Below are positions 1 through 64,000 of a stretch of 64,000 nt of DNA, one piece after another. Location of the stretch: IMG/VR virus record IMGVR_UViG_3300007960_000014, positions 1-64,000 of that record; one strand, 5' to 3'. The DNA is from a virus. Below the pieces are notes generated by a model, which saw only the letters and a program-made list of their open reading frames with translations, was not told the origin of the DNA and did no database searches. The stretch's first letter is position 1. Each line of letters begins with the position of its first letter. A program made the position numbers and the translations under genes.

Positions 1-63
1 GTCAGGAGCTAAGCCGTGTTCTAATACATTTTGTCTAGCTATTCGTCTTGGTACTCTGGGCAT
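1..63 (-). CDS. Partial CDS, N-terminal 21 residues only (unknown)
   Basis: Only the first 21 codons of a gene that runs off the left edge are present. The ATG at 63 is preceded on the minus strand by GGAGG nine bases upstream, a good ribosome binding site placed in the last codons of the epimerase gene, so this is very probably a real start. The visible peptide begins MPRVPRRIARQN and is basic. It is too short to assign. Position at the end of the sugar cassette makes a further glycan-related protein likely, but that is inference. Confidence 0.6.
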   Translation of the reverse strand, partial: MPRVPRRIARQNVLEHGLAPD

Positions 64-64
64 A

Positions 65-1060
65 TTATTTAACCTCCACATTATTTACTTGTTCACTAAT
101 CCAAGCGTAAGTTTTTTTAATGCCTTCAATTAGAGGTTGACTTGGTTCCCACCCCAAACACTTCTTAATCAGCCTGTTATCTGAGTTCCTACCGCGAACA
201 CCTTCAGGTCCAGGAACATTATCTATTTCTATATCCTTCCCTGATAGATTGATAATCATATTAGCTAGATTGTTAATACTAATCATTTCTTCAGACCCGA
301 CGTTAATTATCTCTGTGCAATCAGAGTCCATCAACCTTCTCACAGCCTCTACACACTCATCTATGTAAAGGAAGGAGCGCGTCTGGTCTCCCTTACCCCA
401 AACTTCAATAAACCCATCTTCAATCTCAGCTACCTTTCTACACAGGGCGGCTGGAGCCTTTTCTTTACCTCCTTGCCAAGTTCCTAAGGGACCGAAGACA
501 TTGTGAAATCTAGCGATTCTCACATCAAGCCCTTTGTTCCTAGCAAAGGACTTATAAATTCTCTCAGAGAAAAGTTTCTCCCACCCATACTCAGAGTCGG
601 GGTCTGCTGGGTATGCAGAGTCTTCAGAACAAAGTGGGTTATCAGGGTCTACCTGATTCCTTTCCGGATAAATACACGCGGACGAAGAGTAGAATATTTT
701 AGGAGGGTGTTTGAATAAGGAGGCGCAGTGGGCTACATTCAAGTTAATTGCGGCTGAGTTGTGCATTACATCGGCATCATTCTCTCCCGTAAAAATGTAC
801 CCGGCACCTCCCATGTCGGCAGCAAGTTGATATAGTTCATCAAAACCTTTTCCAAAGGATTGGTCTAGCTGCATAACAGTCTGTACCTTTTTAGGGTCTC
901 TTAGGTCTGCAATCACGAACTCGTCAGCCTCGGTATCTCCGAACTCTGGTTTCTTTAGGTCCACTCCTCGCACCCAATAACCTTCTCGCTTTAGACGAGA
1001 TACAAGGTGGTTGCCGATAAAGCCACCCGCCCCAAAAACTAATGCTGTTTTATTTTTCAT
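65..1060 (-). CDS. GDP-mannose 3,5-epimerase-like SDR (NDP-sugar epimerase)
   Basis: Extended short-chain dehydrogenase/reductase acting on a nucleotide sugar. The Rossmann motif GAGGFIGNH is at the N-terminus, the catalytic block SSSACIYPE lies mid-protein, and YGWEK supplies the Tyr-x3-Lys pair. The stretch RFHNVFGPLGTWQGGKEKAP and the near-C-terminal GPEGVRGRNSDN closely match plant-type GDP-mannose 3,5-epimerases, which make GDP-L-galactose (and GDP-L-gulose) from GDP-mannose. This resemblance is stronger than to UDP-glucose epimerases. I chose the ATG at 1060 (MKNKTALVFG): the longer frame to 1078 begins with TTG and only adds residues before the Rossmann strand. It overlaps the upstream methyltransferase by 11 nt. 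Exact substrate is inferred from motifs. Confidence 0.85.
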   Translation of the reverse strand: MKNKTALVFGAGGFIGNHLVSRLKREGYWVRGVDLKKPEFGDTEADEFVIADLRDPKKVQTVMQLDQSFGKGFDELYQLAADMGGAGYIFTGENDADVMHNSAAINLNVAHCASLFKHPPKIFYSSSACIYPERNQVDPDNPLCSEDSAYPADPDSEYGWEKLFSERIYKSFARNKGLDVRIARFHNVFGPLGTWQGGKEKAPAALCRKVAEIEDGFIEVWGKGDQTRSFLYIDECVEAVRRLMDSDCTEIINVGSEEMISINNLANMIINLSGKDIEIDNVPGPEGVRGRNSDNRLIKKCLGWEPSQPLIEGIKKTYAWISEQVNNVEVK

Positions 1061-1610
1061 AAATATACCAATCCTCAAAAGGCTTTCCTGGTTGAAACTC
1101 TACATCTTCTTTGTATAATGTATACCCTTGGGAAGCCATAAACTCTTTGGCTTCGTTTTTTACCCTCTCCACATGAGGAGTTTCTGTTGAGTTGGGATGG
1201 TCTTTTAAATACAGATTATGTTCAAAAGTTATTGCATTAAAAATATAATCATCAAAAGGCAAACTCTTCAACACATCTATATTCCCCGTTGTAGGGTCAA
1301 TATCAATACTAACGTACTGAATTATCTTAGGCAGGTTGTGCTTTTCAAATAATTTTTTGTAATCAATAGTTGTTGCGTCTGATACAATAAAAGTACTATC
1401 CGGTCTATGGGCATCCCAACCACTTTTGTACCCACTAAACATATCAATTCCTATACCTGTCCACCCAAAGTCCTTCTCTAAAAGCAATGTATTATTTTTT
1501 CTTTGGTAATCAGAACAGCCTATATCCACAAACACACCACCTGACATGTGCTTGTTTATTTGCAGGGCAAAAAAATCTTGCCCTGCGTCGGAGTTAGAGT
1601 TACTGTGCAT
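1050..1610 (-). CDS. FkbM-type SAM-dependent methyltransferase
   Basis: 186-residue protein with the layout of FkbM family (Methyltransf_21) enzymes, which usually O-methylate sugars. The N-terminal SQDFF-like start (here GQDFFALQINK) is followed by the SAM-binding strand VFVDIGCSDY, then LLLEKDFGWTGIGID, the acidic block VSIDIDPTTGNIDVLK and the family-typical FNAITFEHN. It sits between a nucleotide-sugar epimerase and another methyltransferase, so methylation of a sugar residue or glycan is the likely job. Start ATG at 1610, three bases after the stop of the gene upstream. Family call is solid; the acceptor is unknown. Confidence 0.8.
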   Translation of the reverse strand: MHSNSNSDAGQDFFALQINKHMSGGVFVDIGCSDYQRKNNTLLLEKDFGWTGIGIDMFSGYKSGWDAHRPDSTFIVSDATTIDYKKLFEKHNLPKIIQYVSIDIDPTTGNIDVLKSLPFDDYIFNAITFEHNLYLKDHPNSTETPHVERVKNEAKEFMASQGYTLYKEDVEFQPGKPFEDWYIYEK

Positions 1611-1613
1611 TTG

Positions 1614-2210
1614 TTAGTCCTGGTCTTTTGGTGTTAGTATTAAAAACCCTTGGTGCCTATAGTCTCTTTTCATATCATGAGACTCCCCGTAGCTTTCAGT
1701 AACAAACTCAATACCAAGTTCCCCGTACTTATCTTTGAAGGGTTGATTCAGCAGCTCAAAAGGACCATCCTCATAGATTTGTAAATCATCAATGATGAAT
1801 ACATCTTTGGCGTTAGGTCGAGCTTCTTTAATCAGTAGCACTTCATTCTTCAAAGGTTTGTGTAGTTTAGGTTCATCTTTTAGATGGTCATAATCATTAA
1901 ACTGAAAGTCTGCGCCAGGGAAGTGAGCATCCAACCAAAAGAAGACGCTCTCTTCATCTTTAACCTTTTCTAAAATACCTTCCAACCCATCAAGAGAGTT
2001 GTTATTGATAAACTCCACACGAGGGTCTTTGATTTCTTTTTTACAATGCTTCCACAACTCCTCCATTATCTCAATCGTGTATAGCTTTTCAAAAGGATAC
2101 CTTAGAGCATGTTGCACTCCGGTTCCTACCCCCGTGCCTGTTTCAACAAAGACGTTACACCCATACTTGTCCATGTACGGTTTTAAATCATGTAGGTAAA
2201 GTTCCCCCAT
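1614..2210 (-). CDS. Class I SAM methyltransferase-like protein
   Basis: About 198 residues. The glycine-rich strand VFVETGTGVGTG and the following YTIEIMEELW fit motif I and post-I of Rossmann-fold SAM methyltransferases, and VFFWLDAHFPG plus VFIIDDLQIYEDG resemble the later acidic strands of sugar/TylF-type enzymes. I placed the start at the ATG at 2210 (MGELYLHDL), which shares one base with the stop of the upstream reductase (TAATG) and is the usual coupling arrangement here; a longer frame to 2279 would run 70 nt into that gene. Substrate unknown; sugar or glycan O-methylation is inferred from neighbours. Confidence 0.65.
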   Translation of the reverse strand: MGELYLHDLKPYMDKYGCNVFVETGTGVGTGVQHALRYPFEKLYTIEIMEELWKHCKKEIKDPRVEFINNNSLDGLEGILEKVKDEESVFFWLDAHFPGADFQFNDYDHLKDEPKLHKPLKNEVLLIKEARPNAKDVFIIDDLQIYEDGPFELLNQPFKDKYGELGIEFVTESYGESHDMKRDYRHQGFLILTPKDQD

Positions 2211-3184
2211 TACAGCTTTTCCAACCAGTAGTCTAGTAAGTCTTGCATAGTCTGGTCGATAGAATATGTGGGTTCCCATCCGGTTAATTCTTTTAGTTCT
2301 GTAGAATCGCCGTGCTGGTAATCGATATCAATAGGTCTGTAGAACTTAGGGTTTATCCATTTTTCAACGCCTTCTAATTTACTTAATTCTATTAGTTTAT
2401 CCGTGTAGAATCCCATCTCTCGGGGGGTATCTCCACAGACGTTAAAAATCTTACCTAGGCAGTCGTCGTTCATCATTGCCAAGTAGTAAGCGTTCACACA
2501 ATCCCTCACATCAATAACAACCCGAACAGTTTCTAAGTTTCCTACAGATAAAGTTTTATCTTGGTACCCTTTCATCATTCTAGCAATTTGGTGAGCATCG
2601 CAGGAGATAGAAAAATTCTTACCTCTTCTTGGACCTGTATGAGAGAATGCTCTAGTTATGAAACCTTTTAATTTACCATTAATCATGCGCTCTTGCATGT
2701 AAAGGTCGATAGCTGCTTTGGAAGCTCCATATGGGTTAGCCGGGAGCAAGGTATTATCAATTTTAATTTTTCTACCGTCTCTCCCTTCGTTTCCATAAAC
2801 TTCAGAAGTGGAGCAGAACATTAACTTACAATCAGGTTGGTTGTCCTCAATCGCCTTAATTAGATTTACTGTACCCATTACATTAGATTCAAAGGTTCCA
2901 ATAGGGTCTGTAAAACTTGTTGGAGGGTGAGATTGAGCTCCTAGATGAAAAACTCCATCAAACTTATGCTCTTTAAATAGTTTATCTAATGTACCGAAGT
3001 TGCATAAATCTGAATATAGAAAATTAATGTCCGAATATACTTCATCAGGGACAACATCTAAAATGTCCGCCTCCCTACCATTAGAACACCGAACGAGTCC
3101 AAAAATCTCATGACCTTCTTTGTGAAGGAGGTTGGCAAGGTGGGGTCCTGCGAACCCGGTAATACCTGTAATTAAAAATTTCAT
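2210..3184 (-). CDS. GDP-4-keto-6-deoxymannose reductase / GDP-mannose 4,6-dehydratase family SDR
   Basis: 324-residue extended SDR. It shows the N-terminal ITGITGFAGPHLA Rossmann loop, the STSEVYG block and NPYGASKAAIDLY with the Tyr-x3-Lys pair. AFSHTGPRRG, the DVRDCVNAYY block and the C-terminal GWEPTYSIDQTMQDLLDYW are characteristic of the GDP-mannose dehydratase / RMD subgroup, which forms GDP-6-deoxy sugars (GDP-rhamnose, GDP-fucose precursors). The short length and C-terminus favour an Rmd-type reductase over a full Gmd, but I cannot separate the two with certainty. No Shine-Dalgarno is visible; the 25-nt gap before the ATG at 3184 is AT-rich and carries CTATAATAA three bases upstream. 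Confidence 0.8.
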   Translation of the reverse strand: MKFLITGITGFAGPHLANLLHKEGHEIFGLVRCSNGREADILDVVPDEVYSDINFLYSDLCNFGTLDKLFKEHKFDGVFHLGAQSHPPTSFTDPIGTFESNVMGTVNLIKAIEDNQPDCKLMFCSTSEVYGNEGRDGRKIKIDNTLLPANPYGASKAAIDLYMQERMINGKLKGFITRAFSHTGPRRGKNFSISCDAHQIARMMKGYQDKTLSVGNLETVRVVIDVRDCVNAYYLAMMNDDCLGKIFNVCGDTPREMGFYTDKLIELSKLEGVEKWINPKFYRPIDIDYQHGDSTELKELTGWEPTYSIDQTMQDLLDYWLEKL

Positions 3185-3209
3185 ACTTTATTATAGTTTT
3201 ATTATTTTC

Positions 3210-3929
3210 TTAAAAGTGAGATAAATCCCAATTTTTTGCTTGCGTATAAGGGCGGTTATCTGTTATGCTACTTCTTTTAAGTAGGAATTTATCTTGAGGG
3301 AAATGGTCTATTGCTCCATCTATAAAACATTGAACAGAACTCTCTACACAATAAATTGCTTTAGCCTCTTTTATTACCTTATACCAATCAACAATATCGT
3401 AACCTTCAATTTCGGTTACATGAATTACGTCCCGTTTTTCCGAGTCTGGGATATTCGTAAAGTCGTTATGAGAACTTTGAGTAGCAGCGACAACGTATTC
3501 TCTACCTTGTAAATTACGTGTAACAGCTTCGTAAAGAGCATCTTCTTTTTCCTTGTCTCTGCTCCAAGTGAGTTTGTTTTTTTGTTCGATAGGAACTTCC
3601 GCTACTCTATACTTACACACTTCAAAGGTCTCCCACGGGTATTGAGCGGTGGGATGTGGACCTCTATCAGCCACGTTTATAACTTTATCATAGTCATGCA
3701 CCATAGGCAAAATCTTCAGCACATCTGACCTCAGCCAATCTGGGGCTATAACATCCTCCGATAAAATGATGGGGGTTACATAATCAAAGCGTTTGAGCGT
3801 GGACTCAAACTTTTTTTGAACCGCCCAAAAAATTTCATAACCTTGCTTTGCGTACCACTCAGCGATAGGCGCACACACAAATAGGTCTCCGAATGCTCCA
3901 GGTTGGATTAGCAGTGCTGTTGGTTTCAT
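3210..3929 (-). CDS. GT-B fold glycosyltransferase-like protein (GT9-like)
   Basis: 239 residues. The N-terminus TALLIQPGAFGDLFVCAPIA matches the first strand and helix of GT-B enzymes of the ADP-heptose:LPS heptosyltransferase (GT9) type, where GD lies in the acceptor-side loop. The C-terminal half (YKVIKEAKAIYCVESSVQC) resembles the donor-domain segment in which a Ser follows a strand next to a 'which stall do I see' loop. Shorter than typical GT9 proteins (about 320-350 aa). It starts with an ATGA overlap on the next gene upstream, which looks like a sister of this one. Donor and acceptor unknown. Confidence 0.6.
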   Translation of the reverse strand: MKPTALLIQPGAFGDLFVCAPIAEWYAKQGYEIFWAVQKKFESTLKRFDYVTPIILSEDVIAPDWLRSDVLKILPMVHDYDKVINVADRGPHPTAQYPWETFEVCKYRVAEVPIEQKNKLTWSRDKEKEDALYEAVTRNLQGREYVVAATQSSHNDFTNIPDSEKRDVIHVTEIEGYDIVDWYKVIKEAKAIYCVESSVQCFIDGAIDHFPQDKFLLKRSSITDNRPYTQAKNWDLSHF

Positions 3930-4615
3930 ACTACTATTATATTTCTAGAGGCAAATTCCTTAACTCTATTTGGCTTTATCCCATTAACTTTGTTAACTGT
4001 AGTCTCGTGGAGATAGCAAGGCATGTCTGTGGTCTCCATCAAAGCAAAGAAAGAACTGTACATAACGTGCCGTTCTTTAGCCTCCTCTAGTATTTTATAA
4101 AAATCAAAAAGAAGGTATTCGGGGTAATCATGGCTTCGTATAATCTGACCATCATACTCCACATCAATGTTATACCCCCTTGACGGGTCATCATGAACGA
4201 AAATAAAATTATCTTCTTTAACAATCTTATCGTAAACTTCCTTCTCCCTGTCATGGTCTCGCTGAACATGGAACGCCTCTTTCCTAAATTTAGGGTCTAT
4301 ACCAAAGCTAGAGTACCAACCGTCCTCAAAGAATCTTCCTTCTTCATCACTCTCCATCTCGGGTTTGAACATGTGATTTAGTTTAGGTCCTTGCCATTGG
4401 TGAAAAATAGAAGCTGCTTCGTGGTCACCCCGGCAAGAAATAATATTTATATTTTCTACATCTCGGAACAAAAACTTGACGTTATCCACATACCACTCTT
4501 TGGTTATGACAGACATAGTTTTGGACTGCTGTGCAATCAACCTCACTAAAGGAGACAGCGTAATATGGTCTCCTAAGCCTAAGTGATGGTATATTAAAAA
4601 ATCACCGTCTATCAT
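3926..4615 (-). CDS. GT-B fold glycosyltransferase-like protein (GT9-like), sister of the next gene
   Basis: 229 residues. FLIYHHLGLGDHITLSPLVR is the same GT-B N-terminal signature as in the downstream gene, and the C-terminal part again has a strand followed by SSFFALMETTDM, matching the donor-site region of such enzymes. Similar size and order suggest duplication, or two cooperating short GT9-like proteins. ATG at 4615 overlaps the upstream reductase by 14 nt. The last codons read AGA AAT ATA ATA GTA GTA TGA, so the TATAATAG string there is coding and not a promoter. Function inferred from fold motifs only. Confidence 0.55.
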   Translation of the reverse strand: MIDGDFLIYHHLGLGDHITLSPLVRLIAQQSKTMSVITKEWYVDNVKFLFRDVENINIISCRGDHEAASIFHQWQGPKLNHMFKPEMESDEEGRFFEDGWYSSFGIDPKFRKEAFHVQRDHDREKEVYDKIVKEDNFIFVHDDPSRGYNIDVEYDGQIIRSHDYPEYLLFDFYKILEEAKERHVMYSSFFALMETTDMPCYLHETTVNKVNGIKPNRVKEFASRNIIVV

Positions 4616-5483
4616 TTAAGTATTCCTGTAAGCATGTTTTCCACGGACGCATGATGTTCTTGCCCATAACGTTTAATCTGTTATTTACTAAAGCTTCGCA
4701 TGTAGGTCTAGGAGCGAAGTAATCTGCTGAGAAGAACTCGGAGTCTACTGGAACAACATCAACGTCCAAATCCAAGTGGTTTAGTATCTCGACAGCTACA
4801 TCAAATCTACTCACATGACCCTCACACACCATATTGTAAAGACCATACGATAGACGTTCGGTAAAGACAGCGTTATACAAACACTCGGAAAAATCTTTAG
4901 TGTAAGTAGGAGTTCCTTCTTTATCCTCTACTGCATAAATTGTAGATGCTCCAGCGTCTAGCTGTTTTAGGATTTTGCCAACGAACTTCTTGTCTTTCTT
5001 TCCTCCGCCCATCATCCATCCTGCGCGGAACACATAGGATTTGTGATAATTATGCAAGACGTGGCGTTCTCCGTCATACTTAGTTTTTCCGTAAACGCTA
5101 GTAGGTTCCGGCTTATCTTGCTCAGTGTAGTGGTCTTTGTCGCCTTTAAATATTCCCGCTGTGGAGATATAAACGTAAGGAATATCCAGCTCTTTTGCAA
5201 TCTCCATGAGGTTTTTTGCGCCAACATAATTGGTCATCAAAGCGTCCTTTGGATGCCCCTCACAATACTCTAAATCAGTTAGGGCAGCTAAGTTAATAAT
5301 TAAATCAGGTTTAAAAGGAACAATGTCCTCGCGCATCTGCACTTTATTCCGAACGTCCGCGTAATGCAACCATTCTTCGTTAAGGTCTATATCGGAAGCC
5401 TTAACTATATGTGTGCCAGAAAAAGCTTTGCACATGTCCGTACCCAGCATTCCCCCAGCTCCTGCAATATAAACTTTATTCAT
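4602..5483 (-). CDS. RmlD-like nucleotide-sugar reductase (SDR)
   Basis: 293 residues, the usual length of the RmlD substrate-binding family (dTDP-4-dehydrorhamnose reductase and relatives). The Rossmann loop AGAGGMLGTDMCKAF is followed by the ADVRN segment, LAALTDLEYCE, the STAGIFKG block and SVYGKTKYDGE with the catalytic Tyr-x3-Lys. The C-terminal FAPRPTCEALVNNRL is typical of this family. It should reduce a 4-keto-6-deoxyhexose bound to a nucleotide; whether TDP- or GDP-linked cannot be read from sequence. Start by ATGA overlap with the small gene upstream. Confidence 0.8.
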   Translation of the reverse strand: MNKVYIAGAGGMLGTDMCKAFSGTHIVKASDIDLNEEWLHYADVRNKVQMREDIVPFKPDLIINLAALTDLEYCEGHPKDALMTNYVGAKNLMEIAKELDIPYVYISTAGIFKGDKDHYTEQDKPEPTSVYGKTKYDGERHVLHNYHKSYVFRAGWMMGGGKKDKKFVGKILKQLDAGASTIYAVEDKEGTPTYTKDFSECLYNAVFTERLSYGLYNMVCEGHVSRFDVAVEILNHLDLDVDVVPVDSEFFSADYFAPRPTCEALVNNRLNVMGKNIMRPWKTCLQEYLNDRR

Positions 5484-5698
5484 TTTGATTCACATAAGTG
5501 GTTAAAGGTTTCGTCTATTTGTATAAGGAGTTTTTGGCGCTTCTCTTGTAGTTTTTCACAAATCTCACCACCCTTTCTCCTTTCCGCAAACGACAGAGAA
5601 GAATCATTAGCGATGTAATGATTCTTCATCCAAGAACCCCATACATGAATAAGTTCTTCGATTAAATTATTAAAGTTGTTACTTTTTAGATTTGGCAT
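5480..5698 (-). CDS. Small helical protein, unknown function
   Basis: 72 residues, charged and predicted mostly helical by eye (NNLIEELIHVWGSWMKNH, then EKLQEKRQKLLIQIDETF). No signal peptide, membrane segment or motif is recognised. It lies in the sugar cassette, overlapping its upstream small neighbour by 20 nt and the RmlD-like gene by the ATGA junction, so it is co-transcribed and translationally coupled. A small accessory or adaptor protein for the glycosyltransferases is possible, but nothing in the sequence proves it. Confidence 0.6.
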   Translation of the reverse strand: MPNLKSNNFNNLIEELIHVWGSWMKNHYIANDSSLSFAERRKGGEICEKLQEKRQKLLIQIDETFNHLCESK

Positions 5699-5933
5699 AA
5701 GTTTTCACGTTTCTTAGTGCTTGGTTTTTTTCTTCTCCACTTAGAACTTTATCAACTTTAGTATTTAAAAAATCCATAAGAGTTCCTCTGTTTTCGTTGA
5801 GGATATTCATTTTGTTCTCACATTCAACATACTCTTCATCAGTTATGTCTTCTTTGTGAATCTGTTCCCGCAATGAAAATATCTTCATATTCTCAATGAT
5901 TAGTTTATCTATTAACTCAGCAATACTAAGCAT
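5679..5933 (-). CDS. Small helical protein, unknown function
   Basis: 84 residues from the ATG at 5933 (MLSIAELIDKL). This start is favoured over the longer frame to 5975 because GGAGGAAGG lies six bases upstream. Sequence is strongly helical: SIAELIDKLIIENMKIFSL, then a KMNILNENRGTLMDFLN segment. The opening resembles short helical proteins often found beside glycosyltransferases in phage and capsule clusters, but I cannot name a family with confidence. Paired with the 72-aa gene next to it. Confidence 0.6.
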   Translation of the reverse strand: MLSIAELIDKLIIENMKIFSLREQIHKEDITDEEYVECENKMNILNENRGTLMDFLNTKVDKVLSGEEKNQALRNVKTYAKSKK

Positions 5934-6582
5934 TTCCTTCCTCCCAAGTCTTAATGTGGGGTTCATAGACACCACCTAGAAGGTGGGAGCCGGGGAATTC
6001 TCTAACTTCTCCTGAATTAAAATTAAAATCAAGACCATGAACCAAGCAATTGCCTCTGGCGTAGGGTAGGTACATGTACGCGCCTAGGAACCTCTGGTCT
6101 CGATACTTATCATGCTCGTCAGCTGAAAGTTCAAAGTGGCGAATAGATTCTCCCATGTTGAAAGGTAGTTCCTTAGGTTTTGCCCCCCAAAGACCTCCCA
6201 TCACAAAAAAATTGTGAACAGGAACACAGCGCATTATATGGTAAGGATAATCAGTCTTCATCCACTCGTCTACCGCTGCCTTGTCATGTTTATTTAATCT
6301 ATCATCAAGGTCTCTAACTATAAATCTGTCTACGGTCTTATCATCTGCGATACAATATCTCCAAAACATACCATACTTGATATTCATGGATTCTACAGAG
6401 ACAGTCTCCACTAGAGGGTGTTCGCTTAGAGCTTTTAGAGATTCAGCAGGGACAGTATGGTCGTGGTAAATCCTGATGCTCCACCCCGGAAAATGTTCTT
6501 CCACCAAATCAACGTTTCTAAACGCGCCTTCTAAATAAAGGGGATTATCTCCCCACAAACTATAAGCTATTATATTTTTCAT
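5926..6582 (-). CDS. GT-A-like glycosyltransferase (unassigned family)
   Basis: About 218 residues. The protein starts KNIIAYSLWGDNPLYLEGA, then SIRIYHDHTVP, FWRYCIA and FIVRDLDDRL. The RDLDDR block can serve as the DXD-type metal/nucleotide-sugar site, and the later FVMGGLWGAKP and RDQRFLGAYMY fit a family of polysaccharide-cluster proteins that check and modify sugars. Start chosen at 6582, where ATGA overlaps the stop of the upstream gene; the longer frame uses GTG. Donor and acceptor unknown. Confidence 0.55.
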   Translation of the reverse strand: MKNIIAYSLWGDNPLYLEGAFRNVDLVEEHFPGWSIRIYHDHTVPAESLKALSEHPLVETVSVESMNIKYGMFWRYCIADDKTVDRFIVRDLDDRLNKHDKAAVDEWMKTDYPYHIMRCVPVHNFFVMGGLWGAKPKELPFNMGESIRHFELSADEHDKYRDQRFLGAYMYLPYARGNCLVHGLDFNFNSGEVREFPGSHLLGGVYEPHIKTWEEGNA

Positions 6583-7391
6583 TTGTCTTGCCACGCAAAA
6601 TAAGTTTCGTAAATGTAATCTTCTGGAATCTCATACTTTTGTATTAGTTCCATGTTTTCCTTAACGGCATCTAACTTTGATTCATACAGTTCTTCCGTTA
6701 ATGAAGATAGGTCTAGGTTATGGTCTAACATGATAATGCCATCTGTGTTAAAATAATCCCCAATGTTAGGACAACCATAATACACAGGTATTGTTCCTGT
6801 CGCAAAACAATCACCTATCTTTTCTGTAAAGTAGTTTGGCATTGCACAATTTTCTATAGCGACTGAGAATCTATAATCTCTCAGAGCTTCTTCCTTTTTT
6901 TCGATAGGATTAAAACCTCTACCAAAAAAATCAAGCTTATTTTTAAATTTCTCTACCCATGCTAGTCTATAAAGATGACCAAGAACCATGGCTTTGTTAG
7001 ACGATACCATAGAAACGTTTTTAGTTTTTTCAAACATTTGGGGTTCTTCAATCCAATGGGTACCGACAGGAGCGAGCTTGAACCTTGGGTCTAGCTTAAG
7101 TAATGCTTCACTATGAGTAAAAATACAATCATACTTGTCTAGGACACTCGGTGCGTGAGCATATACTTGGGGGATAATAGCTTCCGATTCTAAAAGCCAA
7201 CCATATCTATTTTCCTTTTGTACATAGTCGGGTCCAGGTTGAAACAATCCCTCGTCTACGTGGAAGCTGGTGGGAGCTGTGCCATTACGTAACCATTCTA
7301 TATGATAAGAGTCTTTGCCGTGGGTAGCACATGGGTCTCCCGCAAAGGTGTCCCCAATTATATTCCATCTATTTTTGTTGTACTCGTTCAT
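6579..7391 (-). CDS. GT10-like (alpha-1,3/4-fucosyltransferase family) glycosyltransferase
   Basis: 270 residues. The C-terminal half contains the GT10 signature: DYRFSVAIENCAMPNYFTEK, followed by GDCFATGTIPVYYG and the predicted donor-binding loops. In this family these residues bind GDP-fucose, and the conserved Glu-Asn and Thr-Glu-Lys positions are present. The N-terminal half is short, as in bacterial members. Presence beside GDP-deoxyhexose enzymes supports use of a GDP-linked 6-deoxy or L-sugar. It overlaps the upstream GT2-like gene by 23 nt. Family assignment good; exact donor is inference. Confidence 0.75.
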   Translation of the reverse strand: MNEYNKNRWNIIGDTFAGDPCATHGKDSYHIEWLRNGTAPTSFHVDEGLFQPGPDYVQKENRYGWLLESEAIIPQVYAHAPSVLDKYDCIFTHSEALLKLDPRFKLAPVGTHWIEEPQMFEKTKNVSMVSSNKAMVLGHLYRLAWVEKFKNKLDFFGRGFNPIEKKEEALRDYRFSVAIENCAMPNYFTEKIGDCFATGTIPVYYGCPNIGDYFNTDGIIMLDHNLDLSSLTEELYESKLDAVKENMELIQKYEIPEDYIYETYFAWQDK

Positions 7392-8121
7392 AAGGTTTCC
7401 TCATTGCGATTTCTCTACCGCATCTAACTTGGTCAGCTAGGTGTATCTTAAAATCATTGTTTGGAGTTTGTAAATTGTATATCATTAATTCATCTTCTAT
7501 GTACTCAATCCTGTCTTTTCCCGCCATTTCTAACATAGGAGTAAAGATAGCAACATCAGCACATGTAGAAAACAATTTACCGTTTGAGTCTAGGAAATCT
7601 CCCATCTTAATTTTATCCCACATCCATCGGTAGAAGGTTCTAACCTGTGAGAAACACCAGCCTCTAACTATCCACTCTCGGAAGTTATCACCGGTCTCGC
7701 TTAGAGGTTTACATACTGAGGGAGTTTTTCCATCAGAACACTTGTAGTTACCATAAGTCGCTAGGCACTTTGTTTCCTTGTACCTATCCGAAATCGTCTG
7801 CAATACGTTCTCGTGTGCGAACCAATCATCCCCATCCAAGTGAACTATAATATCGTTCGGCTTAGATAGTGAGTTTTCTACCCCCTGAATATGGCTATGC
7901 AGAGTTCCACATTTGTTTGGCACATGACCTAAAATATAACGGTCATCATCCCCTACTGCTTCAATAGCATTTTTAAATGTATCGTCCGTAGATGCATCAT
8001 CAATAATTACGTGCATAAAATTTTTATAAGTCTGCTTTTTAGTAGACTCGATACATTTACCAATCCATTCCTCTGCATTATGCACAGGGCTGATAACAAA
8101 AAGTTTACTTTCCTCTTCCAT
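7369..8121 (-). CDS. GT2 family glycosyltransferase
   Basis: 250 residues with a classical GT-A, family 2 layout: FVISPVHNAEEWIGKCIES at the N-terminus, IIDDASTDDT, then the DXD-type metal site in IVHLDGDDWF. Further on FSTCADVAIFTPMLE holds an acidic residue in the place of the ED base motif. Cytoplasmic; no membrane segment or signal. One of three consecutive glycosyltransferases here; overlaps both neighbours by 17-23 nt. Sugar specificity cannot be read. Confidence 0.85.
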   Translation of the reverse strand: MEEESKLFVISPVHNAEEWIGKCIESTKKQTYKNFMHVIIDDASTDDTFKNAIEAVGDDDRYILGHVPNKCGTLHSHIQGVENSLSKPNDIIVHLDGDDWFAHENVLQTISDRYKETKCLATYGNYKCSDGKTPSVCKPLSETGDNFREWIVRGWCFSQVRTFYRWMWDKIKMGDFLDSNGKLFSTCADVAIFTPMLEMAGKDRIEYIEDELMIYNLQTPNNDFKIHLADQVRCGREIAMRKPYERVQQK

Positions 8122-8713
8122 TTGTTCCCTCCAATTCAGGTCTAACTAAGTACGTTACCTTGCCCAGCCAATCCACGCTAAATCCTTTTGTATGGCATAA
8201 TAACACATGGAAGAAATCAGCATAGTCTTGTACATGGGGAGGTACTTCCGTGGAAAATGGGTTCTTTGTTAAGACATCAACCTTATAGATAGGAACAGCT
8301 ACGTTACCCATAACAACTCCTTTACTTTTATCCAGGCACATTTCCATTCCGTTGTTAAACAACAATCCTTGTACCCAAATATCTACGGAAGAGTCTCTGC
8401 TGATAGCATTTCTAATGATATCTCCTGCTCCTGGAGCAAGCTCATCATCGTCATCAACAAAAACCACATACTCTGTTTCAGTTAAGGCAACTCCAACATT
8501 AGCAGCTACCGCTCCGTAACAACCCCAGTTCTTTTTTAATTCAATGGCAGCATCCGCACCACCAACAATTAACTCACCAGTCTCTTGGTCATACAGAGGG
8601 TGTCCGTCAGAGACAACGACGACAGGAAAGCCCTCACGCTCCGCACTGTCTATAGCTTTCTGTAACGTAGGTCTTCCTATTGTTTTAACTATTGCTGTTA
8701 CTTTGCTCTGCAT
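8105..8713 (-). CDS. Short GT2-like glycosyltransferase
   Basis: 202 residues, GT-A fold. KVTAIVKTIGRPTLQKAIDSA is the first strand and helix, and EYVVFVDDDDELAPGAGD carries the DXD metal motif in the usual position. The protein ends soon after a region that might form the acceptor site, so it is shorter than most GT2 enzymes. It overlaps the upstream GT-B gene by 29 nt and the next GT2 gene by 17 nt. Likely part of the same glycan pathway. Confidence 0.75.
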   Translation of the reverse strand: MQSKVTAIVKTIGRPTLQKAIDSAEREGFPVVVVSDGHPLYDQETGELIVGGADAAIELKKNWGCYGAVAANVGVALTETEYVVFVDDDDELAPGAGDIIRNAISRDSSVDIWVQGLLFNNGMEMCLDKSKGVVMGNVAVPIYKVDVLTKNPFSTEVPPHVQDYADFFHVLLCHTKGFSVDWLGKVTYLVRPELEGTNGRGK

Positions 8714-9896
8714 GTTTCTTCATAGCCTCTGCTTTGTATCCCATCAGTTGCTTGTACAGATGGTACCGCTCTCTTACATGATTGTTAATGTTGAATCGCT
8801 CATTTACGATTTGTCGTAAGTTCTCTCCCATTTGCTTACGTAATTTTTTATCTTTGTGAAGCAATGTAAGTTTCTTTACCCACTCGCTCTTAGGAGCTCC
8901 ATCAGGAATGAGGAATCCAGTCTCACCATCTTTAATAGTTTCGGCATAGCATCCAACGTCGCTAGCAACGAGAGGAACCCCGTACCTACCACACTCCATT
9001 AATTTGATATCAGATTTAGAATCGTTAAAGTTATTCATTTGTAGAGGAGCGATACTAATATCCATATCTCTATACATCACTCCGTAATGTTCTCCGTTCA
9101 TAGCATGACCAAAGAATATGTTTTTTCTTTGTTTCATTGGGACGCCGTACATTAGATGTCTCTCATATGCATCCCAAACGTCTTGTTGCCAATCTTTTTT
9201 TTCTCCTTTTTTCAGTGGAGGTCTGCCATGGAACGTCCATCGTAAGTTCTCTGCTCCAACCTTGGAGTTCATCCCTAAGATTACGCTTCTAAACTCTTTA
9301 ACATCTTCCTCGTGGTGGATGCCCCCCACCCAACCGATTCTGGTCATCCTTTTTTGTGGAGCGGGTTGCCACGGAACATTCCAGCAAGGTAGGTCGTAAT
9401 CAATAGCATTTTTGATTACGACGAGTGCCTTTGAGCAGAAAGGTTTAATTCTTTCTGCAAACTTAGATTGAGTAACACTAACAAGGTCCGCATTCCAATA
9501 GAGAACCTTCGATGCCTCATCTAACTTCTGTTCTTTATACACATCATACAACCGATGCCCTGTATAAAGGTCTGTTAATAAATCATCGGTGTCGTAGTGA
9601 GTGAACTTACCAAGCTCAGCTGCTTTAGCTAGAATATTTACTGTGTAAGCTCCTCCACGCGAGTGAATGTTGTGCGTAAAGACAACATCCGCCCACTTCA
9701 TATTTTCGAATTCGAAGTCCTCCGGAGTACACCTTTTTTCATCGTCGTACCCCAGAGGATTATCGTCAAAGCGAACCTCGACTACGTCTCCGCACTTTTC
9801 CGCCAGCTTTTTCATGGGCATGAGTATTCTATAGTACGCACATCCACCATGGTTAGCAGGGCAGCACAGAATACGTAGTTTTCGGTCCTTTTCCAT
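8685..9896 (-). CDS. GT-B glycosyltransferase (GT4-like)
   Basis: 403 residues, the usual GT-B length. The N-terminal domain begins LRILCCPANHGGCAYYRI; the C-terminal domain has IGWVGGIHHEED, then DISIAPLQMNNFNDSKSDIK and the donor-site stretch MECGRYGVPLVASDVGCYAE, in which Glu before the glycine-rich loop matches the E-x7-E area of GT4 enzymes. Ends with a Ser/Asn tail. Its ATG shares one base with the SSB stop (TAATG), making this the first gene of the sugar cassette as transcribed. Confidence 0.8.
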   Translation of the reverse strand: MEKDRKLRILCCPANHGGCAYYRILMPMKKLAEKCGDVVEVRFDDNPLGYDDEKRCTPEDFEFENMKWADVVFTHNIHSRGGAYTVNILAKAAELGKFTHYDTDDLLTDLYTGHRLYDVYKEQKLDEASKVLYWNADLVSVTQSKFAERIKPFCSKALVVIKNAIDYDLPCWNVPWQPAPQKRMTRIGWVGGIHHEEDVKEFRSVILGMNSKVGAENLRWTFHGRPPLKKGEKKDWQQDVWDAYERHLMYGVPMKQRKNIFFGHAMNGEHYGVMYRDMDISIAPLQMNNFNDSKSDIKLMECGRYGVPLVASDVGCYAETIKDGETGFLIPDGAPKSEWVKKLTLLHKDKKLRKQMGENLRQIVNERFNINNHVRERYHLYKQLMGYKAEAMKKHAEQSNSNS

Positions 9897-10654
9897 TAGA
9901 CGTTAACGTCCTTTAAGTTTTGCAGAAAACTATCGCCGTCATCGGAAGATGAATCTTCGTGAGTGGGCGCAGGGCGTTCAGGTCTAGTGATAGATTCAAT
10001 CTCCATAGCAAGAGACTTCAACTCATCGTATTCAGGAAGTTTGATAAGGGCATGAATATCATGCAACTCATCCATCCAAGTTGAAACTTGAGCTTCCGAA
10101 CCTGCTGGAGTGCTCTTCGGACGAGGAGCAGACTTGTCGTAGTTCGGGAACCCACCGATTTGTTCCTTGATGATTTTAAAATCCCAACCAGAAGCAACAT
10201 CAGTAATGTCGCCATAATCTTCATCAAAGAATGAATCTAGAATCTTACTGAACAGCTTTTGTCCCACGGATAGAATCTTAACACTCTCGTCTCTTCGGTC
10301 AACAACGTTCATATAAAAACGCTTGCGAGCCTTAATCTGACGAGCAGTATCAATCAGTGGTTGAGCTGCTGGGTTTTCTTTTCCAAGTTCGTTAACCTGC
10401 TTCCACAAACCGTAGTAAGTATCGCATACAGGACACTTGCCACCTTTCTCTCGCGGACAATGATAGTTCTTGTCGTTGATTCTGTGGATAGAAGTTTCAG
10501 AATAGAATTGACCATCAGGGTCGTTCGGCGGTAGGACTCTAACGTAAGAAGTTCCATCTTCCATCATGAAAAACTTCTTAAGAAATTCTTGGTTTCCTCC
10601 ACCAGGATTATTAATTTGTTGATATTTTTTACGTAGTTCGTCAATGTTAACCAT
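9896..10654 (-). CDS. Single-stranded DNA-binding protein, T4 gp32 type
   Basis: 252 residues (T4 gp32 is 301). Near residue 80 the cluster YHCPREKGGKCPVCDTYYG matches the zinc-binding loop of gp32, and VRVLPPNDPDG is like the OB-fold strand that follows the N-terminal cooperativity segment (DELRKKYQQIN). The C-terminus is acidic and serine-rich (EDSSSDDGDSFLQNLKDVNV), the gp32 tail that recruits other replication and recombination proteins. GAGG nine bases before the ATG at 10654 is a clear ribosome site. Coats ssDNA in replication and recombination. Confidence 0.88.
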   Translation of the reverse strand: MVNIDELRKKYQQINNPGGGNQEFLKKFFMMEDGTSYVRVLPPNDPDGQFYSETSIHRINDKNYHCPREKGGKCPVCDTYYGLWKQVNELGKENPAAQPLIDTARQIKARKRFYMNVVDRRDESVKILSVGQKLFSKILDSFFDEDYGDITDVASGWDFKIIKEQIGGFPNYDKSAPRPKSTPAGSEAQVSTWMDELHDIHALIKLPEYDELKSLAMEIESITRPERPAPTHEDSSSDDGDSFLQNLKDVNV

Positions 10655-10673
10655 TAGTTATTACCTCAGTTTA

Positions 10674-11114
10674 TTAAAGTTCATGTAGTTTAATTTCCGC
10701 CCTTTTGTTAGCGGACATCTGAACCAACATATCTTTTTGATGGTCCAAAGAAGAGACTAGATTTTTAGCTAAGTTATATTTATGTTGAGCGTCTCTTACA
10801 ACAGAAGACTGCTCTCGTAAAGAGGGCACTGTCTTCAAGTAAGCGTCTAAGGCTCTATCAGTTGCTTTTTGTCCAGACTCTTGTAGTTCTTTTCTTCTTG
10901 CTTCTCTGCAAAGAGCTTCTTGATAATCGAAGTCTGCTTCCGCGTCGTTTAAAACATATTTTGCATGGGCTAGCACCGCTCCAAAAAAAGCATAGATAGA
11001 TGTATGTTTTTGTAGGCAAACATCCATGTTTTGGTCGGATACAGAGAGATAATCTTTCGCAAACTTTAAGTACAAGTCTTTGATGTTATCATACGCTTCA
11101 GTTATATCATTCAT
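10674..11114 (-). CDS. Coiled-coil-rich protein, possible recombination mediator (UvsY-like)
   Basis: 146 residues, largely helical with a long charged segment (YQEALCREARRKELQESGQK, later NLVSSLDHQKDMLVQMSANK). No catalytic motif. Size, helical content and position next to the gp32-type SSB resemble T4 UvsY (137 aa), which loads the recombinase onto SSB-coated DNA; no uvsX-type recombinase is in this window, so this is a hypothesis only. ATG overlaps the upstream HEXXH gene by 8 nt. Confidence 0.5.
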   Translation of the reverse strand: MNDITEAYDNIKDLYLKFAKDYLSVSDQNMDVCLQKHTSIYAFFGAVLAHAKYVLNDAEADFDYQEALCREARRKELQESGQKATDRALDAYLKTVPSLREQSSVVRDAQHKYNLAKNLVSSLDHQKDMLVQMSANKRAEIKLHEL

Positions 11115-11439
11115 CGCTACTAAATATAAAAGTAAAAAGTTCTTTATTTTGACCCCATAATACCTGCAACATATTAGAAGTTACGGTAGTAATAAATTCA
11201 TTACCAATTTGAGGCATCTCGTCGTCATCACCTAAACCCCATAAGTCCAAACCAACATGAATAATCTCATGTAGTAAAGTTCCTTTGTAATCAACCTCGC
11301 TCTGGTTAGGGTCTACAGTTATAGTTGCTTTAGGAAACTCAACACACCCGTATAAACTATCCTTAGTTAAAGGTTTTTGAACTATCTTAAAATCTTTATG
11401 TCCTGTGTGTAGGACTTCCGGGTGCTTCCATTTCTTCAT
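11107..11439 (-). CDS. HEXXH-containing putative zinc metalloprotease-like protein
   Basis: 110 residues. LLHEIIHVGLDLWGLGDD contains HEIIH, the zinc/catalytic motif of gluzincin-like peptidases, and NEFITTVTSN downstream could give the third ligand. Such small phage proteins are known beside replication genes; their substrate is not established. Preceding beta-rich part YGCVEFPKATITVDPNQ fits a small metalloprotease fold. It starts by TAATG coupling to the helicase stop. No signal peptide, so cytoplasmic. Confidence 0.6.
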   Translation of the reverse strand: MKKWKHPEVLHTGHKDFKIVQKPLTKDSLYGCVEFPKATITVDPNQSEVDYKGTLLHEIIHVGLDLWGLGDDDEMPQIGNEFITTVTSNMLQVLWGQNKELFTFIFSSDE

Positions 11440-12725
11440 TATGCATCCTCAGAGATTACAAGCCTGTCGTAATCAATCTTTACGTTAACACAGAATCTAG
11501 CTCTGCCGTTCCTAGATTTCATCAAATACAATCGAGCTTTCTTCTCATCGAATTCTTGCTCAGATTGATTGATTGAGAATGCCAAATCACAAACACGAAT
11601 CTTACCATAAGAATCGGCAAGCTCTGCATCTGTAATAAGATTTACTTTCTTACCCTCTCTGTTGGTTTGAGTAGCTGTCCAGACCAAGCACTTATATTCC
11701 GTAGCCAGACCCCTAAGCTCTTGAGCGCACCTCTCTTGCGCCTGATATTCTTTTGCTTGTCCATCGGTGGACATCAACTCCAAGTAATCAATAATGATTA
11801 CATCAGGAACAAAGTCGCTGTAATTGCTTAATTGGTTTAGGAAGGCTCTAAGGTTTGATACTGTGCATCGCTTAGTAGGGAACTCTTTAATAATTAGCTT
11901 TCCTCTATTAGAGATTTGAGTTGAGACAGTATCCAACCTTTGCTTCAGGTCATCAATACGAGACTTCAACTGTCTCTGTTCAATGCGGGTAAAGATGCTA
12001 TCAAGTCTTTGTGCAACTCTATCTTCAGACATCTCAAGAGAAACATAAAGAACATTCTTGCCGTCCATACAGCTTCGCACCGCTTGGTTAGCCAAGAACA
12101 AAGACTTACCCACGCCTGGAGGAGCCACAACCATAGCCATTTCTTTAGCAGCCAAACCTCCTTCAAGCTCTCTGTTGATAGTCTCAAAGGGAGTTCGGAA
12201 CTCAGCGGCTACAGACTCGCTTGTAATACGCTCCCAGCGCTCATCAATGTCCGTAAAGTAATCGATACCTAAATCTACATTCCTATTGATAGAAAGCGCA
12301 CTACGAAGCTCAGATTCAATCTGAGAGAAGTTGGGCTTTGGTTGTTTAAGAACCTCAATAGAGTTCAGAATGGCACTTTTCATAGCCTCCGACTTAGCAA
12401 AGTCCTCAACCTTATCCAACAGGTAGTTGCTGTTATCTATTGCGGAAGTATCTAGAGAATTGATTGAGTCTATCTCATCCCGATAATCCCCCATCAACTC
12501 ATTAGAAGTCTTAATATCTTTAATACCTTCTAAGATTTGGTCGTCGCTAGGGAGATTCTTATACGCCTCATAGTGATTAGTAATCACAGTGTATATCTTC
12601 TGATGAGAGGGGAATTCAAAGTACTCCGCCTTAATCATAGGCATAGATTGAACTAAGAAATCTTGGTCTGATTTTACCAAGTAAAGGATTCCCTTTTGAA
12701 TTGATTCTTGAAATTGATACGCCAT
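11439..12725 (-). CDS. Replicative DNA helicase, DnaB / gp41-type
   Basis: 428 residues: N-terminal helical domain, then a RecA-type ATPase. Walker A is VVAPPGVGKSLFLANQ (around residue 200), followed by VLYVSLEMSEDRVAQRLDS, the Walker B strand PDVIIIDYLELM, and WTATQTNREGK with the sensor Gln. This layout is DnaB/T4 gp41. It unwinds the duplex ahead of the fork in the phage replisome. No primase domain or separate primase gene is visible in the window. TAATG junction with the dUTPase upstream. Confidence 0.88.
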   Translation of the reverse strand: MAYQFQESIQKGILYLVKSDQDFLVQSMPMIKAEYFEFPSHQKIYTVITNHYEAYKNLPSDDQILEGIKDIKTSNELMGDYRDEIDSINSLDTSAIDNSNYLLDKVEDFAKSEAMKSAILNSIEVLKQPKPNFSQIESELRSALSINRNVDLGIDYFTDIDERWERITSESVAAEFRTPFETINRELEGGLAAKEMAMVVAPPGVGKSLFLANQAVRSCMDGKNVLYVSLEMSEDRVAQRLDSIFTRIEQRQLKSRIDDLKQRLDTVSTQISNRGKLIIKEFPTKRCTVSNLRAFLNQLSNYSDFVPDVIIIDYLELMSTDGQAKEYQAQERCAQELRGLATEYKCLVWTATQTNREGKKVNLITDAELADSYGKIRVCDLAFSINQSEQEFDEKKARLYLMKSRNGRARFCVNVKIDYDRLVISEDA

Positions 12726-13231
12726 TATTTTCCAGTAGAACCGAAGCCACCAGAGCCCCGTTCAGTATTATTATAGTCCTGGAATTCATCAAAAGAAACA
12801 CTTACTAGTGGAGGTTTTACAACAGGTCTAATTAGAACTTGTGCAATCCTGTCTCCTTTGTTGATAAAATGCGGCGTATCGCTTAGATTAGTTAGAAGAA
12901 CTTTAATTTCTCCTCTGTAATCTGAATCAATAATACCTGGGGAATTTGGAATGGTAATTCCTCGCAACCCCAAAGAGCTTCTAGGGGTAATCTCCGCTAC
13001 CATGTTTTCTTGTAGCGCAAAATACAACCCCGTACCTACTACCTTGGTTTCCCCTATGTCTAAAAATACGGAATCATCCGATGCGATATCAAAAGCGGCT
13101 GCGCCAGCTGTCTGATACCCAGGAAATTGATTTTCCGATTCGTTATAAATAATTACGTCGCCTAAATCCACTGCTTTATACCCCACATAAGTGTAATCAG
13201 TCCACTTTTTTGTTTTTCCCCATGTATTCAT
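12725..13231 (-). CDS. dut: dUTP diphosphatase (trimeric dUTPase)
   Basis: Hydrolyses dUTP to dUMP and pyrophosphate, lowering uracil in phage DNA. All five motifs are present: AAAFDIASD (I), PRSSLGLRG (II), GIIDSDYRGEIKV (III), GDRIAQVLI (IV) and the C-terminal P-loop-like RGSGGFGSTG (V). Start at 13231 (MNTWGKTKK) is preferred because the longer frame begins with GTG; it overlaps the zinc-ribbon gene by 35 nt. About 168 residues, with roughly 25 extra N-terminal residues over the core fold. Confidence 0.93.
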   Translation of the reverse strand: MNTWGKTKKWTDYTYVGYKAVDLGDVIIYNESENQFPGYQTAGAAAFDIASDDSVFLDIGETKVVGTGLYFALQENMVAEITPRSSLGLRGITIPNSPGIIDSDYRGEIKVLLTNLSDTPHFINKGDRIAQVLIRPVVKPPLVSVSFDEFQDYNNTERGSGGFGSTGK

Positions 13232-13676
13232 AGTCTTTCTCACTTAAATTTTCTACTGCTCTTTTTGCCATATTTTCAGATGCCTTCTTCCTCAGCTTGG
13301 CTTCTTTCTTGTCTACCTTCCGAACTACACCCTGCTTAGCGAGTTCTTCGTATGGAACCTGCCTTTCAGAATACGGTGAAGCTCCCTTGTTCGCATCTTT
13401 AAGAACTTGCTTAGTGTTTTCAATCTCTCCTTCTAGCCATTTCTCTTCATGCTCTTTGTTGCCTACGCCATAGTTATGATAAAACTTTGGAGTGCCCCCC
13501 TTTATGAGAAGACCCACGCCTTTGTCGGAGGGACGAGTCTTTGAGTCGTCCCAAGTCCTAGGGCAACCTCCTTTGCCGCATTCAGGGCACTCAGAAGGCT
13601 CCTCTCTATCATCATACGACCTTAGTTCAGTATGATTCATAAGGCACTGCTCGCAATAGTAATTGTAAGTTGGCAT
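13197..13676 (-). CDS. FmdB-type zinc-ribbon protein
   Basis: About 159 residues. The N-terminus PTYNYYCEQC...ECPECGKGGCPRTW has two CXXC pairs arranged as in the FmdB/CxxC_CXXC small regulatory zinc-ribbon family. The remaining C-terminal part is charged and lysine-rich, likely extended or coiled. Biological role unknown; such ribbons are common in phages and often lie near nucleotide metabolism genes. The ATG at 13676 overlaps the stop of the reductase gene (TAATG); the longer frame to 13688 starts with GTG and is less likely. Confidence 0.75.
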   Translation of the reverse strand: MPTYNYYCEQCLMNHTELRSYDDREEPSECPECGKGGCPRTWDDSKTRPSDKGVGLLIKGGTPKFYHNYGVGNKEHEEKWLEGEIENTKQVLKDANKGASPYSERQVPYEELAKQGVVRKVDKKEAKLRKKASENMAKRAVENLSEKDYEYMGKNKKVD

Positions 13677-15580
13677 TATAGTTCGCACACTCCGTCAACA
13701 CAAGTTTCTACACTTTCAACCTGCTCTTCCAGTTTACCTTCTTGAATAAGTTTATCCAAATTAATGGTAGTATGGTCCACTGCTTCCAAAGGCTCGTTAC
13801 CTCTAGAGCCAGCTCGATAAAAAGTAAACCCTTTCATATCATTAGCATACATCAGCAGGTCATCGTACAGATTTTCGGGCTTGAAGTCCGCAGGAAGGTT
13901 GCACGTTTTAGATACCGCTGAATCAATATATGATTGCACTACAGCCTGTACCTTAATGTGCTCCTCTGGGGTAACGTCATACGCGCCGACACAATGTGAG
14001 ATATCACGACCACGCATATAGAGTTGCTTAAACAGAGGGTCAACCACAAACGTCTCATTCCAGACACCATCAGTGCCAGTCCTCCAACGACGCTTATAGA
14101 CAGGGGCAAATATGGGTTCGAGACCAGTCGAGACACCCAGAACCATACTGATAGTTCCAGTTGGAGCAACTGTAAGTAGAATGGCGTTTCGGAGACCATT
14201 CTTCTTAATGTCTGAGCGAATCCTAGAAGGCAACGTTTTAAAATACTTTTCATCCTTTAATTTGTTCCAGTCGTATGCAGCAAAGCTACCTTTCTCTTTT
14301 GCAAGATACATCGAAGCCTTGTATGCCTCGTTTCTTATTGTAGCGAATAACCGTTCCAAGAACTCCAAGCAATCTTCCGAGCCATACTTGTAACCCGCTT
14401 TGATGAGTAAGTAGTGTAGTCCGGTAACGCCCAGTCCGATTCGACGGGAACGCATTCCTCCTTCTTCACATTCCGGAATTGGGAAATGGTTCGCCGTGAG
14501 AATGTTATCCAAGAACCGAGTACCCGTGCGAATCGTACGGGCAAGCCTACGCCAATCGATAGTGCCGTCCATGTCAACCATGTTAGCCAGATTAACGTGA
14601 CCAAGACAACAGTTGCCATATGCAGGAAGCACTTCCTCACCACAGGGGTTAGTAGAAGGCATGTGCTCAAAATAAGAAACGTTAGTAAATTCGTTAGCAA
14701 AATCAATGTTGAAGATTCCAGGTTCTCCGGATTCAATAGCGTTATCTACGATACGCTCCCAGAGTTCCCTGGCGCGGATTTCTTTCTTCTTCGCTCCTGT
14801 AAATGTATCCGCGTAATGTTTAAGGTGGTGTAGCTTGGCTCTGCCTAATGCATCCTCCTCGCTTTTGGCAACCACAGCCACAGTATCATTGCCCGACTCA
14901 GATGTGCGCTCAACTTCATAAACAAAATACTGATTTTGTCTACCTCCAAAAGTGAAGTACCATTCTTCATCTCTTTCAACCGCCTCAACAAACCGCTTAG
15001 TGATTGCTACTGAGACGTTGAAATTAGTCAGTTCATTTCGGTCGAGTTTTACATGTAAAAACTCTAGGAAATCTGGGTGGGTGATATCCAGAATAGCCAT
15101 CAACGCTGTACGTCGATTCTTTCCTGCTCTGACATGGTGACCAATCTCATTAATCATTCTCATGACCGAGATAGAACCGGGAGCGGAATTTTTAATGTTC
15201 TGAATATTGTCTCCCTTAGGACGAATCTTAGAGAAGTTGAAGCCAATGCCACCACCGCCACAAGAAATCTTATACATATCGGAGATAACTTTACCGATAC
15301 TTTCTACAGAATCCTCAGGGTCGAGAACGTAGCAGTTGAGCATGTTCTGATGACTACGCCCTGCGCCAAACAAAATACGACCACCGGGACAGAAGTCTCC
15401 GCTATTAATAGCTTCGTAGAACTTCTGCTCAAACCTCTCTCGGTTCTCAGGGAACTCAGGGTCAGAAGCAGCTTTAGCTACTCTACGCGCACACTCTCTC
15501 CAGGATTTTTCACCTGGATATGCGTACTTGTCCATGAAGATAGTTTGCGCAAGAGAATTTTCTGGAATCTCATATGCCAT
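13676..15580 (-). CDS. nrdJ: Ribonucleotide reductase, class II (adenosylcobalamin-dependent), NrdJ-like
   Basis: 634 residues. Converts ribonucleotides to deoxyribonucleotides for phage DNA synthesis using B12 radical chemistry. Motifs: GDFCPGGRILFGAGR, the Cys in NMLNCYVLDPEDS, SCGGGGIGFNFSKIRP, the catalytic loop STNPCGEEVLP (Asn-Cys-Glu), and VAPTGTISMVLGVSTGLEP. The C-terminus CVDGVCEL gives the CX4C redox pair. No NrdB-type small subunit gene is nearby, consistent with class II. Between the first half and the RARELWERI segment is an extra alpha/beta stretch of roughly 50-60 residues around residues 205-265. TAATG start coupled to the GroES-like gene. Confidence 0.92.
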   Translation of the reverse strand: MAYEIPENSLAQTIFMDKYAYPGEKSWRECARRVAKAASDPEFPENRERFEQKFYEAINSGDFCPGGRILFGAGRSHQNMLNCYVLDPEDSVESIGKVISDMYKISCGGGGIGFNFSKIRPKGDNIQNIKNSAPGSISVMRMINEIGHHVRAGKNRRTALMAILDITHPDFLEFLHVKLDRNELTNFNVSVAITKRFVEAVERDEEWYFTFGGRQNQYFVYEVERTSESGNDTVAVVAKSEEDALGRAKLHHLKHYADTFTGAKKKEIRARELWERIVDNAIESGEPGIFNIDFANEFTNVSYFEHMPSTNPCGEEVLPAYGNCCLGHVNLANMVDMDGTIDWRRLARTIRTGTRFLDNILTANHFPIPECEEGGMRSRRIGLGVTGLHYLLIKAGYKYGSEDCLEFLERLFATIRNEAYKASMYLAKEKGSFAAYDWNKLKDEKYFKTLPSRIRSDIKKNGLRNAILLTVAPTGTISMVLGVSTGLEPIFAPVYKRRWRTGTDGVWNETFVVDPLFKQLYMRGRDISHCVGAYDVTPEEHIKVQAVVQSYIDSAVSKTCNLPADFKPENLYDDLLMYANDMKGFTFYRAGSRGNEPLEAVDHTTINLDKLIQEGKLEEQVESVETCVDGVCEL

Positions 15581-15867
15581 TACTTTTTCTCCTTCTTGCG
15601 AACTATTGCTTGAATATCGTCCTCTGTGATGAGGACGTACTCGTGCCCGTCCCGATTAATCTTCACACCAGAATACTCATCAAAAACTACATACTCCCCA
15701 GGCTTAATATTATCGCTAACGTCAAACCCAAGAGCCATAATAACTCCTTCGTTAATTTTTTTATCCCTAACTTCGTCGGGCAAAATAATGCCTCCAGCGG
15801 TCTTCTCTTCATGAAATACCTTTTGCTGAAGGACAAGAATCTTCTCTTTGTATGGTTCCAAATTCAT
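15580..15867 (-). CDS. GroES-like co-chaperonin (gp31-type role)
   Basis: 95 residues, the length of a GroES/Cpn10 subunit. VFHEEKTAGGIILPDEVRD covers the mobile-loop region and the GGIxLP element, GVIMALGFDVSDNIKPGEYV matches the core, and YAGT-like YSGVKINRDGHEYVLITEDD matches the C-terminal barrel strands. T4 uses gp31 with host GroEL to fold its capsid protein; here the same job is plausible since no GroEL gene is visible. Only 14 nt separate it from gp46, with AT-rich TTATAAAAATACA before the ATG. Confidence 0.88.
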   Translation of the reverse strand: MNLEPYKEKILVLQQKVFHEEKTAGGIILPDEVRDKKINEGVIMALGFDVSDNIKPGEYVVFDEYSGVKINRDGHEYVLITEDDIQAIVRKKEKK

Positions 15868-15881
15868 TGTATTTTTATAAG

Positions 15882-17492
15882 CTAATTATGTAGTATTTTA
15901 GTGATACCGTTACGTTTTATTACTTTAAACGTATCAGCTTCGTCCTCTATTAAAGAGTTCAAATAATCATTATGGGTAATAATAAATAACTTTTTGTCTT
16001 GAGTAATCAAATTAATCAATTCGTACAACCCTTTCACCCCTTCGAAGTCTAGTGAGTCTGCTATCTCATCAAAGAAAATTAGATTGGGTCTTTCTTTTCC
16101 AGTCACCACTAGCAAGTCATTAAGTGCCATGGTAACAGCCAAGGAGCATCTTTTCTTTTCTCCCCCAGACATGGAATCAAAGTATATTTCGTTGCCGTTA
16201 GAATAAAAGGTATCTTTTAGAGAATCATCAAACTCCACACTTATATTACCTGAACTCACAACACCAAGGTAATGATTAGCTCGTTCGTTAAAGAATTCCA
16301 AGATGTTTCTAATAACATACTTGATTAATCCGTTTTCTGAAAAAGCATATTCCCAAAACCTCATGATATCATATTGTTTTTGATGAACAGCAACTTTGTC
16401 TGCATGTTGTTTGCTCAGCTTTCTAGCTTTTCTTTTTTGCGCCCTCAGAACTTTAAGAGACGACTCAACGTTTATAAGTTTCTCCACTATATCAAAATCG
16501 GCGCTAGTTATAGGGACTGTAGTCTCGTCTATCTTAGCAGATAAGTCTTTTATTTCTTTTCTTTTTTCTGCTATCTCCTCGGACATCTCATGTATTTTAT
16601 CTCCAAGGAGTATCTTTTTCACCTTATCCTCTGGGTCCACGAACCCACAGTTGTCGCAGGAAGGGGAAGACTCTTTAACTTTAGCTTTTAATTTTTCTTT
16701 TTCACTTAGAAGGTTCGTTAATCTCATCTCTTGGTACGAACATTCCTTATCCAACTCGTGCCTTTTGTCCTCCATCTCTTTTATCTCGGACATGGAATAT
16801 TTTGTAACGAAGGATACTTTTTCAGGAGAAAGATACTTCTTAGCTGCTTTCTTTAATTTGTTTAGCTCGGATATTTCCGTTTCAAGTTTCTTGACGGAAC
16901 CTAAGCACTCGTCCTGTAACGTTGTGGCTATCTTCTTCTCCGAAAAAGAATTAGATTTCAATCCCTTGATTGCCCCCCTGTGTTTAAAAATGTCCTTGAC
17001 GCTGAGAAAGCTTTGAATTATCTCTCTCTTCTCTTCCGGGGATGCCGTTAAAAAGTTGGTAGAGTTTTGTTGTCCAAACACCATAGAAGCAAGAAACACA
17101 TTTCTGTTTGTGTTTAAAAAACTTTCTAAGTGTTGTTGAGTTTTTTGTATGGATTCTTTTGTTACATCCTCGCCTCCAGCCGTTACTATCAACCGTGGAG
17201 GTTTTTTAGTTCTCTCAATAATAACGTCATCATTAACAGTTATGGTAACTTTACATTTCCCTTTCGAATCATACCTTGTTAAATTTTTCTCGGAAGTCTT
17301 ACGCAACGTCTTTCCGAAAAGTGCAAAGACGATGGCTTCTATTACCGCGCTCTTGCCAGCTCCGTTGGAACCTTTAGGTTTAGAGTCGTGGTTATGCCCT
17401 ACAATCTGAACGAGATTAGAATAATCTTCAAAGTTTATGGCGGCTTCCTTAATGGAAAGAAAATTTTCTATTTTGATATTATTAATTTTCAT
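15882..17492 (-). CDS. Recombination endonuclease subunit, gp46 / Rad50 / SbcC-like
   Basis: 536 residues (T4 gp46 is 560). ABC-type ATPase with Walker A GSNGAGKSAVIEAIV near the N-terminus, long coiled coils on both sides of a zinc hook CDNCGFVD, the signature SGGEKKRCSLAV, and Walker B NLIFFDEIADSLD at the C-terminus. It forms with the gp47-like partner a nuclease complex that processes double-strand ends for recombination-dependent replication. Start ATG at 17492 overlaps the gp47 stop by 11 nt. Confidence 0.92.
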   Translation of the reverse strand: MKINNIKIENFLSIKEAAINFEDYSNLVQIVGHNHDSKPKGSNGAGKSAVIEAIVFALFGKTLRKTSEKNLTRYDSKGKCKVTITVNDDVIIERTKKPPRLIVTAGGEDVTKESIQKTQQHLESFLNTNRNVFLASMVFGQQNSTNFLTASPEEKREIIQSFLSVKDIFKHRGAIKGLKSNSFSEKKIATTLQDECLGSVKKLETEISELNKLKKAAKKYLSPEKVSFVTKYSMSEIKEMEDKRHELDKECSYQEMRLTNLLSEKEKLKAKVKESSPSCDNCGFVDPEDKVKKILLGDKIHEMSEEIAEKRKEIKDLSAKIDETTVPITSADFDIVEKLINVESSLKVLRAQKRKARKLSKQHADKVAVHQKQYDIMRFWEYAFSENGLIKYVIRNILEFFNERANHYLGVVSSGNISVEFDDSLKDTFYSNGNEIYFDSMSGGEKKRCSLAVTMALNDLLVVTGKERPNLIFFDEIADSLDFEGVKGLYELINLITQDKKLFIITHNDYLNSLIEDEADTFKVIKRNGITKILHN

Positions 17493-18501
17493 AAGTTCGA
17501 ATTTGATTTAGTCCTTCTAGTAGTTCTTCTTTTGAAAAAACTACATCACTTTCATCAATGTATGTGTTTATGATGTCATCATCAATGGTTAGAAGCTTAC
17601 CTTCCTTTGAGTAGTTTGAAGTTAACTTTGGTAAAACATCATCAAATACAACTTCAAGGTGAGCCAGCGTATACTTAGAGAGGATTTCATATTTGATAGT
17701 GTTCTCGACATAAGAATCTAACGTATCTAATTTAAGGCGCAGGATAGTAAAGAAATCCTTAAACCTAAATTTAGCATTCATCTCGTCTATGTTATGTAAG
17801 CCACATGAAATATGTCGGATACCATAATCAATTTTTTTCCTATGTACCTCTACCTTTCCATCCCTAATCAAAAGAGAGGTTAGCCACTTCTGTGCATTAG
17901 CTTCTCCAAAGCTAGTTGAATATTGAGTACCTAAGATGTGGATATTGTCCTGTATCTGAGGTAGGTGGATATGACCGAGGAAAGAATACTTTCCTTTTGT
18001 GAAATGGCTACGCTTTAGGTAGGAATCATACTTATAGTTACCGTGGGACTGACAGCCGTCGTACCCGAAGTGCCCAAACATATGATTCTTTGATTCTTTA
18101 ACCGCTTTTACAATATCGCTTTCATGCTCAAAGTGCGGAATGAAATCAAAATCAACACCAGCAATTCTTTCTGTGCCGCACTCGGAGAATACTTTGGCTA
18201 TATCACTAAACAATGAGAGTGTAGTCTCTGTAGACCCACTCTTAGATATTGTGTCGTGATTTCCTCTGTTTATATAAATGTCTTGGCACTCCAAACCCTC
18301 CAACAACTCTCTGAAAGCTAGTAGCTCACTGCCTCTTGGATTGCGTCGGTGAAAGATATCACCGTTAATAACAACCGCGTCCGTGGGTTTTTGGTTTACC
18401 AAACGGGTCAGAGTGTCTACTTGAGTTTGTAAGTACCCTGGAATATAATCGCTTCTTAGGTGTAAATCCGTAAGAAGAACTACTCTTTTAGTTCTGGACA
18501 T
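17482..18501 (-). CDS. Recombination endonuclease subunit, gp47 / Mre11 / SbcD-like
   Basis: 339 residues, same as T4 gp47. Calcineurin-like phosphoesterase motifs in order: LLTDLHLRSD, VINGDIFHRRNPRG, INRGNHDTI, FGHFGYDG and FLGHIHLPQ. These supply the two-metal nuclease site. The C-terminal part is likely the helical cap that contacts gp46. Works with the gp46-like protein downstream at DNA ends. ATG overlaps the polymerase by 14 nt. Confidence 0.92.
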   Translation of the reverse strand: MSRTKRVVLLTDLHLRSDYIPGYLQTQVDTLTRLVNQKPTDAVVINGDIFHRRNPRGSELLAFRELLEGLECQDIYINRGNHDTISKSGSTETTLSLFSDIAKVFSECGTERIAGVDFDFIPHFEHESDIVKAVKESKNHMFGHFGYDGCQSHGNYKYDSYLKRSHFTKGKYSFLGHIHLPQIQDNIHILGTQYSTSFGEANAQKWLTSLLIRDGKVEVHRKKIDYGIRHISCGLHNIDEMNAKFRFKDFFTILRLKLDTLDSYVENTIKYEILSKYTLAHLEVVFDDVLPKLTSNYSKEGKLLTIDDDIINTYIDESDVVFSKEELLEGLNQIRTYEN

Positions 18502-20041
18502 AATTAATTAGTTCTGAGTGATTGGTAAGTACCCCTTCCTCAGTAAAGGTTGCCTCGATACCATCTCCGAAAGATTTACCAACTTCGATATCTACCTCAA
18601 AAGGCACAACAAAATCAAAACCATATAGAGCTGGCAGGTCTTGAGTAGACTGCAAGCAATATTTGAGCAGCTCTGATACTTTTTTTATCTCATCAATGTC
18701 GCACTGTACTTCAACCGAGTCGTGAACGGAAGCTAGAAGGTCTAGGTCCAGACCGAGATGGTTTGAATATTTTTTTACGCGCTCAATTCCATGTAGCATG
18801 AGGTCCGAAGCGGAACTTTGAATGATAAAGTTCATCCCCTGGCGGAGAGCTCTCTCTTGATGAGCACGGGATGGGCTGTTAACGTTTTTAAGGTGCCTCC
18901 TGCGCCCAAACAGACTTGTGGCATACCCATCAGACATAATCTTCTTTCTGCCTTCCTTAATCCACGAGAACACGTTAGGAAAGGCACGAGAGTAATCAGC
19001 AAAAATACCTTTGCAATATCCTAAATCTTTGCCCACCTGCTGTGAAAGTTTGTTAGGTCCGCCGCCGTAAACAATAAGGAAGCTTACCGACTTAGCAATC
19101 TGTCGTTCCTCTTTGGTGATGTCGTCAATCGCCTTTCCGTAAATAAGGGAGGCTGTATACTTGTGCAGGTCTTGACCTTCAGTGAACGCCTTAATTAGGT
19201 TAGGGTCTTGGCAGCACTGCGCAAGCACACGGAGTTCCGCCGTAGCATAGTCCGCAGCGACAAAGGCTTTTCCGTCTTCAGCTACCATCAGTTTTCGGAT
19301 GTTCACTGGGTCATCTGCACTTGGTCGTGGCAGGGTGTGGAACGAAACGCCTTTCTTGTATTCCTTGTTAACGTATTTATTTTTCTTATTTAATTCGCGT
19401 ACCTTAACATTAGGAGTTGAACAAGACAGGCGTCCCGTTACCACAGTTGAGAAGTTGTATTGGGAGTAAATCCTCGGCTCCTCATTCCAATCAACAGATT
19501 TGCGAACACCAGTAACATAGGTTTTGTGTTGCTTGATTCTAGTTTTATATTTTAATAGCGTCTCAATAAACTCTTTAGCTTCTTTGTTAGTAGTCTTTGC
19601 TTTAAGTTTGTCTAGATGCTCTTCAGTGATGGAAGGTAGTTTATTTACCTTAGAAAATATCTCGGGCTGCAAATCAAAACCATCAGACGTAAACAGTACA
19701 CCCGCCAACTCTAAAGTTGAGTTTGGATTAAACTCTTTAACGGGAGACAAATCATTTAGCTTAGCTGACAGAGTTTCTATCTCTTTAACGAGAATAGAAT
19801 CTAGCTCCTCCAAATAAGCCACATCTACCTTAATACCCCTGTTCTCCATCTCAGCCATAGTTAGGAGAATATCTTTTAGAATACCGTCGTACACCTTATC
19901 AACCTTCATCGATTTCATCTTAGGTCGCATTTCTCTATACGCACGTAAGGTAAACTTGCAGTCCATGGCGTTACCAAAAGCCATCTCGTCTAAGGGCATG
20001 TTTGCCCAATCTGTTTCTTTTCCGTTGTTTACTGTAAGCAT
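18488..20041 (-). CDS. DNA polymerase, family A (polymerase domain with end of exonuclease domain)
   Basis: 517 residues. Palm, thumb and fingers of a PolI-type polymerase: motif A PDYATAELRVLAQ-like (VAADYATAELRVL), the O-helix RQIAKSVSFLIVYGG with Arg, Lys, Phe and Tyr at the Taq R659/K663/F667/Y671 spacing, and motif C SVHDSVEVQ with Ser replacing the usual Glu after HD. The first 35 residues carry PLDEMAFGNAMDCKFTLRAY, which looks like Exo III of a 3'-5' exonuclease domain. Exo I and II lie in the separate gene upstream, so the polypeptide is divided inside the proofreading domain. No 5' nuclease domain. Confidence 0.9.
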   Translation of the reverse strand: MLTVNNGKETDWANMPLDEMAFGNAMDCKFTLRAYREMRPKMKSMKVDKVYDGILKDILLTMAEMENRGIKVDVAYLEELDSILVKEIETLSAKLNDLSPVKEFNPNSTLELAGVLFTSDGFDLQPEIFSKVNKLPSITEEHLDKLKAKTTNKEAKEFIETLLKYKTRIKQHKTYVTGVRKSVDWNEEPRIYSQYNFSTVVTGRLSCSTPNVKVRELNKKNKYVNKEYKKGVSFHTLPRPSADDPVNIRKLMVAEDGKAFVAADYATAELRVLAQCCQDPNLIKAFTEGQDLHKYTASLIYGKAIDDITKEERQIAKSVSFLIVYGGGPNKLSQQVGKDLGYCKGIFADYSRAFPNVFSWIKEGRKKIMSDGYATSLFGRRRHLKNVNSPSRAHQERALRQGMNFIIQSSASDLMLHGIERVKKYSNHLGLDLDLLASVHDSVEVQCDIDEIKKVSELLKYCLQSTQDLPALYGFDFVVPFEVDIEVGKSFGDGIEATFTEEGVLTNHSELINYVQN

Positions 20042-20214
20042 TTTAGTTCTCTTATTAAAGTAGATAAATCAATAATTATGTTAGCATATGTAGAGCAAGT
20101 TCCTCCATCTTTTTGTGTATGGTCTCTCACATTTAAGATGTGCTCTAGCGCAGCCTTTAGTGTTTCAATACACTGGTTCACCGCTTCTGGGTGCAAATCT
20201 TTCCTTAACCCCAT
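20029..20214 (-). CDS. Small protein within the split polymerase locus, unknown
   Basis: 61 residues, helical, with PEAVNQCIETLKAALEHILN and IIIDLSTLIRELKCLQ. It begins with an ATG that shares a base with the stop of the UDG/exonuclease gene (TAATG) and its end overlaps the polymerase start by 13 nt, so all three are tightly coupled. No motif for a nuclease or known adaptor is recognised. It could be a real subunit bridging the two parts of the polymerase, or the remnant of an insertion. Two cysteines (positions 15 and 58 approximately) plus one mid-protein. Confidence 0.6.
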   Translation of the reverse strand: MGLRKDLHPEAVNQCIETLKAALEHILNVRDHTQKDGGTCSTYANIIIDLSTLIRELKCLQ

Positions 20215-21188
20215 TAGTAAGTCTCTAGCTCCGTGGGGAAAAATTCTTTAACCAAATCCATCAAGCCATGAGGTAAGTTCTCGTCAATCAAGGAGTGCAT
20301 CATCTGAGTATCCTCAATGTTGGCAAAATCAGAGATACCTAGATTCATCAAAAACTTCAAATCAAACTTGCAGTTATGGAAAATCTTTGCCTGATTTTTA
20401 TTAGCACATACCTCCTTAAGCCTAGAAATCATCTCATTCAATTCCGTGCCAACAAAGGGGGAATCCTTATGATGGACAGGAAGAATAAACGTAGCAGAGT
20501 CTGAGGCAATACCAATGGTCTGTACTTTATCCTTCTTATAATCAAGCCCTGTCGTTTCTATATCAACTGCAAGCTCGGTATCGTTCTTAATCAAATCGAA
20601 CTGCTCATGAATACTATCAACGGTATCACATAGAACGAAATCAAGCTTAGAAAGCTTATTGTTTCCTAGTACAAACTTATCATAAGCATTGTTTACATCT
20701 TGGATAAACAAAGTTCTTAGTTTGGGCTCTAGGTACAAAGACATTGGGTGGAGAGTTGGAACCACAGCGATTGGCTCCTTGCCCTCTTGCACAAAAGGAA
20801 ACTCTTTCCCCCTCTTGTTTGTAACCCCGGACTTCTTTATGACGGCTTTCATTGCCATATTGCCTAGAGGGATAATCAAGGTAGGGGAAATAGCATCTAA
20901 GTCTTCGTACAAGTACTCCCTGTGCTTGGTAAGCATGGCAGTATCCACATCTGATTCTCTAAAGCCATACGATTTAATCGCCGCAACAAACTGGTAGGAA
21001 TTGTTGGGGAGCTTGGTCTGCTCTAAAAGATGTGAAAGAACACCGAACTCTTCGTCAGTGAACTCATATGTTACTCCATTTTCTCTATGAAAAGAATCAT
21101 GAACAAAGACAATTTTAGCGTCTGTCACCTCTTCTCGGTGAAATTGTTCATCATTCATAAAAGAATTTAGTAAAGAATCAGAAATCAT
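20214..21188 (-). CDS. UDG-like domain fused to 3'-5' exonuclease (N-terminal half of a split PolA)
   Basis: 324 residues. Residues about 25-185 resemble family 4/5 uracil-DNA glycosylases: TLIIPLGNMAMKAVI, KRGKEFPFV and the PTLHPMSLYLEP motif. Residues about 205-324 are a DnaQ-type 3'-5' exonuclease: Exo I AVDIETTGLDY and Exo II IFHNCKFDLKFLM. The ORF ends at ELETY, just where uninterrupted PolA proteins continue towards Exo III. UDG-PolA fusions are known in SPO1-type phages. Whether the UDG domain is catalytic cannot be told. Its start is divergent from the sigma gene across 16 nt; no Shine-Dalgarno is visible. Confidence 0.8.
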   Translation of the reverse strand: MISDSLLNSFMNDEQFHREEVTDAKIVFVHDSFHRENGVTYEFTDEEFGVLSHLLEQTKLPNNSYQFVAAIKSYGFRESDVDTAMLTKHREYLYEDLDAISPTLIIPLGNMAMKAVIKKSGVTNKRGKEFPFVQEGKEPIAVVPTLHPMSLYLEPKLRTLFIQDVNNAYDKFVLGNNKLSKLDFVLCDTVDSIHEQFDLIKNDTELAVDIETTGLDYKKDKVQTIGIASDSATFILPVHHKDSPFVGTELNEMISRLKEVCANKNQAKIFHNCKFDLKFLMNLGISDFANIEDTQMMHSLIDENLPHGLMDLVKEFFPTELETY

Positions 21189-21204
21189 AACCTATTATAG
21201 ACAC
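21189..21204. promoter_or_regulatory. Divergent intergenic region, CTATTATAG box
   Basis: The 16 bases between the divergent UDG/exonuclease gene (minus) and sigma gene (plus) contain CTATTATAG at 21192-21200, an inverted repeat about one base. It lies three bases from one start codon and four from the other. Both directions read a -10-like TATAAT/TATTAT. Neither gene has a Shine-Dalgarno. Control region for both genes is inferred from position and the recurrence of the box at other starts. Confidence 0.4.
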
Positions 21205-21606
21205 ATGGAAAGCTTAAAGAAAAATTATATTGATAATAAGCATTTTGAAAAAACTATAAGACTCTATCTTGAGGATAATGATACCTACGAAGAGGAAGTT
21301 GTTCGTTTATTCGACCTGCTTATTACCAATATATTATTATCTTTTAAATTTAAGATTGAATTTGATGACGCGAAACAAGAGTGTTTTTGTTTAGTCCTCA
21401 AAACATTAAAGAACTTTTCTCCTGAAAAAGGTTCAGCCTTTAATTATTTTACTACCGTCATCTTGAACAATCTAAAGCTTCTCTATACAAAAAGAAAGAA
21501 GTATATTGATAAGGTACACGAGTACCGAAAGATTATGGGTGATTTTGGGGTTCAGTCTCAGACTGAAAAAACTGATACAGATTTGAATACTCCACCTGGA
21601 CGCTAA
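21205..21606 (+). CDS. RNA polymerase sigma factor-like protein (T4 gp55 late sigma type)
   Basis: 133 residues on the plus strand. Residues about 50-100 match sigma region 2 as kept in T4 gp55-like factors: FDDAKQECFCLVLKTLKNFS, KGSAFNYFTTVILNNLKLLY and a basic RKKY tail, corresponding to the core-binding and -10-melting helices. No region 4 (-35 binding) domain is present, as in gp55. It probably directs host RNA polymerase to phage late promoters with short AT boxes. The last 74 nt overlap the 3' end of the convergent thioredoxin-like gene. Confidence 0.75.
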   Translation: MESLKKNYIDNKHFEKTIRLYLEDNDTYEEEVVRLFDLLITNILLSFKFKIEFDDAKQECFCLVLKTLKNFSPEKGSAFNYFTTVILNNLKLLYTKRKKYIDKVHEYRKIMGDFGVQSQTEKTDTDLNTPPGR

Positions 21607-21865
21607 CCCTACCATTCTTTGTCGTCAGTAACGACGGCACTGAAGTGATGGAAAAGCTGGAGAAACATTCAGGAGTATCCCAACTGTTAATCAGATAGAG
21701 GGTTTCGTCCCCTTCCTGCTGCGCCCACTGTTCAGCCATTTCCAGGATTTTAGCGCACCTCTTATCCCACAGAGAGTGGTACAAGACCAGGATATCTGTC
21801 TCGCTCTTAGACTTAAGAGCTTCGTTTACTTCACTATCCGTTGTTAGTTTCTTTAGCGTTCTCAT
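21533..21865 (-). CDS. Thioredoxin-like fold protein with incomplete active site
   Basis: About 110 residues from the ATG at 21865 (MRTLKKLTT); the longer frame to 21940 reads through the end of the upstream gene and looks unlike protein (basic low-complexity). DILVLYHSLWDKRCAKILEMAE occupies the place of the thioredoxin WCxxC motif but the first Cys is Asp (DKRC), and SVPSLL supplies the cis-proline. Fold call is good; disulphide reductase activity is doubtful. Overlaps the 109-aa gene upstream by 32 nt and the sigma gene (opposite strand) by 74 nt. Confidence 0.65.
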   Translation of the reverse strand: MRTLKKLTTDSEVNEALKSKSETDILVLYHSLWDKRCAKILEMAEQWAQQEGDETLYLINSWDTPECFSSFSITSVPSLLTTKNGRVSVQVEYSNLYQFFQSETEPQNHP

Positions 21866-22163
21866 CGGACTTCTCGGACTTCTCGTATTCAGCCATGATT
21901 TTTGCTTTTTCTTCTTCTGGCATGTTGCTAATCTTTTCATTCAGCTCTTCCATGGTGGCGGAAATGCCTTTGAAAAATAAGATTTTAGCAAGGTCGTCAT
22001 CAGACATACCAGCAGCCAAAGCGTTCTTTACGTTTTTCCACCCGGTAGTCTCTTCCTGAGTAAGTTTAATGTATAATTTCATCCTTCGTGTTGAATATTT
22101 AATTTTAAAGTTGTAATTGTTAGGGTTCAAAGACCCCAGAGTAATTTTTTCAGATTTTACCAT
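21834..22163 (-). CDS. Hypothetical protein, acidic C-terminus
   Basis: 109 residues from ATG at 22163; an internal ATG at 22082 (MKLYIKLTQEE) is possible but would have GAAGG directly against the start. The C-terminal part is helical and acidic (MEELNEKISNMPEEEKAKIM, then a Glu/Lys/Ser tail). No family recognised. It is divergent from the resolvase-like gene across 20 nt, with TATAATAG eight bases before its ATG, and overlaps the thioredoxin-like gene, with which it must be co-expressed. Confidence 0.6.
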   Translation of the reverse strand: MVKSEKITLGSLNPNNYNFKIKYSTRRMKLYIKLTQEETTGWKNVKNALAAGMSDDDLAKILFFKGISATMEELNEKISNMPEEEKAKIMAEYEKSEKSDENAKETNNG

Positions 22164-22183
22164 TTTAGTTACTATTATATTAA
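22164..22183. promoter_or_regulatory. Divergent intergenic region, CTATTATAT box
   Basis: Only 20 bases separate the divergent 109-aa gene (minus) and the resolvase-like gene (plus). They include CTATTATAT at 22172-22180, reading ATATAATAG on the minus strand, three bases from the plus start and eight from the minus start. It repeats the arrangement at 21189-21204. Promoter or translation-control role is inferred. Confidence 0.4.
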
Positions 22184-22690
22184 ATGGGAAAAAAGATTGA
22201 AGACATTCTATCCCACGGCGAATTCAAACAAAAAAAGAGAATTAATAGCCGTAGAAAAGGAAATGCATTTGAAAGAAAAATCTCTACATTGTTAAACGAG
22301 AGATTTGAGACAAACGAGTTTTGCCGTTCTCCAGGTTCAGGAGCATTTGCAACAACTCATAAGTTACCTCAACACATTAAAGTCCACGGGGACTTAATTA
22401 CACCAGAAAAATTTAAATTTGTTATTGAGTGTAAATCAGGGTACACGGTTGAGCTTGACGATTTGTTCAAACCTAAATCAGATTTTTGGGCATTTATCGA
22501 CCAAGCTAAGAGAGATGCAAAAGCAGCCAATAAGGATTGGTTGATGGTGTACCAAAAAACTAGAAGAAAGGCAGTCGTGGTTTCTAATGTTAAATACGCT
22601 CTAAAGCATGTAGAGTTATTTGGAGACTGCTACATGTATAGCTTCGATGAGTTCATTAAGCTTCCTGTAAATTTTTTCTTCTCCGACTGA
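22184..22690 (+). CDS. Holliday junction resolvase-like PD-(D/E)XK nuclease
   Basis: 168 residues, plus strand. RRKGNAFERKISTLLNERF matches the N-terminal basic/Glu motif of Hjc-type resolvases, followed by CRSPGSGAFATTH, the GDLI acidic position and FVIECKSGYTVELDDL, i.e. the ECK part of PD-(D/E)XK. The following FWAFIDQAKRDAKAANKDWL helix and VVVSNVKYAL strand complete the fold. It probably cleaves branched DNA left by recombination before packaging. The 3' end overlaps the convergent 824-aa gene by 75 nt. No terminator visible after it. Confidence 0.75.
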   Translation: MGKKIEDILSHGEFKQKKRINSRRKGNAFERKISTLLNERFETNEFCRSPGSGAFATTHKLPQHIKVHGDLITPEKFKFVIECKSGYTVELDDLFKPKSDFWAFIDQAKRDAKAANKDWLMVYQKTRRKAVVVSNVKYALKHVELFGDCYMYSFDEFIKLPVNFFFSD

Positions 22691-25090
22691 ATTAGTATTC
22701 TCTGAGATTGCTGTTGCAAGTATATCAAAGAGTTTAGGTTTAATCTTTGCTTCCATCTTAGGATAGAACACTCCTCCACCCCGAGAAGTTTTTCCTCTTA
22801 GGTCAGTGGAGAACACAACCTCGTTACCTATAGTCCAAGTATAACCTCCAGATGGGGTTCTCGTAGGCTTAGCTTTGCTTAAAACATATTTGGCTACTTG
22901 ATGGTTGCCAGCGAAGCGTATCTCCCCTCTCATAGCTTTCATCATAGCGTCATCCTCTTCGGTGACGAAGGAGCTAATCAAATCATTCATTGCAAAACCT
23001 TCGTTTAGAGAAGGGTCTTGCTCTGCTTTCAACTGCCTCAGGCGACGAATAAAATTAATTCTAGCATTACCAATGGCAGTATTATCCTTGCTAGCTATGG
23101 CGGTATCGATTTCTTGTTGCCACTCACTAAGCATTCGTAGAGTATCCACATCCCCATCAGCCACGTCTCCTAACAAAACGGAGAATGTAGCTTTAATTGA
23201 AGAGCGAGCTCTAGCATCAGAGCCAAACATAGCCTCTGCTGAACGAGCAATAACAGCATCTACTTCCATAGCCTTCTCTGCTACATTACGCTGTGAGGGC
23301 TTTAAGAATTTCTTCCTGGTAGATGTAAACTCTGCTGCTTCCTCACACTTCTGCCTTTGTGCTGCAGTAGATAAAGTTTCGCAGGGGGTGTTGTGGTAAG
23401 CATATGCAGGAGTATAGTAAGAGCTGCCTGATGGAGTATCTTTATCAAACCCGCTTTGAGATTTTAGTGATACACCTACGCCGCCACCCCCGGTAGTGTC
23501 AACCGTTACCTGTCCTGCTCCCAAATCACTAAGGGCTTGAGCGAACTTTTGTGCATCGTTTACACTAGCAAACTCTACCATAAAATCTGCTTTAGTTGTG
23601 GCTGTAGAAACCTTACCTCTTGAAGTAACTCCAGTAGGGGATACCCCTGCATTTTTCGCTACCCGAGCTAAGAAATATGATTCTTTAATGGTGTCTTTTA
23701 TATAATCGACAGCAGCTTTGTTACAATTGTCGGTGTCTATGTCTTTTAGTAGAGATTCAGAAGCGACTCTAGCATCCTCATGCTCAAACGTCATGCCTAA
23801 GTTGCCATCAGTAACAACAAAGTTCTGTATTTGCTCTCCCAAATCGCAGACATCCTTGATAGCTTGAGCAAATGCTTCCATGGCTTCGACAGTGGTAGCC
23901 ACAGATTCGGTGCCGAAAAAAGTATTTAAAGTTCCAATCATCAAATCTTCTTTCTTAGTTCCTAAAACTTGATAGATGTTACCTGCCCCACCACCAACAC
24001 TAGAGTTAAAGATAGCGGGTCGGGTATCCCCCGTAGCGCTCCTCACTTCTATGCCTTTAAATTGAGAACAAATATCTTGAGTGTAGCTACCCATAGACAT
24101 GCCATACATCTCTTGCCCTGCGTATTGAGGGGAAGAAGCCATACCCTCTAAATAGGCTGCGAAGTTAGGGGCTACTCTCTTAACCGAGTCCATGGCTTGT
24201 CTTCTTCCAAACCAAGAACCCGCATTGGTTTTAGGGTTACGGCAAACAAAAGAATCTAAGAGTTTTCTTTCCCTGGGAGTTAAATCAGAATCATCAATGT
24301 AAGAGCCCTCTTTGATTTTTTTTGCTACGCCTATCAAATCCACATGCGCATTAAAAATTTCTTTTTGTACTTCTGGAGCTACCCACGGAGTATCCCCACC
24401 ACGTAGAGACCTTTTGAACTTCATCAACTTGGTGTTGGCACCTGTAGGAGCTAATGTGATTCTATCGAATAAATCCTGAGCATCTATACCAGGAATAACA
24501 CCATCCATCTTTTGCGCGGCTTTCTCTATCTCTCCTGGCTGAGCTTCATAAGGAACGTAGTCTGCTGTTTGGTCAATTTCTTGTCCTGTGTTTGTGTCGA
24601 ATACAGTTCCGTCGCTTTCTGTTTCGGGTGCCTGTTCCCCTCCAGGCTCAGCCTTTAAATTTGCTTGAGCTCCTTCATCATCCGCAATATCACCTTGCAA
24701 ATACTCTATAGCTCCCGCTAGAGTTTTACTGTTGATTCCTGTATGTCCCCCGCCAACACTAAGAGTGTATCTTGTTCCTTTTTGTGTGCGGAACTCCACC
24801 TTAGGTAATGAGCCAGCTTTTTGCGAAGGAATATACATGGGGTCGTAAGTCCCCCCAGTTCCTCTCATCTGTTCGGGAGGCACTTGTAATTTTTGTAGAA
24901 GGTCTGCTTTAATTTGATTCTTTTGTGCGTCGGGTAATTTTGCCGTACCCCCCATCATGGAATTATATCTTCTACTTAGCTCTTGACGACCTTTATCTTT
25001 AGTAGAGGCATCTTCCTGTTCCGTAAGAGAATATTTTCTCTTACGGATGGCTTCATAAGATTCCATTAGTTGGTCGAAGATAGATTCCAT
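22616..25090 (-). CDS. Large protein of unknown function (824 aa) after the tail tube gene
   Basis: No family recognised. N-terminus is helical (FDQLMESYEAIRKRKYSL), followed by a Gly/Gln-rich low-complexity part and an acidic linker (around residues 125-190), then a folded region with DLTPRERKLLDSFVCRNPKT and SWFGRRQAMDSVKRVAP, a Gly/Thr-rich TVDTTGGGGVGVSLKSQSGF segment, and a C-terminal helical domain. An LNEG site near residue 710 fits gp21-type cleavage. Position behind the tail genes suggests a virion or head-completion role, but DNA metabolism is also possible since the next genes are enzymes. The ATG is only 9 nt from a terminator-like stem that contains its GGGGAG. Confidence 0.7.
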   Translation of the reverse strand: MESIFDQLMESYEAIRKRKYSLTEQEDASTKDKGRQELSRRYNSMMGGTAKLPDAQKNQIKADLLQKLQVPPEQMRGTGGTYDPMYIPSQKAGSLPKVEFRTQKGTRYTLSVGGGHTGINSKTLAGAIEYLQGDIADDEGAQANLKAEPGGEQAPETESDGTVFDTNTGQEIDQTADYVPYEAQPGEIEKAAQKMDGVIPGIDAQDLFDRITLAPTGANTKLMKFKRSLRGGDTPWVAPEVQKEIFNAHVDLIGVAKKIKEGSYIDDSDLTPRERKLLDSFVCRNPKTNAGSWFGRRQAMDSVKRVAPNFAAYLEGMASSPQYAGQEMYGMSMGSYTQDICSQFKGIEVRSATGDTRPAIFNSSVGGGAGNIYQVLGTKKEDLMIGTLNTFFGTESVATTVEAMEAFAQAIKDVCDLGEQIQNFVVTDGNLGMTFEHEDARVASESLLKDIDTDNCNKAAVDYIKDTIKESYFLARVAKNAGVSPTGVTSRGKVSTATTKADFMVEFASVNDAQKFAQALSDLGAGQVTVDTTGGGGVGVSLKSQSGFDKDTPSGSSYYTPAYAYHNTPCETLSTAAQRQKCEEAAEFTSTRKKFLKPSQRNVAEKAMEVDAVIARSAEAMFGSDARARSSIKATFSVLLGDVADGDVDTLRMLSEWQQEIDTAIASKDNTAIGNARINFIRRLRQLKAEQDPSLNEGFAMNDLISSFVTEEDDAMMKAMRGEIRFAGNHQVAKYVLSKAKPTRTPSGGYTWTIGNEVVFSTDLRGKTSRGGGVFYPKMEAKIKPKLFDILATAISENTNSVGEEKIYRKLNELIEAIHVAVSK

Positions 25091-25098
25091 GTCAATAT

Positions 25099-25131
25099 AA
25101 AAGGCTCCCCACCATTAGATAGGAAGCCTTT
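25099..25131 (-). terminator. Rho-independent terminator-like hairpin after the tail tube gene
   Basis: On the minus strand AAAGGCTTCC (25131-25122) pairs with GGGAGCCTTT (25109-25100) in a 10-bp stem with one G-T pair and a loop of about 12 nt. A TTTTATATT tract follows. It sits between the tail tube stop and the ATG of the 824-aa gene, close enough that the ribosome site of that gene (GGGGAG) is inside the 3' arm. Termination with partial readthrough, or translational masking, is inferred. Confidence 0.7.
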
Positions 25132-25151
25132 TTGGGAACTTTAATTATTTA

Positions 25152-25817
25152 TTAGCCAAGCCCGGGAATGAGGCTTCCTAAAAAGTTTTCAAAGGCGCTA
25201 TCAGTGGTTTTATATTGTACAATCATATCGTACTTGATTTCGCAATCAATAGTTGCAAAATCATTCGTGCCATAAGAAAGTTCGCCAATAGACCATTTGA
25301 TTGGGAACGCGCCATAAAGCTTAGCTACCAGTTTTGGATTGCGCTGGTTATCTAATTGAATAACTTCTATCGTTCTCTTGAATTGGTCGCCTGCGATGAC
25401 AGGGTTCGAGTGGGTACCAAAGATTGGGTCATAAGTTGTTCTCATCCACGCATATAGTAACTTAGCAGTATCTCCTTTAATCATATTATCAAAGGAAATG
25501 GTAGCCGTTTGCGTAGAAGGTCGTCCAGGATAGTAAAATCTATCGTTAACTTTGTTAACGTCGATAGTTTCTACGTTATAGGAAAGACCAGTTACACGGC
25601 GAGCTGCTAACGTTAAGGTATCGTTGGTGTCAGTAAAATTAAAGAAGTTATCTACTGTACCAAGAATACCAGCTATATTAGGGATTCTAACAATCCACCC
25701 ATACGCCCGAAAAGAATCGTACATATGTGTGAGTTTGTGACCTTCGGTGATGTCGATATCAAGTTCACGGGAGCTTTGCCTCCAAAACTCGTCTACTGCT
25801 TCTACGTTAAATGCCAT
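25152..25817 (-). CDS. Tail tube protein, T4 gp19-like
   Basis: 221 residues. Order right after the sheath gene and the sequence (ARRVTGLSYNVETIDVN, FYYPGRPSTQTATISFDNM, LYAWMRTTYDP, KWSIGELSYGTNDFATIDCE) match the gp19-like tail tube family, with strands of the tube beta-barrel and the loop that contacts the next ring. It forms the inner tube through which DNA passes. Clear AGGAG eight bases upstream of the ATG at 25817, and a CTATATAATAC box about 15 nt before that. Confidence 0.88.
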   Translation of the reverse strand: MAFNVEAVDEFWRQSSRELDIDITEGHKLTHMYDSFRAYGWIVRIPNIAGILGTVDNFFNFTDTNDTLTLAARRVTGLSYNVETIDVNKVNDRFYYPGRPSTQTATISFDNMIKGDTAKLLYAWMRTTYDPIFGTHSNPVIAGDQFKRTIEVIQLDNQRNPKLVAKLYGAFPIKWSIGELSYGTNDFATIDCEIKYDMIVQYKTTDSAFENFLGSLIPGLG

Positions 25818-25830
25818 TGTTTAATCTCCT

Positions 25831-25841
25831 GTATTATATAG
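25831..25841 (-). promoter_or_regulatory. Promoter-like CTATATAATAC box before tail tube gene
   Basis: Minus-strand CTATATAATAC lies in the 28-nt gap between sheath stop and tail tube start, immediately upstream of AGGAG. Spacing leaves room for a short leader of about 15 nt with the ribosome site. It resembles the T4 late promoter (TATAAATA) in being a short AT box without a -35. Candidate late promoter that would raise tube over sheath. Confidence 0.4.
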
Positions 25842-25845
25842 GGTC

Positions 25846-28266
25846 CTAGCTAGCGCTTGCCACTCCTCCAGTCTGGCTAGTTACGTTGATTTCGAATACG
25901 ACAATTTCTGCAGTTTTCGTAGGCTGTACGATTACCTTACACCAGAGTTCGTTTCTATCGATTCTAGCTGGAGTATTTACTGTCTCATCGCAGATTACCT
26001 TAAAGGCGTCTAAGCCTCTACGGTCTTTAATGTCTTGCAAGAGTGGTTGCAGAACATCAACAATTTGTTGTCTAGTGATTGCATCATTAGGTTCGAACAC
26101 AAAGCGTCTAGTACCAGCTAGGATTTGTTTCCTAATTTGAATCATTAGTCGTCTTACGTTAATTCTATCCAGGGCGGTAGAGGCTCTTTGAGCAGTTCTT
26201 TGCCCGAAGATTACTAAACCGTCCTGAGGGAAGCTTACAATTGGGTTGATTACGTTGCCTCCAGCGTATAGAGTATCTCTGTCGCCTTGGTTAAGAGTAA
26301 CTTCAGCTTCAGTAGGCTTGGTTAGTCTGCCTCTTCTCAAACCAGCAGGAGCAAACCATGGGTCTGCAACTTCATCTGTGAATGCCATCTGTCTGACAGC
26401 AAACACACCTGGGTCTAGATACTGGTCGGTAGCAGTGAAGACATTGAAAGTCTTTAGCCATGACCAATAAATAGCAGCGTAAGAGGAGTTAAGTGGAGAA
26501 GTTCTTCCATCACCTTTTCCGTTATGCCAGTTGATGGCTTCTTGTGCAGTTTTCAATCCTTGTGGGGGAGATAGTACAGCTAAGAAGTTTTGAGTTTGCT
26601 CAGCAACTGTTACTAAGTTATTTTGAACTGATTGCGTAGTAATACCTGGAACTAGGCACAGAGATAGGTTTAAGGTATCATCTCTGAAAGCCTGCATACC
26701 GCTTCTGTTTACTTGGTTTCCAATCAGCGCTTGAGTTACATTAGTATTAGTTAGGCTGTTGTTGTAGCTACCTGCGTCACCATTTACCCCGCTAACAAAG
26801 TCGTAGTTTCCTGCGAGTACTTTAGGGAAGGTTAGTGTTTGTGCACCGTTAGCGTTGTTAAGAGCTAATGAAGCTGCGTAACTAATGCCTTGTTGGGCGT
26901 TACCACTAACACCATTTTGTGCAGCTGCCGTGAACGTTCCACTGTACGTAGTAGGTCTGGTAGTTGTAGCCGCTCCTGCATAGAAGTTGTTAGAGTCTAC
27001 GTAAGCAAATCTAGCGTAGTACAAGTCTGACGTTTCGTTATTGCCATAAGTATTGGTATTAAGCACATCCATAACATCGTAAAGAGTGCTGTTCGGGTCA
27101 TTAACAAAATCTACAATATTGCTCTCAGCGGTAGCGCCGTCACTTTGCATATCAAAGACGGTATCCTTGCCTCTCTTGGCAGTAACCGCAGCTCGCAAGC
27201 CATAGGTAGTGACTCCAGTGCCTGTATTAGTAGAAGAGTAGTTATACCCTAAGCCTGGATGTAGTGATTGTAGGTTAATCGTACCACCCGTTGCCGAGGT
27301 AGGAGCTATGGTATTACCTAGAGAGTATACGCCAGAGCCGACCCAGCCTGATGCGTCTGCATCAGTGGGAAGTCCCGATAGTCCACCTTCGGCAAATCTC
27401 CAACTGTGCTGAACGTCTCCCATGGCAGTATAATCAACACCAGGAGTTCCAAACAGTCTCAGACCCCCCGCAGGACCAGCCATAGAGCTAGGAGCTCCGA
27501 AAGGCTTATCGTCGTTGTCTAAGAAGCCAGCGTTACTTCGTAAATCACTTACAGAAGGTTGAGCTACAGTTCCTCCAGGTCCTTGTAGAGATACATCTCC
27601 ACCACCAGCGACCTGACCAGTAGAGCCTAAAGCGCTAAAGTGGCTTGCAGTACTGGCAAAACCGCGAACTTTCATGTAAGCACCTGCGCCAGCGAACTTA
27701 GAAACGAAAGCGCCAACGTGTCCTTCATCGCCGCTAACGAAAGTAAACGGAGCAGATTCATCTAGGTACGTGGCTACAGTTTCGTTAATAGTATTAATAA
27801 CTTGGTCTTGGTCAGTAGAGCTTGGCACACCGACAACGTAAGGGTTATCAGGGCTTACTTGAACTCCATCTTGGTTCCAAACATCAATGAGGAAAGCGTA
27901 AGAAACTCCAACACCAGCCGATTCGTTAAGACCACTTAGGGAGGAAACCCAGACAGCAGGCTGAGTACCAGCCGATACGTTTACGCTAGCAGCACTTTGT
28001 GTTTGAGCTGCTGCACGAACGAAGTAAACTGAGTTTGTTCTCTCCAGAATTTGGTAAGCACCCCACAGACCCTGACCGCCAACAACAGTTCTTGGGTCAC
28101 CAAAAGTGTTGATTAACTGCTCTGCATTAGATACTAAGATTGCCTTATCTACGGGACCTTTAGACCCAAAGCCGAGAACCCCAACAACACTGCTGTTGAG
28201 GGAAGGGATGTAATCAGAAAAATCTTTTTCTATTACATAATTTCCGGGACTTACGAAACTTGCCAT
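25846..28266 (-). CDS. Contractile tail sheath protein, T4 gp18-like
   Basis: 806 residues (T4 gp18 659). N-terminal VSPGNYVIEKDFSDYIPSLN and GSKGPVDKAILVSNAEQLINTFGDP are conserved sheath features. The long middle (about residues 100-500) is a low-complexity, Gly/Thr/Asn-rich insertion domain that would lie on the outside of the sheath. C-terminal PIVSFPQDGLVIFGQRTAQR and ALDRINVRRLMIQIRKQI are the conserved polymerising core. AGGAG precedes the ATG at 28266. It contracts on infection. Confidence 0.93.
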   Translation of the reverse strand: MASFVSPGNYVIEKDFSDYIPSLNSSVVGVLGFGSKGPVDKAILVSNAEQLINTFGDPRTVVGGQGLWGAYQILERTNSVYFVRAAAQTQSAASVNVSAGTQPAVWVSSLSGLNESAGVGVSYAFLIDVWNQDGVQVSPDNPYVVGVPSSTDQDQVINTINETVATYLDESAPFTFVSGDEGHVGAFVSKFAGAGAYMKVRGFASTASHFSALGSTGQVAGGGDVSLQGPGGTVAQPSVSDLRSNAGFLDNDDKPFGAPSSMAGPAGGLRLFGTPGVDYTAMGDVQHSWRFAEGGLSGLPTDADASGWVGSGVYSLGNTIAPTSATGGTINLQSLHPGLGYNYSSTNTGTGVTTYGLRAAVTAKRGKDTVFDMQSDGATAESNIVDFVNDPNSTLYDVMDVLNTNTYGNNETSDLYYARFAYVDSNNFYAGAATTTRPTTYSGTFTAAAQNGVSGNAQQGISYAASLALNNANGAQTLTFPKVLAGNYDFVSGVNGDAGSYNNSLTNTNVTQALIGNQVNRSGMQAFRDDTLNLSLCLVPGITTQSVQNNLVTVAEQTQNFLAVLSPPQGLKTAQEAINWHNGKGDGRTSPLNSSYAAIYWSWLKTFNVFTATDQYLDPGVFAVRQMAFTDEVADPWFAPAGLRRGRLTKPTEAEVTLNQGDRDTLYAGGNVINPIVSFPQDGLVIFGQRTAQRASTALDRINVRRLMIQIRKQILAGTRRFVFEPNDAITRQQIVDVLQPLLQDIKDRRGLDAFKVICDETVNTPARIDRNELWCKVIVQPTKTAEIVVFEINVTSQTGGVASAS

Positions 28267-28276
28267 TTATATTCTC

Positions 28277-28519
28277 CTAGTTTTCATTTGTTACTTCAAT
28301 TAACCTATTCTGAAGATGTGAATTTGCGGTGGAAGAAAGAGTAACCCTGGGAACTGAAATAGCGTCACCCGGATTTAGCCAGAAATGTTGCCACTCACCT
28401 TTAATCATCAGAATAAGTTCTAGTCCACTACCGCAAACATTAGCGACTCGCATAGTTTTAGGCGTAACAACGGGAGTAGTTTTGGGAGTTGATTTTTTAG
28501 TTGTGGTTTTTTTAGCCAT
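28277..28519 (-). CDS. Small basic-N-terminus protein before the sheath gene, unknown
   Basis: 80 residues. The first 24 are Lys/Thr/Pro-rich (MAKKTTTKKSTPKTTPVVTP) and likely disordered; the rest is a small beta-rich domain with VCGSGLELILMIKGEWQHFW and LNPGDAISVPRVTLS. No family recognised. Position between the gp15-like and sheath genes suggests a minor tail or chaperone role. GAGAAGAGA precedes the ATG, and a CTAAATAATA box lies further upstream. Confidence 0.65.
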   Translation of the reverse strand: MAKKTTTKKSTPKTTPVVTPKTMRVANVCGSGLELILMIKGEWQHFWLNPGDAISVPRVTLSSTANSHLQNRLIEVTNEN

Positions 28520-28527
28520 TCTCTTCT

Positions 28528-28542
28528 CTATGTATTATTTAG
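28528..28542 (-). promoter_or_regulatory. Promoter-like CTAAATAATACATAG box
   Basis: In the 52-nt gap after the gp15-like gene the minus strand reads CTAAATAATACATAG, nine bases before the ATG of the 80-aa gene. It shares the CTAAATA string with cyanophage/T4-type late promoter boxes (TATAAATA-like) and is close to the CTATATAATAC seen before the tube gene. No -35 is evident. Candidate late promoter for the 80-aa, sheath and tube genes. Confidence 0.4.
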
Positions 28543-28571
28543 AAGTTTCCGACGAGATAATGGTAAACTTT

Positions 28572-29339
28572 TTATGTAAGTTCTGTAGGAACAACCAAAC
28601 TCTTAATCTTCCCGTTAGTTGCAAGGAGATATTTGTGCTGTGGAAGGTATCCCTCCACGTTAACGGTAAAAGCTTTTTGAACTATTCTATCCTGTCTATC
28701 CCCTACACTCAAAGTTGATTGGTCTGTAGAGTACGCAATGAATGCTGGAGTGCCCTTTCCGAAAGAAGTGGTAACTGGCATGGAGGGTCTGAAGCTGTCC
28801 TCCAGCTGCTCGGAGAGTTGGTTTAAATCTTCGATGTACTTTGCCCACAAGTTTATCCTATACATCAGGTTCAGGGCTTTAGGAGCTAAGGAAACTACTC
28901 TCTGAGCCCTTCTAGTCTCAACGTCAAACTTTCTTTCCATAACAACATTAAAATCAGGCTTTCTTCTGTTTACATCTTCCTGGGTGTTGATAATAGAGAC
29001 GGAAACTAGAGGTAATTTAAAAGTTCTTGTTTCAGATAGTTTAGCAACAGCTCTCTCTTGGTTGGCAAAGATAACCTCAATATCTTCTATAGCTCTCCCC
29101 TGCGTATCTACGATACTAAACCCTCTAAGATTATCCATCAGGGACTGAGTATACTCCCGATAAAAATTTACTCTGTTATTATTTTTCCTATCCAGCTCTT
29201 GAAGCTCATCGTACAAGTCGTTGTATAGTTTTGCACTAGAGTTAACAAAACCCGAGGCACTATTAATAACTAGTATCTCCTGGTCAACAGGAGGATTAGG
29301 AGGAGTTAAGTTTCCAGATAAGGTAGTTTTAGTAACCAT
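28572..29339 (-). CDS. Tail completion / sheath stabiliser protein, T4 gp15-like
   Basis: 255 residues. The block TFKLPLVSVSIINTQEDVNRR, a YRINLWAKYIEDLNQLSEQL segment, FRPSMPVTTSFGKG and the C-terminal VEGYLPQHKYLL follow the layout of gp15-type tail terminators of T4-like phages: a beta-sandwich that closes the top ring of the tail and joins the neck. N-terminal part is helical. Gene order (neck, this, sheath, tube) also fits. Shares a base with the neck gene (TAATG-type junction). Confidence 0.7.
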   Translation of the reverse strand: MVTKTTLSGNLTPPNPPVDQEILVINSASGFVNSSAKLYNDLYDELQELDRKNNNRVNFYREYTQSLMDNLRGFSIVDTQGRAIEDIEVIFANQERAVAKLSETRTFKLPLVSVSIINTQEDVNRRKPDFNVVMERKFDVETRRAQRVVSLAPKALNLMYRINLWAKYIEDLNQLSEQLEDSFRPSMPVTTSFGKGTPAFIAYSTDQSTLSVGDRQDRIVQKAFTVNVEGYLPQHKYLLATNGKIKSLVVPTELT

Positions 29340-30226
29340 TATCCAAAGGTAGTGAATGCGGCTGGCGGTTCTTCGATTTCAGTTAGAAGCTCTTGTAATA
29401 GTGTAGCTTTCTCAGCTTCAGACTCTTGTGATAGTTGAGGACCATTTAGCTGTGCTCCACCAGCAGGAGAAGGTAGTGTAGTATACTTACCTCTTATTTG
29501 ACCAAGAATACCTTTAGACACAGCGGTAGCATATCTTTGCAGCCAATTAATATAATAGTGGTGAAGTGTAGGAGTGTTTAGAGCTTTGAATATAACCACA
29601 ACCTGTTCGTTAATACTCGTAGGGACAGGGAACAGCTGTAGGTATTCACCATTAACCACGTTAAACATACCCTCTCTACCTAGAACTCTTCTCATGGTTT
29701 TTAAAGAAGTTTGTAGGATAAAGAAATCAGCTACTCCAAAATCTTGGAACAAGAAGTTTTCCTGGAAATATTTAATGAAGAAATCAAACTCTAGAGTTCC
29801 TGATTGCTCTGCAATAGACAATAATGTTTTTTTGTATGCTGCGTATTGTAGATTATTTAAAACGAACTTAGGTAGTTTATATAAGCCTACACCCAGCTGT
29901 GTTTGAAACGTCATATAGTTTATACACCAATCAGGAGCATGATAATCTAATCTAGATATAGCTTCATCTATAGCAGTTAATATCTGGAAGTTTGTTAGTT
30001 CTACTCTTACTACTGGATGTCCTAATCTAGCTTTTACAGAATCTTTTATAATAGTATAAAACTCATTAAAGGCAACTCTATCGGTAAAACGACGACGATT
30101 TAGCGAATCAAAATCAATTTCATTGCCAGAAGTGGTTAACGCAGACGCGGCAACTCCTGGGTCTTCTCCTACTCTAACGCCAAAAGTAGAGCCGTAGGAA
30201 GAATTAGGTACAACAAACTTAGCCAT
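29339..30226 (-). CDS. Neck protein, T4 gp13/gp14-like
   Basis: 295 residues from ATG at 30226 (MAKFVVPNSSYG); the longer frame to 30271 would start inside the terminator stem. Conserved pieces include ILTAIDEAISRLDYHAPDW, the long helical middle, LQLFPVPTSINEQVV, and the C-terminal WLQRYATAVSKGILGQIRGK. These resemble neck proteins that bind the portal and receive the tail. Cannot decide between gp13 and gp14. There is no Shine-Dalgarno; CTATATAATAG lies seven bases before the ATG. Confidence 0.7.
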   Translation of the reverse strand: MAKFVVPNSSYGSTFGVRVGEDPGVAASALTTSGNEIDFDSLNRRRFTDRVAFNEFYTIIKDSVKARLGHPVVRVELTNFQILTAIDEAISRLDYHAPDWCINYMTFQTQLGVGLYKLPKFVLNNLQYAAYKKTLLSIAEQSGTLEFDFFIKYFQENFLFQDFGVADFFILQTSLKTMRRVLGREGMFNVVNGEYLQLFPVPTSINEQVVVIFKALNTPTLHHYYINWLQRYATAVSKGILGQIRGKYTTLPSPAGGAQLNGPQLSQESEAEKATLLQELLTEIEEPPAAFTTFG

Positions 30227-30233
30227 GGGTATA

Positions 30234-30244
30234 CTATTATATAG
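30234..30244 (-). promoter_or_regulatory. Promoter-like CTATATAATAG box between terminator and neck gene
   Basis: Minus-strand CTATATAATAG sits between the capsid-gene terminator (ending at 30251) and the neck start at 30226. Because the terminator would stop most transcripts from above, a promoter is needed right here; a -10-like box seven bases before the ATG would make a leaderless mRNA or one with a very short leader. No -35 or ribosome site is visible. Same box appears at 25831. Confidence 0.5.
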
Positions 30245-30250
30245 CCCAAT

Positions 30251-30285
30251 AAAAAGAAGAAGCCCACTCAAAAAGAGCGGGCTTC
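30251..30285 (-). terminator. Rho-independent terminator after the major capsid gene
   Basis: On the minus strand GAAGCCCGCTC (30285-30275), a five-base loop, and GAGTGGGCTTC (30269-30259) pair along 11 bp with one G-T, followed by TTCTTTTT. It is the strongest terminator in the window and sits 24 nt past the capsid stop. It would isolate the abundant capsid mRNA from neck and tail genes. Confidence 0.9.
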
Positions 30286-30308
30286 TATTATTAATCAGTC
30301 GTTATCCG

Positions 30309-31910
30309 TTAGGGAGCGACTTGGCTATTCAGAGATGCCTTAGCGAACGGAGTTAACAGGTAGTTAGAGTTCGCGCCGATAATACGGATGATTCGGTAGA
30401 ATCTGGACTCAGGTCCAATACCGACCTTGCCGTACCTAGTGAGCAAGCCCTTTCTAGGTTGGAAGGTTTCTGGGTCCGTAATGGTTGGTAGCATCTGGAG
30501 CGGAATGTATGGGCAGTAGCAGTAGCCAGCATCCATAGGTGAAGAACCTTTGTAGCCCAGCATGATTTCATCATCTGGGTAAAGCGGGTCAACGTAAACG
30601 TCGAACTGACCCATGAACTTACCTTTGTATTGGATGTTAGCACCGAGAGTGCCGATTTCCTCCTTAGGTGCGCCACCCTCAAGCTTAGAAGCTGAGTAAA
30701 GGATAGCAGCCATGAATGGAGAAGTAACAATCCAGTTAGCAGCACCACGCAAGGTACTCTTGTAGATATCTTGCGAAGCGAACTGAATCGCAGCCAACAA
30801 GTTGGCATATACTTCACCAACGTGACGAGGAGCTAGACCAAGTGCACTCGTACCAAAGTCCACAAGAAGGACGTTTTGTAGCGAGCCAGCAGGGTTAGTA
30901 CCAAAGTAACCGTTAGTGGAATCGTATTGGTCGGTAGTAACACCAAACTTGTTGGCATTATCGACACCATTCATAGCGTAATCGAATGCGCCTGGAGTAA
31001 AGTTTACGCCATCGCTACCAAAGTTGTTAGCGTTAGGCTGTTCCAGGCTGCCACGATAACCCCATGCAGCAGAGTTCAGACCCCAATCGTAAGCTAGGTT
31101 ACGAATGTCTTCGATGATTTCACGGTCAATCTCAAGAGCAACTTCCTTACCAAGAAGGTCAGTCAGTTCACGCTCTAGGTCAAGGTTGTGATAAGCACGA
31201 AGGTCTTGTGCAGCCTCTAACGTCCAGAGAGCACGGAACTTACGGGTACGAGCCGTAACTGCCTGCTGTTCGATGTGGAAGTTAATTTGAGGAATAGCTG
31301 AACCAGAAAGTCTTTCACCAGCAGATACGTTGTACTTAGCACCGTAGTAATCAGTTGGAGCAACAGAACTTGGGAAGTTCGCAATGAAACCACCGACTGT
31401 ATCAGGTGATGCAGTAAAAGCGTTACCAGAAAGACCAGATAGAGTCTTACCGCCAGCGCCAGCAGCGTCAGTGCTTACATCAAGTGCGCCTAGGTTACCC
31501 TGGGTAGTAGCAATCTTGCCTGCATAAGTGATGTTAAATCTGCTGTACATAGTGTTACCTTCACCACCGGCAGGGTTAGTAACTCGGTCACTACCTAAGT
31601 AGAATACCTGAGAAACTGGACCTTGCATGGGCTGAACACCAGCAATCTTGTTAGCAATTAGTTCCGGGAACACGCGGCGAACTAGTGGGAAAGCGAACTT
31701 TTGAAAGGTACCGAGGTTGCCTACAGTAGTATCTTCTGAAAGCAAGCCGCCGTTCTCTTTCTGCATGTCAGTAAGGACGCTACGAGCTTGGTTTTCAAGA
31801 AGGACAGCAGTAGACTCGCGAACATACGCGTCATCAATACCCTCAAGAATAGGCTCCCACTTATGAATGAGAGGATTACCCTCTCTAGAATTTTCAGTGA
31901 GATATTGCAT
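30309..31910 (-). CDS. Major capsid protein, T4 gp23-like
   Basis: 533 residues (T4 gp23 521). FQKFAFPLVRRVFPELIANK and GVQPMQGPVSQVFYLGSD are the conserved start of the HK97-type fold in the gp23 group, and FRALWTLEAAQDLRAYHNLD, ANWIVTSPFMAAILYS and the C-terminal ESRFYRIIRIIG follow in order. An ILEG site at residues 21-24 fits gp21-type cleavage and would remove a short propeptide. Ribosome site GGGGAG eleven bases upstream; two bases after the scaffold gene; followed by the strong terminator. Confidence 0.95.
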   Translation of the reverse strand: MQYLTENSREGNPLIHKWEPILEGIDDAYVRESTAVLLENQARSVLTDMQKENGGLLSEDTTVGNLGTFQKFAFPLVRRVFPELIANKIAGVQPMQGPVSQVFYLGSDRVTNPAGGEGNTMYSRFNITYAGKIATTQGNLGALDVSTDAAGAGGKTLSGLSGNAFTASPDTVGGFIANFPSSVAPTDYYGAKYNVSAGERLSGSAIPQINFHIEQQAVTARTRKFRALWTLEAAQDLRAYHNLDLERELTDLLGKEVALEIDREIIEDIRNLAYDWGLNSAAWGYRGSLEQPNANNFGSDGVNFTPGAFDYAMNGVDNANKFGVTTDQYDSTNGYFGTNPAGSLQNVLLVDFGTSALGLAPRHVGEVYANLLAAIQFASQDIYKSTLRGAANWIVTSPFMAAILYSASKLEGGAPKEEIGTLGANIQYKGKFMGQFDVYVDPLYPDDEIMLGYKGSSPMDAGYCYCPYIPLQMLPTITDPETFQPRKGLLTRYGKVGIGPESRFYRIIRIIGANSNYLLTPFAKASLNSQVAP

Positions 31911-31912
31911 TT

Positions 31913-32545
31913 TTACTTTCTCCCCTCATTAATCAATTGTGAGAGTCTAATAACATCCTCGGATAGGAAGCGATTGGCGCTTGCCTGCTCGGAGAGTACC
32001 TTTCGGTCTGGGTCATTAGTGATTACTACAGCGGATTCAGAAGACTTGAAGGGCAGTGAAGCTGCCTCTTCTAAGTTTGCTCGTTGCTCTTGTAGATTAG
32101 CAACGCCTTCTTCTAATTCCGCGTTGGATTCTTCAAGGGTTCTAACTTTACCCTCAAGAAGAACGTTCTCCTGTGCAGCGATGTTTAAGCTTTCGTTCAG
32201 ACTTCCAACGGATTCCTCCAGTTCAGAAATCTTAGCTTCATACTCGCCTAAGGCAGAATTCATGTCTTCATGGTCTATGTCGGTTGCAACCAAAGTCTTA
32301 ACGGCTTCATATATTTTTAAAGCGCGAGCATTCTCATCACTTGCTTCGAACTCTTGTCTTGCAGCATGACGCATCTCATCTAATTTAAGACGTAAAAAAG
32401 AACTAACTTTTGATTCAAGAAGATTAACTTGCTCTTGAACTCGTTCTTCTACAACTTCATCAACCAGAGAACACACTTCTTCAACACTTTGCTCCGAAAT
32501 ACCTTCGGTCAAAGTGCCAATGATTTGTTGAATTTTGTTTTCCAT
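31913..32545 (-). CDS. Prohead core scaffold protein, T4 gp22-like
   Basis: 210 residues, almost entirely helical and acidic, with long coiled coil (heptads from about residue 95 to 160). Placed between protease and capsid as in T4. It has many L/I-X-E followed by G or A sites (LTEG at 12-15, IYEA, LLEG, LEEG, LEEA, INEG near the end), the pattern expected of a scaffold that the gp21 protease destroys before DNA packaging. Ribosome site AGAGG upstream of the ATG at 32545. Confidence 0.85.
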   Translation of the reverse strand: MENKIQQIIGTLTEGISEQSVEEVCSLVDEVVEERVQEQVNLLESKVSSFLRLKLDEMRHAARQEFEASDENARALKIYEAVKTLVATDIDHEDMNSALGEYEAKISELEESVGSLNESLNIAAQENVLLEGKVRTLEESNAELEEGVANLQEQRANLEEAASLPFKSSESAVVITNDPDRKVLSEQASANRFLSEDVIRLSQLINEGRK

Positions 32546-32586
32546 GGTTTCCTCTAGTACAGTTATTTACTTGTTTAAAATCCAAA

Positions 32587-32628
32587 CGCTAAAAAAATTT
32601 TACTTTTTGCGCAGTTTTTTCTTTAGCG
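32587..32628 (-). other. Long stem-loop at the protease/scaffold junction
   Basis: On the minus strand CGCTAAAGAAAA pairs with TTTTTTTTAGCG-like TTTTTTTAGCG, giving about 11-12 bp with one G-T and a loop of roughly 17 nt. It covers the last codons of the protease gene and the first part of the 54-nt gap. A T-run forms the 3' arm instead of following it, so it is not a standard terminator; RNA processing or stability is possible. Confidence 0.35.
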
Positions 32629-33214
32629 CAGTAATAAAAACTTTTTCTGCTTTTAAGTTTTCAAGATTCTCTACTATATGCTCCCTTTGTTCGGACACTA
32701 GTTGAGATTCTTGAAGGGTAGGGAATGCTCCCTGACAGGAGGGGTCGGACACCATATCCCATGTAATCATCTTTAGGTTGTCTCCAACTTGCATATGGTT
32801 TTCACCTACAATAGGAGTTAGTGTTCCGGTGCCTCTAGATGAGATACCAATCTTAACACCTGCCTTTAGTAGTTCTTGAAGAACTTTACCGGAAGGGGTG
32901 TTTAAAATCTCTGCTTCTCCTATAACTTGGTTGCCTTCCATATGCAAACCAGTTATTAAATGGGAAGCATTAGTTAAGTGAACTACTTCATTAGAAGGAT
33001 GGTCTAGCTCACCGACTAATCTTCTTTCGGCAATCATTTCCTGCAATCTATTAACTTCTCGCGCAAGAGTATCTTTTTTATAGATTCTTTTGTTACCATT
33101 CGCTTTTTCTGCCTCTTGGAACAGACCTCTAACTTTCATGTTTCCATTTCCGCCACGAGACTCACTAATAATTTCAACGTGACCAAATCCATAAAAATCT
33201 CTTAGTAAACTCAT
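32600..33214 (-). CDS. Prohead maturation protease, T4 gp21-like
   Basis: 204 residues (T4 gp21 212). NGNKRIYKKDTLAREVNRL is the conserved opening, ELDHPSNEVVHLTNASHLI has the catalytic His, and VGEAEILNTPSGKVLQELL followed by VKIGISSRGTGTL gives the catalytic Ser in the herpes-protease-like fold. It digests scaffold and trims head proteins at L/I-X-E sites. The C-terminal Lys-rich tail is likely an assembly peptide. ATGA overlap with the basic protein gene; a stem-loop overlaps its last codons. Confidence 0.9.
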   Translation of the reverse strand: MSLLRDFYGFGHVEIISESRGGNGNMKVRGLFQEAEKANGNKRIYKKDTLAREVNRLQEMIAERRLVGELDHPSNEVVHLTNASHLITGLHMEGNQVIGEAEILNTPSGKVLQELLKAGVKIGISSRGTGTLTPIVGENHMQVGDNLKMITWDMVSDPSCQGAFPTLQESQLVSEQREHIVENLENLKAEKVFITALKKKLRKK

Positions 33215-33882
33215 TTCTTTCTCCTTTTAATTTTTTGTGGCTTTCCCGTAAAGTATACGGTTGAACTATCGGGAATCTTGGTTACAATGCCAGAGTTCCA
33301 TGCTTTAGAAAACATCGGGTCTCCTTGAACTACATGCCCTTCGGCAACCTGAACTTTTTTCTTTTTCTTTTTCTTCTTATCCTTCTTAAGACCTGGGTAC
33401 GAATACGAAGGAGCAGGTGTATGTCCTGGTCCTCCCATATTCACGCCAATGGCACCTACCGTAGTCATTTCTTGAAGTATGTGTCTAGCAGCTTTAAGAA
33501 CTTCAATTTCTTCCTTAGTTAAAGTTTTCTTCAGCCGTTTCGATGCATGCCTATTTTGTTGCCCTGGGCGGAAGTTAGGGTCATTAATGTTCTTTAATTT
33601 CTTTTGAGCCTCCTTATCACCTTCCTCAGCCTTTATCTGCAAATCTTTCATTTTACCTTCCGCAAGTAAAGCAGATTGAATAAAAAGATTTCTTGCATTA
33701 TCAGTACAAGGAGGAAGAGCTTCGTGAACAGGAACTCCAGCGGAAGATGCCTTGGGTAATCTAGGGGATTGCATGGACTCATTGATGCTCTGAGTAGGAA
33801 AGGATTGAACATTACCTTCCTCATCAGAAACACCATAAGTGCTGAGTATTTCATCAGCCATTTGAGCCATGCTTTTTGCCAT
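33211..33882 (-). CDS. Basic, lysine-rich head-associated protein, unknown
   Basis: 223 residues. Mostly disordered by composition, with a helix IEVLKAARHILQEM (about 120-135), a run of Lys (residues 165-176) encoded by AAG/AAA repeats, and a small C-terminal beta piece (VTKIPDSSTVYFTGKPQK). An LAEG site (near residue 75) matches the gp21 cleavage pattern. Place between the acidic protein and protease suggests an internal or scaffold component, perhaps DNA-contacting. No family recognised. Confidence 0.65.
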   Translation of the reverse strand: MAKSMAQMADEILSTYGVSDEEGNVQSFPTQSINESMQSPRLPKASSAGVPVHEALPPCTDNARNLFIQSALLAEGKMKDLQIKAEEGDKEAQKKLKNINDPNFRPGQQNRHASKRLKKTLTKEEIEVLKAARHILQEMTTVGAIGVNMGGPGHTPAPSYSYPGLKKDKKKKKKKKVQVAEGHVVQGDPMFSKAWNSGIVTKIPDSSTVYFTGKPQKIKRRKK

Positions 33883-34409
33883 TAGTTTACTTCCTTAACA
33901 TAAAGAGCGTGCTCATACTCATCGTCTTCATCAACGACAATAAATTCACCGTTTTCATCTTCAGATAAGAAAGCGACAAAATCCGCATCCTCTTCACTCT
34001 CACAAACAATGTAGTCTCTACCTTCAACGGTTAAAACAGTTTCGTTATCTTCTTCTGCTTCAACGTCTTCAGTAAGACCGACATAGTATTCACCTTCGAT
34101 TTCGTAGATGTCCTCAGACAGTCCATACTCAACGTCATTAAATACTACGTTTTCAGTTATAACATTAGATTCAGTAAGTTGGCTGTACTGAGTGTCTGAA
34201 AGTTCTGCTAGCTTTAAGAACATAAAGTCTTCGTGCTCATAAACAGTTTCTTCCAAACCAAAAACACTACCATTGTTCTCGTACAGAGCGGGGATTTCTT
34301 CAGCCTCACCGACTGGAGCAGCTCCTAAACCTTCCATAAGGTGATTTACAAAATCTTGGGGAACTCCTTTAATGCCTAAAGAGTTGTTGTCTTGCGCGAT
34401 ATATTTCAT
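33882..34409 (-). CDS. Acidic head-associated protein, unknown
   Basis: 175 residues with about a quarter Asp/Glu. Repeating beta-like units (EETVYEHEDFMFLKL, EDIYEIEGEYYVGL, NETVLTVEGRDYIVC, ENGEFIVVDEDDEYEHALYV) look like duplicated short SH3-like strands. LMEG at residues about 25-28 fits gp21-type cleavage. It may be an internal protein or a partner for the neighbouring Lys-rich protein. Starts with GAGGAG eight bases upstream, within the lipoprotein gene end. No family recognised. Confidence 0.65.
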   Translation of the reverse strand: MKYIAQDNNSLGIKGVPQDFVNHLMEGLGAAPVGEAEEIPALYENNGSVFGLEETVYEHEDFMFLKLAELSDTQYSQLTESNVITENVVFNDVEYGLSEDIYEIEGEYYVGLTEDVEAEEDNETVLTVEGRDYIVCESEEDADFVAFLSEDENGEFIVVDEDDEYEHALYVKEVN

Positions 34410-34411
34410 AA

Positions 34412-34858
34412 TTAATTCTCCTCAACTAAAAGACGCGCACCTTCGGGCGTGGTCTTTACTATTGATTCTAATTTATCTAGTCTTTGCTTATACAAATCAA
34501 CTTCTTTTTTTGTTTTTTTTGCGAAGTTAGTAGGTAAAGGCATATTATCTTTTGCCCATGTTCTAAACCTCTTACTTAGGAGCGGTACCACAACAAAGAT
34601 AAGTAGGTACCAATAACCAACTTTTTGGAGAAGGTCACCTGCTTCATTAAGGGAAGAAGCTACCGGTCCTATTGGCTCCGGGTCAGAAGAGTCGTCGGGA
34701 AAGGTACTTTGGGCTACCGCGACTCCTACTGCTGCTCCTGCTGCAGCTCCTCCTGGACCCGCTAAACTTCCTGCTGCTGCTCCGCCAGCACCGAAGCCAA
34801 TCGGGGCGAGCATTGAGCAACTAGCAAACAGAAGAGTAAATGCGACTAGGAGCCTCAT
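34412..34858 (-). CDS. Lipoprotein-like membrane protein
   Basis: About 148 residues from the ATG at 34858 (MRLLVAFTLLFASC), which overlaps the stop of the small membrane ORF by ATGA; the longer frame to 34906 would add 16 basic residues in another gene's frame. LFASC is a lipobox with Cys at 14, following a hydrophobic leader. A Gly/Ala-rich segment (about 20-50) could insert into membrane, then a transmembrane stretch YWYLLIFVVVPLL near residue 85, and a charged coiled-coil C-terminus. Spanin, holin-associated or host-envelope role possible; not a recognised family. Confidence 0.65.
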   Translation of the reverse strand: MRLLVAFTLLFASCSMLAPIGFGAGGAAAGSLAGPGGAAAGAAVGVAVAQSTFPDDSSDPEPIGPVASSLNEAGDLLQKVGYWYLLIFVVVPLLSKRFRTWAKDNMPLPTNFAKKTKKEVDLYKQRLDKLESIVKTTPEGARLLVEEN

Positions 34859-34959
34859 ACCGCAAAAACACCAAGGACGAACCCCGCGACTAGAGCGAGG
34901 AGCCAATCCCAGTTTCGGGCGATAGCAGCGTTCAGTTGTTCAAGAATGGTTTTCCACAT
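34855..34959 (-). CDS. 34-aa single-pass membrane peptide
   Basis: Short ORF: MWKTILEQLNAAIARNWDWL followed by LALVAGFVLGVFAV, stop TGA. About 15-17 hydrophobic residues at the C-terminus form one membrane segment after an amphipathic helix. Its stop overlaps the lipoprotein start as ATGA, so both are translated together. No Shine-Dalgarno; CTATATAAC lies five bases before the ATG, in the gap after the fibre gene. A small holin- or spanin-like membrane peptide is a hypothesis. Confidence 0.6.
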   Translation of the reverse strand: MWKTILEQLNAAIARNWDWLLALVAGFVLGVFAV

Positions 34960-34964
34960 AATAA

Positions 34965-34973
34965 GTTATATAG
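34965..34973 (-). promoter_or_regulatory. Promoter-like CTATATAAC box before the membrane peptide
   Basis: The 20-nt gap between the fibre gene stop (34980) and the ATG at 34959 includes minus-strand CTATATAAC five bases before the start. No ribosome site is visible. The position repeats that at 30234 and in the divergent regions. Candidate late promoter for the membrane peptide, lipoprotein and head genes. Confidence 0.4.
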
Positions 34974-34979
34974 TATTAA

Positions 34980-36611
34980 TTATCCGCGTTGCAATGCAAT
35001 TCCTGTGGTGTAGCCAACTACTTTGTAGTATACTCCCTCGTCAAACCTAAGAGGAATTTCATATTGAATCGCGTTATCCCCAGAATCGTCCCTTCCTACT
35101 GGTTGCCAGTTGGCACCTCCACCAGCGCCGGTTAAGTCTCGCGAACCAGCAGCACGACATGCCAGAGCAACGAACATTGCATATCCTGGAGCTCCTACTT
35201 CAAGTGTTCCTGCACCGTTTTCGAAGCCTCCGCCGTCAGGTCCAGCCTGAAATGCATAAGCGGTGAATAAAATGTTAGTGATTTGGCTATGTATGTTTTC
35301 TAACCCAGGAATAGTTTTAAGCTTTACGGTTGTTAAAGGTTTAGTGCCGGTAACATTACTAAGGATTGTGTATGGAGTTGAAAGCCAAGACACGGACGTA
35401 CCTACTGTTTGCTCTCCAATAATAGGAATATTGTCTACTTGAGCTTGGAGAGTTCCAATTAACGTATTGAGCTGGTCTATTTGAGATTGAATGGTGCCTG
35501 CACTGAAGTTTCTATTAATTTCGTAGGCAAACTTTTTATTAATCGACCGTAGAGTAGTGAACGGATTTAGTATGTTAGGAGCATCAGCAGTAGCAATCGC
35601 CTGTCTTTCAGGTAATGTTAATTCATTAGACCTAAAGAATGGTCTTATATCAATGAGATTATCTTCTGTTAATGCCGTGCCTTCAATATAATTGAAAGGA
35701 ACTAGTACGTAACATATAGGTAATCCAAAACTACTATTGCTTTGGCTAGCAACATAATCAACTAAATCAGCAACATTGATAGACGCTCCATCAGGACTTT
35801 GGCGAAGCGGAGTGTTTTCATATCCTTTTGAATTTAAAATATCAGCAGTAGGAACAGTTGTAAATAAAGGTTTGCCATCTCCAGGGTTAGTCTTTGCTTC
35901 GATTAATACAGGAGGTACATTATTTACATCCTGAATCATTGTTCTAGGATTGCTCTTTGTGCCAGTGTTTTCGTATCGAGGTAGGTCGGTTCCTGACCTG
36001 CCGAAAGCACCGTTAGCTCCTCTAATAAAATAAGCTCCTCGTAAAACAGACAAGGACGGGGTTCCTCCGTCTTGGTCTTCGGATTTCTCTGCTTTGACGT
36101 ACACTAAGTCTAGTCTGTACGCAGGAGGCAGGGAGTCTGAATCTGCTGGGTAGTCCTCTACGTTTCCGGCAGAAATCGGAACACTAGGTACGGTGCCGTC
36201 TTCATTTAATCTTAGTCTAACTAAAGACGTTCTCGCAGTTCCGCTAGCAAGAAATTGCGCATTTGATTCTACGTCAGTGGTTTTTACGTCAGCCGTTGGT
36301 AAACTTAAATCCTGATTGTCTTGGGTTTCTTCTAGTCCCGTAAACCTGTCGGACGCTGAATCCATTCTCGCCAAAAAATTACCAGGGTTAACAAAGACTC
36401 TACCGGGGTCGCCGTCTGATAAGAAGGGTTTTAGTTCCCCGAATGAAGCTCGTCCCTGAGTAACATCCAATTGGGAGCGAAGGTCGTCAATCTGAATCTG
36501 AAGTCTCTCATCGTTCGTCAACAAATCTTGCAAAGGTAGATTATCGACCTCGTAGTAATACGGGTCGTTTGGTAAGTAATACCGAATATTTTTATTAATT
36601 TTATCAGTCAT
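34980..36611 (-). CDS. Tail fibre-like structural protein
   Basis: 543 residues. N-terminus NIRYYLPNDPYYYEVDNLPLQDL resembles the start of the 1334-aa neighbour (NWEQDNIPLAKLIERTNLL), so both likely attach to the virion through the same kind of site. A coiled segment follows (ERLQIQIDDLRSQLDV). The middle is beta-rich with long loops; QSQIDQLNTLIGTLQAQVDN is another coiled coil. The C-terminal domain (about residues 400-543) is a globular Gly-rich beta-structure, perhaps receptor binding. No enzymatic motif seen. Confidence 0.7.
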   Translation of the reverse strand: MTDKINKNIRYYLPNDPYYYEVDNLPLQDLLTNDERLQIQIDDLRSQLDVTQGRASFGELKPFLSDGDPGRVFVNPGNFLARMDSASDRFTGLEETQDNQDLSLPTADVKTTDVESNAQFLASGTARTSLVRLRLNEDGTVPSVPISAGNVEDYPADSDSLPPAYRLDLVYVKAEKSEDQDGGTPSLSVLRGAYFIRGANGAFGRSGTDLPRYENTGTKSNPRTMIQDVNNVPPVLIEAKTNPGDGKPLFTTVPTADILNSKGYENTPLRQSPDGASINVADLVDYVASQSNSSFGLPICYVLVPFNYIEGTALTEDNLIDIRPFFRSNELTLPERQAIATADAPNILNPFTTLRSINKKFAYEINRNFSAGTIQSQIDQLNTLIGTLQAQVDNIPIIGEQTVGTSVSWLSTPYTILSNVTGTKPLTTVKLKTIPGLENIHSQITNILFTAYAFQAGPDGGGFENGAGTLEVGAPGYAMFVALACRAAGSRDLTGAGGGANWQPVGRDDSGDNAIQYEIPLRFDEGVYYKVVGYTTGIALQRG

Positions 36612-39600
36612 TATACTAAGGAATCTAAATCAAAGATGTTGAGTGAACGCACCCCAGGACTAAAATCTACGGCAGTAGGAGAACCATCTCTGCCTTCACC
36701 TCCCGTAGACACGGTGCTTCTGTATATAGATATGCCTCCAATTTGTCTAGTGGCTAGGTGTTTTGCATTTTGGAATAAGCAGGCTCCCGACTCATCTACA
36801 AAGTTTCTCATGTATCCTTGCCAATCTCCGTGAAGTGGTGGGATGGCAAACGCAGGAGAAGCAGTTATATTTGTTAAACCAGAATCAGTATTTTCAATAT
36901 ATGGGTTAATGTCCATACCTGAAGCGCTGCCTGGGTTAAAGCTAGCCGGGGTATAGTAGTTAATATCCGGGTTAACATAAGAAGCAACTCCCATAGTACC
37001 AGCAGGTAATCCAAAACCAAACACATAATCAGCTCCAGAAGTACTAAATCTGTCTTGGGTAGCTGGGTTTATTTGAGTGAAGTACCTTCTACCTTGAGCA
37101 CCATTCGATAAAGCTCCAGGAAGCGAGTTACCTTGTCCAAAGAAACTCATATATCCTTGAGAGTTGATTTGGTCTAATGCCCAACCTTCCCCGTCAGCGC
37201 CGAAAGTATATTGGTAAGAGCCAGATGTTGGCGTCACACTATTTTGCCACAGGTCTGAGCTAACTCCATAGAAAGTTTTAACATCCCCTCTGTGTCCTAG
37301 CATCAACCTAAAGATACCATAGTTTTGGAACCCAGCAGCTCCCACTTCACCATTATTGTTAGGGTTACCCGGAGTATACGTTGCATACCTTTGTGCCGCA
37401 CCAAATTCACCGAAATAATCCAAGGCTACTCCATTACCCCATTTGCCGGAAGGTCCATGATATCCTTTAGATACGCATTCCGAGTATGGGTTATTACCAT
37501 TAATTAATACATCTTGAACTTTGATTCTGGAAGTATCCGCGATATTCCAAATATGCAATCTAGTTCCAAAGCTAGATGCTTGGAAATGTATAGGAGGCAT
37601 TTGTGAACAATCTGAAGAGAAATCGTACTGATACTGATTGCCTTGACCTATTCCGCCTTCGTAAGCACCTCCACCTCCATTTCCTTGGAAACCTCCACTT
37701 GTGGCTTGGTCTCCCCAATCATTTCCGGGTTCTCCATCAGGATACTGTTCGCGTCCATAATTAGTAGGATTATAAACTACCCCTGATAAGTTGTGCTTAT
37801 TAACATCCATCTTAAAGTTTACACCAAGAACATCGATGTAACTTCCGTTAACAGCCCTTGCAACCATACCTCCCGTGGTAACGTTATCCATGGCTTCGGA
37901 CGCGGTATCAACAAGTAATCTACTTTGTCTGTGAGCTTTGCCCGTAGCTGAGGTTGCAGCATTGTACGCAGCTGGAGTGTTTGTGCTGAAGCCATTAGGA
38001 TACGTTTGCACGTATGCTCCACTACAGGAACTCCACCACAGTGAAGACGTTATATAATTTTCGCTCTTGTAAAGACCTGAGTACTTGACTGATATCGAAG
38101 AAGGTGCTGTGCCTTGTCCTGCGGCTCCAGGAACACTGCTTACAAATCCGAACGGGAATCCGCCTAGGTTTTCTAATATAATTCCTGAGTTTTTATTTGC
38201 AACAAAGCAGGCTCTACTAGAGTGCACTTCTACCTGAGTATGATTTCTACTATCTAGGAGACCATACTTAACCACTTCCGGGATAGCTCCGTTTGAGGGA
38301 GTAGTGAACTTAACTAGAGAATTGTTATCCGCTAATGCGCCAACTCCAAATCTAGAAATTTTAGTAGGTCCAGTAAGTTCAATAGTCGAACCATTATCCG
38401 CACAGATAGGGCTAGAAGTCCAGACTCGTGCTTGAGAACCTATAGTTCCTCCACTAGTATCCAAGAAGAATGTAGTATTAGACGCATTCGTTCCTCTAAA
38501 CGCTACTTTAGAACCGTCTGTTACGTAGGCGATTCTACCTTTGCCTGGAGAGTTCTCCTCGGCAGCTGCGCAGAAGTTAACTAACTCCACATCAGAGTTT
38601 CCTTCAACAACCACACAAGGAACATCGGTTGCGCTGCCTCCATTATACCCGGCGTCATTCTTATACCTAGAATACTCCGAGCCGTGCCAAGTTGCAAAGC
38701 TTCCGGAAGCAGCATTATCAGTGTCGTTTCTTCCTTCGTAGTAATCTATTGATTGTCCTCCCCAGTTGCCCATGTAGTCTGGGATAGAGGAGGCATTTGT
38801 ATCTTGGTACCAAGGTTTTACTGAAGAGTTGTTAGCTGCCCTTAGGTTCTGTCCATTATAGCTTACCGCAAAAGCGGGTTTGCTTTGTAACCAAGTTCCG
38901 TTAAAAACCTGACCCCCGTTGGGTATTCTGTAATTTCCACCGGCATTATATCCATAAAGCTCGTCTCCTCGGTAGCCGTATACTAGTTGAGAGCCCTCTA
39001 AATTAATGCCTAGTCCTTGGTTATCATCAGACGTAAACTGAGGAGACCTCATAACACTGTTTAATAATTTAAATCCTTCTCTATTATTAAACACATCCCA
39101 ACGTCCCAAATAATTTAACTCAGAGTTAATAGCCTCCACGCCGTAGAGATAATTTTGATAGGATTGAATAATGCCTGTAGTATAATCAAGACCTCCAGCG
39201 TTAGGACGAACTTCTCCATCTTGGAAAGTGCCTCCTTCAATTGTCGAGTTATTTAATTGAATTCCAATATCATTCTTAGCGAACGTAACTTGGAACCGGT
39301 TGAATGAGGTTAAAACCCCCGTGCCTAATGGGGTATCAGAAAAAACAATAGTAGAATTATTTGATTTCAGTCCCGTACCAAAATACTTTTTACTTCGCGT
39401 TCCATCAGTATTTTTTGGGTAAACTCTATAGGCAATCATGTTTCCCAAAACACCAATCTCGGAGTTTCTGAAACGGAAGCCGCTAGACCGTGTTCTACAA
39501 ACCGCTGCGTTTTGTAAAATAATATCAGAAGAGTTTACGTCGAATCCGTGTTCCGTATTGTGGCTTAGCAAGAACGAAGCTTCAGAGTCTGTTCCACTAG

Positions 39601-40615
39601 CTCCGTCAACACAGATATTTGTAAACTTAATATCCCCGTTACAGTTTTTTACCGTAACCCCACGGAAATAGTTGCCATACATAGCAACGGATAATCTGTT
39701 TTTACCGTACGTAGCTGCAGCTTCATTATCATCATCTAGCTGCACTCTTCTTATTTCTAAGTTTTCCCCGAACCCTGATTGGGTTCTAGGAGCAAAATCG
39801 GTTCTAGTGGCTACGACACTACTAACAATAGATTTGTCTATGCTTCTTTTATATGGATTAATGGTTATCTCATCAGTAGCAGTGAATTCAGCTCCTTTAG
39901 AGAAGTACATTCTATCCGATTCATTATTTGTGTCGGGAGCTTTCTGAGCAAAGACAGTGGTAAAATAATTTTTCGTTACAGTATCTTGTTGTGCTAAGGC
40001 AGTGCCATTATAAAAAATTTCCCCTAGGCGTACTGAGGAGACTGCTTTAATACTGCCTTGAAGTCCACTAGCCTCATTAGGGCTATGAATTTTAGTTAGA
40101 GCGCTAAACTGTAAAGTAGTACCGGACGGGTTTGTAATTTGGTCATTAATACTAGCTTCAGTTTTCCCGGCGGCTGTAAGAGCAACCACAGTCTTGGTTA
40201 CGGCAGAAGGTCCATAGCCAAAGTTTTGGTTTCTAACTTCAAGCTTTCCTTGACCAACTGTAGTAATATCATTGAAGGTTACTGCTCCTAAGTCCCCGTA
40301 AGTACACAATTCAATAAGTAAGGGGAAGGATAGCCTGTTTGGAATCCGAGCAATAATATCATCCATGTTATCATAGATTCCGTTAGCCTCATCAGCTACA
40401 GAAGATAACGTCATAGTAGTGGGTTTGTATTCTTCTCCTGGATAACCAGCATACTGATGAAGCAAATTAGTTCTTTCGATTAATTTAGCAAGAGGAATGT
40501 TATCTTGCTCCCAGTTATAGAACGTGCTGGCATCGAATAAATACCCCTCCTCAAATGTTCTCTTTAGAACATTGTTGCCTCCAGCGGAGCTAAAATCAGT
40601 TATATTAGTAGCCAT
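36611..40615 (-). CDS. Large tail spike/fibre with beta-helix-like body
   Basis: 1334 residues. After the N-terminal attachment motif (NWEQDNIPLAKLIERTN) lies a long run of short Asn/Ser-rich strands with repeated turns such as NTEHGFDVNSSDIILQNAAV, GIQLNNSTIEGGTF, LYGVEAINSELNYLG, GFKLLNSVM and DNGSTIELTGPTKI. That pattern fits a right-handed beta-helix as in pectate-lyase-like spikes. Catalytic residues cannot be picked out, so polysaccharide depolymerase activity is only a possibility. The C-terminal third has Gly/Tyr-rich loops. TAATG coupling with neighbours on both sides. Confidence 0.75.
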   Translation of the reverse strand: MATNITDFSSAGGNNVLKRTFEEGYLFDASTFYNWEQDNIPLAKLIERTNLLHQYAGYPGEEYKPTTMTLSSVADEANGIYDNMDDIIARIPNRLSFPLLIELCTYGDLGAVTFNDITTVGQGKLEVRNQNFGYGPSAVTKTVVALTAAGKTEASINDQITNPSGTTLQFSALTKIHSPNEASGLQGSIKAVSSVRLGEIFYNGTALAQQDTVTKNYFTTVFAQKAPDTNNESDRMYFSKGAEFTATDEITINPYKRSIDKSIVSSVVATRTDFAPRTQSGFGENLEIRRVQLDDDNEAAATYGKNRLSVAMYGNYFRGVTVKNCNGDIKFTNICVDGASGTDSEASFLLSHNTEHGFDVNSSDIILQNAAVCRTRSSGFRFRNSEIGVLGNMIAYRVYPKNTDGTRSKKYFGTGLKSNNSTIVFSDTPLGTGVLTSFNRFQVTFAKNDIGIQLNNSTIEGGTFQDGEVRPNAGGLDYTTGIIQSYQNYLYGVEAINSELNYLGRWDVFNNREGFKLLNSVMRSPQFTSDDNQGLGINLEGSQLVYGYRGDELYGYNAGGNYRIPNGGQVFNGTWLQSKPAFAVSYNGQNLRAANNSSVKPWYQDTNASSIPDYMGNWGGQSIDYYEGRNDTDNAASGSFATWHGSEYSRYKNDAGYNGGSATDVPCVVVEGNSDVELVNFCAAAEENSPGKGRIAYVTDGSKVAFRGTNASNTTFFLDTSGGTIGSQARVWTSSPICADNGSTIELTGPTKISRFGVGALADNNSLVKFTTPSNGAIPEVVKYGLLDSRNHTQVEVHSSRACFVANKNSGIILENLGGFPFGFVSSVPGAAGQGTAPSSISVKYSGLYKSENYITSSLWWSSCSGAYVQTYPNGFSTNTPAAYNAATSATGKAHRQSRLLVDTASEAMDNVTTGGMVARAVNGSYIDVLGVNFKMDVNKHNLSGVVYNPTNYGREQYPDGEPGNDWGDQATSGGFQGNGGGGAYEGGIGQGNQYQYDFSSDCSQMPPIHFQASSFGTRLHIWNIADTSRIKVQDVLINGNNPYSECVSKGYHGPSGKWGNGVALDYFGEFGAAQRYATYTPGNPNNNGEVGAAGFQNYGIFRLMLGHRGDVKTFYGVSSDLWQNSVTPTSGSYQYTFGADGEGWALDQINSQGYMSFFGQGNSLPGALSNGAQGRRYFTQINPATQDRFSTSGADYVFGFGLPAGTMGVASYVNPDINYYTPASFNPGSASGMDINPYIENTDSGLTNITASPAFAIPPLHGDWQGYMRNFVDESGACLFQNAKHLATRQIGGISIYRSTVSTGGEGRDGSPTAVDFSPGVRSLNIFDLDSLV

Positions 40616-41190
40616 TAGAATTCAATTGTCCATCTAAAATCTAGAATAAAGTCCGACGTTTTTGTTATGTCGTTAAATTTTCTATAAGCACATAAGTAAG
40701 ATTTGCCTATTGTCGTTTGGTGTGGGTTTTTACTGAACAAGCCTATCTCATTTAAAACTTGGCTATTCGCAGTGTTTTCATCAAGGATTATGCGCCATCT
40801 AACTTTTGTATCCGTTACTTTATCTATGTACGCATTGGGAATTACACCAAAACCCTCCCCTCTATGCTCGATGCCTGACGCAACTAAACTTTGTTCTACC
40901 GTTTCGATTGTGTCGCCATAAGCTGTTCTTGCAATCGCAGCTCCTAGTCTACCATTGGAAGATACTTGATAGTTAAAAGTGCTATCGCCCTCAGTTCCAA
41001 GTTGGAACAAAGTAATTTGAAAATTTCTTATATCTGAAGTTGCTGAAGCACCAAAAGCTAACGCCAAGCTAGCTCCCATTCCACTACAAACAACATTGTC
41101 TTCTTCAAAGTGCAACTCCTCACCTCCATCTGGAAAAACTTTCCAAATCTCTAGGTGTCCCTTGTAATCGCAGTAGTCGTTAAAATTCAT
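40615..41190 (-). CDS. Small tail-fibre-family protein, short relative of the 2118-aa protein
   Basis: 191 residues. Starts with GHLEIWKVFPDGGEELHFEEDNVV and ends SDFILDFRWTIEF. The same outline frames the giant protein next to it (GIVEVVQHKQSGGSEVVYRDNNMI at the start, KLTIIWTLYF at the end), as if one were a version without the long insert. ALAFGA- and EIGLFSKNP-type pieces are common in small phage fibre or adaptor proteins. Likely virion surface. No enzyme motif. Confidence 0.65.
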   Translation of the reverse strand: MNFNDYCDYKGHLEIWKVFPDGGEELHFEEDNVVCSGMGASLALAFGASATSDIRNFQITLFQLGTEGDSTFNYQVSSNGRLGAAIARTAYGDTIETVEQSLVASGIEHRGEGFGVIPNAYIDKVTDTKVRWRIILDENTANSQVLNEIGLFSKNPHQTTIGKSYLCAYRKFNDITKTSDFILDFRWTIEF

Positions 41191-41191
41191 G

Positions 41192-44100
41192 CTAAAAATA
41201 TAGTGTCCATATTATAGTTAGTTTATCTGAGTTATCTCCAAGTTTTAATCCTCCTGGGAAAAATACTTTCTTAGCAAACAAATCAAACACGGGTTCATTT
41301 TCAATTAATTGTTCTGAGGTATATAGGCTACTATCGTAGTATGCACCATCATAGACTCTATCAATACTCATAAAGTTAGGAGCGCTCCAATCTGTGCTGA
41401 ACGCACTTACATCATTGTCCAGATATCCGGAATCAGTGAGGGCAAAATTATAGTCAGCAATTACATCCCCATTTGTAGTATTAGTTAATTTAACTTCGTC
41501 TAATCTAATCTCATTCCTGCCTGCCAACGAGGTTTCTTGGTCTTTGGCGAAGTACCACATGACATCATTTTCGCCTGCGGCAGACGCTGCTATGGAGAAT
41601 GATTTATTGAAGCTTTGCCATTGATTTTGTTTTCCAGCAAGCTCAACAACTCCAAAATGAGGAGAGCTTACATACCCTTTGGGAGTTCCTTGAGTCCCTA
41701 AATCGTCAACAACTTTATATTTAAATGATAAGGTCATTGCGTTTCCAACCCCTGAAGCCCAGCCCGATGGGTCAAAGGAAGGAGAACCAAAACCTGTATG
41801 GAACAACCGAGAAACATTTTTTCTATTAACGTTATCCACAGGCTCTTCTTTTGCCCGCAAACACATAGAGTTTCGATATTGGGCTCCTTCAACAACGGCA
41901 GCGGGTGTAGGAGCTCCAGCATACCCAGCCAAATCACCCAAAGTCATTGTACTACTAAAGGGATATTGTGAGCCTGAAACCAAATACGGGGGAACAGCCA
42001 TAGCTCTTTCGCTTCCTCGTTTCCGGGCTGTTTCTATCAAATTCATTGTATGCAAACCAACAGATTCAATGCCTCCATATTTCTTATCAAGAAGCTCCCA
42101 TTCATCCCGTGATAGTGTAATCGCATACTTAACTCTAGGCTGTGCCATATCATCTCCAGGAGCACAAAGTCTCCTCAATGACAGATTGTCTACAGCCATG
42201 ACTGATGAAACAGCGTTTGCTGGAGATGCTGCACCCAGTGTATCATATATAAGGTTATGCCATTGTAGGTGACCATCAAGCTCCCCAGTCAGTGGCTCGT
42301 AAAAACCTACCGCGCTGACGGAAGAAAATTCATTTGGACTGTTATCTTGTAGCCACTTCATCTCTGTGTCAGAGGCTAAGACTAAGAACTCTGTATCCGT
42401 TCCGGTATCAGACTGCTCTAATAGCGCTACCGTTTGGTCCCGCCCGTCTCCACCTAAAAATTGAACATCTTGCTCCGCCAAATAGTTATAACCACTTGGA
42501 GCTGTTTCTTGATTAAACGAATAAGACAGTCCTTTAAGGTTTGCAGGCTCACCATCGTCGTCTCCAGACAATACTAAAGACCATCTAGAATCCCCTGGCT
42601 TCGAAGCATAAGCCCACTGTTGACCGGGGGTTGTATTCGGGTTGGTTCCTGATGTTATGGAAGAAAGGAAAGATATAGAGTCTCTTCCTTGTAGTCCTGT
42701 ATACCAATTGTTTGCTCCGTCATGGTCGTTAGTGCTTCCGCTAACCAGATAACCTCCTTCAAAGTTACCGTTGCTTCCCATCACATCAACTGAGGAAACG
42801 GATAATAAATTATCAGTTAAGTAAAATACTCCGTAAGAACCTACGTGCGGAGCCTTTGTCTTAGCAGTAGAGGAAAAATAAACATCGTAACACGGCTGCA
42901 TTACAAATCCACAACTAGAATCAAACAAAGTACTTTTGCCATAAGGCATTCTTTGCTGCTCTAGAATGTAACCATTAGGAGTGATTACGGAGAACCGGTT
43001 AAGATTTCCATACAACGTCGTGGGAGTATCTGTTGCTGCTCCTCCCGCGCCCGACATATACAATATCCCTTCCGCAGGGGGATAACATCCATCAACCAAG
43101 GCTTCTTCTAAAGTTTTATCTCCAGTTGCATAATTAGCCGAAGTATAGAACTCAATATTGTTTAAGAAGTGACCTAGCTTTCCAGGAGTTCCTGGCGTGG
43201 CAGGTTGAATTGAAGTATCTTCTGGGTTTGGGAACTCAGGATAGACAGAGCTAACATCTTTATAGTCATACTGAGAATAGAACCTAAGGTTCCGAAGGTA
43301 AAACTGACCTTTGCCCGTCTGCGGAGCAAACATTACAGTAAATATTCTTGGGTCAGAGGTTCTGCCTTCCCACTTAGGAATACTAATACCACTAGTAATC
43401 CAGTCATGTCCTGGGTAGTAATCTTTTAAAGACTCGTTTGGAACCTTAAAAGGCTTCGTAACCTTTCTATACTTTGATAGCGAAAGAGGATAATTGTCGT
43501 TATCTACCAGCCACGTATTTGTTGTGAAATCCCATACCTGCCGTTCTTTCGTATCTGTGTTGTATATTTGGAAAGCTTTGTACAGACTATCGAAACCTCC
43601 GCCCCAATGGTCTACAGCAACGGAAGCTTCTTTACTAGTAAAGCCAAGGTTAGATATGTAATCTGAGTAGCAAATAGTAGGCTTCTGGTACTTGGTCGTA
43701 TCCGAACCAGAAACACCTAAGAATTGAGTGCCGGAAAAATCTCTTACAAAGATTTTAGGAATATCAGGCTCGTCTGTTTGAGGGTCTACAAAGTGAGTAT
43801 GCCACCCTCCTACTAAGCCTACAGGAACATTGTCTACCTCTTCTGAAGTAGAAATGTTAGATTGATTAGATAGAATCGGACCGCCGTAAGCTCCTAGGGA
43901 AACGTCAACTAGCTCAACTTTATTTATTTTTACAGAACAGCCCTTGTTAAAGATTAAGAACAAGCTGTAAGTACTATTTTCGGTTGCACTTCCTTTCGCC
44001 GCGAAAGATGTTCCGTCGCTTCCGTTGGCTAGTGTTCCCATCATCTCATTCATACCATGAATAGGAATACAGATTTGGCTGTTGCCGGATAGTGAATATT

Positions 44101-47100
44101 CAGTGCTTGGAATTCCTTCCCCTAAAGAACCACTTAGGCTTTGTGGAGAAACAGCAAACAAGTCGCTTTCACTAGTTCCAATTTTAGTCCAAGTCCCATC
44201 CCCATCATAAAAGAATACCCTTGGTTGAATAGCCTCAGTAGGTACGTCCGCTAAATTATATTGGAAGTGAGCTACAGTATCAGTGCACGTAGGATAGTTT
44301 CCTCTTATTGAGAAGTCTGTAACGTAGCATTGTTGATTTGCTATACTCTCTGCGCTCGTATCGTCCTTATCTACGTCTCCATCCTTTGCAATCGTAAAGA
44401 ACTCGAATCCCGCGCTAAAGGTATCATCATCGTTTAGTATCCACGCAGCCTGTCTGTTAATAGCTGGAGTGTAAACTAGCTGCTCTTCGTTTCTAATCTC
44501 ATTAAACGGACTCCCTCCCTTACTAAATCTAAATCTATAGTTTTCTATATCCGGGTCTTCCGCAGCGGGCTTGTCTCCGACAAAACGTTTGAGAGAAAAA
44601 TTATAATAAAAACGAGTAGACTGAGGTCCGTTTAAAAATAAGTAACAACCAACATCTCTACTATCTGATATTGCATTAGATTCTAGTTCAGAGGTGTAAG
44701 TGGCGGATAGTTCGCGTCGTGCGCTATCCACACTAAAAGTATACTTAGAGTTAGGAGCTAACGGAACATACAAGAATTGAGAAGGATGAAATTGTACTGC
44801 CCTCTCATCTCTATTGTGGTATTCTGGGTTAGTAGTAGGAAGACCTCGATAGGAATCAACCTTTCTATCCGCAGCGCAGGGGTTTAGTATAGAGTTATAT
44901 CCTGTGTATAAATTACCGGTGTTGTTTCCGCCTCCGTTTACCCCGTGATATATTCCGATTAATTTAGCAACGTCGGACTCCCCGTTCTGATTGTTTGTAT
45001 AATCTGAATGCCATAACGAAACCGCTATTGAAGAGTCTTGGTTAAGTTGCTGCTTCTCAGCATCGATAATTAGATTATATTTTTTGTTTGGGTCGATGTC
45101 TGAGAAGGTTTGACCTATGTAGGTCAGCTCATCAAAGTTACTACCGTTGGTTGCATTGAAATTGGCTAATGCGTCAACCGCACTAAACATTATTCCCGTG
45201 CCGTGGACTCCTCCTGGAAGTTGTAGCGAGGAGCGATTTGTAAGAGGATTGTTATTTAAGGCTTGGTGCCCGTACTCCCAGCCTTTCAGTCGTCCGAAAC
45301 GAATATTCTTAACAATGTACTTTGCAAGATGGTCAGCTCCGTCAACACCATCAGCGTCAATAATTATTCTAAACTTATCTCTAGTGTACGCTGTGGGTAA
45401 TGTAATAACTTTAGATACGCTTACAAACTCACCGGAAACAGCATTGCCATTTGCCTCACTAATCTCAAAAGGAACATTAGTTCCCCATTCCCCTTCTACA
45501 TACCCAGATGCATCGTCAGTCCTAAAAGCGTAGTAAGTATCTTTAGATTCATTTACCAAACTCACTTTAATTCCTTTTGAAGTCGCAGACGCCACATACA
45601 CATCCATAGACATAGTCATTATTGGAGTGTGCATACCTCCGTCATTTAACTCTACCGTAGAGAACCACTCCGCCGCATAGTTAGGAATATTAAAAGATTG
45701 AGATATACTTGCACAAGCACTTAGGTCAAACGATTGCAACGCAGATGCTTGCAGCACCGCTCCGGTTTCTCCTATCGAATTACGATACAGGGTTACTGAA
45801 CCCAACGCACTAGCTTCATCAATTGGGTTAGAAGAGTTGGATAGAGGATTTATTACATCCCAGTTGGCAAAATCCACTAACCCTAAAGAAGACGCTAAGT
45901 AATCTGGAGCGTTGGTTAAGAAGGAGTATTTGCTTAAATCAGAATTAAAGAGATAATTCTCTCTCTCACCAAACGTTGGATTAGCTACAGAATAAACGTC
46001 ACTATCGACAAGCTCTATACTTTCTAAAGCAACGAAGCCTTTTTCGTACAAGTATCTTCTAGGTAATATAAACCTAGCGACAAAATCACTACGAAGGTTA
46101 ACTAGGAAGTTATCTTCTCTTTGTGGTAGCGGGTCGAAGGAAACAACAGTAGGTTGATTTGGTTTTAATTCAACTGTTTTATAATCTTCATAGGGTGTGA
46201 ATATCTTCCGCTCAAAATTAAAATATTCTTGTTTTTCGTATGCAGTACTGAAAGGAACATTAGGCTTAGTTCTTCTATAAAATGCTACTTCAAAAGGAAC
46301 ACTAGATTCCCCGTTTAAGCGCAGAGTTATAGGCTGCGTTGGAAGTGAAGGAATGGGAGCGTCAACTATAACGTAATCCTGTCCTTTGGTTTTGGTCACG
46401 CAATAGGCATCTACCGTATCTCCTTTAGCATTAGTATAAGAATACTTAATCTCAGGCTCCCCTTCTACTTGAGTTTCAGGAAGCAGAGATGTACTCCTAG
46501 CTTGATTTCCATAAGATAGTTGCGCGGCTACGTTTTTATTTCCTTTATTTCCTACTGTATCAAAAATATGGTTATTAAGAGAAGGAGCTTTAGCAAATAT
46601 AACAGAGCTAACGCCACTCATCTCTAAGTATTGTGCGCTGGCTGCAGTATAGTTATACTGCACTCCGTACCGGGAATCATGAGCGTCAAAGTTCTGTTTA
46701 GCAGAACCCAAGGTCATAGCTTTTATTTGGTAGTTTCCTATTTCATCTAGATTAGGAGTCTTGTTTGTGTGCAGGCGGCGAACAACCACATTGTCTATGA
46801 AAAGTTGTGATTCGTCAAAGTTACTAGTGTTCGAATACGCAAAAGCATCTAAACACATAGTAGTTCCAGTGGTTGGTTGCCTGAAATCGTAAACCCCACT
46901 AACTGTAAACCAATCGTTGGTTGCCCACCCTGAATTAGAACTAGCTGCTAAAGTTACACTAGAAGTTGCGATATTGCCAGGAGTTAACTGTCTAAGCTTT
47001 ATGGTCTTATCGGCAATAGAACCATTACCGTTTTTAACGTCCGCCTGAACGTAATAGAAATATCCTGAAGGACAGGAGATACTACTAAGAACTAACCTAG

Positions 47101-47548
47101 CTCCTATTTCATCATCACTTCCTGGGCTCGTAGCACTTACGGCAAGATATCCGTCAGACTGATTACTAGTTGACGACCATATTAGTGCTACCTCATCTGC
47201 GGGGGTTGTCTTCCCCCAAAAAATATCAGATACTATTCGGAAGTTGTCGTCTGTTGGAGGGAAGTTTTTAACAGCTCCAGCTCCTGAATTCTTAGTGGAG
47301 GATAAAAAAGAACTGGAATCAAAGTACGCAGAGTTATAATTGGAATCAGCAACCAGATTAGTGCCTAAGTAAAAGATACTTCCATCAGGAGTTTTATAGG
47401 TATCAACAGCTCCAGAAGGAGCTGGGATATGGGTTAGCATATTGACGATAGTTTGTTTTCCACCGTCTACAATCATGTTATTATCCCGATAAACAACCTC
47501 AGAACCTCCGGATTGTTTATGTTGAACTACTTCTACGATTCCTCTCAT
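41192..47548 (-). CDS. Giant virion surface protein with lectin-like modules (about 2118 aa)
   Basis: Start at ATG 47548 (MRGIVEVVQHKQ), two bases after the stop of the gene upstream. N-terminal domain relates to the 191-aa neighbour. Many jelly-roll-like segments follow, with patterns of carbohydrate-binding modules: SGYFYYVQADVKNGNGS...LFIDNVVVRRL, TPIMTMSMDVYVASATSKGI, and near the end MTLSFKYKVVDDLG...IRLDEVKL. These contain the aromatic/Asn residues usual at sugar sites. It ends KLTIIWTLYF. Likely multi-domain receptor binding on fibres or baseplate. Individual domain limits are uncertain. Confidence 0.75.
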   Translation of the reverse strand: MRGIVEVVQHKQSGGSEVVYRDNNMIVDGGKQTIVNMLTHIPAPSGAVDTYKTPDGSIFYLGTNLVADSNYNSAYFDSSSFLSSTKNSGAGAVKNFPPTDDNFRIVSDIFWGKTTPADEVALIWSSTSNQSDGYLAVSATSPGSDDEIGARLVLSSISCPSGYFYYVQADVKNGNGSIADKTIKLRQLTPGNIATSSVTLAASSNSGWATNDWFTVSGVYDFRQPTTGTTMCLDAFAYSNTSNFDESQLFIDNVVVRRLHTNKTPNLDEIGNYQIKAMTLGSAKQNFDAHDSRYGVQYNYTAASAQYLEMSGVSSVIFAKAPSLNNHIFDTVGNKGNKNVAAQLSYGNQARSTSLLPETQVEGEPEIKYSYTNAKGDTVDAYCVTKTKGQDYVIVDAPIPSLPTQPITLRLNGESSVPFEVAFYRRTKPNVPFSTAYEKQEYFNFERKIFTPYEDYKTVELKPNQPTVVSFDPLPQREDNFLVNLRSDFVARFILPRRYLYEKGFVALESIELVDSDVYSVANPTFGERENYLFNSDLSKYSFLTNAPDYLASSLGLVDFANWDVINPLSNSSNPIDEASALGSVTLYRNSIGETGAVLQASALQSFDLSACASISQSFNIPNYAAEWFSTVELNDGGMHTPIMTMSMDVYVASATSKGIKVSLVNESKDTYYAFRTDDASGYVEGEWGTNVPFEISEANGNAVSGEFVSVSKVITLPTAYTRDKFRIIIDADGVDGADHLAKYIVKNIRFGRLKGWEYGHQALNNNPLTNRSSLQLPGGVHGTGIMFSAVDALANFNATNGSNFDELTYIGQTFSDIDPNKKYNLIIDAEKQQLNQDSSIAVSLWHSDYTNNQNGESDVAKLIGIYHGVNGGGNNTGNLYTGYNSILNPCAADRKVDSYRGLPTTNPEYHNRDERAVQFHPSQFLYVPLAPNSKYTFSVDSARRELSATYTSELESNAISDSRDVGCYLFLNGPQSTRFYYNFSLKRFVGDKPAAEDPDIENYRFRFSKGGSPFNEIRNEEQLVYTPAINRQAAWILNDDDTFSAGFEFFTIAKDGDVDKDDTSAESIANQQCYVTDFSIRGNYPTCTDTVAHFQYNLADVPTEAIQPRVFFYDGDGTWTKIGTSESDLFAVSPQSLSGSLGEGIPSTEYSLSGNSQICIPIHGMNEMMGTLANGSDGTSFAAKGSATENSTYSLFLIFNKGCSVKINKVELVDVSLGAYGGPILSNQSNISTSEEVDNVPVGLVGGWHTHFVDPQTDEPDIPKIFVRDFSGTQFLGVSGSDTTKYQKPTICYSDYISNLGFTSKEASVAVDHWGGGFDSLYKAFQIYNTDTKERQVWDFTTNTWLVDNDNYPLSLSKYRKVTKPFKVPNESLKDYYPGHDWITSGISIPKWEGRTSDPRIFTVMFAPQTGKGQFYLRNLRFYSQYDYKDVSSVYPEFPNPEDTSIQPATPGTPGKLGHFLNNIEFYTSANYATGDKTLEEALVDGCYPPAEGILYMSGAGGAATDTPTTLYGNLNRFSVITPNGYILEQQRMPYGKSTLFDSSCGFVMQPCYDVYFSSTAKTKAPHVGSYGVFYLTDNLLSVSSVDVMGSNGNFEGGYLVSGSTNDHDGANNWYTGLQGRDSISFLSSITSGTNPNTTPGQQWAYASKPGDSRWSLVLSGDDDGEPANLKGLSYSFNQETAPSGYNYLAEQDVQFLGGDGRDQTVALLEQSDTGTDTEFLVLASDTEMKWLQDNSPNEFSSVSAVGFYEPLTGELDGHLQWHNLIYDTLGAASPANAVSSVMAVDNLSLRRLCAPGDDMAQPRVKYAITLSRDEWELLDKKYGGIESVGLHTMNLIETARKRGSERAMAVPPYLVSGSQYPFSSTMTLGDLAGYAGAPTPAAVVEGAQYRNSMCLRAKEEPVDNVNRKNVSRLFHTGFGSPSFDPSGWASGVGNAMTLSFKYKVVDDLGTQGTPKGYVSSPHFGVVELAGKQNQWQSFNKSFSIAASAAGENDVMWYFAKDQETSLAGRNEIRLDEVKLTNTTNGDVIADYNFALTDSGYLDNDVSAFSTDWSAPNFMSIDRVYDGAYYDSSLYTSEQLIENEPVFDLFAKKVFFPGGLKLGDNSDKLTIIWTLYF

Positions 47549-47549
47549 T

Positions 47550-50500
47550 TTAAATACTGTACGGTGTCCAACCGCTAACTTGGTAATCAATAGTTGATTC
47601 TAATGGTCCTCCCCAAGGTTCTAGATATTCAGACCTAGCGCCGCCTTTAGTACCCAAACCTAATTCTTCACCTTTAGCCAAATCTCTAGTAGCTGTCGTC
47701 AGCCTTAGGGTATTAAAGTATTCTAAGAAATTTTTTGCCTCAGTTGTCGTCAAATTTTTAACTGATTCATTATACTCAACGTCCACAATGTTCAAGTTCC
47801 TCAGCCTGATATAAGGTCTGTTGGCATCGCTAATCACTTGTCTTTCCGGCATGAGTGGTATAAACTCCAGAGTATAGGAAGTATCAGAAGTATGTATGTT
47901 TCCATACTCCGGACCTCTACTTATAGACATAAGCTGTCGCGTTTCAGGGTCTATCGGACCTCGGTGATTGTCTGTAGTGAACTCGAACTCAATCTTTTTA
48001 GTTTGAGGTACAGAGCCAGAAAGAACATCTATAAACGGAGGCAACTCCTGCATGGAGATGTTCATATTTTTACTTAAATCTCCAGGAGAGTTTAGTTGCC
48101 ACCTAGCTCCAACACCGTTCCAGTCGTAAGCAAAACTCTTCATTGCGGAACCATTCACTAAAGGATTAGGAGTTGTTACTAATCTAATTCCTAAATAATC
48201 GGTTAAGCCTTCCGGGTCATGATAATCCACATACACCTCGGCTCTATACTTTCTATTAGGATACAAAGTATTTGATTGTTGCTTGGATATCGTCGCTTTG
48301 AACAACATATCTAACGTATAACTGCCGGTATTAGCACTAGAATACGGAGCAATCCACAACTTCCACCTGTCAGTTGGGGAGAAGGTTATATTTTGCGAAA
48401 CATTTCCATCTATATTAGCAGAGACGGGAACATTAAACTCTTTAGATACTGTGTAAGATTTATTAGTAATCTCTCCCGCAGCAGGAGCTAAGCGATAGAA
48501 GGCAGTTTCCGTTCCCCAGGTGCCGTCGGATGGTTTATAAAAAACGTTCTTTGTTACGTTTCCGAGCACGAATCCAAATCCAGCAGTAGCCGCTAGTGAA
48601 GAAGCAGTTAATTCAATCTTGTAGTTCTCTCCGGGGATTAATGTTAAAGGACTATTTACAGCTTCTTCTTGCCTGCCTTCGTTTACGGTCGCAATCATTG
48701 ATTTCTCATTGCCGCCGACCAAGGTAGGAGGATTATCTTTACTAAAGAATACGAGAACATCTTCGTAAGTTCCTGGAACCCCACTGTAATCTGCGAAATT
48801 AACTGAGCTAGGAGTTACCCAACCATAATTAGAAGGGAGAGCGCCGCTCCGGAACCTTGGAGTTCGTAGTGGGTCTAGAAGTTCCCAGTTAGATACCGCA
48901 GACAAAGAAGAACTTTCTAAGGTTCTGGCGGATGTGGGTTCTAATTTAAAGTCTCCGTTAGCAAGGAGATTAAAGTTTTTAGATAATGGGAACCTAACTC
49001 TAAGAGCATTGGACTTATCTGTAACATCTTCTTTACCCCCGAACACGGTAATACTCTTGTCTAATGCTGTAGAGGTAAGATATGGGTTACATCCGTCAGT
49101 AAAATCTTTATAGTTAAATACTGCTAAGTTGTTAGTGCCTTCTTTACACACCAACTCAATTCCAGATAAGATAGATTGGTTAGCCCAGATGTTGGTCTCT
49201 TTCCCAAACTCATACGTATCAAACACACTCTTATAAGAACCAAACCCTTGGCTAAAAATCAAACCTCTTAACGTGGCAGCTATCAGTCTACCGTTAGGGT
49301 CTTCAAAGGATTCCCCTACAATGCCGTCACTTCCAGCAATGTTTGCAAACTGTAAAGAACTGAGAGCAGTTCTATCTCCATCCCTATACGCACGCAACCC
49401 AGAGAACTCGTAGTCTTGCCCAGGTAAGTTAGTGGCGGATGCGGCGGGACCACGCGTATTAAAGTCGTTGTTAAATACTAAAGGTCCGAAGGCGAAAGCT
49501 AATGCGTCGTGTCCACCTCCAGATAGATTTAAATTAAATTTACTAGGGTCCTTATAATCTAACCATAGCTGATGGAACCCGGAACCAAACTCAGAATATA
49601 TCATGTTATGCTCTGAGAAGTCTAGGAAGGAGTAATCATCTTTTCCTCTACGCAATGCGTAATCGATAAAGATTTGCTTAGGAGATTTAGTAAACTGCCT
49701 TCTCTTTTCGTTGCTGCTACTACAGTCCAGTAACTCTTCTATCGCACGGTAAGGGAAGGAAAGATTTACAGGGACTCCTAAAATATTTGCATCAGGAGCA
49801 TTACCCCGAATAACATTTTCATCAATGAATGCCGTATTTGAGGCATCGTAAATACCGCTCATAGCATTAATTGCAGGAGATATAAAGTTCTGTCCGGAGA
49901 AGTTAAATCCCTTCGGAAGATATTGAGGTAAGTAGCCTGTTTCTGTTGGTATCAGGTCTAGTCTTCCACTTGTAGCGAAGGCGTTAGATATCGGAGCAGA
50001 CCGTCCTTCTCGATTATAATTAGAACCGCTTAGGAGGTACCGATAACTTCTTCTCCTAATGGAGTTCCGCTCTAAGCCAGCGGCGGGTTCCCAAAATACA
50101 GGAGCTACCTTAACATTGGCAATACCTAATACGCTAGTTTCTGAATGAGCAGTGGTATACCCCCCAGCGCGTCTATACGCAAACGCTCCAAACCAGACCG
50201 AAGGACCAACTAATGCGGACGGGTTCAATGAAGATGTAGAGGAAACCCCTATGCTTCCCCCGTCACTGGGATATTCAAAATCCTGTTCTTTATAATGCCA
50301 TGCCGTTCCTGAGGCTAAGGTGGAATCATTATTAGCAACCAAATTGACAGTTTCTATGTCCTCTGAATCAAAGGGTTCAGCTTGCTGAATATTAAAGGAT
50401 ATGGACTTGTCTCGTTTATCTCCTGTCGCCGCTCTATACCAGAATGAGATTCTATATCTTTGACCTGGAGTAAATCTACTCGGGTCCATAAAAATAACAT

Positions 50501-52976
50501 TTCCCCTGGTGTTAGGACCGAGATTTTCACCGAGGGTTAACGACGCACTAGCATAAAGCCCAACATCTCCGGAAGCTCCAGCGCCGTCGCCTGCCGACAC
50601 GAAAGACTTTATTGAGTTTGGCGCATCGTCAGTCTTGAACTCACTTTGAAAGGAGCCATATCTTCTAACTGCTTCATAGATAGCAACGCCTTTTCTTTGT
50701 TCTTCACTTAGAGTAGGGTACTCTTCAGCGGTTGGGAAATCTGTGTTTATGTCTATTGGGTCATAGACTATGTAATTCCCATCAGGGTCCTGTTCATTCC
50801 ATCTACATGTACCACCCCTAAGAGCTGGTTCATCTAAGAGGTTTCTCCCGGAGGTTCCCGGAAGGTATCTATTTTCTATAGTTGTTGTTGGGGGAAGCGG
50901 ATTGTTTACGAGTTTAGCTAATCCCCCCGTGCCGTGAGTTCCCACCCAAGAAGACACGATATTGTTTTGCATGGCGACAGTATTAGTTTCTTGTAGCTGT
51001 CCTTTTATAACCATACACATGCCAGCGTCTGTGTTTTGTTCTTCTGGCGTATACCCGTCACCGCTAAGGTCGACTCCCCCGTAAATTCTACTAAGAGTGT
51101 GTAGTGGAGTGTACTCTCTTAGAACATCAGAGATTCCTCTAATATCAAACGCAGTTAATTTATCAGTGCCGTTAAGAGAAGCTTCGGGCAGAACTAAGTA
51201 TAAGTTAGAAGACTTAGAGCTCCAATAATCTAGAACTGAAATCTCTTGATTTGTTCCACCATCTACAACCGCAGAAAAGTTAGGAGCAATTGAGTTACCG
51301 GATGTGAAGAACTTAAGACCATTGTTGTCCCCAAAGAAGAAGTCTGCAGTGGATTCAGTCCCTAGCGTAGTGGAGCTGAGGATATAGTTTTCTAGTGCAT
51401 CTACAAACGAAGAAGGAACTCTAAATCCAAAACTAGCATTTTCTTGGCAATCTCCTTCTAGAGCTTTCCTTAGGTACACAAGAACTTCATTAGTTATTCG
51501 CGTGTTCTTGTAAAACGTATCATACTCAAATGGAGGTACAGCTAGTGTATATCCTTGTCTAGCTTCAAATCCAACACCCTTTGAAATATCTGCTAAAGAT
51601 TTATGATTAAATCTCATAAACCCTGTGTTCTTTTCGATGAATTCTAAGATAGCATCTACAGAGAACCTAATGTTTTTGTCATGGTCATAGGGGTCGATAT
51701 TAATCGTAAGACCAGATACATTATTTACTTGGGTTTGTAGGTAAGTTGATAGAGACGAAAAATCAACGCAAGTGGGAGATTCCGTCTTAAGAGTATAATA
51801 AATTAGATTGGGCAGGTACGACTCCCAACACTCTCTTATATCTGACGAAGCATCAAACGTACTAAGCTCTTTTGGGAATACAATCTTTATGGCATCTACT
51901 AAAGCCTGTCTTGTTCCTTTTGCTTTGTAAGTGTAAACCGCTCTACGCAGCTGTCCTCTCCACATAGAAACATCATCGCCTAAGAATCTCCATCCAATAA
52001 CCGAAGCTAAGTGGTCTAAGAATTGAGGAGGACAGTTTTCAATATCAAACAAGTCCTGCATAGATTCAACAATCATGTCCAGGTCGTAAAAAGCCCACGA
52101 AGCAGCTTTCATAAACTTGGTAAAAGGACCAGAAGAATCGAACTTAGAATAAATCAAAGAAGACCCTTCAAGAGCTTCTAGAGAGTTACGAATAAACGGA
52201 GAGTCCTGGTCTTCCTTGTTTAGCCATACAGATAGTAAAGTTTGTAGTCTTTCTAATTGTTGGATGCCCGAAGCAAAGGTAACCCCTGATATAGAGGAAG
52301 TAGGTTTGTCGAACTCTGGGGGAAGGTATCTTCCGAACTCGGGAACAGCATCTCTGTTTTTCCAAATGTATTCAAAAAGCACATTTGCGGCAGTCTCTTC
52401 GGTAAACTCGCCACCATTAGAGTAGTAAGCGCTTGTTACATAGTCTGCTAATACTGCTGATAACTCCGTGGTCGCATTTGCGTTAGACGAAGTATTAAGC
52501 ATGTACAGCAAGCCCACCGTATCAACTAGCCCAGAGTGAACTTGGGCGGATACTGTGTAATCATTATTAGGGTTAGAAGACACCCCAGACACAAAGGTGT
52601 CTGAAAGATGGCTAAGAACCATATTAGGCTGAATTGTTCCCGAAAAATAATTCTTAAAATCATCTTGGTTTTTAAAAGAATTAAAAGATTTATTTAAAGG
52701 AGCTAAGATAGCATCAGTAAATGTATTTGCATCTACTCTTGTAAGTCTATTCTCAGGGACAAAGAAAGGTTTAATAGAACTTAAAGCATACCCAGAGACA
52801 GTAAAGAATGTATCGCACTCATTTGCAGCAAGTAAATACTTTCCTAATAATTTATAAGCTATCTCTTCAACTTTTGTTTCACCTTTTTCTTCTGAAATGT
52901 ATACCTCTGGAAGAAGCTTGGTTATCTTCTCCACATAGTTGTACTTAAATACATCTTCATTACCGCGATAAGGCAT
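47550..52976 (-). CDS. Giant baseplate/tail protein with P2 gpI-like segment (1808 aa)
   Basis: Residues about 308-380 (NCPPQFLDHLASVIGWRF, then RGQLRRAVYTYKAKGTRQALV) match the phage tail protein I (P2 gpI) family, found in wedge proteins that join fibres to the baseplate. N-terminal 300 residues are mostly helical. The rest is beta-rich with lectin/CBM-like segments (GQRYRISFWYRAATGD, NSTLASGTAWHYKEQDF; ENYKIELTASSLA). It follows the gp6-like gene, so a wedge or fibre-socket role, T4 gp7-like in place, is likely. Confidence 0.75.
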   Translation of the reverse strand: MPYRGNEDVFKYNYVEKITKLLPEVYISEEKGETKVEEIAYKLLGKYLLAANECDTFFTVSGYALSSIKPFFVPENRLTRVDANTFTDAILAPLNKSFNSFKNQDDFKNYFSGTIQPNMVLSHLSDTFVSGVSSNPNNDYTVSAQVHSGLVDTVGLLYMLNTSSNANATTELSAVLADYVTSAYYSNGGEFTEETAANVLFEYIWKNRDAVPEFGRYLPPEFDKPTSSISGVTFASGIQQLERLQTLLSVWLNKEDQDSPFIRNSLEALEGSSLIYSKFDSSGPFTKFMKAASWAFYDLDMIVESMQDLFDIENCPPQFLDHLASVIGWRFLGDDVSMWRGQLRRAVYTYKAKGTRQALVDAIKIVFPKELSTFDASSDIRECWESYLPNLIYYTLKTESPTCVDFSSLSTYLQTQVNNVSGLTINIDPYDHDKNIRFSVDAILEFIEKNTGFMRFNHKSLADISKGVGFEARQGYTLAVPPFEYDTFYKNTRITNEVLVYLRKALEGDCQENASFGFRVPSSFVDALENYILSSTTLGTESTADFFFGDNNGLKFFTSGNSIAPNFSAVVDGGTNQEISVLDYWSSKSSNLYLVLPEASLNGTDKLTAFDIRGISDVLREYTPLHTLSRIYGGVDLSGDGYTPEEQNTDAGMCMVIKGQLQETNTVAMQNNIVSSWVGTHGTGGLAKLVNNPLPPTTTIENRYLPGTSGRNLLDEPALRGGTCRWNEQDPDGNYIVYDPIDINTDFPTAEEYPTLSEEQRKGVAIYEAVRRYGSFQSEFKTDDAPNSIKSFVSAGDGAGASGDVGLYASASLTLGENLGPNTRGNVIFMDPSRFTPGQRYRISFWYRAATGDKRDKSISFNIQQAEPFDSEDIETVNLVANNDSTLASGTAWHYKEQDFEYPSDGGSIGVSSTSSLNPSALVGPSVWFGAFAYRRAGGYTTAHSETSVLGIANVKVAPVFWEPAAGLERNSIRRRSYRYLLSGSNYNREGRSAPISNAFATSGRLDLIPTETGYLPQYLPKGFNFSGQNFISPAINAMSGIYDASNTAFIDENVIRGNAPDANILGVPVNLSFPYRAIEELLDCSSSNEKRRQFTKSPKQIFIDYALRRGKDDYSFLDFSEHNMIYSEFGSGFHQLWLDYKDPSKFNLNLSGGGHDALAFAFGPLVFNNDFNTRGPAASATNLPGQDYEFSGLRAYRDGDRTALSSLQFANIAGSDGIVGESFEDPNGRLIAATLRGLIFSQGFGSYKSVFDTYEFGKETNIWANQSILSGIELVCKEGTNNLAVFNYKDFTDGCNPYLTSTALDKSITVFGGKEDVTDKSNALRVRFPLSKNFNLLANGDFKLEPTSARTLESSSLSAVSNWELLDPLRTPRFRSGALPSNYGWVTPSSVNFADYSGVPGTYEDVLVFFSKDNPPTLVGGNEKSMIATVNEGRQEEAVNSPLTLIPGENYKIELTASSLAATAGFGFVLGNVTKNVFYKPSDGTWGTETAFYRLAPAAGEITNKSYTVSKEFNVPVSANIDGNVSQNITFSPTDRWKLWIAPYSSANTGSYTLDMLFKATISKQQSNTLYPNRKYRAEVYVDYHDPEGLTDYLGIRLVTTPNPLVNGSAMKSFAYDWNGVGARWQLNSPGDLSKNMNISMQELPPFIDVLSGSVPQTKKIEFEFTTDNHRGPIDPETRQLMSISRGPEYGNIHTSDTSYTLEFIPLMPERQVISDANRPYIRLRNLNIVDVEYNESVKNLTTTEAKNFLEYFNTLRLTTATRDLAKGEELGLGTKGGARSEYLEPWGGPLESTIDYQVSGWTPYSI

Positions 52977-54619
52977 TATACAAACTCAAAGTTAAGTTCA
53001 AAGTTGTTTAACTGTATGATTTCATTAAAGTTTACGAAAATATCTTCGTCATAATTCGTCACTTTAAAAAATCTAACGTCCGGATTATTCATCACAAAGT
53101 TAGCCAGCTCTGGGAATCTTAAAGGTTTACCAAAATCCATGCTGTCATAGGACAGATATTCTGTTATACTTCTACTCACACCCGCCTTTACATTTTCTTG
53201 GAGCGCTAACTTATTTCTATCTACAAAGACTGTTGCTACTAAATCAACAGTTCTCACTAGACCATCTACAATCGTCAACTCATCAGTAAGCATCTTATAG
53301 CTGTTAAGATGATTTAGTAAGTCTGATTTAAACGGCAAGGATGCTCTCTGCAGTTGGGTGTCTGTAGCTTTAGCTAAAACATAAATATCAATCATGTTTC
53401 CACCTGCTCCAGACTGACGAGCAACAGCTAGAGCTTTGCCCGTTTGACCTGTAGTTCCAGCATAGCTATTTGCAATAGCTGTATAGTCTTCTCCAGTAAC
53501 AGCTCTATACTGAGTTCTGAAGAAGTATGGTGCATATTTCTTTGCGTGAGCAACAGTTTCGGCATTTGCTCCACCAGCAGCCACTGTTGTATTTGTAATT
53601 GTACACTCTACAGGCGAACTTCCATTTTTCAATCCATTAACCTGAGTTCTTATAGCTCCTTCTACAATATCTCCACGGTTACCTCCACCAACTCTATAAA
53701 CTACAGTGTAGTCCTGACCGTTCTGAGGGCTCTTACCTCTGATGTCGTCACCAAACAGTAGGCTGCAAGAATAATCGTCGTTGTAAATTTTCTCAAAGAC
53801 CGCGTCAGTGCTGCCTGAAGCTAGACTAAGGCTTTGGATTTCAGAATATACTTCATCTCCAGACGAGACAAAAATACTTCCTTCGATAATCGAAGGGTCA
53901 GGAACTCTAATTCTCTTGGAAGACTGCGCGGTAGAGAAGGTTCCTTGCAGAGTTTTGTAAGTACCCTCCAATAACACAAGACCCGTGAAGTTAGAGCCCT
54001 CACCATAGCTGTTATAATCCAGAAGAAGGTCTCCCGTTTGGGCGGTAGTTGCTTCATCAATAAGTCCCGTAGCTTTGTTTATTTTATAAAGAGTATAGGT
54101 TAGTTGGGTGTTGTCTCGTTGTGAAGTGGTCGTTACTGTTCTTTGATTACTAGGTATAGTTAATGTATCACCCCCGGCAAAAGATACGCTACTCTCTGGA
54201 GTTAGAAGAGCCGTAGCTTTACTGGCTATCGGACCTTTCATTTTTACTCCAATTAGTTCTAAAACTTTTCTTAAGTTTTCTGGAGTCTTAACAGTGCTTA
54301 AATAAGACTCATTAGCCAAGAAGTCTGCTTTTAAAGAAAGCACTGAAGCTAGGTAGGCAAACAATTCAATAAAAACAACACCTAGGTCTGATTGTACGAA
54401 GTTATTGTAATCATCAGGATATACAGCCTTAACATAATCCATCAAGGCTTCTTTGAATTCATCAAAGTCCGCAACCGAATAATCAATCAGTTGAGATTTG
54501 GCTAGCTCTTGGATTTTACCAAGTCTCATAAAATCTGACTGCACAGTGCCATCAAAAGCCGAAGCGTTATACCTGATAGGGTCGGCAGCAGCGGGAGGAA
54601 TATAATTTAAATTTGCCAT
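52976..54619 (-). CDS. Baseplate wedge protein, gp6/gpJ-like
   Basis: 547 residues. The N-terminal YPDDYNNFVQSDLGVVFIELFAYLASVLSLKADFLANESYL is the conserved signature of the T4 gp6 / P2 gpJ family. Later DYTVVYRVGGGNRGDIVEGAI and YFFRTQYRAVTGEDYTAIA and the C-terminal IDIYVLAKATDTQL fit the same family. It forms the ring around the hub with gp25 and gp53. Immediately upstream of the gp25-like gene's downstream side, in usual T4-like order. Confidence 0.88.
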   Translation of the reverse strand: MANLNYIPPAAADPIRYNASAFDGTVQSDFMRLGKIQELAKSQLIDYSVADFDEFKEALMDYVKAVYPDDYNNFVQSDLGVVFIELFAYLASVLSLKADFLANESYLSTVKTPENLRKVLELIGVKMKGPIASKATALLTPESSVSFAGGDTLTIPSNQRTVTTTSQRDNTQLTYTLYKINKATGLIDEATTAQTGDLLLDYNSYGEGSNFTGLVLLEGTYKTLQGTFSTAQSSKRIRVPDPSIIEGSIFVSSGDEVYSEIQSLSLASGSTDAVFEKIYNDDYSCSLLFGDDIRGKSPQNGQDYTVVYRVGGGNRGDIVEGAIRTQVNGLKNGSSPVECTITNTTVAAGGANAETVAHAKKYAPYFFRTQYRAVTGEDYTAIANSYAGTTGQTGKALAVARQSGAGGNMIDIYVLAKATDTQLQRASLPFKSDLLNHLNSYKMLTDELTIVDGLVRTVDLVATVFVDRNKLALQENVKAGVSRSITEYLSYDSMDFGKPLRFPELANFVMNNPDVRFFKVTNYDEDIFVNFNEIIQLNNFELNFEFV

Positions 54620-55053
54620 TATCTTATTACTACGTCAATAACTTCTTCCTCATAGGGCGTTGCAGTGAAGCCCACATTTAAGGCTACGTAAATGCTGTTG
54701 GGGTCAGACTCAGGACCTTGAACAACTTTTAAATCTTTTACAAAAACTCTAGGTTCGTATACTTGGATAACATTTCTAATATCTCTGTTTAGCTCTTCAA
54801 GAAGCGACCCCGTTAAGGGTTCGAACAATGCTGCTTTTAGATTAGTGCCGTAGTCTGGATACATAACCCGTTCCCCTTTTTGAGTAAGGAGAAGCTGTCT
54901 TAAGTTTTGGTAGACTACTTCCTTATCAAAGCTTTTGGGGAAAAAACCTCCATCCGCAGGAGCCGTGGGCAATGGAAACCTAAGACCGACAATCCTATCT
55001 CTTCTTGAGGTAGTAATGTAGTCTAGGTTATTTGCGAATAGAGTATCAGTCAT
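54619..55053 (-). CDS. Baseplate wedge subunit, gp25-like
   Basis: 144 residues (T4 gp25 132). RRDRIVGLRFPLP leads to VVYQNLRQLLLTQKGERVMYPDYGTNLKAALFEP, the hallmark gp25/GPW segment with the EPR-like contact motif in VYEPRVFVKDLKV. Connects the sheath to the baseplate. TAATG overlap with the gp6-like gene. Strong match despite only moderate sequence conservation at the ends. Confidence 0.9.
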   Translation of the reverse strand: MTDTLFANNLDYITTSRRDRIVGLRFPLPTAPADGGFFPKSFDKEVVYQNLRQLLLTQKGERVMYPDYGTNLKAALFEPLTGSLLEELNRDIRNVIQVYEPRVFVKDLKVVQGPESDPNSIYVALNVGFTATPYEEEVIDVVIR

Positions 55054-55054
55054 T

Positions 55055-58000
55055 TTATGTTATATTAATATTTTTGAAATATCCTTTTTGTGCGTCAAAG
55101 TTTTTCTCAACTTCATTTGTATTTAGGGGTCTTGTGTAAAGCTTAAAACTTCCAACATATCCGTCCAACCCACTTCGAGGAATATTCCTATTTACGCCAG
55201 AGTACGTACACCCTCCAAGACCGGGAGTATGCTGTCCTGTAATTCCACCGCTGGAAACTTCAGCTACCTTGGTAAAATATGTATCATTTGTATTGCTTCC
55301 CAAGAATCCAAATGGAGTGGTATTAAACCCAACCTCCTCTTGGACTTCATACGAACGTGGGCATGTGTCGGTAAACCCTCCACCAATAATCCAAGGAGTT
55401 TGCATCGGTAACTCAGGAGCTATAACTGAACCCTCATGCAAACTTTCCGTGTAATTATCTGCTTTTGAGACGCTGGTTCTAACACCTAGGCTATTTTCAT
55501 ACCCGAAATTCTTTTCTACAAAGCTAGGTACATTTAAGGGCTGCGCGGCGTCTAAGTAGAATGCATCAGATATAGAAGACGATATAAGTTTCTTACCATC
55601 CAGGTAAAGAGAAATTTCGTTTCCTTTATAATTTACTGATACATGGGTGTGCATGAAGGTATCCTGCACACTGCTGATAGAGACTCCCGACAGCGCTCCT
55701 GCTTCTGTAAACACGTCAACAGGAACTTTAAACCCTAACTCTGTGTACGTAGAGTTTGGGTCATAAGGGTTACTAGGAATGCCTGCAATGGCTACGCTGT
55801 GCCCAAACTTTCCATCTGGTTTATTTTGGGATACGGTCGGGAGAACAACAAACTCAAGTTGATTGATGTTACTGTTCGTTGAAGCCATGCCATCAGTGGC
55901 ATTATTTTTCTTATCTCTCCAACCCATAATCAAACCGTGAACTTTAGACGGGTCTCTTTCCTTAGAGACTCTACCATCAGGCAAAATTGTGTTTGGGTTT
56001 TCAGTTACAGCACCAGCGCTTCCTAAGCCCAGAGCTTGACCTGAGTTTTCACAGCCAAAAATAACACGGTACCTATGCCAGCTTCTCAAAGAACTCCATA
56101 CCTCTGGGATGTGAGCCCAGAAATCCACTGAGAATCCTGCATCAGAGTATGTTAGTCCGTCAAGACTTTCCGTAAACGGAGTTAGCTCACCCTTACTAAT
56201 ATTATTTTTTAGCCTGACGTAACTTCCGTTCGGCACATTAGAGTACCAGGGTTCTGGAGAGAACTGTCCTTCTGCATCATACAAAACGCCTCGCAAATAA
56301 GGAATTGATAATCCTGAAGGGAATACGTCCGTGGCAGTTTTACCAACCAGTTTTCCGTTTAGGTGAGTGTATGATGAAGCTTTATTATCTAACTTATAAT
56401 CTAAGGAAGACGGAGCCTCGACATCACCTTTCAAGAAGTTGTAACATACAATCAGGGAATCCGTCTCGATACCGTCATCAAGAGATTTTATAAAAGGCTT
56501 AACACTAGAAACAGATGCGTAGTCTGCAGGGCTGGTTTCTATGTGGGGGAAATCTGTGTTGCCTTCTGGTGATACATTTAAATCTCTTAGGAATACCGTG
56601 TTTTGGTTTGCCGCTTTTATAAACTTAGGAGCAATAGGTAGAATAATCCCTGAAACATCCGCAGACTGTAGGAGAGCTTCTTGTTGGAATTGTAAATCAG
56701 GGACAAGACCGCTCCCTTTTAAATAACCAAAATCGTTCAAAGGGATTCTGTCTAATATTTTATGAACTGTAACTCCCCGTTCCTGGGTTTCGGTATTAAA
56801 GTATACTATGTTGTCTGGAGATATGGTATATCCCGGAGGGAAGTTTTCTATATCATACCTAGCACCAGACGAATCTAAGATATACCCTCCGCCTAAAGGA
56901 AAAGTTTTTTCCGTGATGGTGTAAGTTCCATACAAGCCAGCAACTTGAAGCTGCTTTCTTCTTTTTCTAATTTTATCGTCGTAGCTATATGCGATAGCCG
57001 CAATACTTCTATAGTAGTTTTGTACTATAGCCGATGACCTAGTGTACCCTGAAGCAACAAGTTCTGATATTTGACCGGAGACTTCATTAGTTTGAATTGC
57101 CTTGTCTGAGATAAACGACTGTAGGATGTCGTCATTCTTATACAAGAATTCAACAACGTCATTAGTCTCTGTGTATTCGTCACTGAATACGGTATTTGAG
57201 TAGTCTTTTAACCTATCTTCATGCAGCAAAACACCTTTACCACCTTTGTTCGGGTTGTACTTTAACTGCCAGTTGCTCGCTAGGATTTCTTGGGCAACTA
57301 CATTAGGCACTCCTCCTCCACGAGAATCGTAGTATAGACCATCGCGGGATAAAATAAACTTTCCTGAGGTGGAAATTGGAGGACCAAAGATAATATCGAA
57401 AGGATTTTCTTCTTCTTCCGTCTCCTCTTGTACAGCCTTGAACTGTGCTTGGTATGCTGCTATGCCTGCCGCGTTTTGTTCGTAAGGCTTTACAATATTG
57501 TTTAGTGCGAACTCTTTGTATCTTTCTATTCTTGCTAGGTCTCCTGGCTCTAAAGAATCAACATACTCCGAAAGGTCTGGGTTAGACCAATCAATCTTGG
57601 GCTCGGTAAGGGTTCCGTCAGCTCTGCCTTGCAGGGTTTCACTAACTTTTTGAGAATCAGCTAACAGCTTAATAATTAATGCCATTACAGCAGCGCGAAG
57701 AGCGGTAAGAATAGCTAACTTAATCGCTGCGATAAGAATCATCGCTAGGCTGCTGAACGGATTCGAAATCCCAAAAGCGTTTAATTCAAGTCCTAATGTT
57801 GGAATACTACCAATACAAGCTACGTCAATCGTATCGATTTGAAATGGGTTCCCTATAGATGTAAGATTTTCTAAAGAGGTAATGGCTTCACCCAATGCGT
57901 CGTCGGGTTCGTTTTGAATCGCCTCTAACTCTGCAATCTGAGCATCAAGACTAAGTAACTCCGCTTGAAGACCGCTTAGTTTTTCGCTGATAGCATTATT

Positions 58001-58117
58001 AATAAGGGTAAGAATCTGAGACGAAAGCAAGCTCAATACACAAGTGCTTATCTCTTGACCTATATCAAGAGCTGCAGTTTCAGCTGTTCCCTGAAAAATA
58101 TCTTCGTACGAAACCAT
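55055..58117 (-). CDS. Baseplate-region structural protein with LamG-like C-terminal domain
   Basis: 1020 residues. The first about 170 residues are helical with coiled coil (KLSGLQAELLSLDAQIAELE) and hydrophobic helices (AILTALRAAVMALIIKLLAD) possibly buried in the particle. The C-terminal part from about residue 655 to the end is a concanavalin/laminin-G-like domain: AGFSVDFWAHIPEVWSSL, HTHVSVNYKGNEISLYLDGK, YVGSFKLYTRPLN. Such domains bind carbohydrate. Sits between gp25 and spike genes, so baseplate or fibre. Confidence 0.7.
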   Translation of the reverse strand: MVSYEDIFQGTAETAALDIGQEISTCVLSLLSSQILTLINNAISEKLSGLQAELLSLDAQIAELEAIQNEPDDALGEAITSLENLTSIGNPFQIDTIDVACIGSIPTLGLELNAFGISNPFSSLAMILIAAIKLAILTALRAAVMALIIKLLADSQKVSETLQGRADGTLTEPKIDWSNPDLSEYVDSLEPGDLARIERYKEFALNNIVKPYEQNAAGIAAYQAQFKAVQEETEEEENPFDIIFGPPISTSGKFILSRDGLYYDSRGGGVPNVVAQEILASNWQLKYNPNKGGKGVLLHEDRLKDYSNTVFSDEYTETNDVVEFLYKNDDILQSFISDKAIQTNEVSGQISELVASGYTRSSAIVQNYYRSIAAIAYSYDDKIRKRRKQLQVAGLYGTYTITEKTFPLGGGYILDSSGARYDIENFPPGYTISPDNIVYFNTETQERGVTVHKILDRIPLNDFGYLKGSGLVPDLQFQQEALLQSADVSGIILPIAPKFIKAANQNTVFLRDLNVSPEGNTDFPHIETSPADYASVSSVKPFIKSLDDGIETDSLIVCYNFLKGDVEAPSSLDYKLDNKASSYTHLNGKLVGKTATDVFPSGLSIPYLRGVLYDAEGQFSPEPWYSNVPNGSYVRLKNNISKGELTPFTESLDGLTYSDAGFSVDFWAHIPEVWSSLRSWHRYRVIFGCENSGQALGLGSAGAVTENPNTILPDGRVSKERDPSKVHGLIMGWRDKKNNATDGMASTNSNINQLEFVVLPTVSQNKPDGKFGHSVAIAGIPSNPYDPNSTYTELGFKVPVDVFTEAGALSGVSISSVQDTFMHTHVSVNYKGNEISLYLDGKKLISSSISDAFYLDAAQPLNVPSFVEKNFGYENSLGVRTSVSKADNYTESLHEGSVIAPELPMQTPWIIGGGFTDTCPRSYEVQEEVGFNTTPFGFLGSNTNDTYFTKVAEVSSGGITGQHTPGLGGCTYSGVNRNIPRSGLDGYVGSFKLYTRPLNTNEVEKNFDAQKGYFKNINIT

Positions 58118-58130
58118 AAGTTATTTAGAG

Positions 58131-59561
58131 CTATCCTAAGACTAATATGGGTTTCCCATCAACGCTAATTGTTGGGCATGTATGAATGTCTACACCAAGA
58201 ATACTTCTTAGTCCTAAAGATACCGTTGGGTGACCTACAAAATTAACAACGGTTCCTGAATCAACAGTAACAACACCAGTAAATGTGCTTGCTCCAGTAA
58301 AAGATTGCAACCCATTAAACTCAGTATCTCCATTAAAAGTAGTTTGCCCTGTTATAGCCGCAGTAGAAGCCATGCTAACTGCTCCTCCTATATTAACGAT
58401 GCCTTCTAAATTTATTACCGGAGAAGTTACGGAATATTCTGTAGTTGCGGAATGGCTTTGAGTAAGGAAAGTTGAGGTAAACTCGCCTAACAAGGATTGT
58501 ATTTGAACTCCTAAGGGAGTAAATGTTTGAAACGTTAACGCTCCTTCCGTCAAAGGCTTGGAGTTTATTGGATTGACCAAAACGCCGCAACCTAAAAATA
58601 AGGACGGGTCGGTAGGAACTAGTTGTGCGCTACCCGGAGTTGAGACAACTTCCGCTGTATCCGCTACGATTCCTGCGCCCACTGGAGCTGTGGGGTTTGT
58701 TGTCGCAAGAAAATCAAAACCCGCCTGCCCAAAGGTGCTAACTGTGCCTCTACTTGATTCAATATTTATTGAGCCCGCCTGAGTTCTATTGTTTACGTTT
58801 ACGGTACCGCCGCTGTTTTTTATATTTTTTATTCCAATATCAATCAAACCTCCTTCCGTAGTAAGCTCCGCTTTATTCTTTGCGTGAACTTCGACTGAAT
58901 CGGTAAACTCGTCAATCTGAACTCGATTGTTGTTTCTATCCGAAAGAAGGATTCTGCTTTTGCTGGGCTCTACCTTATCTTTCTCCCCGGTTATTTTGTT
59001 TGGGAGTTTTCTTGGATTAGGACCTGAAGGAAATCCAGGAGGGTTTTCCTCCATTAAAAGTTTTTTACCAGAAGCTGTTTTTAATTCTACGTAATCACCT
59101 CCAGCCTCTGAGCCTTTTGAACTCATTCTCAGCCTTGCTCCTTTCTTATCTCTTAATTGGACTACTGCGGGGACACCATGTTCTTTGGTGTATGCGTCAG
59201 GGGGAACTTGTCCAAAAACATTAAGCGCTCTACCTTGAGTATTTGCATCTTGCCCTTCAATAACTTCAGGGTATTTTGCTACGTCTGTAGTGGAGTGAGG
59301 AGTCGTTTCTTTATCTAATCCCAGAATAGAGGGTTGTGCTACCTGATTTATCCAATAATACGACTTTTGGTTCTTTTTTATATAAGCACAAACAACCATT
59401 ACATACTCCCCTTTGCCCGGAATGGCGAACATGTTTGGCGGTCCTGCGTAGTAGACAGGCTCGTCGGGACTTATAAGAGGATTCTCTACAAAAATCTTCC
59501 CGTCAGGCGCATCTGATGTTACCTGTGTTACTTTTGCTACGAGAAGAGGAATGTTTTCCAT
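58131..59561 (-). CDS. Baseplate central spike, gp5/gpV-like
   Basis: 476 residues. An N-terminal OB-type fold (VAKVTQVTSDAPDGKIFVE, FAIPGKGEYVMVV) leads to charged middle and then a repetitive beta stretch from about residue 245: short strands with T/V/F alternating (EFNGLQSFTGASTFTGVVTV), a triple-stranded helix like the gp5/gpV needle. Tip: GVDIHTCPTISVDGKPILV, with one His that could hold metal. No lysozyme domain visible, unlike T4 gp5. Confidence 0.7.
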   Translation of the reverse strand: MENIPLLVAKVTQVTSDAPDGKIFVENPLISPDEPVYYAGPPNMFAIPGKGEYVMVVCAYIKKNQKSYYWINQVAQPSILGLDKETTPHSTTDVAKYPEVIEGQDANTQGRALNVFGQVPPDAYTKEHGVPAVVQLRDKKGARLRMSSKGSEAGGDYVELKTASGKKLLMEENPPGFPSGPNPRKLPNKITGEKDKVEPSKSRILLSDRNNNRVQIDEFTDSVEVHAKNKAELTTEGGLIDIGIKNIKNSGGTVNVNNRTQAGSINIESSRGTVSTFGQAGFDFLATTNPTAPVGAGIVADTAEVVSTPGSAQLVPTDPSLFLGCGVLVNPINSKPLTEGALTFQTFTPLGVQIQSLLGEFTSTFLTQSHSATTEYSVTSPVINLEGIVNIGGAVSMASTAAITGQTTFNGDTEFNGLQSFTGASTFTGVVTVDSGTVVNFVGHPTVSLGLRSILGVDIHTCPTISVDGKPILVLG

Positions 59562-62413
59562 TAGTTTATTTCAGCGAACGGCTGTCTTAGTAGTTCGAAC
59601 GTTGTAGTGTACATAGAACCCGCAGAGATATTGTGGGTATAGGAAGTTATAATATATATGCCCGAAGTCCAGTGCTTCGGTCCCTCAGGCAATCTAGGGT
59701 TTGATATTTGAAGTCTTATCTTTCTAATATCCCAATCTACAATCCAGTCGCTTACTTCCGGAATACCTAATGTTGTTACAGTGGCTGTAAAAGGAAATTC
59801 AGCATAATTTTTCTCCCACAAACCTTTTTTTCTTAAAAATTCTTGTAGGCTGTACACATTATCCATGTCCGAGAAAAAGGATTTATCGATAATGTATCGA
59901 GGTTGAGATTTAATTTTTATTGATTTCCCATTCACGGAATAAGTTGCTACGCTTCCATCTTTTTTCATAAACATGTCTCTGAATATCGTGCTGTTTACAA
60001 AAGAATATAAAGCATTTAGTCTATCCTCTGTGTCGTCAGAACTATGAAAAGCTCCAGATTGATTTATCTTTTGAAACTTTGTATAGTACTTGTTCATTTG
60101 AATTAGAAATTGAGTAAAGTCTATTTCCTGAGGATTCGCAGCAGCTTCCTCTAGAGCTTTTACAGTCTTAAAAGCTTCTGTATTAAGACCTAAAATTTCT
60201 TGTAAGTCTGAGCCTCCTTGGAACGTGCTTCTAATTGTTTGCCCAATCGATGTCGGTGTAGTTTGTTCGGTTGCAGTTGTAATTACATAAACAAACGTAC
60301 CAATCAAACTGGAAACGGAAAATCCTCCAGCTCCCCCTTGCCAAACTTCATCCAACTTGATAATGTCGCTTTGCATTTGCCCAGCGCCAGCTAAAGGAGC
60401 AAATATATCTTGATTGAATCTAAAATCAGTAACAATGGAATCGTTGTATCCTACTCTTAAATTTAACAAGCTAGTAATACTACCATCCTCAACATTTGAT
60501 ACATTTTGATTTGGTAAATCTTCACTCAAGGAAGGGAATGATTGCAGTGCAGCTAACTCTTGAATTTCACTAGTTCTATCGGCTGCGTCGTTAGTTAGAG
60601 CTCTTTTATGAGTGTTCCCATCCGCGACAACCAACAAAGCCTCCGTGTCGTCAGGCGTGTTTCCATTTTCGAACGTAGTGGTAACTCTCTCCCACCCATT
60701 AAAACTAGGGGGACCTGCGCTTTGCAAAGTAGATTTATAATAAGGTCTGACCTCAAATGCGTCATCAGACTCCTCCAGGATAGGAAGATAAAAATCATTA
60801 ATAGAACGTATGAGAGCATTTAGTATAGTCATCAAGGAAGTATACTCGTTCTTTGTTATTGATGCTCTAATAAAGGGTTTTGGTTTTGCGGCAGGAGGGG
60901 TTTTTTCTGGCTCTGGTTGTTTTGCGTGGGTTTTCGCATCATTATCCCCTTCATCTGTAAACACGCTTACCGCAGTAGCGTATGTTGTGGCTTCCCAAAG
61001 TGCCTGACTATTAGCTACAGCAACATAGAATCCTTGCGAGATTGTAGAACTACTTCTATTCTTATTTAAGGGAAAATATCCAGTTTCAGCGATACTGAAA
61101 ACTTGTGCGGGGGTCGCAGTTCCTCCATCTTTGGATTCTCCATGAAATCCATATCCGAAGGGTCTCCACGGTATGGCATTTGGGAAACCCCAGTCACTTG
61201 CATACGAGCCATCGATGCTGCCGCTAAGCTCAGGAGGTCGCTCCCATCTTTGACGGCTGTTGTCGATATTAAAAACTTCGTTACGCACAAAATCATGATT
61301 CGGGTCGTCTTCATTATTTAAAGCTAGAAGAGCCGTTCTTACAGTAAGTCCTGTATCAGTGGGCGGGATAAAACCCTCATTCCTTACAATCCGCAAGTTA
61401 TCGCCTAATCGTATGTCATTGAGTTTTGGAAGAGGTTTATCTGAATTTCTATTTACCCTCGCCTGAGGATTTTTAGGGGTGTCTTCGGACTCGCTGCGGT
61501 TTTGTTTTAGTTCGCTTGCTCCAAAACTAATCCCTAAGTACCTAAAAACCATATCATAAGCCTGTCTAGCTGCCCACCTCGGGGAGCCAGCCCCGTTTAT
61601 AATTAAATTTTTATAACCAACCCATTGAGTATCCTCTCCTATGCCGTACGAATCTAGTAGTTTCTGGGTTTCTGCATCTAGAGGTCTGGAATAATCCCCG
61701 TCATCTGGAATGACGGCGGAGTTTGACCCGAACCCATCGGACAAACGGTTGGTTAGTTCAGCCCACGCTTTATCAATAAAGGACAAATCAATATCGTGAT
61801 AAACTACTCCTCTTAGATTAGGAAATGCTCCTAATATTTGCCCAAGCAAATCTTTTACAACTTCAGAAGGAGCAACTAAACTCCCGTCATCTTTTAATAT
61901 GTCTGGATACTCAAAGGTTTGAGCTACTCCGTTATTTGCTTGGACGTTTGGATTTTTTGTAGTATCAAAACTTAACGTATCCATAAACGTTAACGAGATT
62001 ACCCTTTCAGCATCATCCGTAACACTGTAATTTACGTTAGTTAAAATACCCGTTACTAATTTGGACATACCTTGGTCTTCACTACCATAGCCCCATCTCA
62101 TATAAAACGTTATTGGTTCAAGTTCGTCTGTCGTTTGTCCGACCCCTAAACTACTAGTCTTAGCGCTGTTGGCAAATAAGTTTCTAAAGACTGGTGTAAC
62201 CGCTCTCTCAAACTCTTGGGTAGGGTTAATAACAGTAAGGTTTACTTGAAAACTGTTTGAAGCGGCACCAGGAAGACCAGCGGTATAATTAAATTCCGTG
62301 AGAGTATCGAATAAACCAAACTCATCTTTGTAGCCAGCAACATCAATCAATGCTTCTTTGTCCTTAGAAAGCATTACGATAGGCAGTCTATCCTTTCCTG
62401 TGAGAGCGACCAT
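59561..62413 (-). CDS. Baseplate hub protein, gp27/gpD-like
   Basis: 950 residues. YKDEFGLFDTLTEFNYTAGLPG and VNPTQEFERAVTPVF start the protein, and FYMRWGYGSEDQGMSKLVTG with the following ILTNVNYSVTDDAERVIS match gp27/gpD-type hub domains. The C-terminus (GPKHWTSGIYIITSYTHNISAGSMYTTTFELL) is typical of hub ends. It sits directly beside the spike gene, as expected of its trimer partner. Much longer than T4 gp27 (391 aa), with an extra middle part. Confidence 0.75.
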   Translation of the reverse strand: MVALTGKDRLPIVMLSKDKEALIDVAGYKDEFGLFDTLTEFNYTAGLPGAASNSFQVNLTVINPTQEFERAVTPVFRNLFANSAKTSSLGVGQTTDELEPITFYMRWGYGSEDQGMSKLVTGILTNVNYSVTDDAERVISLTFMDTLSFDTTKNPNVQANNGVAQTFEYPDILKDDGSLVAPSEVVKDLLGQILGAFPNLRGVVYHDIDLSFIDKAWAELTNRLSDGFGSNSAVIPDDGDYSRPLDAETQKLLDSYGIGEDTQWVGYKNLIINGAGSPRWAARQAYDMVFRYLGISFGASELKQNRSESEDTPKNPQARVNRNSDKPLPKLNDIRLGDNLRIVRNEGFIPPTDTGLTVRTALLALNNEDDPNHDFVRNEVFNIDNSRQRWERPPELSGSIDGSYASDWGFPNAIPWRPFGYGFHGESKDGGTATPAQVFSIAETGYFPLNKNRSSSTISQGFYVAVANSQALWEATTYATAVSVFTDEGDNDAKTHAKQPEPEKTPPAAKPKPFIRASITKNEYTSLMTILNALIRSINDFYLPILEESDDAFEVRPYYKSTLQSAGPPSFNGWERVTTTFENGNTPDDTEALLVVADGNTHKRALTNDAADRTSEIQELAALQSFPSLSEDLPNQNVSNVEDGSITSLLNLRVGYNDSIVTDFRFNQDIFAPLAGAGQMQSDIIKLDEVWQGGAGGFSVSSLIGTFVYVITTATEQTTPTSIGQTIRSTFQGGSDLQEILGLNTEAFKTVKALEEAAANPQEIDFTQFLIQMNKYYTKFQKINQSGAFHSSDDTEDRLNALYSFVNSTIFRDMFMKKDGSVATYSVNGKSIKIKSQPRYIIDKSFFSDMDNVYSLQEFLRKKGLWEKNYAEFPFTATVTTLGIPEVSDWIVDWDIRKIRLQISNPRLPEGPKHWTSGIYIITSYTHNISAGSMYTTTFELLRQPFAEIN

Positions 62414-62420
62414 TTAGTTA

Positions 62421-62723
62421 TTATAGTACTGGAATCTTGATTTCGTCTCCAGATTTTAAACCGCTCAAAGCATCTTCAATACCATTTGCCAAAAGAATAA
62501 CCCACCAATATCCCGGTGTTCCATAGGCTGCTTGAGATATTAGGTCGGGTCGGTTTTCAAACCTGGGCGATATCGTAGCCAGTCTAAAATCAGTGTTTCC
62601 TAGGTCGGAATAAAATATATCAAACTTAGGGGAGGAAGTAATATCTTTAATAATCTTTCCCCGGTGCGTTATCTTTGTAGGAGAGTACAAAGTAAATCGC
62701 GATGTGTTAGAATAAGATATCAT
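62421..62723 (-). CDS. Baseplate wedge protein, gp53-like with LysM motif
   Basis: 100 residues. FRLATISPRFENRPDLISQAAYGTPGYWWVILLANGIEDALSGLKSGDEIKIPVL fits T4 gp53 and LysM-like tail X proteins, in which the ISQAAYG...YWWVI...G..IKIP motif is conserved. It holds neighbouring wedges together. The 3' codons CTA TAA also look like CTATAA, but these are coding. Confidence 0.8.
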   Translation of the reverse strand: MISYSNTSRFTLYSPTKITHRGKIIKDITSSPKFDIFYSDLGNTDFRLATISPRFENRPDLISQAAYGTPGYWWVILLANGIEDALSGLKSGDEIKIPVL

Positions 62724-63772
62724 TATACGTTACCCCTGGGAATACCTCCCGAATCAAATATAGTGTTCCAACCGAATGGACCTTGTTGCCCTGAGTTTAC
62801 AATGCCACCTTCTTGGCGGAACTCCTCCAGAGCAAGTTTTACTCTTATCATTCTTGAGTAAAAAGTTGCGTTATCCATTCCCGCACGGAATGGGTCTATC
62901 TCAATCTTGTAAGATTTTACAATACATGGAATATAATCATATGCGGTACCGAATTTTAGGTACGCAATCGGAGGACCATACTTTACTTTTTCTGCTGCTC
63001 CTGCATCGACAGTAGAGATTATGGAGCTTCTTATAATATTCATAAAGTAATCTACCAACCCAGCAATCATAGAATGATAATCACTATCAAGCGCGTTAGC
63101 TCTAAAGAACCCTTTACCATCTAGCTCGTTCCTTTCTCCTAATCTAACAGGTTGGTTTACTGGCATTCTAGGTCCAGCTGTTTCATAACTAGTTGTATTC
63201 CCCGCTGCAAAGTCGGCATCGGTTATCGCAGTTCCAGCTTTATAACCTACAACTTTACCTCCTACGCTAACAAACCCAGTAGCTCCTGGATAAAGTTGCG
63301 TATTTCCTTTAGTTGCTTCGTCTCGCTTTAATATTTCTTTGTACCTCGTTACTGTGTCTGCAATCTCTTGTCGTTGTTGGTCAGTACAAACACGCTCATA
63401 ATAATTATTATAAAAAGCTCCGATATGAGGAAGAGTATACATAAGCTCAATATCAAACTTAGTAGCACCTGCGCCAGTAAAAAGACGAACAGGTTCATTT
63501 CTCATGAAGATGGATGTCTCTGCGTAAGAAGCTCCTCTAGATTCATTTATTCTTGGGTTTTCAAAGAATGGAAGCTTCCTAATTGTATTGGTGGTAGCCA
63601 TCCCCGGCACTGTTGGATATTTAAATTCAATAAACCCTCTCTCTTCGATGGCGTGGTCATAGCGAGGAGTTCCAGTCTTGTCTCCTGCATACTCGTCCCA
63701 GATAATGTCTTCAGGCGGAAAAGGGCTGAAGGCATCTAATAAAATATTGACTCCTAGTGGTATGTTTGCCAT
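62723..63772 (-). CDS. Baseplate tube-initiator/cap protein, gp48/gp54-like
   Basis: 349 residues. RDVTRLFTGAGATKFDIELMYTLPH-like segment, the LVDYFMNIIRSSI helix and the terminal VKSYKIEIDPFRAGMDN-FYSRMIRVKLALEEF match the C-terminal beta-barrel end of tube-related proteins such as gp48/gp54 that nucleate the tail tube on the hub. The resemblance is to the group, not one member. Ends by TAATG-type junction with the gp53-like gene. Confidence 0.65.
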   Translation of the reverse strand: MANIPLGVNILLDAFSPFPPEDIIWDEYAGDKTGTPRYDHAIEERGFIEFKYPTVPGMATTNTIRKLPFFENPRINESRGASYAETSIFMRNEPVRLFTGAGATKFDIELMYTLPHIGAFYNNYYERVCTDQQRQEIADTVTRYKEILKRDEATKGNTQLYPGATGFVSVGGKVVGYKAGTAITDADFAAGNTTSYETAGPRMPVNQPVRLGERNELDGKGFFRANALDSDYHSMIAGLVDYFMNIIRSSIISTVDAGAAEKVKYGPPIAYLKFGTAYDYIPCIVKSYKIEIDPFRAGMDNATFYSRMIRVKLALEEFRQEGGIVNSGQQGPFGWNTIFDSGGIPRGNV

Positions 63773-63775
63773 TTA

Positions 63776-64000
63776 TTACTCTCCCAACCCGAGGGACTCT
63801 ACAAGGTATCTAGTTTGTTGACGATTTGCTTTTCTCAACTCTGCAGTAAGTCCCCTAATAGCTTCTTCAGAAGCATTGGCTTCCATTGCGTCCACCAGCC
63901 TCGATAGTAAATCTGCTTGTACGCCTAAAAGGTCCTCGTCTCGACCCCTGATATTTTGCCCAAGGACCCCCCGAGTATCTTCAATCGTTCGATTTGCCTC
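63776..64000 (-). CDS. Partial CDS, C-terminal 74 residues (helical, unknown)
   Basis: The gene enters from the right edge; 74 codons before a TAA (followed by a second TAA). Sequence is helical and charged (EANRTIEDTRGVLGQNIRG, LSRLVDAMEANASEEAIRGL, then ending YLVESLGLGE). Three bases separate it from the next ATG. In T4-type order a tape measure or hub-associated protein would lie here and the coiled ending would fit, but this fragment alone cannot show it. Confidence 0.5.
   Translation of the reverse strand, partial: EANRTIEDTRGVLGQNIRGRDEDLLGVQADLLSRLVDAMEANASEEAIRGLTAELRKANRQQTRYLVESLGLGE

Follow-up and report, generated by a model that had tools for sequence, protein, structure and literature searches.

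A phage family A DNA polymerase encoded as two chains divided between the Exo II and Exo III motifs of its proofreading domain

In the DNA stretch analysed here (64,000 nucleotides, positions 1 to 64,000 of the IMG/VR virus record IMGVR_UViG_3300007960_000014; hereafter the window), the family A DNA polymerase (PolA) is encoded by two neighbouring genes which divide the enzyme inside its exonuclease domain, and the same division characterizes a whole group of related phages. The explanation we favour, with a probability of roughly 0.8, is an ancient gene fission that resulted in a two-subunit PolA, the proofreading site of which would be assembled in trans.

The three ORFs concerned lie on the minus strand. 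The upstream gene (20214..21188, minus) codes for chain 1, the N-half, of 324 aa, which comprises a UDG-fold domain and the Exo I/Exo II strands of the exonuclease, and has its C-terminus in the loop ahead of Exo III. Chain 2, the Pol half (18488..20041, minus, 517 aa), consists of Exo III and the thumb, palm and fingers of PolA. The 172-nt junction of the two polymerase genes (20042..20213, minus) accommodates ORF61, a small coding ORF of 61 codons (20029..20214, minus), with a TAATG overlap on entry and a 13-nt overlap on exit. On re-reading, coordinates, frames and junctions of all three ORFs were found as described in the first-pass annotation. Pfam searches identified DNA_pol_A_exo1 (2.7e-18) in the N-half and DNA_pol_A (1.8e-80) in the Pol half, together with a UDG match in the N-half (6e-5) whose 23.6 bits are slightly below the 24.3 cut-off. 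Matched to the PHROG 17 model, the N-half extends over positions 478-785, and 793-1242 are covered by the Pol half; essentially nothing is therefore lost at the split. The source record, an 84-kb viral contig, has a single PolA and a single DNA_pol_A_exo1 match, and lacks PolB.

To map residues, the halves were aligned with E. coli PolA and with three intact phage PolAs. The chains part after residue ~472 of E. coli Pol I (~472/473), between Exo II (D424) and Exo III (Y497/D501), in agreement with the initial proposal of a split inside the proofreading domain; the position of the cut is identical throughout the split group, and no residues are missing. The comparison with intact PolAs, also suggested at that stage, equates D209 and E211 of the N-half (Exo I, D209-I-E211; 20556..20564, minus) with E. 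coli D355 and E357, and D276 (Exo II; 20361..20363, minus) with D424. Both Exo I residues and the Exo II aspartate are present in 49/49 non-redundant N-halves. Chain 2 begins 26 residues ahead of the Exo III aspartate, D27 (19961..19963, minus), which aligns with E. coli D501 and thereby places Exo III on a separate polypeptide, as had been claimed. This aspartate occurs in 52/52 sequences, a set that is partly biased because one of the search patterns contained GNAMD; deep members found without the Exo III pattern keep it as well (GNSMD in L167, GCAMD in L168, GNAID in L169 and GCSMD in L173). All four DEDD carboxylates are thus present, spread over two chains. Four positions ahead of the Exo III aspartate, where E. 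coli has the DEDDy tyrosine (Y497), there is a glycine, G23 of chain 2 (19973..19975, minus), in 52/52 sequences and in 17/17 split rows of the PolA alignment. Judged by these residues, the exonuclease would be of DEDD type rather than a strict DEDDy member. Because glycine takes the place of the tyrosine in all aligned members, its activity may be weak or altered, and proofreading in the split group may be altered with it. Chain 2 further possesses the aspartates of PolA motifs A and C (E. coli D705, D882) and the O-helix residues R754/K758/F762, as expected of family A. The position of E. coli E883 is Ser in split members (motif C HDS) and Ala in the three intact phage PolAs.

AlphaFold2 models of the chains, each predicted alone, reached mean pLDDT values of 81.9 (chain 1) and 82.7 (chain 2). 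The model of chain 1 matches family-4 UDGs (4zby, E 6.7e-9), consistent with a UDG fold, as well as PolA exonuclease domains and Klenow, while that of chain 2 matches the Bst/Taq large fragments (E ~1e-29). The weakest confidence flanks the cut, at about residues 291-324 of chain 1 and 1-30 of chain 2, which would be expected if those stretches need each other; further weak stretches are the N-terminus of chain 1 and a loop near 190-210 of chain 2. The catalytic motif A of family-4 UDGs is of the GEAPG type. At the corresponding site, as inspected by eye in the sequence, chain 1 reads VFVHDSFHR, and an HP-containing stretch resembling UDG motif B is also present.

Relatives were collected by searching each half separately, and came from many metagenomes. 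With the window counted, 66 non-identical IMG/VR members have both halves in view, and none of them is fused; as the matches were limited to the best 80 of 123 and the best 80 of 103, an intact close relative may have escaped. Later search patterns lay away from the junction, and a fused relative should therefore have been caught. One intact remote PolA (L008) was set aside from the 66, and L077, L078 and MT835490 were likewise excluded from the split group as remote PolAs. Many rows are contig fragments, and chains 1 and 2 are adjacent wherever the contig is long enough. Independent metagenome contigs repeat the arrangement over a range of Pol half identities from 84% to less than 50%. Pairwise dN/dS, for pairs unsaturated at synonymous sites, is 0.02-0.09 in both halves; in the measurable pairs both halves are under strong purifying selection. 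In addition, each of 15 records contains just one PF01612 match, and a search of six records detected no PolB. The members are uncultured, apparently marine phages. Among GenBank phages, even the best matches to the Pol half are only about 27-31% identical, and a search of genome contigs disclosed one remote match only, in an archaeal MAG.

Examination of the junction in these related phages, which the first-pass annotation had recommended, revealed variable contents: at one extreme the two genes overlap by 1 nt (TAATG), at the other they are separated by cargo genes spanning 3.7 kb. The halves abut with the 1-nt TAATG overlap in L029, L167, L169-L171, L173, L187 and L193, and are 1-22 nt apart in L058, L090, L092 and L166/L168 (1 or 22 nt in the last, depending on the aligned Pol start). 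ORF61 alone is found in the window, L004 and L207. Other junctions carry glutamine synthetase (GS), ThyX, a PD-(D/E)XK nuclease, a saccharopine dehydrogenase-like gene, small ORFs, or a combination of such genes, the longest junction being that of L027/L087 (3.7 kb). The cargo of L027 includes a 659-aa ORF (L027:4017-5993) with zero Pfam matches. In the record of L030, ThyX is located outside the polymerase junction (G002:88987-89580), unlike in relatives with ThyX inside. No homing endonuclease was recognised among the identified cargo families. As an illustration of exchange between close relatives, the flanks of L058 (1-nt gap) and L246 (GS) are ~90% identical and the two differ by one whole cargo gene, and L193 and L075, ~74-78% identical, likewise differ by the presence of cargo. 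On a quick tree of 54 members with long basal branches, the minimum number of changes is 11 for GS, 10 for the ORF61 family and 4 for ThyX, counts that cannot separate gain from loss. Four outgroup rows and several tips have junctions without a cargo ORF (gap -1 to 22 nt). This distribution points, tentatively in view of the long basal branches, to the bare junction as the earlier condition, and most likely the gene was already split when cargo entered it; the earlier idea that an insertion had split the gene is accordingly not favoured. An SD-like core precedes the Pol start in 27/66 members against 16.4 expected, an excess too weak to support a conserved ribosome-binding site, which was rejected.

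In one branch chain 2 is divided again, into ORFs of 157 and 371 aa with an ATGA overlap (L176/L187, L181, L182, L185 and L223). The second cut maps to the thumb, at about E. coli residue 620. The three-piece ORFs were read in L176 (L176:7001-8586, two ORFs of 157 + 371 aa), L181, L182 and L223; in L183 the initial 157-aa piece was read as well. On the tree, the five rows with three pieces cluster as one clade, accounted for by a single change.

The first-pass annotation had offered two halves reassembling as subunits with the 61-aa protein as a bridge. Subunits are the best reading of the observed conservation, while a bridging protein that holds the halves together appears quite improbable. 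ORF61 belongs to a real coding family, with dN/dS of 0.09-0.55 where measurable; it overlaps or abuts the Pol start in several members, the window among them, and in the records searched the family occurs only at the polymerase junction, all of which would suit a bridge. Against this, the family is lacking from the junction in many relatives, several of which have a bare junction, and was found nowhere in 10 of the 15 records searched (some of which may be fragments). It is also fast-evolving, with 23-47% identity to the window copy in the family alignment, and between the window and L004 it diverges far faster (33-36% identity) than the halves do (76-84%). Furthermore, L031 carries an apparent deleted remnant of ORF61, the neighbouring L232 having an intact copy. 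ORF61 is thus an optional passenger of the junction. Searches of Pfam, PHROGs, PADLOC and PDB with it gave nothing significant, and neither did a query of GenBank phages with another family member. Still less probable is that the halves are joined before or after translation, by an intron, translational bypassing or frameshifting, or split inteins. A one-base frame change would indeed fuse the frames in bare-junction relatives, but a slippery heptamer is not evident in the few junctions read, and up to 3.7 kb of cargo with several intact genes intervenes in other relatives, where frameshift and bypass are excluded. Scanning against Rfam with a relaxed threshold detected no intron family, group I or II, at the junction, in line with the earlier remark that 172 nt is too short for a group I intron, and the bare junctions of some relatives likewise speak against intron RNA at this site. 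Inteins were rejected, since the flanks of the cut line up directly with intact PolAs and contain no additional stretch where intein segments could sit.

An unlikely alternative, though more plausible than bridging or joining, is that proofreading is being lost, with chain 1 serving another role (UDG-fold DNA or uracil recognition, or a clamp) and chain 2 acting as an exo-minus polymerase. The glycine at the Tyr497 equivalent in every aligned member would agree with such a loss, and so would the fact that inspection of chain 1 by eye did not bring out the usual UDG motif A; the UDG-like domain may accordingly be a binding module. An abandoned exonuclease would, however, be expected to lose its metal-binding carboxylates, and the invariance of all four in the aligned sets, with purifying selection on both halves, counts against it. 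A sequencing or assembly error, or a decaying gene, is refuted. One relative (L069) does have a frameshifted polymerase gene, but identical or homologous junctions recur in many independent contigs, which excludes the error that the first reading had named as a possible refutation, a sequencing mistake or frameshift joining the ORFs, and the measured dN/dS is far below 1. The gene of L069 (L069:3-1538) bears eight in-frame stops in this frame, apparently frameshifts.

According to the fission model that we prefer, a family A polymerase of replicative type would have been divided once, in the common ancestor of the phage group, by a TAATG-like stop/start change in the loop that connects Exo II with Exo III. 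Translation of the chains would proceed separately, from adjacent cistrons and often with stop/start coupling. Chain 1, with its UDG-fold and Exo I/II parts, would pack on the Exo III helix of chain 2 and contribute three metal-binding carboxylates, the fourth being provided by chain 2. The junction would then be permissive for insertion, a site at which accessory genes are acquired and lost, ORF61 being one of them and no obligate bridge, and in one subclade chain 2 would have been cut again in the thumb. Physical association of the chains, retained exonuclease activity and the order of these events are deduced from sequence comparison and from analogy. A tentative extension, which we hold to be possible rather than likely, is a multi-subunit family A replicase in which proofreading has become a detachable, trans-assembled module without the usual tyrosine, and the internal boundary a standing landing site for accessory genes (nitrogen/thymidylate metabolism, nucleases). 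Such a site might persist because two interdependent halves flank the boundary and keep it intact.

Split phage polymerases are already known. The nearest case is that of the OM43 phages MEP401 and MEP402, in which a family A polymerase is encoded by two ORFs that flank a small unknown ORF; split DNAPs occur in most of their group I relatives, and the authors suspected an intron (PMC10580990). PolA in two ORFs around a small ORF is common to these phages and the window. Their cut, the position of which was checked here, lies in the palm just before motif A, whereas that of the window group lies in the exonuclease domain, and their N-terminal ORF opens directly with the exonuclease, without the UDG domain of window chain 1. 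One phage polymerase made as two polypeptides is also represented by gp43 (43A/43B), a family B enzyme split in Aeromonas phages 25 and 44RR beside a seg homing endonuclease or an untranslated spacer (PMC2988022). The split pair of phage 25 co-purifies and is active (PMC2988022), which supports the proposed assembly of the chains. In contrast to the two related phages reported for gp43, the window type extends over a large diverse clade with changing cargo. Other essential phage enzymes, Aeh1 NrdA and T4 topoisomerase, are split by mob endonucleases with function reported or inferred to be kept (PMC2988022), a difference from the window group, where homing endonucleases are not among the recognised cargo families. 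Polymerases of the SPO1 gp31 type have the same UDG-exo-PolA domain order as the window pair, and a tblastn match to SPO1 spans 93% of the N-half, but they are one polypeptide with an annotated intron in the polymerase part. In the openly available papers searched, no report was found of a PolA divided inside the exonuclease domain. What is most unusual about the window group is the division of the active site between chains, the lack of the tyrosine, the branch with three pieces and cargo exchange inside an essential gene. In Rhizobium phage L338C, PolA is annotated in GenBank as two overlapping ORFs (L097:2794-5621), while its relative RHph_I4 has one.

The split group is a natural experiment, extending over an entire clade, on whether a proofreading site can be formed by two polymerase chains; its three-piece branch also bears on how much fragmentation a replicase can withstand. 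With glycine in place of the tyrosine, one may ask how phages with split polymerases proofread, or whether they do so at all, and the junction illustrates the use of a split essential gene as a place of cargo exchange. Natural split boundaries could also serve as a guide when two-part polymerases are designed.

Downstream of the split polymerase, the window carries SbcD-like and SbcC-like genes, GroES and ribonucleotide reductase. A short ORF at 21205-21606 (plus) diverges from the polymerase operon, with weak sigma-factor matches (E 0.05-0.08), and an 824-aa ORF at 22616-25090 (minus) has zero PHROG matches. A ribosomal S15 leader match at 21873-21952 (minus; 34.7 bits, below the 39.5 cut-off) lies within a coding ORF and is probably a chance similarity.
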